Assembly: GCA_029378245.1 (NCBI GenBank)
Contig: JARKIF010000015.1
Span: 1,443,653 to 1,507,652, forward strand
DNA length: 64,000 bases
Source of the DNA: Roridomyces roridus
Taxonomy: Eukaryota; Basidiomycota; Agaricomycetes; Agaricales; Mycenaceae
Direction of reading: 5' to 3'
Both the position numbers and the translations under genes were made by a program. Positions 1 through 64,000 of this stretch are shown here, in pieces (the first letter of the stretch is position 1; each line of letters opens with the position of its first letter). The notes beneath the pieces were generated by a model. The model saw nothing but the letters and a program-made list of their open reading frames with translations. It was not told the DNA's origin and made no database searches.

Positions 1-1401
1 GAAAGCAGATGAGAACCGCATTAGAGGAGATTTCTTGAACTTGTGTGGAACTGGAGCTGGGATGCTGGAGAATTGTCCACAACGAGCAAGGTTTTTATAC
101 GCGTTGAGGGCCGCTCGAGCCGCGAGTTGGGATAAATGAAGGTGGGATGTGTACCTTGCATCTTACCCTTGTACGGTGCGGTGAGCTCACTCTGGACCCC
201 TTGCAGACAGCTGTCTGCCACCGCGGGCGGCCACTGCGCGGACGGCCTTGGGCGGATTTGGTGGAATACGATTTTTACAACTTTGAACCGCAGCATGACT
301 TGACGCGCAGATATTCTTGGGCTCAAACGTGTGGCAAACATCACCGCGGGCGGGCGGCCATTTTGCACTGAGGTGGGTCGCATTTTCGAGGGTCGTCGAA
401 CAATGATCTGCTCGAGAACTCATCCAAGCTTTGTGTGTAACCTCACCGTTAAGTTCCCAGGGCCTCCAAGAAGCTGATCTTCAGGTTTACCTGGTCAATC
501 CCACCTGTTCGGCTCCGGACCCTACATGCAAAGTTCCAATTAACGCCCCTGGTCGGCACAAATGAATTCATTTACGATTCAATTTGGTCTTCTGCATGCG
601 ACGCACGCCATTTCTCATACACTGCAGCGTAGACATTTATTGTGAACCCATCTTGACTACAGCGGGATTGAAATCAAGACTGACATTCTATCTTGTGGTG
701 TTCAACTCTGACCCCTTCCCTCAAAACACCTGGGACGCCCTTATGTACACTAGCGAAGACTGCTGTGCGTTCCTCGTCGGCGGTCGGATTCCACCCATAA
801 TAATACGACTTGTCTGTTTACCCCAGGGCTTAGCGCGCGCAGGCGGGAATATCCTTGACGACGACGACACATTCTCCGCTCAAAAAGGAATTACAAGATA
901 CCGGTTTGGGCTTGCTATTTCACGCTTTGATATATTGCAGCAGTTTGAGCGTAGATAGGAAGCATATTTGGCTCGTCTGCGCACCGGCCTTGGAGCGGAG
1001 TTGGGACGGCATCCACCGTTGACCTCGTTCTTATGCAGACATGTGACCGCCCACTGAACCTCCGCATGGGCATCCATGTGCGGGAGTCCTCCACTCGTAT
1101 ACCAGGCTCCGTTAGTGAAAACTGAACAACGCGAACGGATACTCGATGGAATTCAAGTTCAAAGCAAAAAGTGACCCCAGACCGCGCTCACTCATGTGTG
1201 GGGAATCGAACCCTGGATGGTCGTCTGAGAAAGCAACTGTTTTCGATCATTCGCATCACCAACGGCGGGTTGAAATATGTGCGGCACAAAGGTAGTCCAA
1301 CATCCACTCATTCGGCTTGCATTCGGCTTAATTCCCGACTCATGCATCATTTCGCAAGATACTCAAAAATACATGCGTTTTCGAGGCATAACTATTTCTG
1401 A
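1..1401. other. intergenic, no gene recognised
   Basis: No reading frame here has recognisable motifs, coherent splice structure or a paralogue in the window. The part from about 1205 to 1345 resembles 2620-2730 (shared CATTCGCATCAC and CATCCACTCATTCGGCTT stretches), so it is the 3' flank of precursor gene A, duplicated together with that gene. Confidence 0.5.
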
Positions 1402-1667
1402 TCAACGGGGAGGGTCGCGCTCCGATCCTTGAACACAATTTTCAGTACTCTTCTCGAAGCCGCAGTCCTAGTACTCACCGATTGACGTGTCGGCGTCGAT
1501 ATCAATGGGTGCAGTGGCATCGGCGTTGATTTCCCTGGAGCAGAAGGTTCATATAAAACAGGGAGTTGACGGACGGAGTCGGTGTGCACTTACCGCATGA
1601 CGACGGCGTTGGTGAGCAGTGCCATGTAGACAACGGTCAGGAGGAGGGAAGGCAGAGTGAAGCGCAT
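1402..1667 (-). CDS. secreted peptide precursor A, one repeat unit
   Basis: By splice inspection there are three exons (1594-1667, 1479-1534, 1402-1427) with GT-AG introns of 59 and 51 nt, giving a 51-residue product. It opens with a signal-peptide-like stretch (MRFTLPSLLLTVVYMALLTN), has a lone Arg at residue 25, and continues as a short acidic peptide ending in DADTSIGSERDPPR just before the stop. The second intron is phase 1 and splits the Gly codon of the IG-SE motif, exactly as in precursors B, C and D, which supports the structure. The secreted acidic part is the likely functional product, and the terminal Pro-Arg resembles a Kex2-type processing signal. There are no aromatic residues in the mature part. 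It lies head-to-tail with precursor B in a segmental duplication. Function is unknown; transcript data are lacking. Confidence 0.7.
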
Positions 1668-2830
1668 TTGGGTTCCGGGGAATGGTTTGGAGGGTATGGC
1701 TAGTCCGTTTCTAAGGAGCGAGGGAGATAGCTTCCGAGGTTGAACGTTGAACGTTGATTTCTCGAATATATTGAAAAGATTCGAAAAATCACACATTAGA
1801 CGTGCATGCTCTCACTTAACCCCGGAAAGGTATAGACATCAACACATTTCAATCCATAACGGTGCAAGCACCGGTCCCCTACTCTGGGACGGATCATGAC
1901 GCCGGCAGGAAATATCAGCCGGCGGCGGCTTGGCACGGGCCCCAGTGGGTGATTGCATTTTACATCAGGGATGGAGAAGAATGTGGGTCAGTGGTTGACA
2001 TATGTGGGAAAAGGTGGACTGAATTTTGCAGGCCATCAGCCATTCAGCCCCACAGAACTCTCCTCTTGACAGAGTAGGGGATAGGCTCAACAATCTCAGA
2101 AGGATCAGGAATCTCAGAAGGATCAGGAATTTCGGAGAAGAGCTGCACGGCGGTTCGTAAGTTCTGCATCCTTGTAGCCGCGGATGTGAATACAGATCGA
2201 GAAGAGAAATCGCCTAATCGTCGAACAGGAGACTCTGTGGTCATCATCCAGTTTCTCTGCGTGTGCTCATAGTGCTCGACGATCGCTGTCGATGAGCCGA
2301 ATCGGCCTCAGTTCGGAAATCAAGGAGTTCTGATGCAGGAAGCGCAAGTTCCCGCAATTGTTCGCCGTGGACAGATGTGCATGCGGTTTCACCTCCTGGC
2401 TTCTGGCCATGTGCAGGTTTGATTGTGCACAACTCACAGATCTGGAGGGTGTCGCACCCATTTGTGGGAACTTGAAGGATTCACGAAATGAACCGGTTTG
2501 GAATCTGGATTCAAGCTTCTGAGAATTCTCTGCCTGTTATCTTGCAAAAACCGCAGTCCGTTATCTGTTCTTTGTTCACTTGACCGAGGAGCTCAGATTT
2601 TGACGTCACGCGATACCGACGGCATCAGCATCATTCGCATCACAAACGGCCACCGGCATGTTGAACTATGTGGATGTGTTCAAACTGCCCGGACTGGAAC
2701 GCGGTTAGTCAAACATCCACTCATTCGGCTTTGACAATTGGAACCCATCCCACTCAGTATTTCTAGAACCTACTGATCATTTCGCAAATAAATATGACAT
2801 GCATTCTCGAATGTAATCATATCCGTTTGA
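1668..2830. other. intergenic between precursors A and B
   Basis: This holds the 5' flank of precursor A (transcribed leftwards) and the 3' flank of precursor B. Reading frames present are short and have no recognisable motifs. Homology to 3812-4600 marks it as part of the segmental duplication. Confidence 0.5.
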
Positions 2831-3811
2831 TTAACGGGGAAGGGGACCCTCGGATCCTTGAACGCAAGATTTCAGTGCTTTTCTCGAATTTGCAGTGCTA
2901 ATTACCGATGACCGCATCGGCGTCGATGTTGTCACGGGGAAGTGGGCCCTCAGATCCTTCAAAACCAGAGCTCATTACTTTTCTCGACGTAGAAGTCCTA
3001 GTACTTACCGATTACCGCATCAGCATCGATGTTGTCGCGGGGAAGGGGACCTTCCGAGCCTTGAAGACAACATTCCAGCGCTTTTCTCGAAGCTGCGGTC
3101 TCAGTGCTTACCGATGACCGCATCAGCGTCGATGTTGTCGCGGGGAAGCGGGCCCTCAGATCCTTTAAGACCAGAGCTCATTAATTTTCTCGACGTAGAA
3201 GTTCTAGCACTTACCAATTACCGCATCAGCGTCGATGTTATCACGAGGAAGCGGGCCCTCAGATCCTTTAAGACCAGAGTTCACTGCTTTTCTCGAAGTT
3301 GCAGGCTCAGTACTAACCGATCACCGCGTCGGCGTCGATGTTGTCGCGGGGAAGGGGACCCTCGGATCCTTGAAGACCAGAGTTCAGTACTCAGTGATTT
3401 CTCGAGGTTACGGTCCTAGTACTCACCTATGTCCGCATCGGCGTCGATGTTGTGACGGGGAAGTGGGCCCTCGGATCCTTGCAATTGAAGACAACATTTC
3501 AGTGCTTTTCTCGACGTTACATTCTTAATGCTTACCGATTACCGCGTCGGCGTCGATGTTGTCACGGGGAAGGGGACCCTCCGATCCTTGAAGGCACGGA
3601 TTAGGTTCCACTTGAGCGTCTTGGCAGTCCTGCGTACCGATAACATCGACATCAGCATTGACGTCGTCCCTTCAAGTTAAGCAGAAGGTTATTAGCACGG
3701 TTAACGCGGGGGATGTGAGCTTATGTACCGCTTGACGAGTCCCGGGAGGGCGTTGGTCAGCATTGCCGTGTAGACAACAGCCAAAAGGAGGGAGGGAAGA
3801 TTGAAGCGCAT
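2831..3811 (-). CDS. secreted multi-repeat peptide precursor B, one repeat per exon
   Basis: Ten exons by inspection: 3729-3811, 3638-3669, 3536-3586, 3427-3477, 3318-3368, 3215-3265, 3112-3162, 3009-3059, 2906-2956, 2831-2856. The product is 165 residues. A signal peptide (MRFNLPSLLLAVVYTAMLTN) is followed by a Lys-Arg site at residues 27-28, then one unit DDVNADVDVIGSEGPLPR and seven 17-residue units. Six of the seven read DNIDADAVIGSEGPLPR; one reads HNIDADADIGSEGPLPR. Every internal repeat exon is exactly 51 nt with phase-1 introns (49-59 nt) splitting the Gly codon of IG-SE, so exons can be gained or lost without frame change. Lys-Arg after the signal is a canonical Kex2 site. The LPR at each unit end resembles the Leu-Pro-Arg junction Kex2 cuts in yeast K1 preprotoxin. 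The layout suggests a secreted proprotein cut into up to eight peptides; mature form and role are unknown. Confidence 0.8.
2857..3586 (-). repeat. tandem exon-intron repeat array
   Basis: Seven consecutive units of 100-110 bp make up the array, each a 51-bp coding exon plus a 49-58 bp intron. The introns are also similar to each other (donor GTAAGCA-type, internal TTCTCGA, acceptor CTTCAAG or CTTTAAAG). This indicates that whole exon-intron units were duplicated rather than exons alone. Four consecutive introns are exactly 52 nt, which suggests recent unequal crossing-over in the 2957-3317 part. Confidence 0.85.
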
Positions 3812-4909
3812 TTGGGTCGGTTCCGAGGAATGGTTGTGAGATACCCTGGACGTCCGTATTTAACAAGTGAGGCCGATCTCATTTTTAGTGCAATTGTGTT
3901 GGGTGCGCGCTTCCGGGGTTGAACACCAGACATTAGTACTTCCAGTTTAGTAGCCGCGCCGCCGGTCAGGCCCTGGCAGTCCTCGAACGTGATGAAAAGA
4001 TTCGGAAAATCGCACAGTGGACGTGAATTCTCACTCAATCAACGGGAGGGCATCTGAGGGCATCATGATTCAATCGAGAATACGAAGACGTGATTGAATC
4101 CGCCCTAGAACAGAGCAACCTTAGAAGAAAAGGCCCAGGAATCCCGACAAGAGCTGCCGGTTTGTAAGTTTAACTCTGCATCCGTAGTGGGTGTGAGTGA
4201 GAAATTGCAATCACCTTAGATCTGGAATTTCCGGACGAGGGGGAGACACACTGGCAACGTCCATTAGTAAGCTCTGGTTGGATTTGCTCTGAACACACCT
4301 GTCGTCGCTTTGACCTCGGCCACCACTGGTGGCGCACTTAAATGGACCCTGATGCAGGTCCCAGGAAGCCGAGGTTGCCGAGGTTGTCCGCAATTGCTCG
4401 CAGTGAAGAGAAGTGCCTTTCAGCTTCTCTACCATGTGCAGGTCTGATTATCGAGAACTCAGAAGGTTCGGCATCCGGTTCACGAGATGAACTGGTTTGA
4501 AGTCTGCATTCAAGCCAGCTGGGAATTCTCTGTCCGTTTAAAGCCCACTCAAAGCCCAGACCTTGAGTAGAGATCCCCGTCGTCTTGCCACAGACACCGG
4601 ACAAAAATATTTATTCTCGAAGATGCTGCCGAGTCCGGCCGTGAAGCCAACGGGACGGACGCCATCTTGAACGTTGAAGTTATAACCATTGACAGATGTT
4701 TCTATTTTGTCTTGTTCCCTCATTATGAGTGTATCTCGTGAGCTGACATGACCTGGACCTTCGCGAAAACACCTTCTTTGTATCCAAGATAGGGAAAACG
4801 CGTGTTTTCATGAGTTTGTTGATGCGAAGACGTGTTGTTTACTCAAGTTTACGTGTTTGATGAGTGTCACGCAGGTCACAGGAGTCGTCTCCTTCTTTGT
4901 CTCTCCGCC
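3812..4909. other. intergenic between precursor B and BTB gene
   Basis: This is the 5' flank of precursor B (minus) and the 5' flank of the BTB gene (plus). A TTAAATACGG stretch at about 3856 on the minus strand could serve as a promoter element for precursor B. The part up to about 4600 is homologous to 1668-2560. No convincing coding sequence is present. Confidence 0.5.
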
Positions 4910-5973
4910 ATGAACGTCGAGCTCGACGACTTTGTGCCCGCCTACAAGCGGCGGCGCGTCTCAGACATGTCCCTCTCCTGCGATGACCTCTGTCCAGCCT
5001 CCGCCTGCCCCTCCACGCCGCTCAAGCAGCTGTGGTTTTCGGACGGCGACATCGTCCTCGACATCCAGCGCCGCCTCCTCAAGGTCCACCGAAAGCGGCT
5101 CATGTGCTCCATCATCTTCAGCGATATGCTCTGCATGCCACAGCCTACCGAGACGGACTCGTTTGACGGGTGCCCGAGCGTCACACTCATGGGTGACGCG
5201 TTGGCCGATTGGGAGGTGGCGTTGCGCTGGATCTATTACAAAGAGTGCGTCGTTGCTCGTATTGACTTGGATACCCATTGACGAGAAGCTACTAGCGAGT
5301 TTCTGAAGCAAGCAGTGACATTCGACATCCTATCTGGCGCTCTTCGTATTTCCACGAAATATGAAATCACGGGATTGCGTGAATGGGCGGTGGCAGAGGT
5401 GTTTTCTCGATGGCCTGTAGATGTTGCGAGTATGCGTCTCAACGCTCTTCCTCACGCCGCTGGTGCGTTGTGATTCCTCGTGTAAACCCTAAGCTTACCC
5501 CGTCCACAGAAGCAATCAACCTCGCACAAGAATGTGCCCTCCCCGAAATCCTCCCCTCCGCCTTCTACGCTCTCTCTGTCCAAAAGTTCCGCTCCTCTGC
5601 CGACGGCGGGCGCTCGCACATCGTTCTCTCCCCTGATGACCTACGCCGGCTCATAGCTGGGCGTGAGGCCCTACAAGACGTTCTCACGCGTATCCTCATC
5701 GACCCGCTCTCCGAGCCCGGCTGTCCGCTCTCTCCCAGCACCGTCGAATGCGGTGCGTGTGCACCACGCCGAGCCGAATACTGGCGCACGCGGCTCGCTC
5801 CGAATGCCAACCTCCCCTGGGGCACGTGGCTCGTCCGTGAGCTCGGGGAGATGTTGCGCGACGAGGCGTTTGTAGGGAGTCTTTGTCCTGCGTGTGTGCA
5901 TGGGCATTTGAGCACGATCAAGTGGAGGATGGGCAAGCTGCGAGGGGGAATGCCAGGTTTCTTTTTGCTGTGA
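4910..5973 (+). CDS. BTB/POZ-domain protein
   Basis: Three exons by inspection (4910-5244, 5296-5462, 5510-5973) give 321 residues. The N-terminal part has the BTB core: LWFSDGDIVLDIQ, then a VHRKRL...FSDML helix and the LRWIYYKD strand-helix region. After it comes a helical stretch with LREWAVAEVFSRWP, then a C-terminal region with Cys pairs (ECGACAPRRAEYW; CPACVHGHLSTIKWR), as in the lineage-expanded BTB family of mushroom-forming fungi. BTB domains mediate dimerisation and, in some proteins, Cullin-3 binding; which applies here is unknown. Met4910 was chosen because it directly precedes the conserved polar leader; an upstream in-frame Met at 4832 lies in sequence without similarity. Introns are 51 and 47 nt and frame continuity is perfect across both. 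Confidence 0.8.
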
Positions 5974-7649
5974 TCTCGTTTTAGCTCAGATTTCTTTTAC
6001 TGACTCGTTTTGTCACCTCTCGCGCATGTATATCTTATCTTAGGTGAGTCCCGTGACGGTGTCCAGTGAGCGATGGCAGCTAATACCCATGTCTTGGCAG
6101 GAATGCAATCAGTAGACTCGGAGCAGAATCGGTCAATCAGTGACTTTACGTTCGTCGGCGGGGAAAGGATAATTAGCGGTAATGACGAGACCGAGATGAA
6201 TTTGCCCAACATGAGCTAAACAAGCAGGTTCTTTCCCGAGCTAACGCCCATGCCAGAAGATCATGGCTCGGTCCAACTCCACCGCTCCGCCATGCGATGC
6301 CAGGTTTCAGCTGATTTTGCTCTATAAATGTTCTTGGGACGCAGGGTCGCGTTTTTCTCAAGTGTGAAGCGAGCGGGTAGGAAGTGTCCAAAGCCCTCAA
6401 AGCCCTCGACGTCTATTCTGTGTAACGCAAATCCTGTTCACGTACCTACAGAAAACGCCACAAAACAGCACCACCCACCCGTTGTCAGGGACATCATAAT
6501 TTCGCGTGTGTCGTTTCTTTTTTTTTTTTTTTTTCAGCCACTAATGAGATTTTAGCCGCCGGCGGGGAGACAATAGGCGATTGTTGGCTTGGCAATGAGG
6601 TGTGAGCTCACAGCAGGGATTTGCCACCTCGGGCCCGAACGATCCAAGTGGAGTAGCTGGACATTTTTGCGAACACACTTTTTTGCGTGATCCCTATCGG
6701 TGAGTTGATTTCTAGAATCGTGCCCAGCCGATACGATGGCTGACGGTACATGAGATTGGTAGTACCATGACCCCCGACCCATTCTGGCGGTACGTATTTT
6801 TTGTACCCGACTTGAGAGACTATTCTGGACAACTCTCTTCGCCGTACAGTCACGTAACTTTCGACATCCCCACATTTGGAAAAAGATGATGGTTGGCCGG
6901 TTGGATTTGCGCCAGTTGCAATGGAGATGCCCGTGAGGTTTCCCGCTGGTTGACTTCTAGCTTGTCTCATTGTGTGGTTACAGACATCAATTCCTTCTTC
7001 TTCTCCCGTACAATTACATATCTAACGTGAGTCTTGGCTACATCTACTACATAGTCCACTGAGCTTATCTCGAGACAAATAATAGATCGGACTCTCCCGA
7101 GGCTGACACTCCCGTCTATGTAGTTCCTTGCGTACAAGGCCACGCGATGGCCGAGATGCAAACCTCCAAGGAGTTCCTCACGAGCGTCATGCAGCATGTC
7201 TGGTAGATCCCGAGTCCGAGGCCCCGAGGTCTTCATTGCCAATCGTTGGCCAAGTATCGGTTTTCACGCGCAGTTCCGCCTGCCAAGTTGTCAGGGAGCG
7301 GCTCATTCTTTGTCCGTAACTAGTCTCAAACTGAATTTAGGTGCTGGCGGGATGCGTGGGTGCCTGACATGCAAAGACACTGCGTCGGCGGCGGAAGGAC
7401 AATCAGCGAAAGTGACGTTGAAATTTACTTGACACGGTGATGCGCGCATCAAGCGGGAACGGGAAGGGGACCATTCAAGATGTGCATGGTTATCATAAGT
7501 CCCAAGGTATGTATGTAATAGTAAGATGTGAATATCGAATACTAAATGCACAGGGCTTGTGCATCCAATTAGAGGATTCTAGGATTCTAGCCGTGTTTTA
7601 CAATTATCTAGGGTGAGTGAGTGCATGGACGGAAAGTGATTCGTGGTAC
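5974..7649. other. intergenic, no gene recognised
   Basis: No coherent protein family is visible on either strand. A poly-T run of about 18 lies near 6518-6535. A loosely repeated block (GCGGGGAAAGGATAATTAGCGGTAATGACG at 6157, GGCGGAAGGACAATCAGCGAAAGTGACG at 7388) may be an old dispersed repeat; similarity is modest. The right end is the 3' flank of the P450 gene. Confidence 0.4.
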
Positions 7650-9691
7650 TCACAACTGCTGGACCAACTCTCCAGCCTCCCTCGATCGTAGAGTCAAGAT
7701 ACAATCCAACGCCTTTGGATGACTACCGTTCAAGTATCAATATCCATCGCACACGTGTTGAATGAGGGAAGGCTGCAAGCGCACCTAATAATACCCGACG
7801 TGTACTCCATCCGCTCCGCGGTCTTCTCGACTGGAGCGATACGGAACACAGCGAGTGTGCTGACGATGACTATGAACAGGACGTCGTCGGCGAGGAATTG
7901 ACCCGGGCATGCACGACGCCCGAAACCGAACGCGTAGCGTCGGGGATCTGGGTTCACTTCGTGTGCCTGTGCGCGTGAGTGACGGCCCCTGGGCGACGGA
8001 GGCGCATTGACGAATCGTTCGGGAGAAAACTCGAACGGTTCTGGGTAGCGCGCTGGATCATGCATTAGGGCCCATGCGTTTGCGAAGACAACGGATCCTT
8101 TGGGCAGGTGGTAACCTCGGTAAATGTCGTCTTGGCGTAGGAGATGCGGGAGTGCTAGTGGGACGACTGGGTTCCATCGCTGGAGCTAAACCACAAAGGT
8201 CAAGATTGGAACTTTTTTAAAACAAAGTTGGATTAACGAACCTCTTGGATGAGTGCTGCGATGTAAGGTAGGTCTTCCCGATCTTTAAAATTCGGGAGTC
8301 GTGTTGAGCCGACGACGCTGAGAAGCTCTGCGTAGGCGCGTTCTTGGACCGCGGGGTAGAGCGACATTGCGAGGAAGAAGGATTCGATTCCAGCGATCAT
8401 CTGCGGCGGTTGCAGTGATAAATAACTCGTCAACAACCTGGGAAGACGATGGAATTTACCGTGTCGATACCCGCTTGATGACCATGCGTGAGTCGACGAT
8501 CAAACTGACTGGGAATTCAAAGAGATTAACTGACCTCCGTATACCGCTATTGCAGCCCATTTGAAACAGAGCTCCTGCTGTGGTGTAGGGTTGGAATTCT
8601 CCTCCAAGATCTTGGTTATGAAGGACGGCTTTGCTGTGCCGTTCATCTGCACTAGGCATCAGTTCTGTTCCGCCACGAATCATGAATTTCTCACTGCTCG
8701 AATCTTGGTCTCCTCGTATGGGTCATCACGGAACATCTCCATTGTCCTACGAACGCGGAGCACGTCCTTCTTGAAGCGGATTCCAGTCCAAGAGGGGATG
8801 TGTCGCACTGCCTTGGAAATGAACAACAGTTCTGGGAATAAGATGGACCAGAAGACGCACGGATGGGGATCATCTCGACGAGGTACGTCCCAGAAACGAT
8901 TGTCGAGGAGAATTCTCCGTTGTAACGTTCGGCCAGTGCGACGATTGGATCGTTCTTCTCGGCGACGTTGTAACCATGGGACATGTCGAGAAGAATCGCG
9001 GAAGCAAGTCTGTTGAGAGGATTTCAGGCCGCCTTACTACCACAGCCCTGCCAGATCCTGTCCACGCACCTCTTGACGTGCGCCGATGCCGACGCTGGTT
9101 CTTTCAATGTCGAACGTAAGAAATCTGCCACCTTTTCTTCCTCCATCGCCCAATAATCCGGCAGTTTGCGGGGTGCGAGGACGCCACTGATCATCTTGCG
9201 ATACTCACGGTGCAGAGTGCCGTACGAACACGTCGTGACGCTCTCGCTCCATCCGACACTGTGCGTTATTCGGATTTAGTTTTGATATTTCTGTGGGAAC
9301 GACAGGACTCACAGCTCACCCATGATTGATCTCGGTCGGTCGGAATAAATGTTCATACGCCGCTCGAGGAGATCGAGGACAGCTGTCTCCGAGTTGAGGA
9401 TGATCATGTGTCGGCCGAGGGTGGAGATGTGCATGATATCGCCTGTGGGGGTGGGTCGGTTCATTCAGAATTTCTCGCACTCCGAGATTCATTGCACTCA
9501 CCATACTCCTTGGCCCATGCCTGGTACGTGATCCACCGACGGTCCCGCGGGAGATTGAACAGATTTCCGAGTATAGGAAGGCCAGGTGGGCCGGGTGGCA
9601 AGGGCGGAGACAGGCGTCTCAGCCTGAGCACCACAAGGACGCAAACGAAAATCACACCCGCGACAAACGCGAGGGCGGTGAGCTGGGGCAT
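7650..9691 (-). CDS. cytochrome P450 monooxygenase
   Basis: A multi-exon gene of roughly 500 residues that I could splice end to end. It starts with an ER-anchor helix (LTALAFVAGVIFVCVLVVLR) and a Pro-rich hinge LPPGPPGLPILGN. Mid-protein are SWTGIRFKKDVLRVR and the I-helix GAGIDT (exon at about 8459-8472, flanked by introns). An EDLPYIAALIQE K-helix region follows, with the ExxR motif continuing as RWNP after an intron, then PERF and the heme-binding loop FGFGRRACPG with the Cys thiolate. The C-terminal exon ends in SHPKALDCILTL...LVQQL at 7650. All hallmark motifs are present, so the gene looks functional. It resembles the large mushroom P450 families related to O-methylsterigmatocystin oxidoreductase-like enzymes; substrate cannot be inferred. 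It is not adjacent to the peptide precursors, and involvement with them is unsupported. Confidence 0.85.
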
Positions 9692-10529
9692 AGGGATTGC
9701 GGAACAAAAATGGCGTGCAAATCGCCGTTGGATTATATACTAGCTCGGGTAAGTCGTATCTTGGATCCAAGTATGTATTCATTCCATTGACGGACTCGGA
9801 CTGTAGTGGATCGGCCGTCGGAGGTCACAGCCTCAAGTCCGTCTGTCTCAGCTCCTACATACATCATCATGAGAACTAGTACTTGGGGCGTTCATCCCGC
9901 CACATGCCACCGTTAGTCTGAGGGACCCAAGTTCCGCGCGGCGGCGGCGCCCGAGACAGTCGGCGACTCGCTGCACAGGGGCTGACCATCCCAAAAAAAG
10001 TCTATAAGAGGTCATATTCAACCTCCCTAGTCTCGCACGGCAAACAATGATGAGCCACGAACTGCCACAAACTTGCGGCAAGTATTGATCTGGTATGTAG
10101 GGTACATAGACCGAGTGCCTGAACTCTCCTCCGGATGGAGGAACAATCCTATTGTGAGCTAAGCGACGGTGCGAACTAAACTAACTCCGTTGAGTGCCAG
10201 AATCATGATTTCTTAATGTATACTACTATGGCTGTACGCACACACCCGGGCCTTCTGGACTTTTTGTTGCTTGTTCGACTTGATCATTCCGTCTTGTGAA
10301 AAACACCTAGTCCAATTGAGGCTAGACTCGACAGGACCTCATAGCTTTTATGACGGAAACTGCTCGGGAACGTGGCGACCTCAAAACTCTTTCAAATGCA
10401 ATTGAGTTACGCAGCCGAGGCATCCTACTGGACATACTTACGGCCTGTATCGCTGATGCGCGCTGTGTACATTCATTCGGCAAAAATTTGAACATCGGCT
10501 GATCAAGTGGCAGTGAGGTCGGAGTTACC

Positions 10530-10905
10530 CTTGCCGAGAAGTGGGTTCTGAGGAAAATCGCGGCGGAAATAAGCAAAAACTGCAAACACACTTTCGCTGC
10601 AAGTTGAACGTTGAACTCTTGCCTCATGCACAGCTGTGCTCCGAAATTCTCATAAACACGGGTGACGGACTCCGCAAAGTCCTGGCCAAAAATTGAACAC
10701 ATCAACCTGTTCGTTGCTTGCAAGTATCGGGGAGGCGGGTTCCGAAGAAAATCGCGGCGGAAATAAGCAAGCTGCAAAAGAGGCCAGAAGAGACATGAGT
10801 CATAAATTTCCGCTGCAAGTTGAACGTTGAACTCTTGCCCCATCCCGACTGTAATTAATTCCCATAAACACGGAGTCCGCAAAGTCCAGACACAGTTCAA
10901 CGTTC
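10530..10905. repeat. direct tandem duplication, about 180 bp x 2
   Basis: Copies at about 10530-10710 and about 10730-10905 share AAATCGCGGCGGAAATAAGC, then CGCTGCAAGTTGAACGTTGA and CATAAACACGG followed by CTCCGCAAAGTCC, in the same order. Spacing between blocks differs, so the copies are diverged. Neither has a convincing reading frame. It may derive from a small interspersed element; it resembles nothing else in the window. Confidence 0.7.
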
Positions 10906-11074
10906 GTCCTGGAAACCCGCTTTCAAAATGTGGGGATCCGAGCCCATGAGGTCGCAACGATGACATTCGAGAGACACAAAGAAAGAAAGAAAAAACTATG
11001 AAAAGAGACTATGCAGTAATGAGTAATGTTGAGTAATGTGAGTAATGTGAGTGAGTGAGTGCAGACGAGAGCGA

Positions 11075-11099
11075 TATGAGAGAGAGAGAGAGAGAGAGA
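11075..11099. repeat. GA microsatellite
   Basis: An uninterrupted run of about ten GA dinucleotides lies just beyond the stop of the Myb gene, in its 3' flank. Confidence 0.9.
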
Positions 11100-11133
11100 A
11101 AATCGGAAAAAGTAAGACCTAAAAAGTACCACA

Positions 11134-14100
11134 CTACCAACCACCCCCATCCCAACTAGCCCTCTTCCTCTTCCCCTTGAGCCCCCCCGTGACCTCCTCC
11201 GACGAGGGGCTGACGGCAGGCCGCCGAACAACAACGCTCTGCCCCCGCTGATGATTCGCCCCTCGCCCACCACTCCCACTCGCACTCGCACTTGCACTCG
11301 CACTTGCACCCGCACTGGCACTAGTACCGACACCCGCACTCCCACCCAGAGTCTCCGGAGCCCCTCCACTCACACTCCGCATCAACGGCCTCGACACCGT
11401 ATTCCTCGGCCTCGCACCTGGCCCTACCCCCACCGACGACACCGACTTGTTCTTGTTCCACACCGGTGGGGGCGGCGGCGGCTGCATAGACGGACCCGGA
11501 GCCGAAAACGCCGCCGGCGGAAACCCATGTCCGTGTCCATGTCCGTGTCCGTGTCCATGTGTAGACGTAGAAGTAGACCGCCCCAAAGCCAAATCGAGCG
11601 CCTCCCCACCACGCAAACCCCCATCAAGCTGCATCGGCATCCCCGCATCACCCCCGGGGTAAAAGTAATGCAGATCCAAAAACGGGAGATTGTACTGCTC
11701 GTTATGCGTCCCAGGTGGGCCCATCAGAGCGTGTAGCGAGTTGCCGGCGTTGGTGGGAGACGCAGCGGAGCCCGCCGATAGTGTGAGGAGGGCCGGGTCA
11801 AGCGTGAACGCACTTGGGTTATGGTTATTGGTACTGCTGCCACCACCGTTATTCACATTCACTTGAGGAAGTAAAGGCGCCGCTCCAATTGCAGGCGTCG
11901 CCGGCGCACTCATCAGCTGCCCGAGACCAATCCCAAGCCCAGGACCCTCCTCGGGAGCCTCCCCAGGTGGAACAGACACCGAGCGCGCTGTCGACGCATA
12001 ATGATGATGGTGATGATGGTGATGATGGATATGCACCGTCCTCGGAGGCGCGGGCGACGCGCGCAGGAGGGGCGTGCCCGGGGGCTCGACCTGCATTTGC
12101 ATCCTGTTCTCCACCTCCAAGTCCATCTCCGCATCGGGCGGCTCGTGCGACAAATCGACGAGATCATCGAAATTGAAGAGACTAAGCCCCTTGTCGTCGT
12201 CGTCCTCCACCCCGTCCACACCACCAGGCCCATGTCCCTCTTCACCCTCCCGCTTCCCACCCTGCGTCTCCGCAATCCCCGCCAACCCCCTCTGACTCTG
12301 CCTCCCCCGCATCCCACCCCACGCATCCACACCACTCCAAATCGGCTGATGCGTCCTCGCACCAAATATCAAATCACCAGCCGTATTGGAATGGTGCGTG
12401 AACCCACGGAAACCACCTCCCCCGCCAGCTGCACCCCCACCAGGCTCCGATTCAGCCTCTGCCCCAATAGAAAAAACGCTACTCCCCTCATCAAACGGAT
12501 CATTATCCTGCGTGCCAGCTTCGGAGAGTGAATACTGCGGCGTGTCAAAGGAGAGCTGCGACGTCGAGTGGAATGACAGGGCCGGGGACGAAAAGGCATG
12601 CTGCCCCGAGGTGAACCCGCCGCCGCCGCCAGGTACCTGGTGGTGATAGTGATGATGCAGATGTGCTTGATGCGCAGGCTCGAGGTCATATCGATCCAAA
12701 ACACCATGCGTGAGCTCAAAGAACCCACTCGTGTCAACAACCGGTGATTGGAACGAAGGACTGCTACTCAGGGGTGGAGAATGGTACTGGGGGGAAAGCG
12801 AGGAATGATCCAGACGCGGGTTTGCAGAGAACCAGTCCTGCGTTCCCCACGCACTGCGTCCAATCGTCCCGCCCACACTCGGCTGCAGCTCCTCCTGCCT
12901 GCGATGATGCAGGAACGGGGACTGGTATTTGTTCGTCGCAGGCGCGGGTGGAGGTTCTGCAGCAGTAGTAGCAGGGGCGTCTGGCATCGCCTCGTCTGCT
13001 GGAGGCGCCATCTCGAGGTGCCTCATCCCGCCCACGAGAGCAGTCTCCTCCGACGCCTTGCCTGCCATGATGAATTTGAAAGGAGACCCGCCCGTCCGGC
13101 CAAAGCTGAGCCCGTAATCAGACGCCGCACCAAGTGACAAGAGCTCGTCGCCCTCGTCCTCTGAGCCCACGACACTGGGAGGCAAAGATCCCGTCTTGAA
13201 TCCCTGACTCGTATGCGCACGCCGGCGACGTCGTGGCGGTCCCTCTGCCATCGCAGCAGCTTGACTCGAGCTCCCAACTGCGCTCAGCCCCTCATCTGTT
13301 CGTGCTCGCCCAATACGCGCCCGCCCCCTCAACTCCTCCTCCTCCTCCTTCATCTTCTCCTTCCCCTTCTCATCCTTGCCCTTCTCCTTCTCCTTAGCCT
13401 CCTTCTCTTCCTTCTCCTTCTTCTTGGCAGCCGCAGCCTTGGGCCGTGCCTTGTACCCAGCCCGCTCATACTCAGCAGGCCACGCATTCCTAAACCGATC
13501 CCGCAAATCCATACTCCTACGGCCCGTCTGGCCAAAGAGCGGTGCGTCCTTGGCGATCGCAGCCCACGCGGCACCATGCCGTCGGAACCCCGCCAGAAGC
13601 GCGGCGTCTTCTTCTGGTGTGAATGGCCGGCGTTTTGGATGTGCTGGGGAGGGTAGGGGGAAGAGGGGCGTGCCGTCTGGGTGGGTGGACCGGTTCGGCT
13701 GTTTATTGGTAGTGGTATTGGATGAGGAGGGGTTGGCGGAGGACGTCGAGGACGAGGCGAGGGGAGAGGCAGCGCGCCCGATGGAGGGCGGCAGATGTGT
13801 ACGCGCGTTTGGGTAGTGCGCTCGGTAGGCTTCGGGGAAGTAGGTACGAAAGCTGACAAAAAAGATTGAGTGGCTCGCTTTGTTAGCTGTGGACAGAGAA
13901 CGCACCGGTCTTTCAAGTCAACGGGGGAACGACTGGCAAAGTTCAGGGTAGGGTCCGAGAGGATGGTCTTCCAGTTGCCGACCCCGTGCTGTACGCGTGG
14001 TCAAAACATGTCAAAGAAATTTCAAGTAGAGGGGGCGCACCTTATTACACCCATCCACGAGCATTTGCGTCTCCTCTGGAGTCCATTTCCGCCTTAGCTT

Positions 14101-14388
14101 CTTCTCCGGTGCGCTAGATTCTTCCTTGGCATTTGCCTTGCCCTGGTCATCGTCATCCACACCCTCCTCCTCCGCAGCACTTTGTATGCGCCGCACTTTC
14201 CCCTTGGGCGCGTCGTAGGGAACGGTGGTATCGTCACGAAAGTTCCACGCCGGTACGAGGCGTGGGGAAGATGGCAGTGCGAGCGAGACGCGGCGCTGCT
14301 TCTGCGGGGGTGAGGTCGGTGTGGGGAGGGTTATCGGGGACTTGAAAGAGAAGGTCGAGGCAGAGGGCAGGGAAGATGGGGATGACAT
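11134..14388 (-). CDS. double-Myb telobox DNA-binding protein (Tay1/Teb1-like)
   Basis: Three exons (14041-14388, 13906-13988, 11134-13852) give 1049 residues. Two Myb/SANT repeats lie in the N-terminal third. The first starts at about residue 100 (RRKWTPEETQMLVDGCNKHG) and ends with the telobox-type third helix VDLKDRFRTYFPEAY. The second starts with RPFTPEEDAALLAGFRRHGA and ends with SMDLRDRFRNAWPAEYE. The VDLKD(K/R)(W/F)R signature is the hallmark of telomere-repeat and TTAGGG-box binding Myb proteins. Two such repeats in one protein are known from fission yeast Teb1 and Tay1 of Yarrowia and Ustilago. The long C-terminus is low complexity (His-, Gly-, Ser- and Pro-rich; His tracts near 12000 and 11540) and probably disordered, with a basic GLKGKRKRASWDG end. 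A role at telomeres or in transcription of histone or ribosomal genes is inferred from family only. Confidence 0.85.
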
Positions 14389-15504
14389 GTTGTCGGATAA
14401 TCGGTATCTGGACCCGAAAGCAGGGCGCAGTCGAAGGGAAGGAGGTGGATGAAATGTAGCAGATCAAAGAAAACAGCAGGGAAACAGCAGGCAGTGGCTG
14501 GCTGGAAAAGGCGTTGCAGCAGGTTCCGGCCGGGCAGGTTAGGGCATGAGATAGCACGAGCGCGTGTGTATCTCTACGTGGCCCGCGGTCCTAGAGCCTT
14601 TGACTTTGAGGAGAGGAGGAGGAGGCGGGGAAAGACGATGCAAATCATTCCGTCGTGATGCAGGTCTTGTTCCGCTTACATTGTTCCCACGACAGTTTCT
14701 GATTCTCACGTCTGCTCTGTATACTAGACTGGACTGGACTGGACGGTAACGCGGCGGCGCGGCCTACACGATTCACGGGCTCCAGGCCTTCTTCTCAAAA
14801 TTATGTGCCAATTTTCACGCCAATTTCACGCAGGGTTTAACAGCAACCGGCGGAATTGAATCGGAGACCGAGAAAATTCAGGGAAAAGCACTGAATCAAT
14901 GTCCTCGCCGCCTGCAGGCTCGAGGAAGCCGAACCCATCGTTAAACTAGAGGAGGACTCACTCCATCTCGATGACGAAGACCGGTACAGCATCTGCCTGC
15001 CCTCGTCCCGATTCTGCTCTGATGAAAAATTCTGCTTCGACTGCACTCCTGGTCTGGACAGCCCATCCCCCTCTTCTCACAAGCCATCGGCGTCTTTCTA
15101 TTAAATCCACGAACATCCGCTCGCGGTACTTACGACTACCAGAAAGTTGAAACACTTTCTCACTGCCCTCCCCACGTCGACGGCCCCTCGCCCTGACTTG
15201 CCCACGCCCATACCCATATGCATACCCATACCCATGCTCTCCCTCCGACAAAATCGGCGCAGACGGTCGAGCTCGAGTGCAGAGTCACGGTCAATGGGGC
15301 CGAAGCGAACGCACTGAGTCGTGCGTTAGCCAAACGTCGATGGGTGGACGCCCAAACCATGCAGGGAAAAAAGATACGCCAGACTGCAACAGCCTACAGG
15401 CAAATCCACAAAAAGAAACGTACATTGGCATAAAACACAGTGGAATTCACGTCTTTTCCCACTCGCGCGGATTTCAGTCGGGAACTTGAGGTGGATGGAA
15501 CGTA
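14389..15504. other. intergenic, no gene recognised
   Basis: 5' flank of the Myb gene and spacer to the F-box relic. Minus-strand frames around 14840-15250 contain a Gly-Tyr-rich stretch (YGYAYGYG) but no start, splice or family support, so they were not called. Confidence 0.45.
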
Positions 15505-16079
15505 TGAGACTCTAAACCTGGGAGGACCACGGTGCGAAGAATCTATTCGGAGCGGATTCGAGGGCTTTGGCGAGGAGACGTTGTGTCGCATCACAAACGC
15601 GGTCTGAGAAGAGGGATGATTGCACATGAAGAGCCTCTTGAAACAAGGACGTCCCATTTCGGCTATGATACTACACCGTTCCGTCAACGCGTCCATGATA
15701 TTGCCCTTGGCATTCTCGCTGTGGTTGACTTGAACTTTGAAGGGTGAGAGCTACGTCAAATCCTTCGCTTTAATCAGAACGATGCAGAGTTTCTTGATGT
15801 GTTTGCCCAGGTCAGAGCTGGAGCGCAGCGCCAGAAGTTCAAGCGCTTGCAACCGACCCCGGGTTCGGAGAATGATGGTGTGATAGAGCAGGGGTGTTGC
15901 TATGCGTAGCCATGATTTGGACACGAGTAAGTACTCAGGATTGCGGATGTCGATTCAATGGACGTAAGTAGGTGGTGTGGGGTACTGTGGTGGTCCAGGA
16001 GAACTCTTGTTCGGGAACGTCGAGGGAAACGACGTTAGAGGATCTCATGGATTATCTCGTCAGGAATATTGCGGACCAT
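15505..16079 (-). pseudogene. F-box-like gene relic (N-terminal part)
   Basis: This is a decayed third member of the tandem F-box-like array. It begins with the family start MVRNIPDEIIHEIL but hits a TAA immediately afterwards, where the paralogues continue with SPAL. Downstream patches still align: the codons behind LLVSKSWL(R) at about 15900-15930, a stretch like TNAMDALTECIPKW near 15690, and TVVLPG near 15520. It stops abruptly at about 15505 with no trace of the remaining two thirds, so it is a truncated duplicate. Its 5' flank up to 16320 matches the spacer between the two intact copies. Confidence 0.75.
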
Positions 16080-16321
16080 CGTCAAGTTGTGGGCCTCGGC
16101 CAGATGAGTATGAGTATGTACCAAGTATGTACCAAAAAAACCTTCATGCCCTTGAAGCTTGATGTTTCATGGCGAAGTCCTCAGAACTATGAGACCTTAC
16201 AAACGGCGGTACTGTATCGAATATCCAAAATGCAACATAGTAGAACATAGTAGAAATCCATCTCAGTGCCCTCGCCTTTTCCTAGTCTGAGGAACAAACA
16301 CCCTTCTTGGACGGTATTTAC

Positions 16322-17916
16322 TCTGGGGGGGTAGGGTACGTTGAATTTCAACCTAGTTTTAACCACGCGGTACGTTGAGTTTCACTGAAGCCTACGTTGA
16401 TTTTCACCGGGCCTACGTTGATTTTCACCTCCAGATTACGTTGAAATCTACGTCGATAATCAACGTGATATGGCCAAAATCACTGCTCCTTCCACATGAG
16501 GTTCCCAGTTAATCTCGACGTGATTTACGTTGAATTGGGTAAAACTGCCAGCACTGCAGCACCCATATACACTCTCACTAAAGCCTCATTCGGGCAATTA
16601 AAAGGGGGAAAGAACAAGTGCATTGAATGAATATTACAGCTAAACTAACTAGTTACAGGTGGAGGCTGACCAACCCGTATATGAAGGCGGGGCCCGCCCG
16701 CGAGGACGGACGACAGCAGTGGGGCGTGAGGAAGGCGAAAAGGCAACGGGGGAGCAAGCGGCAGCAACACCTTGAACTTGGATAGGGTACAGACTGGTGC
16801 AGATTCGGACTTGACGAACTTGACGAAGTCGAAAGCCAAAGATTTGATGCACTTCATGAGTTGAGCGTGTGGCGAAACATCTTGCATGGGAATGGCAGAG
16901 TGAAGCAGCAGGAACGGAGGTCTTCAAATATGAGCAGCGTGCAACTTGAAGACCACGGCAGAGCAAGCTTCGAGCGGCGACGTTGGCGTTGACATGGTGG
17001 TCGGCGTGATTTGAGAAACCGTGGGGCTTGGGCTTCATTTTGCGATTCGTTGACAGCGGAAGACGGCGCGTTGTTGCTGCGTTGCGATAGCCGGTAGTAA
17101 CACCGGTGAGTGGATAACGGCACCGTCACCAAGGGCCGACGGGAAGCGCGATGGGGGCGGCGGCTGCGGACGCAGAGGGTCTCTGGATGAAGGGAGTAGG
17201 CCTGGAGCGGGGGAAGGTTTTGACGGCGAGAGTGATATAGAAGCGTGGCCCTGGGGAAGGCAGACAGCCGGCGGGCGGCACGTGGTAGGCTTGAGACGTG
17301 CAGTGGTCAGCGGCCGCGGACGCAGAGAGGGTGCAGGCGGGCATGAGCATGGGGAGCGAGCGGGAGATCTGAGACGACGTCCTGAGGGCGAGGGTGGCAT
17401 TCAAGACAGTGGTCTGGGGCTCGCCGGGTCGGAGGTGAGCGGTATGAGATCGCGTGACGGCGGTGTGGACGAGGTGGTGGCAGCTGGGGGAAGTCGAGGC
17501 TTGCGTGAGGACGTGGGCGACATGGAGGAAAGGAAGAAAAAAGAGCAAGGAAATCACGCCACGTCGCAATCAATGGCGCAATATCGGTACTCGGTCACTG
17601 ATCCGGTCGGAGTTTGAAGGACTTGAGACAACCGTCGTGATCAGGTCTCCAAGGAAAATTGTGAGTTCGGTTAGGGCCCAAGATGGACACGTACCGAGTG
17701 GAGCCGAGGGCAATTGGCTTCACCTTCATTGGGTTGAAACCTGGGCATGTTAATGAAGTGCCGTGAAATTCAACGTAGAACGGGTTGAATCAGAATTCAA
17801 CGTAAATTCAACAGTGAATCAAAATCACCGGAAGTCAACGGAAGATACGTTGATAGTTGGTATTCACCAGGAATTACGTTGAATTTCAACGTGATGCAGC
17901 TCCATAGTGTTAGCTC
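16322..17916. mobile_element. non-autonomous DNA transposon with ACGTTGA subterminal repeats
   Basis: The element is about 1.6 kb. Both ends carry clusters of the same motif in inverted orientation: TACGTTGAATTTCAAC at 16338, several TACGTTGATTTTCACC copies to about 16530, and ATTCAACGTA or ATTACGTTGAATTTCAACGTG at 17768-17892. The flanking sequence is contiguous in the downstream paralogue (20480-20535), which gives an empty site for comparison: CCTTCTTGG(A/G)CGGTA on one side and CTCTGCACGAG on the other. The interior has no transposase-like frame. Subterminal arrays of this kind are typical of TIR elements mobilised in trans; I cannot assign the superfamily. Exact termini and target duplication are unclear. 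Confidence 0.75.
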
Positions 17917-20316
17917 CAGGGCTCTGCACGAGATCAACGCCCTCCTTCTGAAACTTCTCGGCCCACTTGACGTAAGCGTGCTTGGCCATCTCTGCCCTGA
18001 AAATGAGAATGTTTAGCACACGGAAAAAGCGGAAGACCATGTATCTTACTCCGGAAGGTTCCATTTGAACACCGGATGCTCAATTTCGCGGAGAGCAGGA
18101 AACGGCGTCCGGTCAAAGGTCGAAATGAACTTGTCCGGATGCTTGTCGCCGTTTTCGTCCGTCCTTTCCCAGGTCAGCCAAGCCAGCAGAGTGTACCGAT
18201 GTACCGAGTGGGTCACTTACTGCACGCTACCGGACATGGTCCGGAACACGATGCGCTCGAGCAAAGGGTGGTTGTCGCACTGCTTGAAGGTTTCTACTGG
18301 CGAGCGAATCTACGATGGCCAGGTCAGTCGTGTGTTAATCGAAACCAGCACATGACGAACCTGGGCACGTTGGGAAACAATCGACAGTACTTGAATGGAT
18401 GGGCAACAATTCACAATGTCTGCATCGAGCGCTGCGTCTGAAACGATGAGTTTCTCGAGCTTCCCTCCATGCTTCTTGAAAAACACATGGCTATCCGAGG
18501 CATCTGAATCTTCTTCGGCTGCAAAGATAACACAGCGCAGCGACGGTAGTCTGGAATGAGCATTAGTCACATATTGATAGTTTGGAGCGGGATGTACTCC
18601 ATTTGCGACAAGACCATGTAGAACGACGCGTCAGCTCGATCGATAGTCAGTTCTTCTAGAGTCGGAAACATATCGTTGAATTGCAACTCCTCCGAGGTGG
18701 TAGCAAACACCACATCCGATGACCAAGCAAGGAACCGCATCTTGTCAAGGCGAGAGAAGATGATCGGATCCACTGGCTTGCTGTCCTCGGGTTGGTCGAC
18801 TCCCAGTCCCTCGAAAGTATCAAGCGTCTCCCCGCATCGCACACTCAACTCGTCGAACAGCTTCCACGGGAGGGACAAGCGGTCTCCCAAGCTTCCGGTG
18901 AGACTACGCAGCTGAGGGAGGTGTGAGAGGAGTCTGGAAGTATCCGCCATGTTCTTGTGCACATATTCGCGGAGGCAAAGTTGGCGGACGTGCTGCCCCA
19001 GCAAAGGGGTCTCTGCCAACTTGCGCAGCAGCGATGGCAGCTTCTCGGGTGTGTGGGTGACGGGCCGTCTGTACATGTAAGGTGTTCCTAAACGCTGTTT
19101 ATCGGACATGAGGGCACGGACTCAGCTGAGGACAAAGAAGGACTGACCAGGAATCTCTTGCACACAAGCAGGGGCCTGACGCATTTTGGCGGGCGATTCA
19201 TCCAATCATTGAAGTCGGTCTCTGAGTTCAAGTAAAAGTCATAGTCTTCGAAATCGTGGGAAGCCACGCCGTGATACCAGGCTGATATCGGCGGACGGTG
19301 ATCGTTGGTGGTGTACACGAAGGAAAGGATGCGATCCCATATGTTATCCTCCAGCGCTGGGTCCGCAGCCAGTTGAAGGGGGTAGAGGAAGGTTTTTTTT
19401 GGTACCGCATCGAGCAGGCTAAATGTCGGGATTTTGAGCGAATGCAGAAAAAAGAGAAGAGGCAACGCACGTCAAATCGATGAGCGCGGCAAGCCTGGGA
19501 CTCTTCCGCAACGTCTGGATCCATTCCGGTCTCAAAGCCCTCCGCGCGCGCGTTTGTGAACGGATTTCCTGCAACGAAGGTATTGTCGCGAGGGCCAATA
19601 GGTACTTGGGAATCTGATCACCAAAGAACGGGGTGGACTCTAGACCTGGAAGAATCACGGTGCGGAGATTCGGGGCTGATTTGAGCGCCTCGGCAAGGAT
19701 ATCGTTGTGCATAACCAACGCGCGGATTGACGGATCATGACACATTGTGAACCCGGTCTAACAAATGAATGAATAAGAACGAGACGAGTTCTAGACAACC
19801 ACTTACCAGGTTCGTCCATTTCGGCATACACTCCGTCAACGCGTCCAGCATATTACGGACTGATTTTGAGATGAAACTCGGATAGTAGGCGAGGATGACA
19901 CGGACGGGGTTGATCAACGACAAGCCCCTACAGATTCCCTTCGCGTTCTCGCCCTTTTTAACCTCGAGGGTGAGGCATATGTCCGTCAAATCAGCTTTAG
20001 CCAGAATCTTCTCGAGGGCGACCGTGTACCCGCCCTCGATGCGTAGTTTCTTGATGAATTTGCCCAGTTCCGGGCTGGAGTGCAGCGCGAGCTCCAGAGC
20101 CTGGACTTGACCTCGGCTCCGGAGGATGACGACGTTGTACAAGAGGGGAGTGGCCACGCGTAGCCATGATTTGGATACGAGCAGGATTGCGGAAGTCGAT
20201 TCAATGGGACGGACGTAGGACGTGTGGGCCAATGTGGTAGAGAACTCTTGTTCGGGAACGTCAAGAGCAGGAGAGAGTATCTCGTGGATTATCTCGTCAG
20301 GTAGGTTGCGGACCAT
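17864..20316 (-). CDS. F-box-like/leucine-rich family protein, C-terminus altered by transposon
   Basis: A multi-exon gene starting MVRNLPDEIIHEILSPAL, the F-box-like motif of a family hugely expanded in Agaricomycetes. It continues through LLVSKSWLRVATPLLYNVV, KFIKKLRIEGGYT and a leucine-rich middle (LLSHLPQLRSL, PTLEELTIDRAD, RLPSLRCVIFAAEEDSD) to HAYVKWAEKFQKEGVDLVQSPG. The paralogue at 20457-22840 then continues with a basic tail (YRPRRLFVSRSSKRRGD). This copy instead crosses into the transposon end, reads about 16 element-derived residues (starting ANTMELHH) and stops at 17864. Such proteins are thought to be substrate adaptors of SCF ubiquitin ligases; the target is unknown. Introns are short and match between the two paralogues. 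Confidence 0.8.
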
Positions 20317-20456
20317 GGTGGGAGTCAAGAAGTAAACGGCGTGCGGTCACATGATTGTCACACAGCTTTACGACAAAAAGCCTTCACCTGGACATGGCGA
20401 AGTCCTGGACATGGCGCTACGAAAAAAATACATGAAAAATAAGGTAGAGATTTATC

Positions 20457-22840
20457 TCAGTCCCCACGCCTTTTACTACTCCGAGAAACAAACAGCCTTC
20501 TTGGGCGGTAATTTTCCCCGGGGCTCTGCACGAGCTCGACACCCTCCTTCTGAAACTTCTCCGCCCACTTGACGTAGGGGTGCTTGAGCATCTCTGCCCT
20601 AAACACGACAATGTTTAGCAGACAGACAAAGCGAAGGACCACGCATACTTACTCCGCAAGGTTCCAACCGAACAACATATGCTCAATTTCGTGGAGCGAG
20701 GGGAATAGTGTCCTGTCAAAGGTCGAAAGGAACTTGTCCGGATGTTTATCGCCGTGTTCGTCCGTCCTGTTTCCATCTCAGTCGACGGGGTAAGGCGAAA
20801 AGGACACTTACTGCACGCTACCAGACAGGGCCCGGAACACGATGCGCTCGAGCAAAGGGTGGCTGTCGCACTGCTTGAAGGTCTCTATTGGCGAGCGAAT
20901 CTGCGGTAACCAGATGAGTCCTGCTTGAAACGAAGAGAGCACGTAAACAAACCTGAAGGTGACGGTTAGAAACAATCGAGAGTACTCGAATTGAAGGGCA
21001 ATAGTTGAGGATGTCTACGCCAAACACTGCGTCTGAAATGATCAGTTTCTCGAGCTTCCCTCCGTGCTTCTTGAAAAACACATGGCTACTGGAGAGCTTG
21101 TCGGCTGTAAAAATGACGCAGCGCAGCGCAGGTAGTCTGGAATGAGCATTAGACACCATCGATACTCTCGAACGCGGACGTACTCCATTCGCGACAAGAC
21201 CGTGTAGAAGGACACGTCGGCTCGACTGATCATAAGTTCCTCCAACTTGGCGAAGGCATCGGTGTTCTTCTTGGTCGTATAAAACACCACGTTCGACTCC
21301 CAAGAGAAAAACTGCATGTTGACAAGGCGAGAGAAGACGATCGGATCCACCTGCTTGTTCCCCTCGGGTTTCTCAACTGGCAATCCCTCGAAGGTATCCA
21401 GCGTCGCCCCGCATCGCACGCTCAACTCATCGAACAGCTTCCAGGGGAGAACAAGAGGGTCGTGCTCTTCTGCGGTGAGGCTAGCCAGCCGGGGGAGGTG
21501 CGAGAGGAGTCTTGAAGTATCCGCCCTATTCTTGTGGGCCCAATCGTTAAGGCAAAGTTGGCGCACGTGCTGCCCTAGCAAAGGTTGCTCGTCAAACTTG
21601 TGCAACAGCGTTTGCAGCTTCTCCGGTGTGCTGGTCATGAGCCGTCCGTACATGTAGGGCGTTCCTAGACGCTATTTATCGGATATGAGGGTATGATCAG
21701 CTGAGGACGAAGAACAGCTGACCAGGAATCTTTTGCACACAAGGAGGGGCCTGACACGTCTTGGCGGGCGATAGATCCATTCGTTGAAGTCGTCCATCGA
21801 GTCTCCGTCAAAGTCATCATAGTCGCCACGATCGTAGGAAACCACGCCGTGATACCAGGCTGTTGGACGGCGAGCTTTGGTGGCGTACACGAAGGAAAGG
21901 ACGCGATCCCATATGGCATCCTCCAGCGCTGGGTCCGCAGTGAGTTGAGGGGGGTAGATGAAGGTTTTCTTTGGCACTGCATCGAGCAACCTAAATATGA
22001 GAACCGTGAGCGAACGCACAAAAACGGAAGACGCAACGCACGTCAAATCGATGAGCTCGGCAAGTCTGGGACTCTTTTGGAATGTTCGAATACACTGGGG
22101 CTTCATAGGCCTCCGAGCGCGCGTGTCCGAGCGAATTTCCTGCAACGAAGGAATCCCCGCAAGGGTCAAGAGGTAGTTGGGAATGTGGCCGATTACTTCG
22201 AACATGGGGGATTCTATGCCCGGGAGAACCACGGTGCGAAGATTGGGGGCCGATTTCAGCGCTCTGGCGAAGATTTCGTTGTGCGAGACTGGCAATCCCA
22301 TGTCGGTGCTAGATGGGCTATGTCGCATGGTGAAGACGGTCTAGGAGAAAAGGATGAATGGATGCCAAGAGCGTAAAAAGTACCTACCAACTTCGTCCAT
22401 TTCGGAATATACTCCTCCAACGCGTCCATGATACTGCGCACCGACTGGCAAATTCCCTTGACATTCTCGCCCTTGCCGAGCTCGAGGGTCAGAGCGATAT
22501 CCGTCAGGTTTTTCGCTTTGGCCAGGATCTTCTCCAGGGCGACCGTGTACCCGCCCTCGATGCGCAGCTTCTTGATAAATCTGCCCAAGTCCGAGCCCCT
22601 GGAGCGTAGCGCAAGTTCCAGGGCCTGGACTTGACCCCTGCTTCGGAGGATGACGACATTGTATAGCAAGGGAGTCGCTATGCGTAGCCAGGATTTGGAC
22701 ACAAGCAGGATTGCGGACGCTGATTCAAGGGGACGGACGTAGGCGGTGTGGGGGACTGTGGCGGAAAACTCTTCGTCGGGAACGTGAAGGGCAGGAGAGA
22801 GGAGTTCGTGGATTATCTCGTCAGGTAGGCTGCGGACCAT
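20457..22840 (-). CDS. F-box-like/leucine-rich family protein
   Basis: Tandem paralogue of the preceding gene with the same exon layout. The start is MVRSLPDEIIHELLSPALHV. Then follow LLVSKSWLRIATPLLYNVV, GRFIKKLRIEGGYTVALEKI, PKWTKL, APNLRTVVLPGIES, RLLDAVPKKTFIYPPQ, RPLLVCKRFL, LLSHLPRLASLT and ALRCVIFTADK. It ends PYVKWAEKFQKEGVELVQSPG and a Lys/Arg-rich tail ending at 20457, the usual end of this family. Met22840 was preferred to the upstream in-frame Met at 22897 because the family starts at MV(R/K)xLPDEII. It is probably an F-box-type adaptor, by family resemblance only. It is the intact copy and provides the reference for the transposon insertion in its neighbour. Confidence 0.82.
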
Positions 22841-25800
22841 GGTGGTATTCGAGAAAGAGGGGAAGATCACATGAAGGTGACACAGCCTTAGGAACAAAAA
22901 AAAGCTGTTTCATATGGCGGCTTAGCTATGTCGCTATGAGACCTTATAAGCCCTTTTTACACTGCATCGAACTATTCCGGACCCAGTGATTCCGTCTGGC
23001 GTATTGATCGTCCAAGTCTCAGTGGCCAGTGGCCAAGGAGGTGCGGCTCTGTTCCGCTCTTTCTCGCCATCGCAGCCCGCGGCGTTCGGCATCAGCTCGT
23101 GGGCGATTTGAACGTCATTGAAGGCACAACAGCTGCCTTCTGGGGTGGCCACGGTACGGTCATAGGCACGCTGAGCAGCCGGCCGACGAAGACGAAAGAA
23201 ACGACGATGATCAAGGAGGCTCGCGACGCCAGGGTCCGCTGCGCTGTCACTGTTCCCACTCGTGTTGCGCGCTTCGACGGCGTCGTCCCTGAAAGCATCT
23301 CCTTTCCCCATCTCATGCTCTTTTGATAGCTTCGGCCGAGAAAGCCGATCCGCCATCCTTCCCGTGCCATCCCATCTGCCCACCACGCCCCATTTCGGAC
23401 TCGGCTGCACAACGACCACAGGCACTCCGCACCTCTGCCCCGGAAACAGCGCCAGCGACGTGCCACTGACTGCAGAAGCCTCGTCCATGCCAACGCCAGC
23501 GCATTCCACACCCCGGTCCTAGACTCTCCCACTCCACGACGCGTTCCGCGCTCAAGCGTGGTGCAAGGCCAGCGCATGGAGCTCCTGTGGCGTCTTTCTC
23601 TCCCACTCGTGGACGTAAAGTCACTGACCCTCGAGATCCCGAAGTGGTGTGTGGCCATGAGCGTCACGCTACCTGCGGTGAATCGAGGTAAGTCAAAGAA
23701 CGGGGCGGCGAGAAGGGAGAGCAGGCGCCTGCAGCGAGAGGGAGAGTGTGAGACTCACCCGAGGAAGGAAGGAGCCTCCGCTTGCCCCAGGAAGCCGTTG
23801 GGCTGTGAAACCCGTAACGGACTTGACTCTCTCTTAGTGGTGCGTCTGTATGCGTCTGCGGCAGGTGACGACATGGGTGGCAGAAAGGATCGTGGAGGCG
23901 AGGTCGGACGGCCACGGGCAGCCGCACCAAAGAGTGGGAACCTCCGCATCGTTGGGCTACGACTGGCCCGCACGGGAGCGGGACCTCCATCGCCCAATAT
24001 GGAAGGAAGAGATGCAGGAGGCCCAGGGGGAGGCACTCGGGCCTATCCAATACAAGCAGCAGGAGAGGACGCTCTAGCGCACGCCGGTTAGGACTTCTCC
24101 CGTCCACACAAGGTCGCCTGACGCAGACCCGTCGGTGGCGGTGCTAAGAAGCGGCGGGAGCACGGTCGGTCCCGCAAAAATTCTGTCGACGTCCGCTTTC
24201 CGAGCGGCAGAAGAGGAAGCGCCCAGTGCACAATCGAGGTCCGGGCGCATCTCCAAAACCAACTCAATCATTGGTGGCTTCCCGCTCCGCCCTGCCGTAT
24301 TCCTGTGTCGGGGTCTCGGCGTTCATGATGCAGGCATCGTGACCCACCCAGGGACCGAGAAGGTGGGAATGAGAAGAGAAGCAAGGCTGTATAGACCGAT
24401 ACGTCGGTTCCGATGAACATTTGGGGGGAGGTGATGAACTCCGCGCGAGGCGCCGAGTCTCAGTCTGGCGGAGCCACGAGCGTGCGACACTGTTATCCTC
24501 AACAGACGAGGCGGATGATGAGGAATGGAATGCTGTTGAAGAGCGCTCTTTCCCACCACCGCGGAGGAATGAATGTCTGCATCCCGAAGACTCGGAACAG
24601 CCCAGGTGTGTTGGTGCGGCAGGAACTGGCGCATTGAAATACCCGCGCGAGGGTCAGGGGTGCAGAGGGCAACAAGCGCGGAGGGCACGCGAGTCAAGTC
24701 CGGTGAATCCGGAAGGGCGGGTAGGCAGGGAGCGTCCTCGAAATGAATGTGTTTCTGGGGTTTGTTGACACATATTTGTTGACCGACTCCGATTCTGCTC
24801 AGACCTGCGCCCGATCGGGCGCCCGCTGGTGTAGTTCCCATGATTGATGAATGACGATCCATAGATGAGATGGAATGGAAGGAAAGTCGAAGAAGCAATG
24901 GTGAGCACTTGGTGGTGCCAACTTGGATATTTTGCAGCTCCGTGATGACCGACGATCCATGATTGGAGACGATGGAGAGATATGTTGGTTGTGTAGGCGA
25001 CGAAAAGAGGAAACCGTGTGGCACCTGGACCGGCCTTGCTCGGCCATCGGATCCGGAGGAGTAACCTGCCACCGGTCGACAGTGCGAGCGGAGCCTCCAG
25101 CAAAGTCAAGGGGTGCTGCCATCAGCCCAGGGCTAGGGAGTAGGGACCAAAAGTTGAACACCGGGGAATCATGGGAGCCTCCAGCTTCGAGATAATCTGG
25201 ATGGCGCTCAGCTGCGTTAAAATAGATGAAGAGATGTGTGTATGTACTCAATTGAAAGCTCACACGCTGATATCTTGTTGGTGGTGCCTTTTCCGATAGA
25301 AATTGAACGGATGCAAACGGGCTTTGACTGAGACTTGAGTGAGCTCGTGCTCGACAATAGGAAATAGCACAAGCCACTCACTCGCCAAAGTATCAAGCAC
25401 CTCCATCGAAAATCATCAAGTTCTCCGCAACCGCGTGAAAAAGGCCCTTGTTGCGCAATCCATATGGGAGTCGTTCGTACATCGAGTCGTCCGCACGCAA
25501 GTTTGACACAAGTAGCGAGACTTGCAGCCTCTCCAAGCATGTTAGGCAGGATAGGAGTGAATTGAGATCACATCTCACCATAAACGTGCGGCAACTGAAT
25601 AATTATCTTTCAGCGCCTGAAGATCTCAATATGAAGGCACGAAGGACGGGACGAGGGGGAAGGTAAGCAAGGCACGTGCCACCTGGCTAATCGGCAAAAC
25701 ATCACCATCGCAACGCATCAAACGGCAAACAACTTTGAACTCTTCCCTTACCCCCCAACGGCAACTTGAAGCAAAGCACTGGTTAGATCGTCTACTACTG

Positions 25801-26510
25801 ACTCGGCGGTGTTCGATGCGACAGCAGACCTAGCCGAGTTAATTCACTCTGACTTCGTGCTCTCGGATGCTCTCTGTCGACGTTTTCAATCTTTTCCATC
25901 GAGGCTGATCCAAACATTGTGGGAACCCACTGGTCTGGGCACGGCGCTCGGAATCCAATGTTGTGAGCCCACAGCTTGTCTGAATACAGCTCTTTCCGTC
26001 TCCTTTCAGTGCCACCAATCCCGCCATCATCCACCTTCTTTGATGGCCAGATATTCTCCCGCTGTGTATGAATGTGTATACGGTGTAATACGGTCCCAAG
26101 ACGGGCTCGGCTGCAATGCAGATACAAGACAGCGGAAGAAAGCCCTACGTGGGTCACGACCTGCCGAAGCGCCGGCATCATCCAGACTCCAGTGGCTCGC
26201 AAAATGGTATCCATGGTCTCCCCGCCACAGATGAGCATCGCCTCCTACCCTACAAGCTCACAGCTACAACCCAGTACTCCGAGTGCTCCGAGCGCTGTTT
26301 TAGACCAATCTTACGAACAGTGGCTCCGGCCGTTCAATCACCAATCGCTGCAGAAGCCGAATCATTATCGTCATCTGCATCGCAGGTGCTAGATGGAGTC
26401 TTGATGCGTACGGACTCAGGTGGGATCCTCCAGAACACTGTTTCAGGAAGTGCTGGCCTCATTTCTCCGGTCCCACGAAGGCGCCCAACAGACTTCCATA
26501 TACGTACCCG
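22841..26510. other. gene-poor region, no gene recognised
   Basis: 3.7 kb with several overlapping open frames on both strands (for example 22934-23667 minus, 23558-24091 plus, 24323-25377 minus). None has recognisable domains, a credible intron pattern or a paralogue here. GC content is high around 23.2-24.3 kb, which by itself opens antisense frames. It may hold old transposon remains or genes I do not recognise. The right end is the promoter of the Zn2Cys6 gene. Confidence 0.35.
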
Positions 26511-26518
26511 TATAAATA
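26511..26518 (+). promoter_or_regulatory. TATA box of the Zn2Cys6 gene
   Basis: TATAAATA sits 50 bp upstream of Met26561. Transcription would begin about 30 bp downstream, past the alternative upstream Met at 26534, and this decides the start codon chosen for the gene. Confidence 0.55.
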
Positions 26519-26560
26519 TCCGGTAGGTCCGCCGTGGATGACAGCTTACCCTCCGCCCAG

Positions 26561-27474
26561 ATGCCCCACTCGAGCTTCCCACTGCCAGACCCAGCCCTCT
26601 CTGCCCTCTTCACCAAGAAGAAACGGGTTTACATTGCCTGCTTGCATTGTCGCAAACGGAAGATTCGGGTACGTTTCCTGCAAAGCGAGTCACAAGTCCC
26701 AACTGATCAGTGCGATAGTGCATTACGAACGAAACTACGGATACCCCGTGTGCGAGATGCACAGAAAAGGGTCTCGAGTGCAGATACGTCGCCGTCGCCA
26801 ACGAGCGGCGGGTGCCCTCTTCCCCCGATGGCCGCAGGAAGCGAGAGCGCCTACCCCCTTCGAGTCCAACTACCTCTGAAGACAACGTCACACATTCCCC
26901 AGCGTTGAGCTCCTCCCTGTCCCCCGCAACTCCCAGGTCTCCAAACGAGATGATCACAAAGCGTTCAAACTCGGCATCGGCCTCACCGCAGCTGCTCACT
27001 GCCGACCTGCGCTCTTTCGATCACTCAGAGTACAACGAGCTCGAGCCCGTCTACTCCAGCAACATGAGCTATGGCGGCGTCATCCGTACGTCCTCTGCTC
27101 GCAGTTCTGCCTCTGTATCTCCTCGGGGAGTACAATCGAGCTTGCGCGGTGAGCTGAGCGCCTCGCCCAGCCCTCCACATGCGCTTCACACACCCCACAC
27201 ACCGCAGTACAACCTCCTTCCATCACTCCCGGGCGATTCAGAACAAGCTGGCCACGAGTACGGCTACGGCGGTTACGCTTATGGGTACGACGTGCGTCAC
27301 AGTCACGGCCAGGATATCCAGGTCCTATCCCCACTTCCCCTCCACCTTCAGCCCCCCGCCGACTGTCATGTAATGAACATGTATTCCTCCACCCATGGTC
27401 ATGGCCACGCACAGCCGGAATCGTACCATGGCCATTCGCACAACTATGCGTGCAGTGGGGACTGGCGTTGTTGA
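26561..27474 (+). CDS. Zn2Cys6 (fungal binuclear zinc cluster) transcription factor
   Basis: Two exons (26561-26668, 26719-27474) give about 287 residues. The intron lies inside the zinc cluster: CLHCRKRKIR before it and C-ITNETTDTP-CARCTEKGLEC after it, a complete CX2CX6CX9CX2CX6C pattern of a Gal4-type DNA-binding domain binding two zinc ions. The rest is Ser/Pro-rich, then His/Tyr/Gly-rich (YGYGGYAYGYDVRHSHGQD), and lacks the usual fungal-specific middle homology region, so the protein is short for the class. It is probably a nuclear transcriptional regulator. Neighbours give no clue to its targets; the GH28 gene 1.9 kb downstream is the closest metabolic gene. Confidence 0.82.
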
Positions 27475-29336
27475 CACTGGCCTTGGCCATGGCCAGAAGA
27501 TGTCGTCTTTTGAGGGCGTCGAGCTCCCACACTAGAATGGATTTCGTTTTGCTTTCAACAGCAGAGCCATGCATACGACCGACACTGTATTTGATTTACT
27601 CCTATTGCCTGTGAGGCGGACTTTTTTTTTGTATCCCTACATACTGCTTGCTTTTGATATCGAACTGTATCCTTATAAATTAACACATGTTCTGTTGGCT
27701 TTCCGGACGTCCCTGGTGTGAAACAAATGTTGAACAATTGCGCATGCAAGTTTAACTCTTGTCCTCGCGGGTGTTGGTGTTGCAGACTGCGTATTGTGAC
27801 CCTTCTCACACTAGACCCTGCATGCTGGCATCGTAAATTGGAATTGGAGGCACTACTGTACATGAGCTCGGGCCCCAGTTGTGCGGTTGGTTCAATGGTT
27901 TTGGCCTCCGAATCGCCGGAGGTACGTCAACTCAGACAATGCCTGCTGCATTTTTTCTATATAAAATTAAAAAATTGCCGCGCGGCTTTCAGCTTCAAGC
28001 GATGTCCAAGTTGTCATCCTTGAAAAACTCGGAAGTTCCGCCGCTCGGAACCCCGGGCATAGACTCGAACCAATCTCTCTAGGTACTTTTGCGGGGGAGG
28101 AAGAGAATTGCTGGTCCGAGCCTACCCCGGGCAGGGATGCTGAATATTGGCTCGTCCAACCAAAAGTCTTCTGCATTCAAACCTTGCCGACGGTGGTATG
28201 TTCCACCGCGGCCAGCACCCTGGAAGCCCCGGGTGAATGTTCAGTTTCAGCATTCTGACCACGCTTTCTCAACCGCCGTGTTCGAGATCGTGTAATAACA
28301 ATACAGTACCAGTAAGTAACCATTGCCCAATCATCATCATAAAAAACGTTACCACCGCTCCTCCCTCATCGTGCGCGAAAATCACGCACCCGCCCGTCCA
28401 GAATGGATTGATCCTGCAGAAACAGTCAGCGAAAAGGACAAACTTCAACGAAGTCTTACAAAGTTCATCCCATTCAATGGGCCATCCCCGGGACTGCTGC
28501 CAAGAATGCTGAAGGGATGGGGGCGACCAAAAGTCCAGAGAGGCTGCCCTAAGAAATCACGTCACAAAGAAATCTATCCGTAATGAAGGTACGACTCACC
28601 AGGATGATTCTGGTAATCCTCCCATTCCTGCGCTTCTTGAGAGGGGAGTGTGCGACAGTGGAGTGGGTCGAAGCCCAAGAGTCGATGGAGCGGCACGGCG
28701 ACATTGCAGCGGGCTCAAGTTGAGCCCCGGCGCTCATGGACGAGCGCTGAGAAAGCGAAGAAAGGCGTTTGAGAGAACGGGGAAACATGACGAAATTAGA
28801 AGGGGGTCGTGCGTGGGGTCGTAACGTGCTGTGAAGATTCGTTGCTGTCTTTGGTTGCGTCGGATTTGTAACCTTTGTTCACACCATCATGACCTCGTAC
28901 CGTCGTACCCAGATGGGGCACATCCTCTCACCTCTGTCGTCGACGGCCTATGTCCATAGGACCCTTGTCATCATCTCAGACTGCCACGAATCGTTGGCGG
29001 AGGTTGGCGGTCGCCTTACTTACTTCTCATGGCCACTCCTCATCTGCACCAAGTGCACCCGCTTGTGCGCTCGGAAGCTAAAGACTGTAGCAATATCAGG
29101 GGATGATTTTGACACCCTCTCAATTTAAAATAGAGTGTACGTCGCCGTCGACTCCTTACACGGTCGGCGCATTCGCTGATATTTTGGACTCCAGTCACAC
29201 CAGGTGGCCGATCGTCTTTGAGAATACTTCGCGACGGTCCGGGCCGTTTGTGCCAATTTTGCACTTGCGCTCCGCAGCTGGAGAGTATATAATAACCACA
29301 CACGGCGCACATTCTTATATCCACCCTTGGGATACC
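27475..29336. other. intergenic, no firm gene
   Basis: On the minus strand at about 28510-28790 a frame reads through an intron-like junction (28549-28600) with acidic/aromatic content, but I could not anchor a start or a family, so it is not called. The right end is the promoter of the GH28 gene. Confidence 0.4.
29286..29294 (+). promoter_or_regulatory. TATA box of the GH28 gene
   Basis: TATATAATA lies 51 bp upstream of the predicted start at 29337, a typical spacing for a TATA-driven secreted hydrolase gene. Confidence 0.6.
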
Positions 29337-31031
29337 ATGTCCTCCATCTTGTCGCTCCTCCATCTCTCCTCACTCGTCGTTGTAGCCCTCACAGCTTTCC
29401 CAGGATCCAGAACTGATGTGGTCGTCGAGCGTCAAGCAATGGCATGCACTGTCAACAACGTGGCCAGCGCTGCAGATCTTTCAGGCTGTACATCCGTCGT
29501 CATTGAAGCCTTCACGGTGGACTCGGGCGGTACGCATCTACATACTTACTCCCTTCTCACACCCCCGCCTCCTCGCCGACTGATTGCATTTGTAAATAGA
29601 AACTGTGACGATTGCCGTGCGTTTTCCAATCTAATTCCGTCGATGCCCAAAGTTTAATTCTTGTGAAACCCTTGTTTTACATTTTAGGCAGCATCGGGCG
29701 CATCAGTTATTATGACTGGGGACGTTACGTTCTCGCAGACAACAGGTAAGTACGCTTTGATCCAGCACTTGAAATCGCGATGCTGATGTGGTTTCACCAC
29801 ACAGCCGCGGGGCCGTTGTTCACCATCGACACGGACGACGTCGTGTTCGACGGCGGCGGGCATAACATCGATGTGCGTAACCTACCCCGCTTTTCGCCGC
29901 ACCTCATTTCCCGTTTGTTTTATAGGGAAACGGGGCTCTCTATTGGGATGGCCAAGGTGGGCGTGCATATCTAGGTTTGCAACTAAATTTGAACTGTCCA
30001 GGTACCGATGGAGGAGTAGCAAAACCCCATCCCTTCGTCAAGTAAATAAGTTTACATTAAATTCCTTCTTGAATACCCTTAACTCGAACAGGCTTCGCGG
30101 TTCGGGGACCTTTCAGAACGTGACGATTCTAAACTCGCCCGCTCAAGCGATCTCGGTCGGCACAACAAAAGGCACTGCGGTCATTTCGGGAATCACTGTC
30201 GACGACTGTGAGTCAAACATATACCATTATGAAGTATACTCGATGTCTAACACCTTTCGCGGCAGCTGCTGGAAACGCAGGCGGCCTCGGAGCCAATACA
30301 GATGGGTTTGACGTCAGCGCGTCGGATGTGACCATTGCGAATTCGACGGTGAACAATCAGGACGATTGTGTCGCTATCAACTCTGGGTCTGCTATTACGA
30401 TCCAAGGCTTGACCTGCATCGGCAGCCACGGAATCTCAATTGGCTCGATCGCTTCAAACAAGAGCGTTTCTGATGTCACGATTTCGGGCAACACGATCAC
30501 CGGGGGTTTGTATGGATTGCGTATCAAGGTGCGTCGTCGGGCTGCAGCCAACAAGTGGCGTCCACATTCCACATTAACCGACATTAAATTGAAAGGTTGA
30601 TGCAATTGCCACCAACGCGAGCGTCTCCGGTATCACATACGAGGCCAACGTGGTGTCTGATATCACAGAATTTGGGGTGGGTTCGCATTTCAGTTCTTAT
30701 TCTATTCCTCACTGTCTGGTTTCCTGCTGTACGGCCAGGTCCTAATCACACAGTCCTATCCACAAAACGACGCCACCCCAGGAACGGGGGGGCCCATCAG
30801 CGGAATTAACTTCACAGGAGGGACAACGTCCGTTTCCGTCGACGACGACGCCTTCACCCTTGTCGTCGATTGTGGTGCTTGTTTGGGCTTGTGGGACTTC
30901 TCTGCGCTCAGTGCGAGTGGTGGGAAGGGATCTATCGTCGATGCGGACAATGCTATGGTAAGTATGCACCAGTGTGGACACTTTTTTTGTTCGTTAAATG
31001 CGGCTTGTAGATTTCTGGTGGGACTTTCTGA
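29337..31031 (+). CDS. GH28 polygalacturonase (pectin-degrading)
   Basis: About ten exons, including a 17-nt micro-exon (29600-29616). An N-terminal signal peptide (SILSLLHLSSLVVVALTAFP) directs secretion. The right-handed beta-helix family motifs occur in order: NTDGFDVS (catalytic Asp), NQDDCVAINSG (two further catalytic Asp), GSHGISIGSI (catalytic His; the usual GGHG is GSHG here) and GLRIK (substrate-binding Arg-Lys). The protein ends ISGGTF at 31031 after a final intron with GTAAGT and TTGTAG. GH28 enzymes hydrolyse alpha-1,4 bonds of polygalacturonan in plant cell walls; endo versus exo mode is not decided, though length and motif spacing fit an endo-type. No frame break was found, so it is likely active. 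Confidence 0.87.
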
Positions 31032-31325
31032 ATGCGATGAATGGTTCGCTCCGTTGTGTTTACTTGTACTTGCAAAACGATATTCAATTCTCACTCCCTT
31101 CTGGACCAATATCCCCGGACAGCGACGATCTAGATAGAACTTGCATGGCCAGTTGGGCTCATCGAGGGATCTGGTCGCGCAGTCCAGACTCCGGATTCGC
31201 TATATCAGACGAAGCACAGCTACGAGCCCTGGAGTGCCTATCGTTCTGGATCACTCCTTGTATATTCAACAACCAGAACGTTTGAGAACCCGAACCAGTG
31301 CGAAACATAATTGTTTGAGAATCAA

Positions 31326-32579
31326 CTATTCCTCCACAGCAGGCAATATACCCCGCGCAACAGCCAAAGGCATCGCCTGCCTAACCTCCCACAAGCGAGT
31401 AAAATCCACAGCAGCATCCATAGTGCTCAAGTCCGACATCTCAAAATTATCCAATGCCGTGACTTGAAAAACACGCAGAGCTGTGAACCGCTCCCTGGAA
31501 AGAAGAGCGTCGATTGAGGACCATGGGATGGGCGGTTGATTGCTCCAGTAGATAGTTGATTCGACACGGATGGAGGTCAACTTGTTCGAGGCGATTGCTG
31601 ACATGATGTCGAGCAGGGGGGTCACATCGCCTTTGAGGGCCAGGGTGAGAAGGTTGGGCGTTTGCTGGAGCGCGAGTTTCGTCACACTGCTACCGTGGCC
31701 TGTGGATGTCCTCGTAGGGCTGGTGATCAAATGAAAAATTCAACACCCACCTGAAGAAGGAAGCCGCGACATATCGTTCACTTCGAGATGTTGGACGGCA
31801 TCCCCGTATCTGCGGAAGTACTTGGCGATACTAGAGTCCAAATCGCCGTCCATATACTCCAGCGAGATCGTCTCAAGGAGAGGCGATCTCGGGAGAGTTA
31901 TCAAGGCGCCGAAGAAACCCTCCAAGGAGCTCCTCAAAATGGTCGATCGGAAGGTGCGTATGCGCGGGAAGGAGGATATGGCAGGGTTATCTCCTAGCCC
32001 TAGTTCCTCGCCAAAGAGACGCAGCGTCTCGAGGGCAGGCAGAGAGGAGGCGACCTTTAGTACGACGCTGAGGGGGAGCGGCAGGTCGTAGAATGTCACG
32101 GTGAGGCACGAGAGTAGGGGAGCCGTGGAGCCCAAAATCGCGGCATGCGATTCCAGGAAGGAGTAGGGCCTGAAAATCTCCCGCCAGGCCGTACCGCTGT
32201 ACCCAACCCACATCCACACAGCGTCCAGTGTTCTGCAACTGCGTCCGAGACGGCGAAGCTGGCTCTCCTCGAGAAGCGGGGGACTGGCACCAGTGGAGAA
32301 TCGTAGGTGGAGAGTCTGGATGAAGCTTAACAGGTCGCAATTGGATCTGTCTGCGATGGCGAATAGAGAGCGGATGTTTCCTGGGCGGAGCTGCACGGCA
32401 GTGAAGAGGTGGTGTCTGCTACGTGGATACCATTCACTGCACACGAACCCCAGGGTGCCCATCGTGTGGATCCAGTCGGTGTGAGGCAACCCCCATGGAG
32501 CGGGGGGATATCCTGCCAACAGAGCGCTGGCCAGACGGTCGATGATTTCGTCCACCAGCTCGGAAGGGATCGTGCGCAT
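31326..32579 (-). CDS. F-box-like/leucine-rich protein, divergent paralogue 1
   Basis: Two exons (about 31752-32579 and 31326-about 31697). It begins MRTIPSELVDEIIDRLASAL, an F-box-like start, followed by LGFVCSEWYPRSRHHLF, the usual F-box second helix. The rest is leucine-rich (LPALETLRLFGEELGLG; VQHLEVNDMSRLPSSG) and ends PLAVARGILPAVEE. It is clearly paralogous to the gene at 35128-36357 along its whole length. The pair lies head-to-head around the aspartic protease. Function is inferred as a ubiquitin-ligase adaptor by family resemblance only. Confidence 0.78.
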
Positions 32580-33219
32580 GAGGCAGTGAGAATGAATCTG
32601 TCAATCAATTGATGAGAACATCTTCTCTCTTGTCCCACATCTCGCAATTTTGCACCAATGAGTGCAGCTACTTCTACAGATCACTGTCGTCGACAGAGAA
32701 ACTGGCCAACAACATGGAAACGACTCGGAATCTATCCTGCGGTGACGCCCTCCTCAAATCGATGGGATTCGAGCTCCTGGTGTCCGCCCAACCGTGGGCG
32801 GGCTTCGAGTTCTGGCTTAATCCCAACATAATCATATGCCTTGGATCGACCCGTGTCTATTGAATTCAGCCTCTCGACTTTATCCCGCAGATTCCGCTTC
32901 CATCATCGTTTAGGTTCAAGACAGCCAGTCAGGTACCAGTCAGGTGCCGACAATTCAGCGCTTCTCCTTTGCGAGAGCATGTGCTAATGCCACAATTCAG
33001 CGCCTTCGAATAGGCGATATCGTGCAAGACCACCGATCCACAGCGGTACCGAAACCCAAAATGGCAATTTTCAGCGGCTTTCTTTCGCCATGTAACGCAA
33101 TACATGCGCGTGGCTCTCTGGGTGCACAGATGTTGGGAAACCTGACTTGCTGGGGTATAAATCAACTGCACGATGGACGAGCAGTATCAGTGCCTCGCAT
33201 CCAGAGTACTAGTTTGACA
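32580..33219. other. intergenic promoter region
   Basis: A divergent promoter region between the F-box-like gene (minus) and the protease (plus). Apart from the TATA box at 33156 nothing is recognised. A short direct repeat (CAGTCAGGTACCAGTCAGGTGCC) lies at about 32926-32948. Confidence 0.5.
33156..33162 (+). promoter_or_regulatory. TATA box of the aspartic protease gene
   Basis: TATAAAT lies 64 bp before the start codon of the protease. Confidence 0.55.
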
Positions 33220-34746
33220 ATGGTTCTCGCATTGACCCTCCTCCCCGCCATCCTCCTCGCTCTCCGCGTCGCTGCCGGACCCGTTCTGGTAGAGGACAAC
33301 ATCATCAGCCTGCCCCTCTCGCGGCGCCTCAACTTCACGTCCGCAAACGTCGTGCAGCAGGACCTCGCTCGCCTCAAGAAGTTCAAGATCGGCAAGGCTG
33401 GCGTTAACGAGGAGCGGGCGGTTGTCGCTGAGCCCGTTGACAACCAGGTTGTCAGCTATATTGTATGCGTTTTCTTTTTTGTTCCTCGGAAGTTTACTGA
33501 CGCCACGTCAGGCCTCTGTGGGCGTCGGCAGCCCCGCCACCACCTGTAAGTCGCACCAATCAGCACAACCGCATAATGCTAACCTGGGGCAGACGAGCTC
33601 ATTGTTGACACGGGTAGCTCAAACACCTGGGTCGGTTCTGGCACCAAATACGTCCAGACCTCCACGTCGACCAAGACTTCCAACACTGTGGTAAGCCCCT
33701 TCCCCGAAATTCATTCACAATAAATGTTAATATTCTCTTCCAGTCCGTCAGCTACGGTTCGGGCTCTTTCTCGGGGACAGAGTTCATTGATCAGGTACGT
33801 AGAATGGGACCGCTCAGCCTTTGAATTAACATACTCTCAGGTCACGCTCGCACCCGGCCTCGTCATCTCCAAGCAGTCCATCGGCGTTGCCTCGCGTTCG
33901 AGCGGGTTCTCTGGCACTGACGGGATTTTGGGTATCGGGCCCGTCGATTTGACTCAAGGCACCCTCACCAACGCGCAATCCACCCTCATCCCCACCGTCA
34001 CCGACAACCTCTTCAGCCAGGGCACCATCTCCGCCAACTTGATCGGCATTTCCTTCGAGCCCGCGCGCACCGAGGACGACGCGAATGGATCCATCTCTTT
34101 CGGCGGGACGGACAGTACCAAGTTCACTGGGAGTGTTGCTTTTACGCCTGTCACGTCCACTCTCCCTGCGGGTGATTACTGGGGTATCAACCAGTCCATC
34201 ACTTATGGCGGTACCACCATCCTTGCCTCCACTGCCGGTATCGTCGACACTGGCACTACTTTGATTTACATCGCGACAAACGCCTACAGTACGCTCCTCC
34301 ATCCTTCTTTTCGACAAAAACTAACCATTGGGAAAGCGAAATACGTCTCCGCCACCGGCGCCGTTCTCGACAACAACACCGGCCTCCTCCGGATCACCTC
34401 TGCACAATTTGCTGCTCTGCAGAATCTCAACTTTGTCATCGGCGGCGTGACCTACTCGCTCACTCCCAACGCGCAAATTTGGCCTCGGTCCCTCAACACC
34501 GCTATCGGCGGTTCGGCCAGTAGCATATACCTCGTGCGTTCCCTTCCTTCCTCCTCCCGAGGTAAGATGATGCTGACGATGACGGTGAATTCAAGGTCGT
34601 ATCCGACTGGGGCTCCAACTCGGGCGAGGGCCTCGACTTTATCAACGGCTATGCCTTCTTGGAGCGGTTCTACTCGGTGTTTGACACCACGAACAAGCAG
34701 ATTGGGTTTGCGACGACGCCTTTTACGACTGCTACGACGAATTAGA
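33220..34746 (+). CDS. secreted A1 aspartic protease (polyporopepsin-like)
   Basis: A multi-exon gene of about 410 residues. Signal peptide VLALTLLPAILLALRVAAG, then a propeptide with conserved LNFTSANVVQQDLARLK. The mature enzyme has both catalytic motifs: IVDTGSSNTWVGSG (first Asp) and GIVDTGTTLIYI (second Asp). The flap YGSGSFSG follows the first intron cluster, and DGILGIGPVDLTQG is present. The end, FERFYSVFDTTNKQIGF then TTPFTTATTN, is the usual C-terminal strand. The family, typified by polyporopepsin from wood-decay fungi, hydrolyses proteins at acid pH outside the cell. Introns at about 33463, 33547, 33690, 33795, 34288 and 34533 keep frame. No defect was seen. Confidence 0.88.
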
Positions 34747-35127
34747 TGTAGACTCTGTACCTCTGGTATTTTGGATTAAATTTAGGACAATGTTTGGTGG
34801 ACACAACAAACTGTCGTTTGAAGATTGAGAATGAGAATGAAAAAAGACCACATTTGCAACGTAAGCGGGGAAGGGCGGGGTTTTTAGTTCGACTTTATCC
34901 TTTGCCAGTCTCCGAGTCACTGCACTCATGAATGCAAAACCTGCAGTGCGCGTTGGCAATTGCCGCAATCCAACCGCAAATTGCAATCAAACTCCAACGC
35001 TTCGAGATAGGCCGCAGGCGAGGTCAGCGGCTCGGCTCGACTTTCGGGCGCTCACTTTATAACAGTACGGGAGGGTGGGACAATCCCGTCTGGGATTCTC
35101 ACCGCCTCACCTTGGCCTCACATCATC
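34747..35127. other. intergenic
   Basis: 3' flank of the protease and 5' flank of the next F-box-like gene. Nothing recognised. Confidence 0.5.
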
Positions 35128-36357
35128 ATGCGCACCATCCCTTCCGAACTGGTGGACGAAATCATCGACCGGCTAGCCAGCGTCCTGTTGGCGGGATATC
35201 CCCCAGTTCCATGGGGGCTGCCTCACACCGACTGGCTACACACGATTGGCACCCTGGGGCTCGTGTGTAGTGACTGGTATTCCCGTAGCAGACACCACCT
35301 CTTCTCTGCCGTGCAGCTCCGTCCAGGAAACGTCCGCACTCTATTCGACCTCACGGACAAATCGACTTCCGACCTCCTCAGCTTGGTCCACACTCTCCAC
35401 CTACCTTTCTCCACTCTCGGTCCTCCACTTCTCGAGGAGAGCCAGCTTCGCCGTCTCGGGCGCAGTTGCAGCAGACTTGACGCTGTGTGGATTTGGATAG
35501 GGGACAGTGGTGCGTCCTGGGAAGAGACTTTGAAGTTTTACTCCTCCCTGGAATCGCAGACCGCGATTTTGGGCTCCACGGCTCCCCTACTCTCGTGCCT
35601 CACCATGTCATTCTACGACCTGCCGCTCCGCGTTGTTCTAAAGCTCGTCTCCTCTCTCCCCGCTCTCGAGACTCTACGTCTCTTTGGAAACGATATAGAG
35701 CTGGGAGATATCCCCGCCATATCCTCCCTCCCGTGCATACGCACCTTCCAATCGACCGTTTCGAGAACTTCGTTAGACGGGTTCTTCGACGTCTTGATCT
35801 CTTTCCCAACGCCTCCTCTCTTCGAGACCATTTCAGTGGAATTCATCGACGGCGAGTTGGACTCTGGTACTGCCAAGTACTTTGACAGATACGGGAGCGC
35901 CGTCCAGCATCTCGAAGTGAACCATATGTCGCGGCTCCCTTATTTGGGTGAGTGTTCAATTTACATTGGACGAGCAGCGTATGAACCCATGTCATCAAGC
36001 ATCAATAGCGTGACGAAACTCGCGCTTCAGCAAACACCCAATCTCGTCACCCTGGTCCTCAAAGGACAAGTGACCCCCCTCCCCACCGTTTTATCCGCGA
36101 TCGCCTCAGACAAGGTGACCTCCGTCCGCGTCGAATCCGCTGGCAAGTGGGGTGATGACCCGCCCGCTCTATGGTCGCAGATCGACGCTCTTCTCTCGGA
36201 AGAGCGATTCCGAGCTCTACGTGTTTTTCGAGTCGCGTTCTTCGGGATGTCGGATAATGTGGATCCTATTGAATGGACTGGCTTGGAGGAGGTTAGGGCT
36301 GAGATGCCTTTGGCTGTTGCGCGTGGTATATTGCCTGCTGGATTAGATGATAAATAG
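35128..36357 (+). CDS. F-box-like/leucine-rich protein, divergent paralogue 2
   Basis: Starts MRTIPSELVDEIIDRLASVL and runs to RGILPAGLDDK. It is colinear with the gene at 31326-32579 on the opposite strand, sharing LHTIGTLGLVCSDWYSRSRHH, ESQLRRLGRSC, LPALETLRLFGND, VQHLEVNHMSRLPYLG and KLALQQTPNLVTL. The frame is open throughout (409 residues), but the paralogue has an intron after RLPSSG. Here the matching stretch 35948-35999 begins GTGAGT and ends CAAG, so it is probably a frame-preserving intron that shortens the protein by about 17 residues. Presumed F-box-type adaptor; target unknown. Confidence 0.78.
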   Translation: MRTIPSELVDEIIDRLASVLLAGYPPVPWGLPHTDWLHTIGTLGLVCSDWYSRSRHHLFSAVQLRPGNVRTLFDLTDKSTSDLLSLVHTLHLPFSTLGPPLLEESQLRRLGRSCSRLDAVWIWIGDSGASWEETLKFYSSLESQTAILGSTAPLLSCLTMSFYDLPLRVVLKLVSSLPALETLRLFGNDIELGDIPAISSLPCIRTFQSTVSRTSLDGFFDVLISFPTPPLFETISVEFIDGELDSGTAKYFDRYGSAVQHLEVNHMSRLPYLGECSIYIGRAAYEPMSSSINSVTKLALQQTPNLVTLVLKGQVTPLPTVLSAIASDKVTSVRVESAGKWGDDPPALWSQIDALLSEERFRALRVFRVAFFGMSDNVDPIEWTGLEEVRAEMPLAVARGILPAGLDDK

Positions 36358-37868
36358 TAATTGCTCTGTTCTATGCTCGACTTTTCATCGCTACTGACTG
36401 CATTCAATACATGTCATTTGTTGAGTCTCTCTCGTTTTTTTCCCCTTGCCAGGTATAAGTAGACCTTGAATCCGATACACGTGCTTGAGAGCGGGCTTGG
36501 CGTTGCTCACCACGGAGAGAACGTGCTTCAAGCTATGTATTCACTCCGTGAGTAGATTCTGGATATTTACAGCTCGAAATACACACGAATGCCGGCGGTA
36601 ATCATTTGTCTCTTTCTCGACCGAGTGTTAATTTCCGACATGGTAGCTGCGGAATAACCGGGTGGGAATCGGGATCGCTGAGATTTCTGAATATTGACAC
36701 AGAGGTAAAAGAACAATCGTGCATGTGTATCTTGTCGCGTCGTGTGCGTTCATATTGGGCGTTGGCTTGGGCCAAGAACGATTCCTCACCGGGTCCTTTG
36801 TTCATGAAACCACCAAGACTCCAAGACTATCGCGGCAATATCACGGTTCCAAGAGATACACACGATTTTAAGCTCCCGGCCGGAGTTTCCCATTCAGTGC
36901 TTCGCATCATTCTCTGGGTATAGCTACTAGGACCGCAGCAGAAGTCGTGTGTTTCCTTCACAGCAAGTGTTGCCTGGACCACGTTTTCTGTACATGTTCT
37001 TGGCCTACTGAATATTGAAGAATTCGAAGTCGACGAGTCAAGGGAGCTTTGAAAACCAAAACCAAAATCGAAATCAAAATCAAAAAGAACAGCTAGCGAG
37101 ACATGAACACGAACCCGAGAAGCTCCTCCGCGCGAAAATTTCCATTGGGCAGCGTGTAGTTATCTCCGACTCGGAGTGTTGTATAGTCTTCTTCTTCTTC
37201 TTTCCAATTACGGACAAGTACACCTTGGCCCTGACACGGTTGAGGCTTCGCCAAGGGCAGAATAGTGAGCGCACACACGGTTTGATACCGAGTGGACTTG
37301 GGCCTACTATCGGAACGAAGTGGCACGAATCGTGTGTTTACCTGACAGCAGTGGTGTCTGTGCCGTGAGGAGAGGTACCGGTGGGGTGGAATCACAAGTT
37401 GTTACACGCCCCGTGGAGCTTGAAACAAGTCAACGACTCAGGTCAAGTGGGCTTTGAAAACCAAATTCGAAATCAAAATCAAAACTGAAAAGCTAGCGTC
37501 GCATGTCAGCTATCAGAACTCGCGAAGCCCCTCCGCGCGAAAATTTTCACTGGGGAACGTGTATCTCCGACTCGGAGCGTGGAGAAAAGACGTTGACCAG
37601 ATGCATAGTCGTTCTTCTTGCCGATTACGGATATATATCTTGGTCCTTGGCTCCAACCTCGGCAGGGAGAATGCCCACGGTTTGATGCCGAGGTGTTTGT
37701 CGACGACGCCAAGACTCAAGAGTTACACACGACCGATTTCGCTTCTTTCGTCGGAACGGAACAAGACACTCACCGTGGCCGGAGGGTCGAAAAGAGGCTG
37801 CATCCGCGTGAAAACAGGTAGACGTTCCACCTGCCGATTACGGATTCAGACTTGGCACATTAGAATAT
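36358..37868. other. intergenic with a tandem duplication
   Basis: No gene recognised. The right half consists of the duplicated block listed next. Confidence 0.5.
37035..37765. repeat. direct tandem duplication, about 330-400 bp x 2
   Basis: Copies at about 37035-37370 and about 37448-37765 share, in order, GGCTTTGAAAACCAAA with CGAAATCAAAATCAAAA, then AGCTAGCG, CCTCCGCGCGAAAATTT, CGTGT and CTCCGACTCGGAG, and ACGGTTTGAT(A/G)CCGAG. A third trace of CGGACTCGG-like sequence is absent. Neither copy has a supported coding frame. Origin unknown. Confidence 0.75.
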
Positions 37869-39787
37869 TCAGTATACCAAATCCTCTTGCTTCTGCCCAT
37901 CCCATACATACCCCAAAAACACATTCCCCGAATACCTCACCTCAGTCCCACCCCCCTTGATCATACACCCCTCATCATCCCGACAAACGCCTCCCTCCCT
38001 CTCCACATCCCCCACCATCTCCCCCGCCAAAGCGACACTCAACTTCTCCTCGGTCGCAATCTCCGTGATCGTCTGCGGCCCCGACAAGGCGAGTAGTCCA
38101 GATAGGCGGGCAGCGAAGGCGGCGGGTGTGTACGGCGGGGTGTGTAGCACGCGTAACCCAGAGGAAAAGATACGTAAATTGATCGGTGGAGTGGTGTATG
38201 CCGGAAGTTGGGGTATCACTTGTAGGAGCGTCGCGGGGGGAATCAATGCTAGAACCCAATTTAAAAACCACGTCGTTTGATTTGCTCGCAACGCACCAAC
38301 TCCCCTAGCGCGGTTCCACCCGCCCCAAACTTCGTCAAGCGCAATAATCCCCCGCTCACGCATCATCCCCTTCGCCGCCTCCCTCCCTGTTGTAGTTTTA
38401 CCCTGCAAAACACCCGCCAACTCCCTCGCGAGTTCCTCAACCCACCTCCGTTCATCTTTCATCATATCCAACGTGACCGGCGCATTAGCCATCTCGAGCC
38501 CCAGCTGGGAAAGCGAGGACCGGATAAAGGTAGCCTCTTCCGGCTCCGCGCCAGAAGAAGGCGAGATTGTGGAGCCCGCAGACGTAGCCGCAGAGGCAGC
38601 CGTCAACCGCTCGTTGAGCTCCGCCGCCAATTTTACCATATCACGCGCCTTGACCGACAGTGCCTCGAGGTCTTGGAACGCATCGGTCATATCGCTTTCC
38701 CGCCCCTGGGCCGCGGTTTCCACAGTCCGCAAGATGCCGGCTGGGCGGATTTCAGGGTGCTGTTTTCGGTGATTTCAATGGAGCTATAAAGACGCACTGA
38801 TTCCCGAGCGAGCATCCGTCCCAGCAGAGATGTCATTCGATGAAGGGGTCCCACTGTGAACCTATAGCCAAAAATTAACTGTGCCTGAAAATACGAATAC
38901 GGGTTTAAAGTAACTCACCACCCACGCTTTGCTCTTCAAGCTCCGACGGAGCACGGCGTAGAATGGCTTGTCGCCGCCCTTTCGGAAGCTAACCTTGATC
39001 ATACGCACGGAAGATTCATCCCCGTCATCGTCGTCGGTCGAGTCGGGCGACGGTGGCCGGGACGACGGCGCGGATTTCATGCTGAGTGGTGCAGGAGAAG
39101 CGGCACCAAGTTGCGGTAGCTCCGTCCCACAAATCTCGCACTCGCGCAGAGAAGGGTGATTCAAAAAGGTGCAAGCAGTACAAGCAATAGTGCTTGGCAG
39201 GCGACGGTGACTCCCAGTGGGTGTCGACTTTGGGAGCAAGGACGGCATCGAGTTGCTCGCAGGGAGTGATGATGAGAGCTGCTGTCGGGCTGGGCCCGGG
39301 ATCGAATCTCGCGACACGCCGCAGAGCCCACAGACGCGTGCTGCCGCCGGACTCAGTCCTGGAGGGTTTCGATACGCACAGACCTGGCATTCCCAGCCCG
39401 GGCCCTCATTCGTGCCGACCTCCGCGGTAGACACGGATGCGGACCCAGTTATGAATAACGTGATTTTGGCGGAGGACTTGAAGAGGCCCGCGTAGTAGTC
39501 TGTCTGGTTGACGTAGGCGAGATCCAGAGAGAACGAGTGTGCCCACGGATGGTCCGCCGAGATGTAGAATAGGCGGTGGGTCGTCACATGCACAGTCCCG
39601 GACTGGTGGTTTGCGGATTTCTGGGTTCTATTCGTGCCATGTGAGTTTAGGCTGTTTCTGTGGGAGTGCATGTACCCATCGTATATGCCTACTCCTCTTG
39701 GCTTGCGAGAAGTTCCTCGTCATTGTACAGCAATGCTGAGATCGGGATTGTGCCGTCCACGGTCTGGGTGAAGCGACGGAGGGCCAT
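37869..39787 (-). CDS. VPS36: ESCRT-II subunit VPS36
   Basis: The first exon starts MALRRFTQTVDGTIPISALL and NDEELLASQE, the typical VPS36 beginning. The next exon gives HQSGTVHVTTHRLFYIS, the first half of the split GLUE domain that binds phosphoinositides and ubiquitin. Inserted in it are two NZF zinc fingers, WECQVCAYRN...CGLCG and IACTACTFLN...CEICG, as in yeast Vps36. The GLUE domain resumes with VRMIKVSFRKGGDKPFYAVL. After two short introns, SGITGILRTVE leads to the EAP45-type winged-helix region (DLEALSVKARDMVKLA, LDEVWGGWNRARGVG, SGNVFLGYVWDGQ). ESCRT-II sorts ubiquitinated membrane proteins into multivesicular endosomes. The exon 1/2 boundary is unusual (see findings): the apparent donor overlaps codons that would read VGIYDG. 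Confidence 0.85.
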
Positions 39788-40072
39788 CGTGTAGAGTCTT
39801 CAAGACGATGCCTGGTAGATGCGGCAAGAGCGTGTCGGGAATCAATGAGGTGTGAAGCCAAGTGTGTCACTAGTGTGACTCAATTCGGGTATCTTTTTGC
39901 CGTCGATTCATGTCCACACCCAAAGAACGGCTACAAGCTGCCCCGCCCTCGCCGAGCCTTGCAGGAGTGAAATTCCGTCTATTATGAGCTCCACACTTTC
40001 CCTCTCACGTCTCCCTCAAGACCCCTTGCTTGCCTTGCTTCCCGCCATCGTCTCATTTTCCTCGTCTTTTAA

Positions 40073-41637
40073 ATGAGGCGAGTCCAGGTCCCTTGGATCC
40101 TCCTGATGCTTATGCCACGATATCACATTAGCCGCCGCTCCCTCTTTGCTGTCTTCTTCCTCCTCCTCTGGTCGGCAGACGGGTCCCAGGTCAACGTCAC
40201 CATCGACGATTCAGATCCGTCGATCGTCTACTCCCCCTCGACGTCCTGGAATTCCAGCCAAGTGGTCTGCAACTCGTGCAACAACCCACCTGTGGCCCTC
40301 GCAAAACAGCAGACCTTCCACAAGGGCGTCCATGTCCGTCAACCTTGACGCGGACGACACTCCGCCCCCGCCCCCAGATACTGACGGCGACGGTGGTCAT
40401 GACGCGGACGAGCAGAGACGCGACGATTCGGACGACCCGGGTTTCGTGGATGTCCCCGTTTTTGCGCAGTTCAATTTCACTGGTGCGTCGCTGGAGTCGT
40501 CTTGCTTAGAACATCCTCTTATTTGCCACCAGGGACGGCGGTGTACATATTTTGCATACAACCTCAGAGCCTCACCAAAGCTCCTGCCCCGCCGTCACAA
40601 ATGAACATGACGTTTTTCATAGACGAAGCCGATTCGTCGTCGTTCCTGCACCAAGGGTCGGTCGATGCGTCGGGGTTCGCCTCTGGCGTCAACATACTCG
40701 CCAAACAAGGCTTGTCGGACGGCCCACATTCGATGAAACTCACGCTGGCTCCGAATTCCGTGTTGATTTTGGATTTCATTGTTGTAACTCAAAATGTGCC
40801 GGATTCTTCGACGTCTTCGCCGTGAGTGACCAGATTGTGTTTGGATTTTCTTTCTGACTGAATGTAGCTCACAATCGGCCGTGACATCCTCTGCATCTGA
40901 CAGCGCGCATTCCGCCTTGTCACCAGCTTCCGACGTGTAAGTCCTCTCCTTGCAGCAGTACCAAATCTAATCAGACCCCAGCGAGGCAACAAAGACAGGC
41001 CGCGCTTCATTCGGCGCTGTCATCGGCGGCGTCGTAGGCGCCCTCGGGATCCTCTCCTTCGGCACAGCATTCAGCCTCTACCGACGCCGACTCCTCGCCG
41101 CGCGCCGTGACCGCCTAGAGCGCGGAGAAGCCCCCTCCCCCGCCTTCCTATCAAATGCCAACCCCGGCTCAGTTCGTCCCGCGGTACTTCCCCGGCACAG
41201 TCATCCCACACGCCACACCACCGACGTACACAGCCTCCACGGCCTCCTCTTCTTCCGGGCATTCGGCAGCGCATCACGCCGCCCTCGCCCTCGCTGCGTC
41301 AGAGCCCCTCCTCGTCTCACCCTCATCCGGTAGCGAGCGAGACCTCCCCGATGCCGAACCACACACGTATTCCGACGAAGTGCCGCCCCCAGAAGAGGAA
41401 GACGTCGCACCCCCCTCGTTTGGAGTGGCTATTACGACTCCGGCTATAACGTTGTTGAGCTCGGATGATGCTGCGAATCCCCCGCCTAGGCCTAGGAGTT
41501 GGGGGGAAGCTCCTGCGCAGGCACATGGGATTCCGTTGCCGGAGAGTAATGCTACTTCGAGAGGCGCGTCGTTGTTGACGCGTGAGACTCAGAGGGAGGA
41601 TGAGGATGAGGACTATGACGATTTTATTGCGCAGTAG
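40073..41637 (+). CDS. type I membrane protein with carbohydrate-binding-like ectodomain (apparent frameshift)
   Basis: The signal sequence (RRSLFAVFFLLLWSADGSQV) is followed by an ectodomain with N-glycosylation sites and a second block TAVYIFCIQP...MTFFIDEADSSSF...HSMKLTLAPNSVLILDFIVV, typical of a family of basidiomycete surface proteins with jelly-roll-like ectodomains. A single TM helix follows (FGAVIGGVVGALGILSFGTAF) and a basic stop-transfer YRRRLLAARRDRLERGE. The family then continues cytoplasmically with a Pro-rich PRYFPGT motif. That motif (FVPRYFPGT, from about 41155) is present but in another frame, so a single-base frame change lies at about 41124-41140 in a purine/C-rich run, either a mutation or an assembly error. 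Introns near 40490, 40822 and 40940 have good consensus. Function unknown. Confidence 0.65.
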
Positions 41638-42031
41638 GATAGGACTGTGACTCTGGCTTCTTCCGCGGTACTACGTAGGTAGGTATGTAGACTTGGAGTT
41701 CAATGGAACAAATAAAACAATGGACGGATGCGTTCTAGTTTACGGGCTTGAATGTGAACTGCGACTGATGTCCAGCGTTCCACTTGAGCCATGTGCTCCT
41801 GATCAATTCTTTGCGGTCCGGCACTTTGAATGGGATTTACTTGCGCGTGTGCAAGGTTTCCTGAGTGTTGAAATTTCTTGAAAGTCGGACCCTAGCTGAA
41901 AAAACAGGAAGATATTATGGGCGGTCTGTCGCAGTGCTCAAGCTCAGCTAATTCTGTCATCCAGCATATCGCGCTCTCGGACCTTAGACGTTCATACAAC
42001 TCGTTATTCCAACATGCTACATCCAAAGGTC
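41638..42031. other. intergenic
   Basis: Converging 3' flanks of the two neighbouring genes. Nothing recognised. Confidence 0.5.
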
Positions 42032-43141
42032 CTAATCCAGAATCTCAATCACAGACGGCGCCGCCGACTCCGTATCCACGGGAAGCCCAGCCTCCTTCCA
42101 CGCACAATACCCCCCAATAATATCCGTCGCATTCAACAACCCCAACTCCTGCAACGACAACGCCGCAAGGCTCGACGCATTACCCTCATCGTCAAATACA
42201 ATAACACGCAAATCATACCGATCCACAATCAAGAGCCGTTCCGGATTCCTACAATCGAAATTCCACTCGAGGACGTTCCGCTCGATGATGAGGGACCCGT
42301 GGATCATGCCCTGCCGCGCGCGTTGGTCTGCAGAGCGGATGTCCACGAGGAAGGTGGGTGCACCGACTTCGGGTTCGCGGAGCTCGGCGTAGGCTTCGGC
42401 TGGTGTGAGCCTTTGGAGCCTCGCCCGTGCATCGCTCAGAATCTGAGTCACGCCTCGAGAGCCCGGGGGCGGGGCGAGCGGGTCCATCGGCGCGCGCGCG
42501 GATTTACGTACGACGTCCCAAAGGGCTTTTTCGTCGTAGGAAGAACCGCCAATGTCACGCACGATGGCAGCCCAGATCCGACCGTCGTTTTTGGCGACGG
42601 AGATTCTGCCCATGAGTTTGGAGGAGACGAGGAGGACGGCGCGTTGGACGTATTGTTCTTCGGAGCCGCAGATGACCAGGGTGTTGGCTTTGGGGTTCCG
42701 CCGTTGGGAGGGGCCCGGTTGTGGCTAGTGCGAATACCTGGTACTTTCGTTTGGATTTTTGAGGTGAAAGACAAGAGGGAGAGACATACATACGGTTGGC
42801 GTCGCAACTCGTGTTCCAACGTAGCCGCGACGCGTCGGAGAAATCCTTCATCATCCGACTTTGAAAACGTCAGCACCACACCCAGCCGGACGCCTTAAAT
42901 CAAAGCCCTTCAGAATCTCTCTCTCCATGCAATGAAATGAAATGAAATGAAATGAAAGTCGCGCACCGTCGAGCGTTTCGGCCCTGCGACTTGTCTTGAG
43001 CGCCACTTCCGCTGCGACCTGGTCCCGCACGTCATCGAGGGTGCGGAGCGGGTCCGTGGATGATTTAGTCGACCTATCGGGGAGGATGGACTCGAGGGAT
43101 GTCGTCGATCGCGAGGATGATGAAGAAGACTGAATGGACAT
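42032..43141 (-). CDS. rhodanese-like domain protein, catalytic Cys replaced
   Basis: Four exons by inspection. N-terminal Ser-rich start (MSIQSSSSSSRSTTSL) and LDDVRDQVAAEVALKTSRRAETLDG. A middle domain follows: VRLGVVLTFSKSDDEGFLRR, ATLEHELRRQP, then NTLVICGSEEQYVQRAVLL and GRISVAKNDGRIWAAIVRD. The highly conserved linker SSYDEKALWDVVRKSARAPM leads to a C-terminal rhodanese fold: ILSDARARLQRLTPAEAY, FLVDIRSADQRARQG, IIERNVLEWNFD, DLRVIVFDDEGNASSLAA and DIIGGYCAWKEAGLPV. Rhodaneses transfer sulfur through a Cys at the start of the loop after the VIVF strand. Here that position is Asp (VIVF-D-DEGNAS), where I recall fungal relatives having Cys, so this protein is probably not a sulfurtransferase. 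Role unknown. Confidence 0.78.
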
Positions 43142-43695
43142 GGTCGTTTTGATCAAACCTGATTTTGCTGACAAAGACTTGATGCTTTTCTTTATGCCCC
43201 CATCCGGGCCTCCTGTTTGCTCGGAATTCAGACGCGTTGAAGCAGTGGGCGATGTAAAATGCCTCTGTCCTTGGTGGTTGTGAGTCTAGGGCGTCCATCT
43301 TATCAGCCACTTTTTTTTATCGGGTCACCGATAAGTAGCAGAGGCCCGCGAGATTGAACCTCCTTCTCGTGAGTCCGCGGAGCGCCTCCCTCCTTCCCTC
43401 CCTCCTTCCGTACCCCGAATACAGACTGAAGGAACCCCGAAACCAGTGTATCGGATATTTCTCAGATTCAGGCTCGCATTTAACATCCCCCTCAAGAAAA
43501 GAAAAGTCCACACCAGAATGGCGGATAACCTCTCCTCCATTATGCATTGCAGCCGCATACATACCGTCCTTCAAAGAAAGTTATTCGAAGAGAGAAGAGG
43601 CGGAGTTGGCAGATCGTTCGTGCCTGGCCCAAAACAACGTGTCATGCCACCACTGCCTTGTCCCTGGGACGCTACGTGTAACCACAGTCCATGAT
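43142..43695. other. intergenic
   Basis: A divergent promoter region between the rhodanese-like gene and the membrane-protein gene. Nothing recognised. Confidence 0.5.
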
Positions 43696-44505
43696 ATGAC
43701 CTCCATACACACACCAGCGCCCTACGATCGATCCTTACTAGCGCAGGCTCCCGTGGTGACGAGAGAACAGCTTCAGGTGCGTCTCATTTTTTCGACTTGA
43801 ATGATGACTCATCGAATGATTATGTAGGAAGGCTACGACACTGTCCTCCTTTTCCCCAATCGGCGCTCCTCCACTGGCAAGCAGCTGCTACGCATCGATT
43901 CGGATCCTGCGTTACTCGACGACAAGGAGGCACGACTGCCACTCCCTGAGCTGAGCCCCCGCGAGACCAGGCCCAATGGACCTGGTGTATACACATCAAG
44001 CGCCCAAGCACGGACCTCGAAGCCATGGCCATGGCGCAAAATCACCCTATGCCTCCTAATCACCTTCGTCCTAGTCGCCGCAGCTGTCGCAGCCGGCGTA
44101 GGCGCTACCATCTCCAAGCGGACACACCAACAAAACCACACCGACTCGACGCAAACTACGCCTGGTGTGGGAGTGGGGACTCTCAGTGCTACGAGCGCCA
44201 GCGTATCATCCCCGGCCCCAGCTACTAGCGTGGACACTGGCGGCAGCAGCGGCAGCATAGTCATACCCGCCTCGTCACCATCAGACAATCCGAATCCCAG
44301 CGCGTCTACAGACCAAGCCCAGCCCAAAATCATCGTCGAGGGTGTCGGTTCGTTCGCACCATCCACGACGGCACCCCTGCGATCTCGAAGTGTACCTGCT
44401 GTATCTGGCGCACGAAGACACTTTGTCACCGCGTACGTCTTACCCTTCTCCTCCTCCTCCCGCGAACGAGAGACTGACAAGTCGAGCAGGAGGAGATTAC
44501 GATGA
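43696..44505 (+). CDS. single-pass membrane protein, Ser/Thr-rich
   Basis: Three exons by inspection (43696-43774 and onward, with an intron of about 53 nt ending TTATGTAG at 43828, and a last intron near 44432-44487). The cytoplasmic N-terminus contains YDRSLLAQAPVVTREQLQ-EGYD, seen in a basidiomycete family of short membrane proteins. The TM helix is ITLCLLITFVLVAAAVAAGV, with a basic RTSKPWPWRK stretch on its N-terminal side. The extracellular C-terminal part is Ser/Thr/Pro-rich and probably O-glycosylated. No enzymatic motifs. Start chosen at the first Met of the conserved block (MTSIHTPAPYDR). Function unknown. Confidence 0.6.
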
Positions 44506-44653
44506 CGGCCCCGCCTGCATAAAGCTCAGGATCCGGAATTCTGAAGCGACATTTGTATTCCACGTATGTAGTAGAAAACAAGCAAGAAATATATGTACAG
44601 AATGTATATACCCACTCTCTCCTCGCCTCGCCTCGAATCTCTCGTGTATGCAG

Positions 44654-46146
44654 TCATGTGAGCTGGCGGTAATGAGGCGGCGGAGACGCCGCCGTATCCC
44701 CGCTCTCCGTGGACAAATGCGGCTGCCTTGTCCCCATCCCCTGCGCCCCAGCCTGAAGCTGCTGCAACTGATGTCCCCGCGAGCCAGGCCGAGGCGGCGT
44801 ATGTAGGAGCACCGCAGCGACCTCCATCGCCAGGGCGTCAATGTTTATGTCCGTCCGTGGCGATTGCGGTGCGGCATCGGAGGATACTGAGCCATCCACG
44901 GTGTGCAGCTGCAGCTGCTTCTGCGAGGGCGTACGGGGGAGGGGGCGGACCCCAGCACGTGCGGGCGAGCCAAACCCTGCGGTGGCTTCTGTCGAATCGA
45001 CCATAGTCGAATTGTCCGGCTCTGCTGCTGCATGGGAGAGCTCGTCCATGGATGGGAATGCATGGCGGATGACATTATCGTTGTCTGTCGGTGGTGCTTT
45101 CCTCATGACCCCACCACTCTCGCCCTTCTCGCCCAAGTCCCCGATAGGCGCGGGCCTTGCGGAGACTCTGAGGCGGTAATTCCTCCAGCGGCGACGTTGG
45201 TGGAGGCAGAGCCCGAGGAGGACGACGAGTATGAACGTCCCGGCGACGGTGCTGCCTGCGACGACCGCGCGGTGGTTTCCTGACCCAGATGATGAGGGCG
45301 CCGCGCTCGGGGACACGCTGGGCGGGGGAGGGGAGGATGACGAGGAGAATGACGACAAGGAGGACGAGGATGTCGCTGAAGACGAAGACGACGAGGAACT
45401 CGAAGAAGGAGCGCTGGAAGCGGTGGGCATCGGCGAGTTGGTGGCGACGGCGCCTTGCCCAGAGGCGATGAACGAGGGCGATGGCTACGTGGAATATTTA
45501 AGCTCTCTGGAGTAAGTAAGAGTAAGGTTCTCATACGTACAGCTGGGGTGCTAGTAACCGCCTTTGCCGCGGAGGAGAACTGGTCGTACATTGCAATGGA
45601 AGGCGGGTTGATGGCACTATGTATGCTTTTGAGAACGTTCTGGATCGACGACGAGGAAGGTATGATACTCACCCCACCATGCCCGCCTCGCAGTGCGAGT
45701 TTGGTATATTCGCTTGGCAGAAGAACCATATTGCTGTACTCCACTCAATCAGGCTTTTTTGCACATGCAGAAAGGAGGAGGACACATACGTTCACTCTCA
45801 TTCGTAATAAGCAGATTCCACACAGGCGTATCCTCCGCAAACTGCGGTCCCCTCCCGGCAAACCCACTATCAAAGCCCCCCGACAGCCGGATGCACGGGG
45901 AGGCAAAAGAGCTTTGGGTGACGGAGTGGGCGTCTCCCCCAAAGATGAAAGACACAGTGTCGCCGAGGCGCGCCGAGGTCGTTGGCGGGTCGTAGACACT
46001 GCCCTGTACTCCCACCATCACCTATGTATAGAGGTCTGTGTCAGCATGAGAGGGAGAGGAGGGAGAGGGAGGAGACTCACCATATGCGTCGCTTGACCCG
46101 CGGCCAGGGGGAGGATACCGAGCACAGTGACGACAAACTCAAGCAT
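44654..46146 (-). CDS. serine-rich cupredoxin-domain membrane protein
   Basis: Multi-exon gene, start 46146. Signal peptide MLEFVVTVLGILPLAAGQAT, then a cupredoxin fold VMVGVQGSVYDPPTTSARLG, GDAHSVTQSSFASPC and GGFDSGF. After an intron comes PIWFFCQANIPNSHCEAGMVG. The His (HSVTQ), Cys (FFC), His (SHC) and Met (GMVG) match the type-1 copper ligand set of fungal extracellular cupredoxins. A Ser-rich stalk follows, then a TM helix (VVAGSTVAGTFILVVLLGLC) and a cytoplasmic tail with many Ser/Pro. Such proteins are cell-wall or plasma-membrane blue-copper-like proteins of unknown partner. Four introns, each confirmed by frame and motif continuity. Looks intact. Confidence 0.8.
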
Positions 46147-47189
46147 GGTGTTGCTGTTGCGGCCGACAGGAATCCGGAGAGCGTGAGCATGCCGCTCCTA
46201 CAGTATGCTATAACTTGGGCATCGAATCATGATGAAGAGGAAGAGAATAGACTGTGGGACATGAAGACGTCGGGATCAGGGCTCCGCGGGAGAAAAGGAA
46301 AGATGGGTGCGTTTCTATACTCACAGGGCTGACAGGCAGCGCCCTGGAGTTACTGTGGAGTACAACGGCGAGCAGGCTTGACGGGAAGCGGGAAGGGAGG
46401 GATCGTGCGCTGCTGGGCGGCGAGCGGCACATTCACCTCAAAGTAGGTAGGATCGATTCATCACGGGTGAGAACGAAGGAAGGAAGCTCAAGGAGGTGTG
46501 TTGGCAGATGCTGCTCCGGAGCTTTCGTGGCCGGAAGTGGGAGCGTGTCACGTGATACGACGCGTCCCCATAAACCGAATCAACATCAACAAACATCACA
46601 CTGCCTGCTTGCTCTCTGGGAAAAAAGAAGAAGAAAAAATCGACGGTCTTCCGAGCTAAACCAAGCCACCGTCTACGACAAGGCTATTGCTGCTTCGGTG
46701 TACTTACAGCCGTGTGCTCGTTTACCGCGGCCTTTCTTTCGAGATAACCTCGTCATCCTCCCGCACTGCGATCACTAGGCGTCCAAAGTGTATATGATGG
46801 AAACGTGAGGTGCGTTCGCTGTGCCGTCGATGTTGTCTTGCCCTGAAAACATCGACATCGACAAAAATCGCATATCTAGGCTTCCAGCGTTTTTCTTCAT
46901 TTCCGTACTATGAAATACGAATTTCGAGTCGTACAGCATGGGATGCATAGCTAGGAAAGGTGCGTTCATTCACCCAATCTCCGGTGGTCGACGGATTGAG
47001 TGACATTTGCAGAATCCACATGCTCATATCTTTGGACTTTTGCGGGTTGAGTCTCAGCATGAGCAATTTGGTAAATTTCCCTCTTTTCGTTTTGGGATGA
47101 ACGCTCGTTGACCAGTTTGTTTCGCAGTCCTCATTGACTGTGTAACTTTCCGACTGAATTTCTCACCATCCAAAGAACAAGCCCCGCTC
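46147..47189. other. intergenic
   Basis: 5' flank of the cupredoxin gene and upstream part of the broken gene at 47.2 kb. Nothing firmly recognised. Confidence 0.45.
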
Positions 47190-47795
47190 AAAGCCTATCT
47201 CTTCGTTTGCCCGCCCGAACTGCGAGCCGGAGGGATGTCATATACCTGGCCCCAGCGTGGCCGGTACTGGTCCCTTCATGCGGAGGGACTGTCTGTCTGA
47301 TGAGGAAGCTCTACGCCTCGGATTCCCATCTATCGAGATGGAAATCGATGTCGAGGGGTGCTCCTGGGACTCCAGCGTCTACGAAGGCCTTCGCAAATTC
47401 CACAAGGCAAAGGGTTTCGACCCAGATAGCCAAGAAGTTGCGATTCATGTCGGAGACCCACTGTACGAGCCGTGTCTCGAGAGCCGTCGGTCATTCGCAT
47501 GCGGTGAGAAACGTCTCATTCTTTTGCGTGTGATTTGGCTAACGATTGATGTCTTGAAAGTGCGTGAGCAAAATGCCAGTGTATCACATTTTGTGGACCC
47601 GGTTGACGCCAAATCTGGGCCCGAGGGTTCTGATTGGATCCTAGTTCCTATCAAATTTGAAGAAACCAACGGAGAGGAAGAAGATTCATTTGTTGAATGT
47701 AAGCTTCCTGCCCTGCAGAAACTCGGAACAGTGCTGATTGTCCAATAGTGGACGACGGCGGTGCTCCGGAAGAAATCAAGCTCAACGGCACCTGA
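47190..47795 (+). pseudogene. basidiomycete-specific protein gene with frame break
   Basis: The first part reads LKAYLFVCPPELRAGG...TWPQRGRYWSLHAEGLS and runs into stops near 47301. The next frame immediately gives LSDEEALRLGFPSIEMEI and GCSWDSSVYEGLRKFHKAKG. I recall these two pieces occurring together in one lineage-specific protein family of mushrooms, so a one-base frame change at about 47285-47300 is likely. Downstream splicing is good: an intron after SFAC (47512-47571 area), SHFVDPVDAKSGPEGSDWIL, an intron after SFVE (47700-47749), and a final LDDGGAPEEIKLNGT ending at 47795. Either a recent pseudogene or an assembly indel. The 5' exon is not resolved. Function unknown. Confidence 0.55.
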
Positions 47796-48402
47796 GCACT
47801 CGGAATACTCCACACTCAAGATTTCTGTATGGGTTGCAGCGCAAACTGCTTGAATATATGTTCGACCGTCCTGTGAAAAACTTGACTTCAGTGAAATTTG
47901 AATATACCTGATGTTGCAGTAAACCGTGGTCGAGGTATCATAGTCTGCACGGTGGGTATGCCAAATCCTGCGGCCTTCAGGCTCCCAGATGTCGCTCGCG
48001 CTGGTCATTGTCATAAGCAAGTACGTGAACCGTGCATTATCTGGATACTTCCAAAGGCCCGGCTTGATCAGGATAAGTAGTTCCTCTGCATCCTCAAGGG
48101 CTCAACGTTCAACCGTTTATAGGGTGGGAACCGACACCCTGCGGGCCGCTCGTCGGGTTGGGCTTGACTCTTGAGAACAGCTCGAACTACTTACTTGGGA
48201 ATCTACCGACGGAAGGATTGGGTTTCGTGGCGCGTTCAAGCAGATGCTGCTCCGTAGCGTTCGAGGCAATTTCGAGGTCGGAAATGGAAGTGCTCGGCAA
48301 CTTCGGCGAAGTCTCGACGCGATAAAGGCGCGTCCATGGCCATGAAATCAAGAAATATATTGAACATTGACAAATTGTTTCTTGTAATAACCGCTCATCT
48401 CG
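47796..48402. other. intergenic
   Basis: Nothing recognised. Confidence 0.45.
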
Positions 48403-48572
48403 TCAAGCATCCAAAAATTCGCCCACAACCTGCAAAAACTTGTCCCTCTCCTCAAAAAACGCCATATGAGTACTCGCCGCAAAGTGCACGCGCTTGACCT
48501 GTGTTGTATAGTTCAGATGGGCGTTCCTGGCGGCGGGTTGTTCAGTTGGACTTGAAGGGAGAAGAGAGACTG

Positions 48573-49252
48573 GTAAGGTAGAGCGCAGGCGCATCGATCA
48601 ACATCACGTGAAACATTAGACGGGTTGTGCAAAGCCGTATGGAGCCGCACACGGCTTTTTGGCCTTGTGCAAAGCCGTGCGGGCAAAATCGTAGTTTTCC
48701 CTCATTTTATTGCCGGATCTCGTTGCCGAGTAAGAAATCAATATCATTTTGATGTTTCTGAACACCACCGGCAGACTGATCCGACAACTGCGCTACGTCA
48801 TCGGCACGCTCAAGTTGGGTCAAGTCCACTCCACACGGCTCCAACGGAATTTTGACAGAATCTCGTCAGTTCGGCTCCTTCTCAAGCGGTCTTTCGGCTC
48901 AACCTGGGCAAGCTGAGCACTGTAGGTAGGATTCTGCATCATTAACAGTCATGGGGTGCATTGACAGTCAGGAAAATCCGGCGGAAAAAATAGCCGTACG
49001 GCTTTGCACAATGCACTAAAAAGCCGTACGGGTTTTGCACAACCTGTCTATTACCTCCGAAAGATAAGCTATTGGGGTCTCGAATAAGGGAAATTTGGCA
49101 AATCGGGCTCCGTGGAGCCCAAGGTATGGACTTTCCTGAGGGCCCCACGGAGCCGGATTCTCAAAAATTGAGATGTGCAAAGAGTTCATAGCGAAACAAG
49201 CTCGACCGCGGCAACACGTGATGTTGATTGATGCGCCTGCGCTCTACCTTAC
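48573..49252. repeat. long inverted-repeat structure, about 37-bp arms
   Basis: The left arm at about 48573-48609 (GGTAGAGCGCAGGCGCATCG then ATCAACATCACGTG) is the reverse complement of the right arm at about 49214-49250 (CACGTGATGTTGAT then TGATGCGCCTGCGCTCTACC), with one mismatch in about 34. It encloses a smaller TIR element. It replaces part of the prolyl-iminopeptidase pseudogene. Confidence 0.85.
48619..49049. mobile_element. MITE-like element, about 430 bp, TA target site
   Basis: Ends are inverted copies of GAC(G/A)GGTTGTGCAAA(G/A)CC(C)GTA: left at 48619, right ending CCTGTC at about 49049, each flanked by TA. The GTGCAAAGCCGT motif recurs inside both ends (48668, 48995). A TA duplication and short TIRs fit a Tc1/mariner-like non-autonomous element. 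No coding capacity. Nested in the inverted-repeat structure. Confidence 0.7.
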
Positions 49253-49326
49253 GCACATGATAGCATAGATGCCTCTCATTGAACACCCGAAGCCCATTCT
49301 TATATTTCTCGCTCTCCGTCGTACCA

Positions 49327-50916
49327 CATCAGCAAAATCACAGGTTTGTCTTGGGCGTCTTTTGTCTTGACGAGGCATCTTTTGTCTTGGCTGGGCATCT
49401 TCCAGCATCTTGGTCGTGGGCAAGATGTCTTGGATGGCTTGGCGATAATAATCTGTCTTTGAAGGATTCGTGTTTCAGGTACATCTGGTCTCCAAGCTGC
49501 CCAAGACGATCCGAGTTCTCTGAAGATGGAATTTCATCGAAAGACGCGAAGACAAATCTAAGTTTTTAAAAAGTAGTGTGCATATATTACATTCAATACG
49601 GACTGGACCAAATGCATATCCTTCATGAATCGGCTTCTCATAGCGAGTCTTGTATCTTGCTTGTATCCAGAAGCTTGAGGATGTGTGCTGCTGTCCAGGG
49701 CAGTGAAGTGTCGGCTTGGTGTTGGCTGCAGCTCGACGAGGTGGCCCGCGATGACAAGGGACCATCTTGAATCGGAGGGACACCGGGGAGCGAACCAGTC
49801 GAGGACCCGAGTCGGAGGAGGAAGAGAAGAAAATGTTTCAAGTGCTTCAAACTCCGCCCGGATCACAAATACCCGAGATGACTCATGTTACGGATGGCGT
49901 GATTCCGCCACGTCGCATCTCTTTCTTTTTCTTCCCACCACCACCCGTCCTTCCCTCGTCCAACTCGTCGCTCGTCTTGCCATAGTCTCCGCTCGTGCGC
50001 TTCCCGACCCCACCTGTCGCTCTGTCGCTGACGGCAACCGCTCGGAGGGCGCACACTCGACCTCACGCCTGCTACATCGCGTGCCCGTGCTAGCAAGACC
50101 CACGTTTGAAGAAAGAGCGAAGAAGAAAGAGTGACGGAGTGAAGACCGCCCACCCGGATATCCCTCACCTTCGTCCCCCACATAATGAAGCTCGCCTTCT
50201 TCGCTCCACACGCTCCTTGCCGCTCGCCTCACTCGACCCGGCCGCCCTGTCCCTTCTTCACCCTCCAGACTCTTGCCTACCCGCCGCACATCCCCCGTCC
50301 TCGTTTTCACACTGAACTCAACGTCGACAATCTCGTTTCGCAAGTCCCTGTACACCGTCACGAACGTATATGCACAAGATCTCGTGGCTAATCAAGATCG
50401 CTCCGCCTTCGAGATGTCAGCCGGCCTCCAAGATTTGCATTATGCCGAACCTCAAGCCGTTACCACGACGTTCATCTTTCACGCTGCCGTCGTGTCTGAT
50501 ACTGGTACAAGACCCGTCAGGGGTCGACAAACAAAGACCGACTGGGCCACTACCACTCCCTCCTCCCTCGTGATCCATCCTGTGTCGTTGCCCGCGTTCG
50601 TTACACCGGCGGGTTCCTCCATTCCCCTCCCCGTATATACTTGATTCATTGTAACGGTTACATCAATATATGCGTCTTTTCCTTCATCTTCTGTGGGAAC
50701 CTGAGTGTCTTGAGAGCTGTCTTCTGGGTGTCTTGACGAAGAGACTCGCTGCTTGCTCAAGATGCCCGCCGTCTTCCCAAGACGGATGTGTCTTCCCAAG
50801 CAATGTACTTAGCTTGGCCAAGACAGGCCGTCTTTAGCAAAGTCACGTCTTTTCCGTCTTCTATGTCTTGGCCAAGACGCCAAAGACGCCAAAGACGAAC
50901 CTGCGATTTTGCTGAT
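49327..50916. mobile_element. non-autonomous DNA transposon with CTTGG/AAGACG subterminal repeats
   Basis: Terminal inverted repeats CATCAGCAAAATC(A/G)CAGGTT at 49327 and, reversed, ending at 50916. Both ends carry many GTCTTGG- or CCAAGAC-type repeats (49349-49460; 50700-50896). It lies inside the prolyl-iminopeptidase pseudogene: the flanks CTCTCCGTCGT and TCGTACTTCCTCAAC are adjacent in the intact paralogue (52548-52590). No transposase frame is recognised in the 1.6 kb. Architecture is like the element at 16.3-17.9 kb but motifs differ, so it is a separate family. Confidence 0.8.
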
Positions 50917-51413
50917 GCATCTCTCTCGTACTTCCTCAACATATCACCGAATTCGGCGGGGAACTTGTGGTCGAGCAGCAAGTTGGCCCCAACTGACCAG
51001 AGCTCCATCGAAGCGGGTGCGTCGGCGAGGATGAGGCGACGCAGCCGGCTGATGATGTAGTCCGCCCCGAGCATACCGCCCCACGAATGTCCGGCCAAGT
51101 CAAACACGGTGTCTGCGAGGAGCTGTGCGATCACGTTGTCGAGCTCCTTCATGAACATCTCCACCGTCCAGAACTCGGCCGGCTTGTTCGGGAGGTGGGT
51201 GGAAAGTCCACAGCCGATCTGGTCGTAGAAGATGACGGGGCGGGTTTTAGACGCGAGTGCGGAGAAAGTGAGGAGGTATTGGTGCGGGATGCCAGGTCCA
51301 CCATGGAGGACTAAGAGTGGGCAGGGGGCTTTCAAATCCCCAAAGATCTTGTATGCGGTTTTGAACGTCTCGCCGTCGAGCACAAAGTCGATCGTGCCAG
51401 TGACTGGTTCCAT

Positions 51414-52123
51414 CTGGGGTGTGGGACGTTGGGCTCGCGCAACGCCGTATAAATGTGTGGGGAGAACTGAACTCGGGCGTCGGGCATCGGAGACGTGATG
51501 GATCTCTACATATTCAATTGCGAGCGCTGGTGAAAAGATCTTGGAGATTGGATCCAAACCAGTTTGGTGCAACGTAAATCCACCAGGCAGTTAGCAATAT
51601 ATACTGGCTTTGGCCAGATCTTTCGCGCTTTTTCTGGCTCCAGATTTTCGCATCCTTTGAGGGGTATCAAATTACCGAGCGTATGAGTAAGTCTTGGGGA
51701 GGTTCGCGTTAGGGGCTGTAGACACTCCAGAGAATCGACGAGGCTGGCATTCTTCTGGCTGACGTTGTGGTCGTCCTCGAGACAGAGAGACGCCGGGAGG
51801 AGACTGGAGGTCAAAACCCATGGTACCTGTAGTCACCTGTACCTAGATGTTGTGTGCGTGTGTGTTGCCTTGAGAGACGTCGGAAATACGCTGTAGTCTA
51901 TCGTCTTGGAGATTCGAAAGGTGGTGAGGAGAGCCAGAGAAGAGCTGTGATTGTCATTATTTCCGCAGGCTTCCAGTTGAAGAATGCCACCCATGTTGCA
52001 CTGGCACAAGAAGAGCAAAAAAATCGACCATGGAAGTCAGAAGCAAAGGGCGATCGAGCCATCACATCAAAGTGTTTGCCGTATTTGATGTCCGCGATAG
52101 GAGTACACAACGCAACTACTGCC
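51414..52123. other. intergenic
   Basis: 5' flank of the pseudogene and 3' flank of the intact paralogue. Nothing else recognised. Confidence 0.5.
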
Positions 52124-53083
52124 TCAAGCGTCCAAAAACTCGCCCACAACCTGCAAAAACCTCTCCCTCTCCTCAAAGAACGGCATATGACTACTCTCCG
52201 CAAATTGGACCCACTTGACCTTGGGAATACGCTCGAAAAACGGAGTAACCGAAACGTCCTGGGCGTCGTCCTCTTTGCCGTTGATAAGCAAAGTAGGCAC
52301 GGAGATCTTGTGCAGGTCGTTAATGACGGTCCACGTCCCCAGGGTACCTGTGATGTTGAACTCGGAGGGGCCGATCCTGGGTATGGGTCAGCTGGTCTCA
52401 AACAAATGGAAGCACGGGACGCACATGACAGCATAGACAGTGGGATCCTGCCCAAGCGCGTCGAACGCGCTCATGAGATCAGCAGGCCACGGCTTGACGG
52501 TACACAAATGCTTCTCATTGAACGCCTGAATCCCATTCTGATACTCCTCGCTCTCCGTCGTGCCCTCGCTCTCGTGCTTCTTCAACATATCGCGGAACTC
52601 GGTGGGGAATTTGTTGAGCAGGGAGTTGGTACCGACAGACCAGAGCTCCATGGACGCGGGCGCGTCTGCGAGGATGAGTCGGCGCAGCCCAGGTGGGTTG
52701 CGGCTGATGACGTAGTTGGACCCCATCATCCCGCCCCACGAGTGTCCGGCCAAGTCAAACACGGTATCGGGACCGCCGAGGAGCTGCGCGATCACGTTGT
52801 CCAGCTCCGTCATGAACATCTCGACCGTCCAGAACTCGGCCGGTTTGTCTGGCAGGTGCGTCGAGAGTCCACCGCCGACCTGGTCGTAGAAGATGACGGG
52901 GCGAGTTTTGGATGCGAGCGCGGAGAAGGTGAGCAGGTATTGGTGTGGAATTGCGGGTCCGCCATGGAGGACTAGGAGAGGGCAAGGGGACGATGGCGCT
53001 TTCAAATCCCCAAAGATTTTGTACGCGGTTTTGAAGGTCTCGCCGTTGAAGGCAAAGTCGATCGTGCCAGTGACTGGTTCCAT
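52124..53083 (-). CDS. prolyl-iminopeptidase-like alpha/beta hydrolase (S33)
   Basis: Two exons with an intron at about 52377-52421 give about 304 residues. Family features: LLVLHGGPAIPHQYL (HGGP oxyanion turn), VIFYDQVGGGLSTHLP, the nucleophile elbow FDLAGHSWGGMMGSNY (Ser in GHSWGG), LILADAPASMELWS, and the cap. In the last exon come the acid-residue region NGKEDDAQDV and the His motif QFAESSHMPFFEERE before FLQVVGEFLDA. All three catalytic positions are present. The enzymes release N-terminal proline (or related residues) from peptides; they are cytosolic or secreted, and no signal peptide is visible here. It is the intact partner of the disrupted copy. A link to the peptide precursors further right is only positional and is not supported by chemistry. 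Confidence 0.85.
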
Positions 53084-54058
53084 CTGGGGGGTGGCCGTAC
53101 GAGTCGCGAGCAAGGTGTAGAAATGTGAGCGTGGGTATCGAAGCCCGAAGAAGGTGATGAATTTGTGATGGATCGAAAAAAAATCAGGTGCGCTGCCAAA
53201 ATGGTCTGATTGATTCAGCCCGAACCAGTTCGGTTCACCGTAAATCCGCCGGTTGGTGAGCGATATATTTGCCCAGGCCAAGTCTTCCCTGCTCTTTCCA
53301 TCTCTACGTTTTCGCATGAAGACTGCCTCCCACGGGCATTAAATTAGCGATCCTCGTCACTTGGCCAGTACGGGTAAGTCTTGCCCGAGTTCCCCATTCT
53401 CCAGGCAACCTCCGCCGTTCACAACAATCAAATAAGCGCATTGAAATTCAACTCCTAGGAACTTTAGCTCCCTACATCAGAACTCAGTGACTGCCCTCAG
53501 GTTCTCGGTGATCGGGGGAAGGGTGAATAAAAGACCCGCTTGACGCGCATCCTGAATGCTAATGACGGTGGATGCAGATACTGAGATGACCCTAGCACTG
53601 TAAGCTCAACCTAGTGCCCTTATCGGTACTACCCTTCCACTTACTCGGCGTTCGATTTCAATGGATGTCAAGTTGTGGCGCATTGAAGTTTAACGCTGTA
53701 TCAAAGATCCAAAATTAGAATGCCCGGTGTGCTAATTGTTTCCCGTCCATGCATTTGTTGCACTCGGAACAAGCAATAGCGTCTCGATTCTTGATTATCG
53801 CACGCCCAGTGCTTCCGCCGCCCTCATCGCAACAGCGAAGCAGGGCTGCTTCCTTGATCCTGTTCGAAGCGTCGAACCTGGGCGAGGGAGTTGGAAGATG
53901 CGGGTCGCCATATGGTTGCTACTATCCTCGAAGATCTCTGTGCGACAAATGGGCGCTGTATACATAGCTACGTACAAATGCAACCATAGCCCTGAATTCC
54001 AGCCCTTGAATTCCACTTTGACTCATTTGGACTGTAGAGCAACAAGACACGAATGTAT
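53084..54058. other. intergenic, no gene recognised
   Basis: 5' flank of the hydrolase and 3' flank of the UstYa-like gene. Short frames only. Confidence 0.5.
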
Positions 54059-54687
54059 TCAGATATCGCCCCTGGTCTCATTCCAATCCAAAAATACCCC
54101 ATAATTCCTCTCCGCCTCCTCATACACCTTCGTCCAATCCATACACACCGATTCGTAATCCCTTATAGCCGTCCCAACTGTATTCTTGACCGACTCGAGG
54201 CGGATATTCGGGCGGCACAAAATCGACTGTCGCAGATAGTTGAGACAATGGTGGGTCACCGGACTCGGGGTGTTCCCAGGCTCCAAAGCGAGGTACTCTT
54301 GGCGAAGAATGTCGAGGCATTTCATCTGATGGAAGAGAGTCACTGTGTACGGCTGCACGCTTCCCGTGTCCTTGTCGAGGACGTGCACCATGTATCCTCC
54401 AGGCGGGAGTAATTTGCCGTATTCCTCCGCGCCTTCTGCTGTGTCAAACTGATAGTGCGCGGAAGCGGTGATTCGCATGACGACGGGGTCCGCGGTGTCG
54501 ATGCGTGTGTTGAAGGAGAGACCAGCTTGAAAGGCTGACCGTCAGCTATGGTACGTGAGTGAGGATCAAGCTCACTGGAGTAGCGTTGAGCCTCTTGGCC
54601 CCATGAGGGAACCAATAGGAAGCCCAAGGTTCCGATGAGAAAGAGGACGGACAAAACCAGCGAGGTTGTGCGGGTGGGTGGGTTCAT
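54059..54687 (-). CDS. DUF3328/UstYa-like protein, degenerate HxxHC motifs
   Basis: Two exons (54576-54687, 54059-54525) give 192 residues. The N-terminal signal anchor SLVLSVLFLIGTLGFLLVP is typical of the family. The body contains VTLFHQMKCLDILRQEYLAL and VTHHCLNYLRQSILC. In UstYa oxidases these two sites are HxxHC motifs thought to bind a metal. Here the first is HxxKC (HQMKC) and the second lacks the leading His (VTHHC). The C-terminus VCMDWTKVYEEAERNY is the usual D-W-x-K-(V/L)-x-E/D segment. UstYa-family enzymes cyclise or oxidise ribosomal peptides such as ustiloxin. Given the altered motifs, activity is uncertain. It lies 3.2 kb from precursor C and, with 63154-63818, is one of two family members in the right-hand cluster. 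Confidence 0.8.
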
Positions 54688-55007
54688 GGTGTTTGGTATT
54701 GCGACAACACCTTCGAAACAGCTTTTAGGGCATCTATGCACTAAATCCGCTGTGTACATCCGAAATGATCTGATTATCAAGAACTTTCTTCGAGATCTCG
54801 ACAATCAGACCGACTGCCCGCACGCGGAAGTACGGAACTGAACCGTGGGAACTTCGGCCACGAGATGCGGAATGAATCTCAGATTTCCCGCTGACAACGG
54901 TAAGTAAGTGCCTTGATGAATTGAGAATAGCTCGCTCGTATCTTGGCGACAAATTCACCCCAAAAAGCTACACATGCCACCTGGCCGCCACCACCCTTGG
55001 CAAGACA
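54688..55007. other. intergenic
   Basis: A 320-bp spacer between two minus-strand genes. Nothing recognised. Confidence 0.5.
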
Positions 55008-56068
55008 TTAATTATTATTGAGACTACGGTCGACCCAGACAAAGTGAAATCCTAATACAGAGAAATTCCCTGCAATTGAATGCTCTACCATCCTCACACC
55101 GTAGCATGCTGAATGAGATACATGGCTGGAATTGCCGTCAGAACATCTCAGGGGCGTGAATACTTTCCACATACCAGAAACCGGATGATCTTTATTCTGC
55201 CACCACTCCATCTCGCATGCCTTCTTATCCCCGAGCGGTGAGCATCCGAGCTCGAACGTCAGCAGTTCCTCCATCACACAACTAAACTTGCGGTGCCAAT
55301 GGTGCCAATGGAGAGGCGTCTTGGGCTTGACGGCTATTTCAGCGAGCTTGGTGCCGACGCGCTGGGGTCGAGTGTTGTAAGACAGTTTGCGAGCTTCCAC
55401 AGGGAGCGATGTGTTGAGACGGAATAAGGAGAGAGTGAACGAGTCCGAGGGCGGAGCGACGTCCTCGGCGAACTGGATGTGGAGCTCGCAGATCTCAAGG
55501 CCGTAGTCTACCGCCCGGAATTGAACGACAGTAGATATCTGGGAGGTCAAAGATTAGCTATACCCGAAATCCGCTGTAAAATTGAGTGCAAAAAATGTAC
55601 CTCATTGGTGAGCAAGACGCGTCTGTCCTCGGGCGAGATGGTCCCAATCGGACTCAGATACCGCTTCGTATCCACCTCGAACACCCGGCCCTTGTTCGCC
55701 TCGTCAATCTGCGCCACCACAATAGGATAGTTCGTCAATTGCTTGGGCTGCACCGGAAGCGGCCGTTTAATCTCGTCGAAGCGGATGAACTGGGACGGGC
55801 GGCGGAGACGGGGGATGTCGGCGCGGGTGAGGGAGAACGGGGTGATGCGCGGCGGGGTGATCAAGTGCTGAGTCGAGAGAACGATGTTGACTCCGGTGCA
55901 GAGCAGGCATACAACGAGCGCGAGGACCATGGAGCGGGTCGAAAGTCCGCCGCGCTTGCCGGGACCCTCCTCCTCCGGGACCTCCAGAGTATCTGACGAT
56001 AGAGGGGAGGAGGGCAGAGTCTTGTACTCGGTGGACGTGCGAAAGAAGGTGAGCATATTGATGGGCAC
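55008..56068 (-). CDS. single-pass membrane protein of a basidiomycete family (But2-like C-terminus possible)
   Basis: Exon 1 is 55601-56068; exon 2 starts at 55538 (62-nt intron, phase 0). A short cytoplasmic N-terminus with acidic EVPEEEGPGKRG is followed by a TM helix VLALVVCLLCTGVNIVLST. Then comes the family block LRRPSQFIRFDEIKRP, YPIVVAQIDEANKGRVF, YLSPIGTISPEDRRVLLTNE, and across the intron ISTVVQFRAVDYGLEICELH. A later region LSLFRLNTSLP with CEMEWWQNKDHPVSG completes it. The end is uncertain: at PVSG a GTATGT donor appears, so a last intron may remove part of 55008-55160. I recall such proteins as common unknowns in mushroom genomes, some compared to But2. It lacks HxxHC and is not a UstYa. 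Role in the cluster unknown. Confidence 0.65.
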
Positions 56069-56173
56069 GGAATTTGCAGGGCTTCGGTATTATATGCTTT
56101 TTCAGATCAATGATGCATGATATCAACCCGCAAAAGTCAAATTGAACCCAACACAAGAAAGTACATTCGAATT

Positions 56174-57357
56174 TTAAACAGATACAGGAGCGTTCGCTTT
56201 CGAGTCATCAAAGTCCAAGTCACTGTCCCCGCCTCGAGAAACCTCCTTCCCCTGCTGGGTCGAAGTTGTCCCCACGAAGGTTGCAGACCTCCCGGGACCA
56301 AAAGTAATCGGCTTGCCGCTCGAGTACGTCGCGACATCACGTTGGGTATTAGCCGTCCAGATTTTACCCTGCGCAGTTCTAAACACGATAAGCAACGTCG
56401 AAATAGTCTAAACTGTCGAATCAGCACTACGTCTCGGGCGGGAATCGAACTCGCACGTACCTGAATTTGACTGAGCGCCTGAAGGAAAACATTCGCAAGG
56501 GGATTGATCATCCCGAAGGGTACGAGGAAGAGAATCGAAAATGCAGAGTAGAGAAAGGCGGACTCGACGAGCATAGCTGCGACGCTCGTATACTGTGAGC
56601 CGTGGTTTTGGCCGAACACTTTAGCGACGCGCCGGCGGTAAACGAAGAGGCGGATAACGATAGCGATAGTGACGAGGATGTTGGTTGACAGGGATAGACT
56701 GAAGTATGGGATCGTCCAATTGATGGTGACGAAGATACCGAAGGGTGAGGTTGTGCAGATTTGTATGAGCCACATAATGCCCAATCCTATAGCCAAGGTC
56801 AGATTGGGTGCAGGAGACAGAAGGAGAGCTGAGGCGTACCCACTGAGGCCGCGAACATGAGGCAGGGGAGAGCCATCACGATATACAGCGAGACTCCGCA
56901 GTTGGTGTAGATGACCATGCATCGCCAAACCTGCGAAATAATCAAAACCGCGTAGCGGGGATGCGAGGGATAAACGTACCACAAGAGCGTCGGAGAACCA
57001 ATTTGTCAATACAAACGCCACATTCCCGATTTTATCAACAGGAATCGAGAACTCGTCCGCCTCGAATATCGCCGGGCCACCGGGGAAATCGCGTTGCTCG
57101 ATGAAGGCCAGCTGGACGAACTTGGCTATCGAGCCTTGGAAGAGGGTGGCGAAGAGGAACTCGAGGGAGATGTAGACGAGGAAGAAGACGCTCCGCCTGT
57201 AGTTGGAGCCCTTCATCTGCTTGAAGAGGAGGTAGAAGCACATCGAGAAGAGGGCCAGGACCACCCCATACCCGACACTGCAGAGGACCGCGCCTTGCAG
57301 CCAGGTCTCTTCGTTGTAGAGATCGAAACTCGTCTCGTTGACCGGGGCGAAGGACAT
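56174..57357 (-). CDS. seven-transmembrane-type orphan membrane protein
   Basis: Four exons (56980-57357, 56840-56930, 56461-56786, 56174-56407) give 342 residues. Seven hydrophobic segments can be followed: GAVLCSVGYGVVLALFSMCF, YRRSVFFLVYISLEFLFATL, IGNVAFVLTNWFSDALVV-W, GVSLYIVMALPCLMFAASVG, FVTINWTIPYFSLSLSTNIL, AAMLVESAFLYSAFSILFLV and FGMINPLANVFLQALSQIQT. The WF(S/A)DALVVWRC..I(Y/W) motif marks a large basidiomycete 7-TM family without a known ligand. The N-terminus contains an N-glycosylation site (APVNETSF) and the tail is polar (GKEVSRGGDSDLDFDDSK). Receptor function is inferred from topology only. It sits directly upstream of, and divergent from, precursor C. Confidence 0.78.
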
Positions 57358-57862
57358 GGGGGTTGATAGCGGATAGCAGGTCTTGGCCGCATTATGTCTT
57401 ATTCGTAAGCGATGCAAATTCGGTGACACGAGCCTGAGAGACCGAGGGCACTCAATCAGGCATCGCAATTGTTCCCGATGAGGTCGGCGGTATGGGCTAT
57501 TCCGAGATTTTCTCAAGATTCCGAACTGAACTGCAAACTGATGGATGGATGCATATCACGAAGCAGCGATTTCCCGTTGAGTCCTTGATCGTTCGGGTGT
57601 TCTAAAAACAAATTGTGATCCCAAACCCCCGGTCCTAGCACTTCCATTGCTACCCAACTTCTGATTCTAAGTCTGTATCCCTCAGCGCTGAAAGATACGA
57701 AAACAAATTCTTTGTTGGCAACAAGGGTGTTCTTGGGCGTTCGATTCCAATTTCCAAATTTACGGGTCCAGAGCCCAGACCGCACCGTCCCTTTTAAAAG
57801 CCGGTGGCACCTCCTGCCATCCAACATCCCCAGGTTACCTCTGACATAACATTCAAACTACC
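57358..57862. other. divergent promoter region, 7-TM gene and precursor C
   Basis: A 505-bp spacer. TTTTAAAAG at about 57792 is the only TATA-like element near precursor C. Nothing else recognised. Confidence 0.5.
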
Positions 57863-58401
57863 ATGCGTTTCCACCTGTCCGCTGTCTTCTTCACCTTCGC
57901 CTCCATGGTTGATGCTAGCCCAAAGCATCGCTGTCCCCGTGGACATCAACGAGGACGTTACTATTGGTAGGAGACTATCCCTTGTCTGGAAAATCCTCTC
58001 ATACTCATTTACCCTTCCAGGCTCTGAGCGCGAGCCTCCTCGCCGACGCATTGCAGTCCCCGTTGACATCAACGAGGACGTTACCATTGGTAGGAAACTA
58101 TCCTTTATCCGGAACTCTCTCGTACTCATTTAATTTGCCAGGCTCTGAGCGCGAGCCTCCTCGTCGACGCATCGCTGTGGACATCAACGAGGACGTCACT
58201 ATTGGTACGAGACTATCCTTTGTCCGGAAAACTCTTTCATACTCATTCATATTTCCAGGCTCTGAGCGCGAGCCTCCTCGTCGACGCATTGCCGTGGACA
58301 TCAATGAGGACGTTACTATTGGTACGCGACTATCCTTTGTTCGGAAAATTCTCTCATACTTATTCAAATTTCCAGGCTCTGAGCGCGAGCCTCCTCGTTG
58401 A
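57863..58401 (+). CDS. secreted multi-repeat peptide precursor C (frame break after signal)
   Basis: Five exons by inspection: 57863-57966, 58021-58089, 58142-58204, 58259-58321, 58376-58401 (introns 52-54 nt, phase 1 at IG-SE in the repeat frame). Repeat exons encode SEREPPRRR followed by IAVPVDINEDVTIG (two units in all with PV) or IAVDINEDVTIG (two units); the last exon is SEREPPR and stop. The signal-like start MRFHLSAVFFTFASMVDAS is in a different frame from the first repeat: the Met frame reaches a stop soon after, and the shift lies at about 57936-57946. So the gene is either freshly inactivated or mis-sequenced; I do not reconstruct it. Unlike B, units are separated by Arg-Arg-Arg, a strong Kex2-type site. 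Relationship to A, B and D is shown by D-I-N-x-D, IGSER and identical intron position. Confidence 0.7.
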
Positions 58402-59097
58402 TCAACGCACGCGTACAATGTGCAAGCATCACGGTGGGTTAGTGTTGCTTAGACTCCCTCTGTAACCGGCTGACGGTTACGGGATTCAGAACTCGAAAAA
58501 AGGATTAGGCAGAAAACAAAGAAAACAAAAGGATACATGTGCTCGTGCTCTCAGCGACTAATTTGTGTACGGTTGAATATTTTGGTTGAATCACATAAAA
58601 GCTTGTCGGAAATGCCGTGAACCTCCATAATGGTTTCATTTAGTCTGTTAGATCGAGACTCCTGCCATGGCTGGACACCGTCGGACATACACAGAAGAGT
58701 CTGATTTCGGCATGCACATGCCGTGTGATCCGATCTTCGGCACCCGTGAGCGACCCGTTCAGGACTCCCCGCAAGCACCCGCTGAACCGTGTTGAACTTT
58801 CCTCAAGGCCAGCTTACGACAGATAGCTCCGTGCTCTGTACGGGCGAATGAATTGGAATGATATACAGATACCAGCCGGGCGCCGAGGAACCAGTAGCCG
58901 AGAGCCGACACCGTGCCATCGCTGACGAAGTCCAAATATTATTCCGGGCGCAGAGATGGCTCTTGTTGCATCAGCAACAATCTTCTTGCAACACAACTCT
59001 GATGAACAGAAATTTAAAACACACGGCAGAAACCTTTAAAATTAAAGACGGCCATCCTCTCCCCTCGTCCTCAGAGTCCAAACTCCTTCCGATCGAC
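58402..59097. other. intergenic, promoter of precursor D
   Basis: The segment 58842-58950 (GGGCGAATGAATTGGAATGATATA and GCTGACGAAGTCCAAA) is repeated at 60411-60470 in front of relic E, so it is a duplicated upstream region. TTTAAAA elements at about 59013 and 59034 may serve as TATA boxes. Confidence 0.55.
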
Positions 59098-59364
59098 ATG
59101 CGCCTCCACATGACCACCCTCCTCTTCACCGTCGTCTACATGGCGATGCTCACAACGGCCCTTCCCTCCCCTTGCAGCGGTGTCAAGTGGTTAGTCCCTG
59201 TTTACGCTCGAAGGTTGACTCCGCCCACATACCTCGTTTTCTTCAGGGACACCGGGGTCGAGATCACTGACGACGCGCAAATCCGTATGCAGGTTCCTGA
59301 TCCTGCAGAGCCAGAACTAAACCTTTTCGGTGTTGCAGTCTCCGAGTGCCCCCCGCCTCGGTAA
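59098..59364 (+). CDS. secreted peptide precursor D, one repeat unit
   Basis: Three exons (59098-59189, 59247-59284, 59339-59364) give 51 residues, the same length as precursor A. The signal-like start is MRLHMTTLLFTVVYMAMLTT, sharing TVVYMAxLT with A and B. After the signal, Val-Lys-Trp stands where B has Val-Lys-Arg, a one-base change that removes the dibasic site. The rest reads DTGVEITDDAQI, then across the phase-1 intron LSECPPPR. There are two Cys (residue 26 and the penultimate block), unlike A, B and C. The frame is also open through both introns, so an unspliced 89-residue form starting here is possible; the spliced form is preferred because both splice sites coincide with those of A. 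Function unknown. Confidence 0.65.
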   Translation: MRLHMTTLLFTVVYMAMLTTALPSPCSGVKWLVPVYARRLTPPTYLVFFRDTGVEITDDAQIRMQVPDPAEPELNLFGVAVSECPPPR

Positions 59365-60785
59365 AGTTGTACGTCTACCGGACTCTGCGGCTTCGGTTGG
59401 CGGGTAATTGTTTCAGTGTGTACTAGGCATCTTGGAACTTATCATGCCGACAGCCGAGTTTCCAAGTCGAGTTGCGTTGTACTTACTGTGCGATGGAATG
59501 ATAATTAAATGTTGGATGCATTCCGATGACCTGCATACTTGAGTCCGAGAAGATATGAACACTGTGGCAATTGAACCACTGAGAGTGATGGCTCACGTGG
59601 GTTGATTTTCACATCACGCTGAGCAGTTCCGAGGACCCACCTTGTTGAGTGGATGAGGACGTTCCGCGGGCATCCGAGTACCAGGTCGAGGGTTCAACTT
59701 TCTTTGAATCCAGCTTACAATAACATTAGAATCGGCCCTGAATATTTCCGATGTGGGGGTTATTGCTTGGGACAGGTACAGTCGGAAACCCCCATCCGGA
59801 CCACTCATGAAACATCGTGTAATATCATGAGACTGAAGGCCGCTGCCGCAGTATACTATTGGGGTCTGGTAGATAGGTATATAACCTGCATTCACAAAAA
59901 TTTCCAGGTCATAAGAGCTTGCCCTTCGTCGTGTAGAAACAAAGTTTTCAAGATCATGCCGACATGAGATAAACCCACATCCGGACCAAATCATTATTAC
60001 TGACCCGGTACGTGTGATTTTCCCACGGGGTAAAGTCTCGCTTGGAAGGCCCCATCGAGGTATATATCCTCATAATACTATAGCCCTCCAGGTGCCGCAG
60101 TGGCTGAGCAATAATCAAATGACTTTGGTGGATTCCGTGATTTGGGTGTTTCAGCGAGCACCAAGTAAATTGACCGTATCTCAATGGTCAGCTTCCATTT
60201 CTGTCTGCAACTTTATGTCTGGGGATTCCACCAACATGGCTATGACTCAGTAAAAATTCAGCCCCATCAGAGCTGCTGAACTACCCGAGTCCGGTGGTGG
60301 GTCCGGTCCGGATGGGGTTTCCGACTGTACGGGGTTGAATTAAGTCTGAAATGCGGCCGCACAATTCCATGGAAAGCCTACTATGTCAGTTCATTTCAAT
60401 TGCCAGTGTGCCCGGGCGAATGGATCAGAATGATATACCGAGGGCCGACGGCGCTGACCAAGTCCAAAAACTCTTGATTTTGGCCACCCAAGGATGACTG
60501 TCTTTGAATCAGAGTCTCATGAATTGAACGGAGATTGCCTGCACTTGCTTCCGGCATTCACGCTGGTTCACATCGCCTTGGGCGCCTCAACCTCGGTCCA
60601 CGTGGCTGAGCGCTAGCTGACTGCGCGCTACTGCGCGGCGCTGATGGATCACAAATCTATCAAACAGGCTGCAGCGCGCCGTCGTTCAACTTCATTAAGA
60701 TTCAAGCCAAAAATAGTGTCTCTTTCCAACCAAATCTTTAAATTCAGACTTCTGTCTTGCCTCCCTCAATCCCAGCTCCCTCGAG
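59365..60785. other. intergenic between precursor D and relic E
   Basis: Contains the inverted-repeat element at 59776-60330 and the duplicated promoter segment at 60411-60470. No gene recognised. Confidence 0.55.
59776..60330. mobile_element. putative MITE with 26-bp inverted repeats
   Basis: GTACAGTCGGAAACCCCCAT then CCGGACC at 59776-59802 is the reverse complement of 60305-60330 with a single-base gap. A further partial copy of the ACATCCGGACC motif lies at 59979. No coding frame. Size of about 555 bp and lack of genes fit a miniature inverted-repeat element; target duplication not resolved. Inserted between precursor D and its decayed copy E. Confidence 0.65.
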
Positions 60786-61069
60786 ATGCGTTTTCAACCT
60801 CTCCACCCTCTTCTGCACCGTCGTCTACATGACGATGCTCGCTACGGCCCTCCGTCCCCGGGATGCGCTGGGGGTACCGACAAGCGGTGAGACTTCTTAG
60901 GCTCGACACCGTCGTTCTGTTCTCATGGATCGTTTGTTGCAGGGGCACTGGGGTCGAGATCGCGCCGATGCGAGCATCTGTACGCTGGATTCCTTCCAGA
61001 TGTGTATGAACATTTACTGAACTGATCGCTATGTTCAAGTCAACGAGGACTGCGCCCCGCCGCCGGTAA
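60786..61069 (+). pseudogene. decayed peptide precursor E
   Basis: Aligns with precursor D over its whole length: ATGCG start, codons for CTVVYMTMLATAL (in a shifted frame, so a one-base change follows the start), an intron ending GTTTGTTGCAG, GTGVEI followed by an acidic piece in another frame, a second intron, and a final block with CGCCCCGCCG before GGTAA. At least three frame changes are visible. The duplicated upstream region at 60411 supports descent from the same unit as D. No product expected. Confidence 0.7.
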
Positions 61070-61691
61070 CTTGGCTCGGAACTCGAGGAGCCAGGTTTTT
61101 GCCGGTAAATATTCCAGTTTCACGGTACATGGCTTTTAAAACTGACCGAATATTGACAGTTGAGTTCCGAAGTGGAAGTCGAGTTGAACTTGTGTGATGT
61201 TGATGATAATATAACTATATTGAAAATGGATTCTGTCTTCTGCGATGCTGAACATACGTATCGAGTGAGGCTCTGAACAGATACAACAATCAACTGAGGA
61301 AGCATGTCTCGGGTATCGGATCACCGGATTTGGAGTTTTGAAAGCCCCTGCATGGCGAGAAGTTCGATGAGCAGGCAAGTCCCGAGTGCACTCTGATGTT
61401 CAGCCCGTCTGTGATACACAATGGAAGAATGGTGGTGATGCAAGTTCAACAACTGTATTTGAGTGAGATTCATTTCGCATCAGTGGAATTCCGAATCACC
61501 GCCGTCTCTATGCAATACATTATTACAGCCACGGTGTGTCGAAAGTCTGTTTGTTGACCTGATTCACGTTGCGCTGCGATTCCACCTCCGACCACCAAAG
61601 CTCGAGCGCGGCATCACGGAGTCGCGTGGGTCTCGCATGTTGAAATGTACAGCCTGCCTCTTCTCGGAGCCTCAATTACCACGACGATCCA
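61070..61691. other. intergenic
   Basis: Spacer between relics E and F. Nothing recognised. Confidence 0.5.
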
Positions 61692-61904
61692 ATGTACAGC
61701 GCTCTTCTTCACATTTGACCACATGGCTCTGCTCACCACCGCCCTTCGACGATGGCCGAGAAGTTAAGTTGACGCTGAAACTGATACGTATCGACGCCGG
61801 GGGCGGGAATCCGTATGCAAGGCTCCATGGCCCATTGAACTTGAGCTTAAATTATTATTTGAACTTTATTTCAAGTCTCCGAGATCGGCGAACCGCCTCT
61901 TTGA
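61692..61904 (+). pseudogene. decayed peptide precursor F
   Basis: Patches colinear with precursor D: CTCTTCTTCACATTTG...CACATGGC then GCTCACCACCGCCCTTC (signal region), a block ending AATCCGTATGCAAG (end of exon 2 plus donor), and TTTCAAG-TCTCCGAG leading to ...CCGCCTCTTTGA (third exon, SE...EPPL and stop). Frames no longer connect and the signal-peptide start is not identifiable. A strongly eroded third copy of the D-type gene. Confidence 0.55.
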
Positions 61905-63153
61905 ACCACTGGCATCTCTTACCGGTATTTGGTGGTAAGTAAGTTTTGGCCTCGACCAACTGTAACGAACTTCTGAGGGTTGGTGTTCAATTCCGAGTTG
62001 GTACCGTTGATAGGAGTTAACATGATTTGAGATGCCAGCGCTGATGAGCACATGGCATTCGCCGAGTCCCAGAAGATATGCATAAGGAGCTACGGAAACT
62101 CAAACAGTGACTGTTCAGATCAGGATGCGAGTGGCTACTCTGATGGATGTTACTTTTGCGCTTCCTTCAGCGAAGTTCACACCGACTGTGATGTTCAGTT
62201 GCAGTCTGAGACGCAGCGGGTACATTCATATCAGCTTGGACCCCTCTGTGTCGCGGGACATAGGACTCATCACGGCCTCTTTTTCAACATATTCATTCCG
62301 GAACTCGGGAGTCGGGAAGACCTTATCTCTTCCATTCTCAGCGGGCGGGGGCCCTCGTGACTGGCCTGAAACATTTTGATGCCGAGTAGACCACCATCAC
62401 GGATAGAGCCCCTATGCATTTCGAAGCTCAGGAGGATCCTATCTTTCGTTCAACAAACCACTAAATCAGGTTCTCCCGGTGGTTCATCAAAAGGTCGTGA
62501 TGCCGAATGCCGACTCCATCACGGATCACGGGTTCATGTGACATGCTCTTCTTCTGCGAATCGGACACAAATAGAGTCGGACCTCGGTCAATCCGAGCCA
62601 TATCATTGGATTTACATGTGGTTCGTGGGCTGCTGGGACTCACGGACGGAGAAGCAGCCGTGCGTCCGAATCGAATCCCGCGATCAAACTGCGACTCGGT
62701 CATATCCGATGACCGACGGAGTCTGAGAGGCGGCGAACTTGCGATTGTGCAAACAGAACAGGGGCGTATGTACTCTGGAAACTACGGAGGACCGCGCCAG
62801 GGTTGTTGAGCGTTAGTTGAAAGACAGGTGCCCATCAAAGACATCACGGAACGCGGAACGTGGAACACGTCACTCAAAAGTAGCCACCATCTCCTCGTTC
62901 TTCGTGGCGTTCCTGGCTTCGAGCCCGGGCGCCGATACTGTGGGCTCTCGACACGGTTGCATTGAACGATTTTCAGACAGAGTTTGCGTCAGGGCCATTC
63001 TTGTTTCATCCAGGGGCTCTCTTTGATATCCGACTCGAAACTGGGCAAGGGCGGTCACTGTGGGTGTGCTCTTCCTTTTTTCAGGGCTGCTCTTTTCCGA
63101 AACTGACCGCCAATCTCGCTCATTATGCAATTTTTACTGTAGGTAAAGTCTCA
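61905..63153. other. intergenic, no gene recognised
   Basis: No gene recognised. The CATCACGGAT word occurs twice (62395, 62517) next to GATGCCGA, perhaps a small diverged duplication. The right end is the 3' flank of the UstYa-like gene. Confidence 0.45.
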
Positions 63154-63818
63154 CTACGCCCACTGTTTCTTCCACTCCAACCAATCATCGTACGCTCCGT
63201 CCATCACATCATGCACCTTCTTCCAATCGTCGCATACCAACGAATCACGCGGGCCCTGGGCACTCCACTCGGTCCGCATGAAATCACCCTCCTCCAACCC
63301 ATCCGCAGCCTGACAAAGCAGCGTCTGTCTCAAATAATTCAGACAGTGGGCGAAATGGTGGAGGTTCGAGGTGCGCGCCCGCGTGTCGTTCGTGGCTGTT
63401 CCTAAAAAGGCGATCTGCGCGCGTCGTACACAATGGAGCTGGTGGTAGAACGTTGGGAGGAAAACGCGGTACTCTGGACCGAGGCGCGTGCGTCCGAAGC
63501 CTTTGGGATTTTCGCCCAGGGTGGCCCATTCCGAGTCGTTCGCAAGGGTGTCGGAGGGGTCGAGCGAGAAGCGGACGGGCTCGTAGATGCTCATGGCGAC
63601 GGGTTCGAATGGGCCGAGGGGTAGTCGAGTGGGTAGTCGTCGCCGATGTAAGTGTAGGTGCGGGCTAGCCAGGTTAGTCTCTGATTGTTTTGTTCTCGTT
63701 CAGACTTACGAGCGCTCTGGGGGCGAAGGACACGAACTCCGACGTTCCACGACAAGACGCAGACATTCAGCGCGACAAGAAACTGGAACAGGCGTTGCAA
63801 GAAGTTGGATTGGGACAT
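63154..63818 (-). CDS. DUF3328/UstYa-like oxidase with frame break
   Basis: Two exons (63710-63818, 63154-63664). N-terminal anchor QFLVALNVCVLSWNVGVRVL, then RTYTYIGDDYPLDYP, the typical basidiomycete UstYa front. The body in the next frame reads GPFEPVAMSIYEPVRFSL, SEWATLGENPKGFGR, both complete metal-binding motifs FYHQLHC and HHFAHCLNYLRQTLLC (HxxHC twice), and VCDDWKKVHDVMDG. The join between YPLDYP and the body is broken by one base inside a run of four G at 63618-63621 (C on the coding strand), either a real frameshift or a homopolymer error. Family members catalyse oxidative cyclisation of ribosomal peptides in ustiloxin-type pathways. With both motifs intact it is the better candidate enzyme for the nearby precursors, if functional. 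Confidence 0.75.
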
Positions 63819-64000
63819 GGGCTAGTGAAGGTTGGTTGGTTCTCTTGAGCCCGAAGACCCCGTTGCGCTGACTTGTACGAAATAAATGGCACAGCCGCAA
63901 GAAATCTACCCTTGCACAGACATTCCCAGGGCCGTTGTGAATCGCACAAGAATAGTTTTGTTGAACTGGTTCGGTGTGACGGGTATGAGACGGTTCCTAG
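63819..64000. other. 5' flank of UstYa-like gene, window end
   Basis: Nothing recognised; the cluster may continue beyond the window. Confidence 0.5.

Follow-up and report, generated by a model that had tools for sequence, protein, structure and literature searches.

A gene on the minus strand of the window (the whole stretch of 64,000 nucleotides of Roridomyces roridus that was analysed) probably encodes a secreted precursor of multiple peptide copies, with linear peptides released by a kexin-type protease and a history of repetition of one DNA block. This reading is drawn from the DNA sequence: a ten-exon structure, a peptide conserved despite change at silent sites, a family of genes with the same plan, and close copies of relatives that differ in unit number without loss of frame. 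In the spliced model the gene runs from 3811 to 2831 and has ten exons and nine introns, with a coding sequence of 498 nucleotides and a protein of 165 amino acids:

3729..3811, minus strand: exon 1, 83 nt; signal peptide MRFNLPSLLLAVVYTAMLTNA (by inspection), then LPGLVKR; like exon 1 of the one-core genes
3638..3669, minus strand: exon 2, 32 nt; head of core 1, DDVNADVDVI(G)
3587..3637, minus strand: intron 2, 51 nt; GT-AG, without in-frame stop (frame read by eye)
3536..3586, minus strand: first of seven 51-nt exons; (G)SEGPLPR + DNIDADAVI(G)
3427..3477, minus strand: second 51-nt exon; (G)SEGPLPR + HNIDADADI(G), the sole 51-nt exon with altered residues
3318..3368, minus strand: third 51-nt exon
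3215..3265, minus strand: fourth 51-nt exon
3112..3162, minus strand: fifth 51-nt exon
3009..3059, minus strand: sixth 51-nt exon
2906..2956, minus strand: seventh 51-nt exon
2831..2856, minus strand: last exon, 26 nt, with TAA; (G)SEGPLPR, then stop; last exons of 26 nt are also found in F4, F5, F6 and F7 (see below)
2834..3593: tandem array found by TRF, period 103 (7.3 copies) and 206 (3.6 copies)

All nine introns are GT-AG with lengths between 49 and 59 nucleotides, all ten exons are open and no exon has an indel. The seven internal exons have exactly 51 nucleotides each and are flanked by phase-1 introns that split one Gly codon, just as the original prediction had described them. Introns 3 to 9 are 58, 58, 52, 52, 52, 52 and 49 nucleotides long: indels have thus occurred in the introns, while the exons have kept their length. 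The transcript is likely spliced as modelled; intron 2 could be retained, as it contains no in-frame stop. The signal peptide is clear by inspection and common to the relatives, and Lys-Arg follows it directly before core 1, as had been claimed. There are eight cores: the first, DDVNADVDVIGSEGPLPR, is divergent and begins in the 32-nucleotide exon, and cores 2 to 8 have 17 residues each, six of them DNIDADAVIGSEGPLPR and one HNIDADADIGSEGPLPR (HNIDADADIG...).

The register of exon and peptide is not the same. Each 51-nucleotide exon, (G)SEGPLPR-DNIDADAVI(G), codes for the end of one core followed by the start of another, and the Arg-bounded peptide is therefore split over two exons, in the order D...IG, intron, SEGPLPR. 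Of the earlier claim that one exon codes for one 17-residue peptide unit, it is correct that every repeat has its own 51-nucleotide exon, but the exon is not the peptide unit, as the cores span two exons. The block repeated at the DNA level is one core with an intron inside, and units 2 to 8 measure 109, 109, 103, 103, 103, 103 and 100 bp. Units 5 and 7 are the most similar pair of the gene (0.90) and this, together with the 206-bp period, may point to copying in blocks of two units.

At least five further multi-core loci of the genome share the repeated-exon plan. One of them, F4, lies in the same window and was found through a TRF array at 57937-58398, with cores such as DINEDVTIGSEREPPR; a genome search seeded with F4, of which the best candidates were scored, identified the others:

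57863..58401 of the window, plus strand: F4, multi-core gene; internal exons 58021-58089, 58142-58204 and 58259-58321, last exon 58376-58401; dibasic RR
C57:1.226 Mb: F5, 11 internal exons
C57:1.412 Mb: F6, 6 internal exons
C157 and C72: F7, 10 internal exons (C157) and 9 (C72)
C460: F8, 6 internal exons, last exon not found

F4, with three internal exons, has copies in the window and on C349. In F4 to F8, the head of core 1 is encoded in exon 1 together with the signal peptide, and internal exons range family-wide from 51 to 69 nucleotides; that the exon lengths of the relatives are divisible by three is partly built in, since donors were required to be in frame, while acceptors were found regardless of frame. 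Divided by three, the lengths of 59 introns leave a remainder of 0 in 22 cases, of 1 in 16 and of 2 in 21 (these introns are not independent, as F5/F6 and the F7 copies share introns). Over the full length, the ten-exon gene product is 44% identical to F7 (187 columns). When its unit was compared with those of F4, F5, F7, F8 and the one-core gene described below, the score was reached by 1, 0, 0, 0 and 0 of 2000 shuffles, respectively; F6 was left out of this comparison, and the F5 and F8 units are identical in sequence. A further locus, F9 (C357:465929-466595), is left out of all counts. In F8 (L050, C460:130309-133911), the sequence behind the acceptor that follows the sixth internal exon is dissimilar, which gives the gene a truncated look. 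F5, F6, the one-core gene F2, the ten-exon gene and F4 all lie in the final 0.28 Mb of C57, the contig of the window (C57:1226617-1501975), and this contig ends with the window.

The public protein FB45DRAFT_870712 has the repeated exons of F4 spliced identically, with a different first exon. At position 57909 the window copy of F4 has one extra base in comparison with the copy on C349 and the public protein carries the shifted start; since all differences between the two copies over 3.9 kb are single-base indels (three, with no substitution), an assembly error at 57909 is likely. No relatives outside R. roridus were identified among public predicted proteins of 0.55 to 1.75 times the query length (mostly the best 8000 candidates by shared words), the spliced product of the ten-exon gene had no match at E values up to 10 among the best 8000 candidates by shared words, and Rfam had no match in positions 1-5000 of the window.

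The original reading as a secreted multi-core precursor is supported. This precursor would enter the secretory pathway and be cut by a kexin-type protease after Lys-Arg, which occurs once, before core 1, and after each Pro-Arg, which is present at all seven junctions between cores; the kexin P domain has two matches in the genome. The predicted products are seven acidic peptides of 17 residues (six DNIDADAVIGSEGPLPR and one variant) and one of 18 residues, perhaps trimmed of Arg, and these linear peptides would have an extracellular role, most likely in signalling or defence. Pro-Arg is a site that Kex2 accepts in a killer toxin of yeast. Dibasic RR is found at 42 of 45 junctions of the five relatives when both F7 copies are counted (F4 3/3, F5 10/11, F6 4/6, F7 10/10 and 9/9, F8 6/6). 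Products of mushroom KEPs made in Pichia were possibly cut after a single Arg, according to the parts available of PMC9769878; the parts available of PMC8999023 hold nothing usable on Pro-Arg cutting by Kex2.

As far as can be judged from the portions available of three KEP papers (PMC6339444, PMC7329392, PMC9769878), the ten-exon gene shares with KEPs an apparent signal peptide (by inspection) and tandem, near-identical short cores (six of its eight cores are identical), and the five relatives also share the RR between cores, at the 42 junctions given above; the ten-exon gene differs by its Pro-Arg between cores and by the intron in every unit. In the main text available of these papers the words 'exon' and 'splic' are absent and 'intron' occurs once (PMC9769878). 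KEPs are defined by dibasic KR, RR or KK between repeats and none of the seven junctions of the ten-exon gene is dibasic, which is why we do not class it as a KEP; F4 and F7 have the dibasic sites and would qualify in this respect. The ten-exon gene would work like a KEP while lacking the dibasic junctions, and may represent a variant kind.

It is unlikely, in our view, that the repeats stay uncut in one secreted acidic repeat protein, its units being calcium-binding loops of the type D-x-N/D-x-D-x-x-I as in dockerins and EF hands. The composition of the units fits such loops in part: among 29 distinct units (the incomplete last unit of F8 is left out of this count) 26 have D at position 1, 25 have N or D at position 3 and 28 have D at position 5, and positions 6 and 7 are the most variable of the first seven. 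The pattern that defined the units prescribed I or V at position 8, G or S at 9 and P or L at 14 and also fixed positions 10, 11, 15 and 16; constancy at these positions is partly built in. EF-hand loops need Gly at position 6 and D or E at position 12; however, Gly is found at position 6 in only 7 of the 29 units, and D or E at position 12 in none. F7 has matches to Dockerin_1 (E 0.0083, 16.7 of 22.9 bits) and EF-hand_5 (E 5.8, 7 of 25.9 bits), both below the cut-off, but no family reaches its cut-off (the best is PG_binding_3 with 20.9 of 24.6 bits in F7), for the ten-exon gene neither Dockerin_1 nor EF-hand_5 is listed at all, and a 70-residue piece of F7 has no match among PDB sequences. 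Moreover, the RR between the cores of the relatives points to cutting.

Chemical modification of cut peptides is a separate question. Two open reading frames close to F4 match UstYa:

54059..54541, minus strand: stop-to-stop ORF with UstYa (PF11807) match, 3.3 kb from F4
63154..63699, minus strand: stop-to-stop ORF with UstYa (PF11807) match, 4.8 kb from F4

Their position beside F4 could mean that the family encodes modified RiPP precursors of the dikaritin type, with cores cross-linked by UstYa oxidases and the ten-exon gene in the same pathway. UstYa matches are sparse (at least 28 places in 90.8 Mb, near-identical copies counted), and Tyr is present in some units of F5, F6 and F8 (two each). 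We nevertheless regard a dikaritin-type product as quite improbable: the cores of the ten-exon gene, F4 and F7, and thus both multi-core genes of the window, contain no Tyr, Phe or Trp, the aromatic residue expected of a dikaritin core, and, among the at least 28 UstYa matches, none is on C157, C72 or C460 or within 84 kb of F5 or F6, and the nearest to the ten-exon gene is 50.3 kb away. UstYa (DUF3328) genes beside the precursor, as dikaritins have them, are thus found at F4 and not at the ten-exon gene. The gene has in common with UstA (ustiloxin) and other dikaritins the multiple cores and basic cut sites, and F4 also its place between two UstYa ORFs; the difference, in addition to the lack of aromatic residues and of a nearby UstYa match, is that the core is split by an intron. 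There is no sign that the peptide is modified (none of the at least 28 UstYa matches lies within 50 kb of the ten-exon gene), and we assume with moderate confidence that its product is linear.

F4 and the two UstYa ORFs are possibly a RiPP cluster without aromatic cores. Two alpha/beta-hydrolase ORFs are also found near F4 (50757-51590 and 52388-53338). A Pfam scan of 20 of 82 ORFs (4823 to 27474), together with 10 ORFs near F4, detected in the former P450 (the ORF at 7730-8185 of the window) and Myb domains and a weak F-box match, none of which ties to the ten-exon gene.

That the repeats of the ten-exon gene code for a maintained peptide is seen at the codon level. Among the 15 variable exon columns, 13 are third codon positions, which make up 17 of the 51 columns (hypergeometric P 4.3e-7). 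In the modelled frame, the 21 exon pairs have 123 silent and 12 changing codon differences (123/135 silent), and every pair with a non-zero dN includes the one variant exon; the other five frames have silent/changing counts of 6/133 and 6/126 and, for the antisense frames, 0/139, 11/124 and 90/42. Mean identity of the units is 0.983 at codon positions 1+2, 0.625 at third positions and 0.752 in the introns, indicating that the peptide was kept constant while silent sites changed. The corresponding counts of the relatives are raw and were done on exon ends only: 10/0 for F4 (from the C349 copy, the C57 copy left out), 152/145 for F5, 50/48 for F6, 89/117 and 83/78 for F7 and 32/71 for F8. Strict conservation is therefore limited to the ten-exon gene and F4.

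These data bear on two further readings. The array could be a minisatellite, decayed or non-coding, that looks coding because it descends from a former gene: the ten-exon gene is absent from the public proteins searched, and in the window copy of F4 the difference at 57909 leaves signal peptide and cores in different frames. This is very unlikely given the open exons, the intact splice sites, the absence of exon indels and the silent-site bias of the ten-exon gene itself, and the 57909 difference is one of the three indels already described as resembling an assembly error. Even less credible is an expressed plus-strand gene in the 185-codon stretch 2862-3419, which is open from stop to stop across 558 nucleotides: the antisense codon counts, against 123/12 in the modelled frame, rule it out, and the 103-nucleotide period shifts its frame at each repeat.

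Symmetric exons had been predicted to permit changes in core number without loss of frame and such changes are seen in relatives, but not in the ten-exon gene: its near-identical copies on C57 and C280 show no difference and hence no change of core number. One case is F5 and F6, which are 98.7% alike over 700 bp upstream and 99.4% over 500 bp downstream. F6 lacks exons 5-9 of F5 (counted after the signal-peptide exon), exactly five consecutive exons, and has 6 internal exons versus 11. Exons 1, 3, 4, 5 and 7 of F6 correspond to exons 1, 3, 4, 10 and 12 of F5 with zero differences; there are 2 differing bases between exon 2 of F6 and exon 2 of F5, and 1 between exon 6 of F6 and exon 11 of F5. 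At 56 of its 57 bases the junction intron of F6 is identical to the F5 intron that follows exon 4; at the remaining base it has the letter of the F5 intron that precedes exon 10. The next exon of F6, exon 5, has 0/57 differences from F5 exon 10 and 5/57 from F5 exon 5, the first at position 11. This places the junction either at the intron's end or within the first ten bases of the exon; the intron is marked as a hybrid by a single base, with which the following exon is consistent. F5 and F6 are 186 kb apart on one contig and may be misplaced alleles. The F7 copies on C157 and C72 differ by one exon (10 versus 9) and also in the content around that exon; their two best alignments are 91% alike, the 500 bp downstream are identical and 679 aligned upstream bases are 84% alike, and they, too, may be alleles.

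A possible origin of the ten-exon gene is still found next to it:

1402..1667, minus strand: F2, one-core relative with three exons (1667-1594, 1534-1479, 1427-1402; end of the last exon read by eye)

The model product of F2 is identical to the public R. roridus protein FB45DRAFT_1061961 (51/51 residues). A second one-core locus is present on C465 and C466, the two being 97.5% alike over 4.9 kb. In its genes (L003 and L004, about 1690) the second intron is GC-AG, and the public model P0002 reads through this intron in the C466 gene. The one-core relatives have the intron position and phase of the ten-exon gene and a last exon of 26 nucleotides (partly by eye). The C465/C466 locus matches both flanks of the window locus and lacks the 2.3 kb (2538-4846) that carry the ten-exon gene; segments of the one-core genes and their surroundings match those of the multi-core genes at 71-96%. 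This fits a tandem duplication of the three-exon, one-core gene, followed in one duplicate by repetition of a block of about 103 bp that would begin at the start of the core, include the intron and end with the last Arg codon; alternatively, the C465/C466 locus may have lost its multi-core gene. Because of the intron in each block, the period is not a multiple of three in the DNA (103) but is one after splicing (51), and the frame would survive recombination between any matching pair of introns or exons. A more distant one-core relative (MRFNLPALFFTIAYMALFTTA...) is found at about 2938-3209 of L028 (minus strand) and also at C349:1599-1667; its gene on C466 was read by eye, again with a last exon of 26 nucleotides.

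A bolder version of this history, which we put forward only tentatively, is that of a lineage-restricted family in which the intron inside each core is a working part: it would uncouple DNA period and reading frame and so let recombination between introns, possibly with exon skipping, set the number and mix of peptides; near-identical copies of members differ, and one member would have been recruited into a UstYa pathway. The family includes genes with one core, genes with long arrays and copies that differ from one another in whole exons, so the step from one to many peptides is traceable within one genome. The original prediction knew of no described case of such a gene. For fungi this held in our searches of open-licence papers, which returned no apt case of a precursor with tandem exons; it does not hold overall, as skin peptide genes of frogs have a similar device. 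The caerulein and magainin genes of Xenopus are so described in the portion available of PMC3899252, where the repeated piece of magainin and CPF is said to be exons 2 and 3. Tandem exons are thus known in animals, and the ten-exon gene would be a fungal parallel to the frog genes; beyond the difference in kingdom, its repeat is one core with an intron inside, a comparison made by description and from that portion of the source. Published searches for fungal precursors use dibasic sites in predicted proteins, and a gene of ten short exons with Pro-Arg spacers is easily missed.

At about 1-20, the window also touches a His-, Gly- and Asp-rich repeat protein that looks secreted and precursor-like, with Arg-Arg between the repeats, and that is found in L009 at about 8750-9675 (minus strand). 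A Pfam scan of the three minus-strand frames of L009 detected Aminotran_5 only. The counterpart of this repeat protein on C465/C466 gives repeated alignments too.
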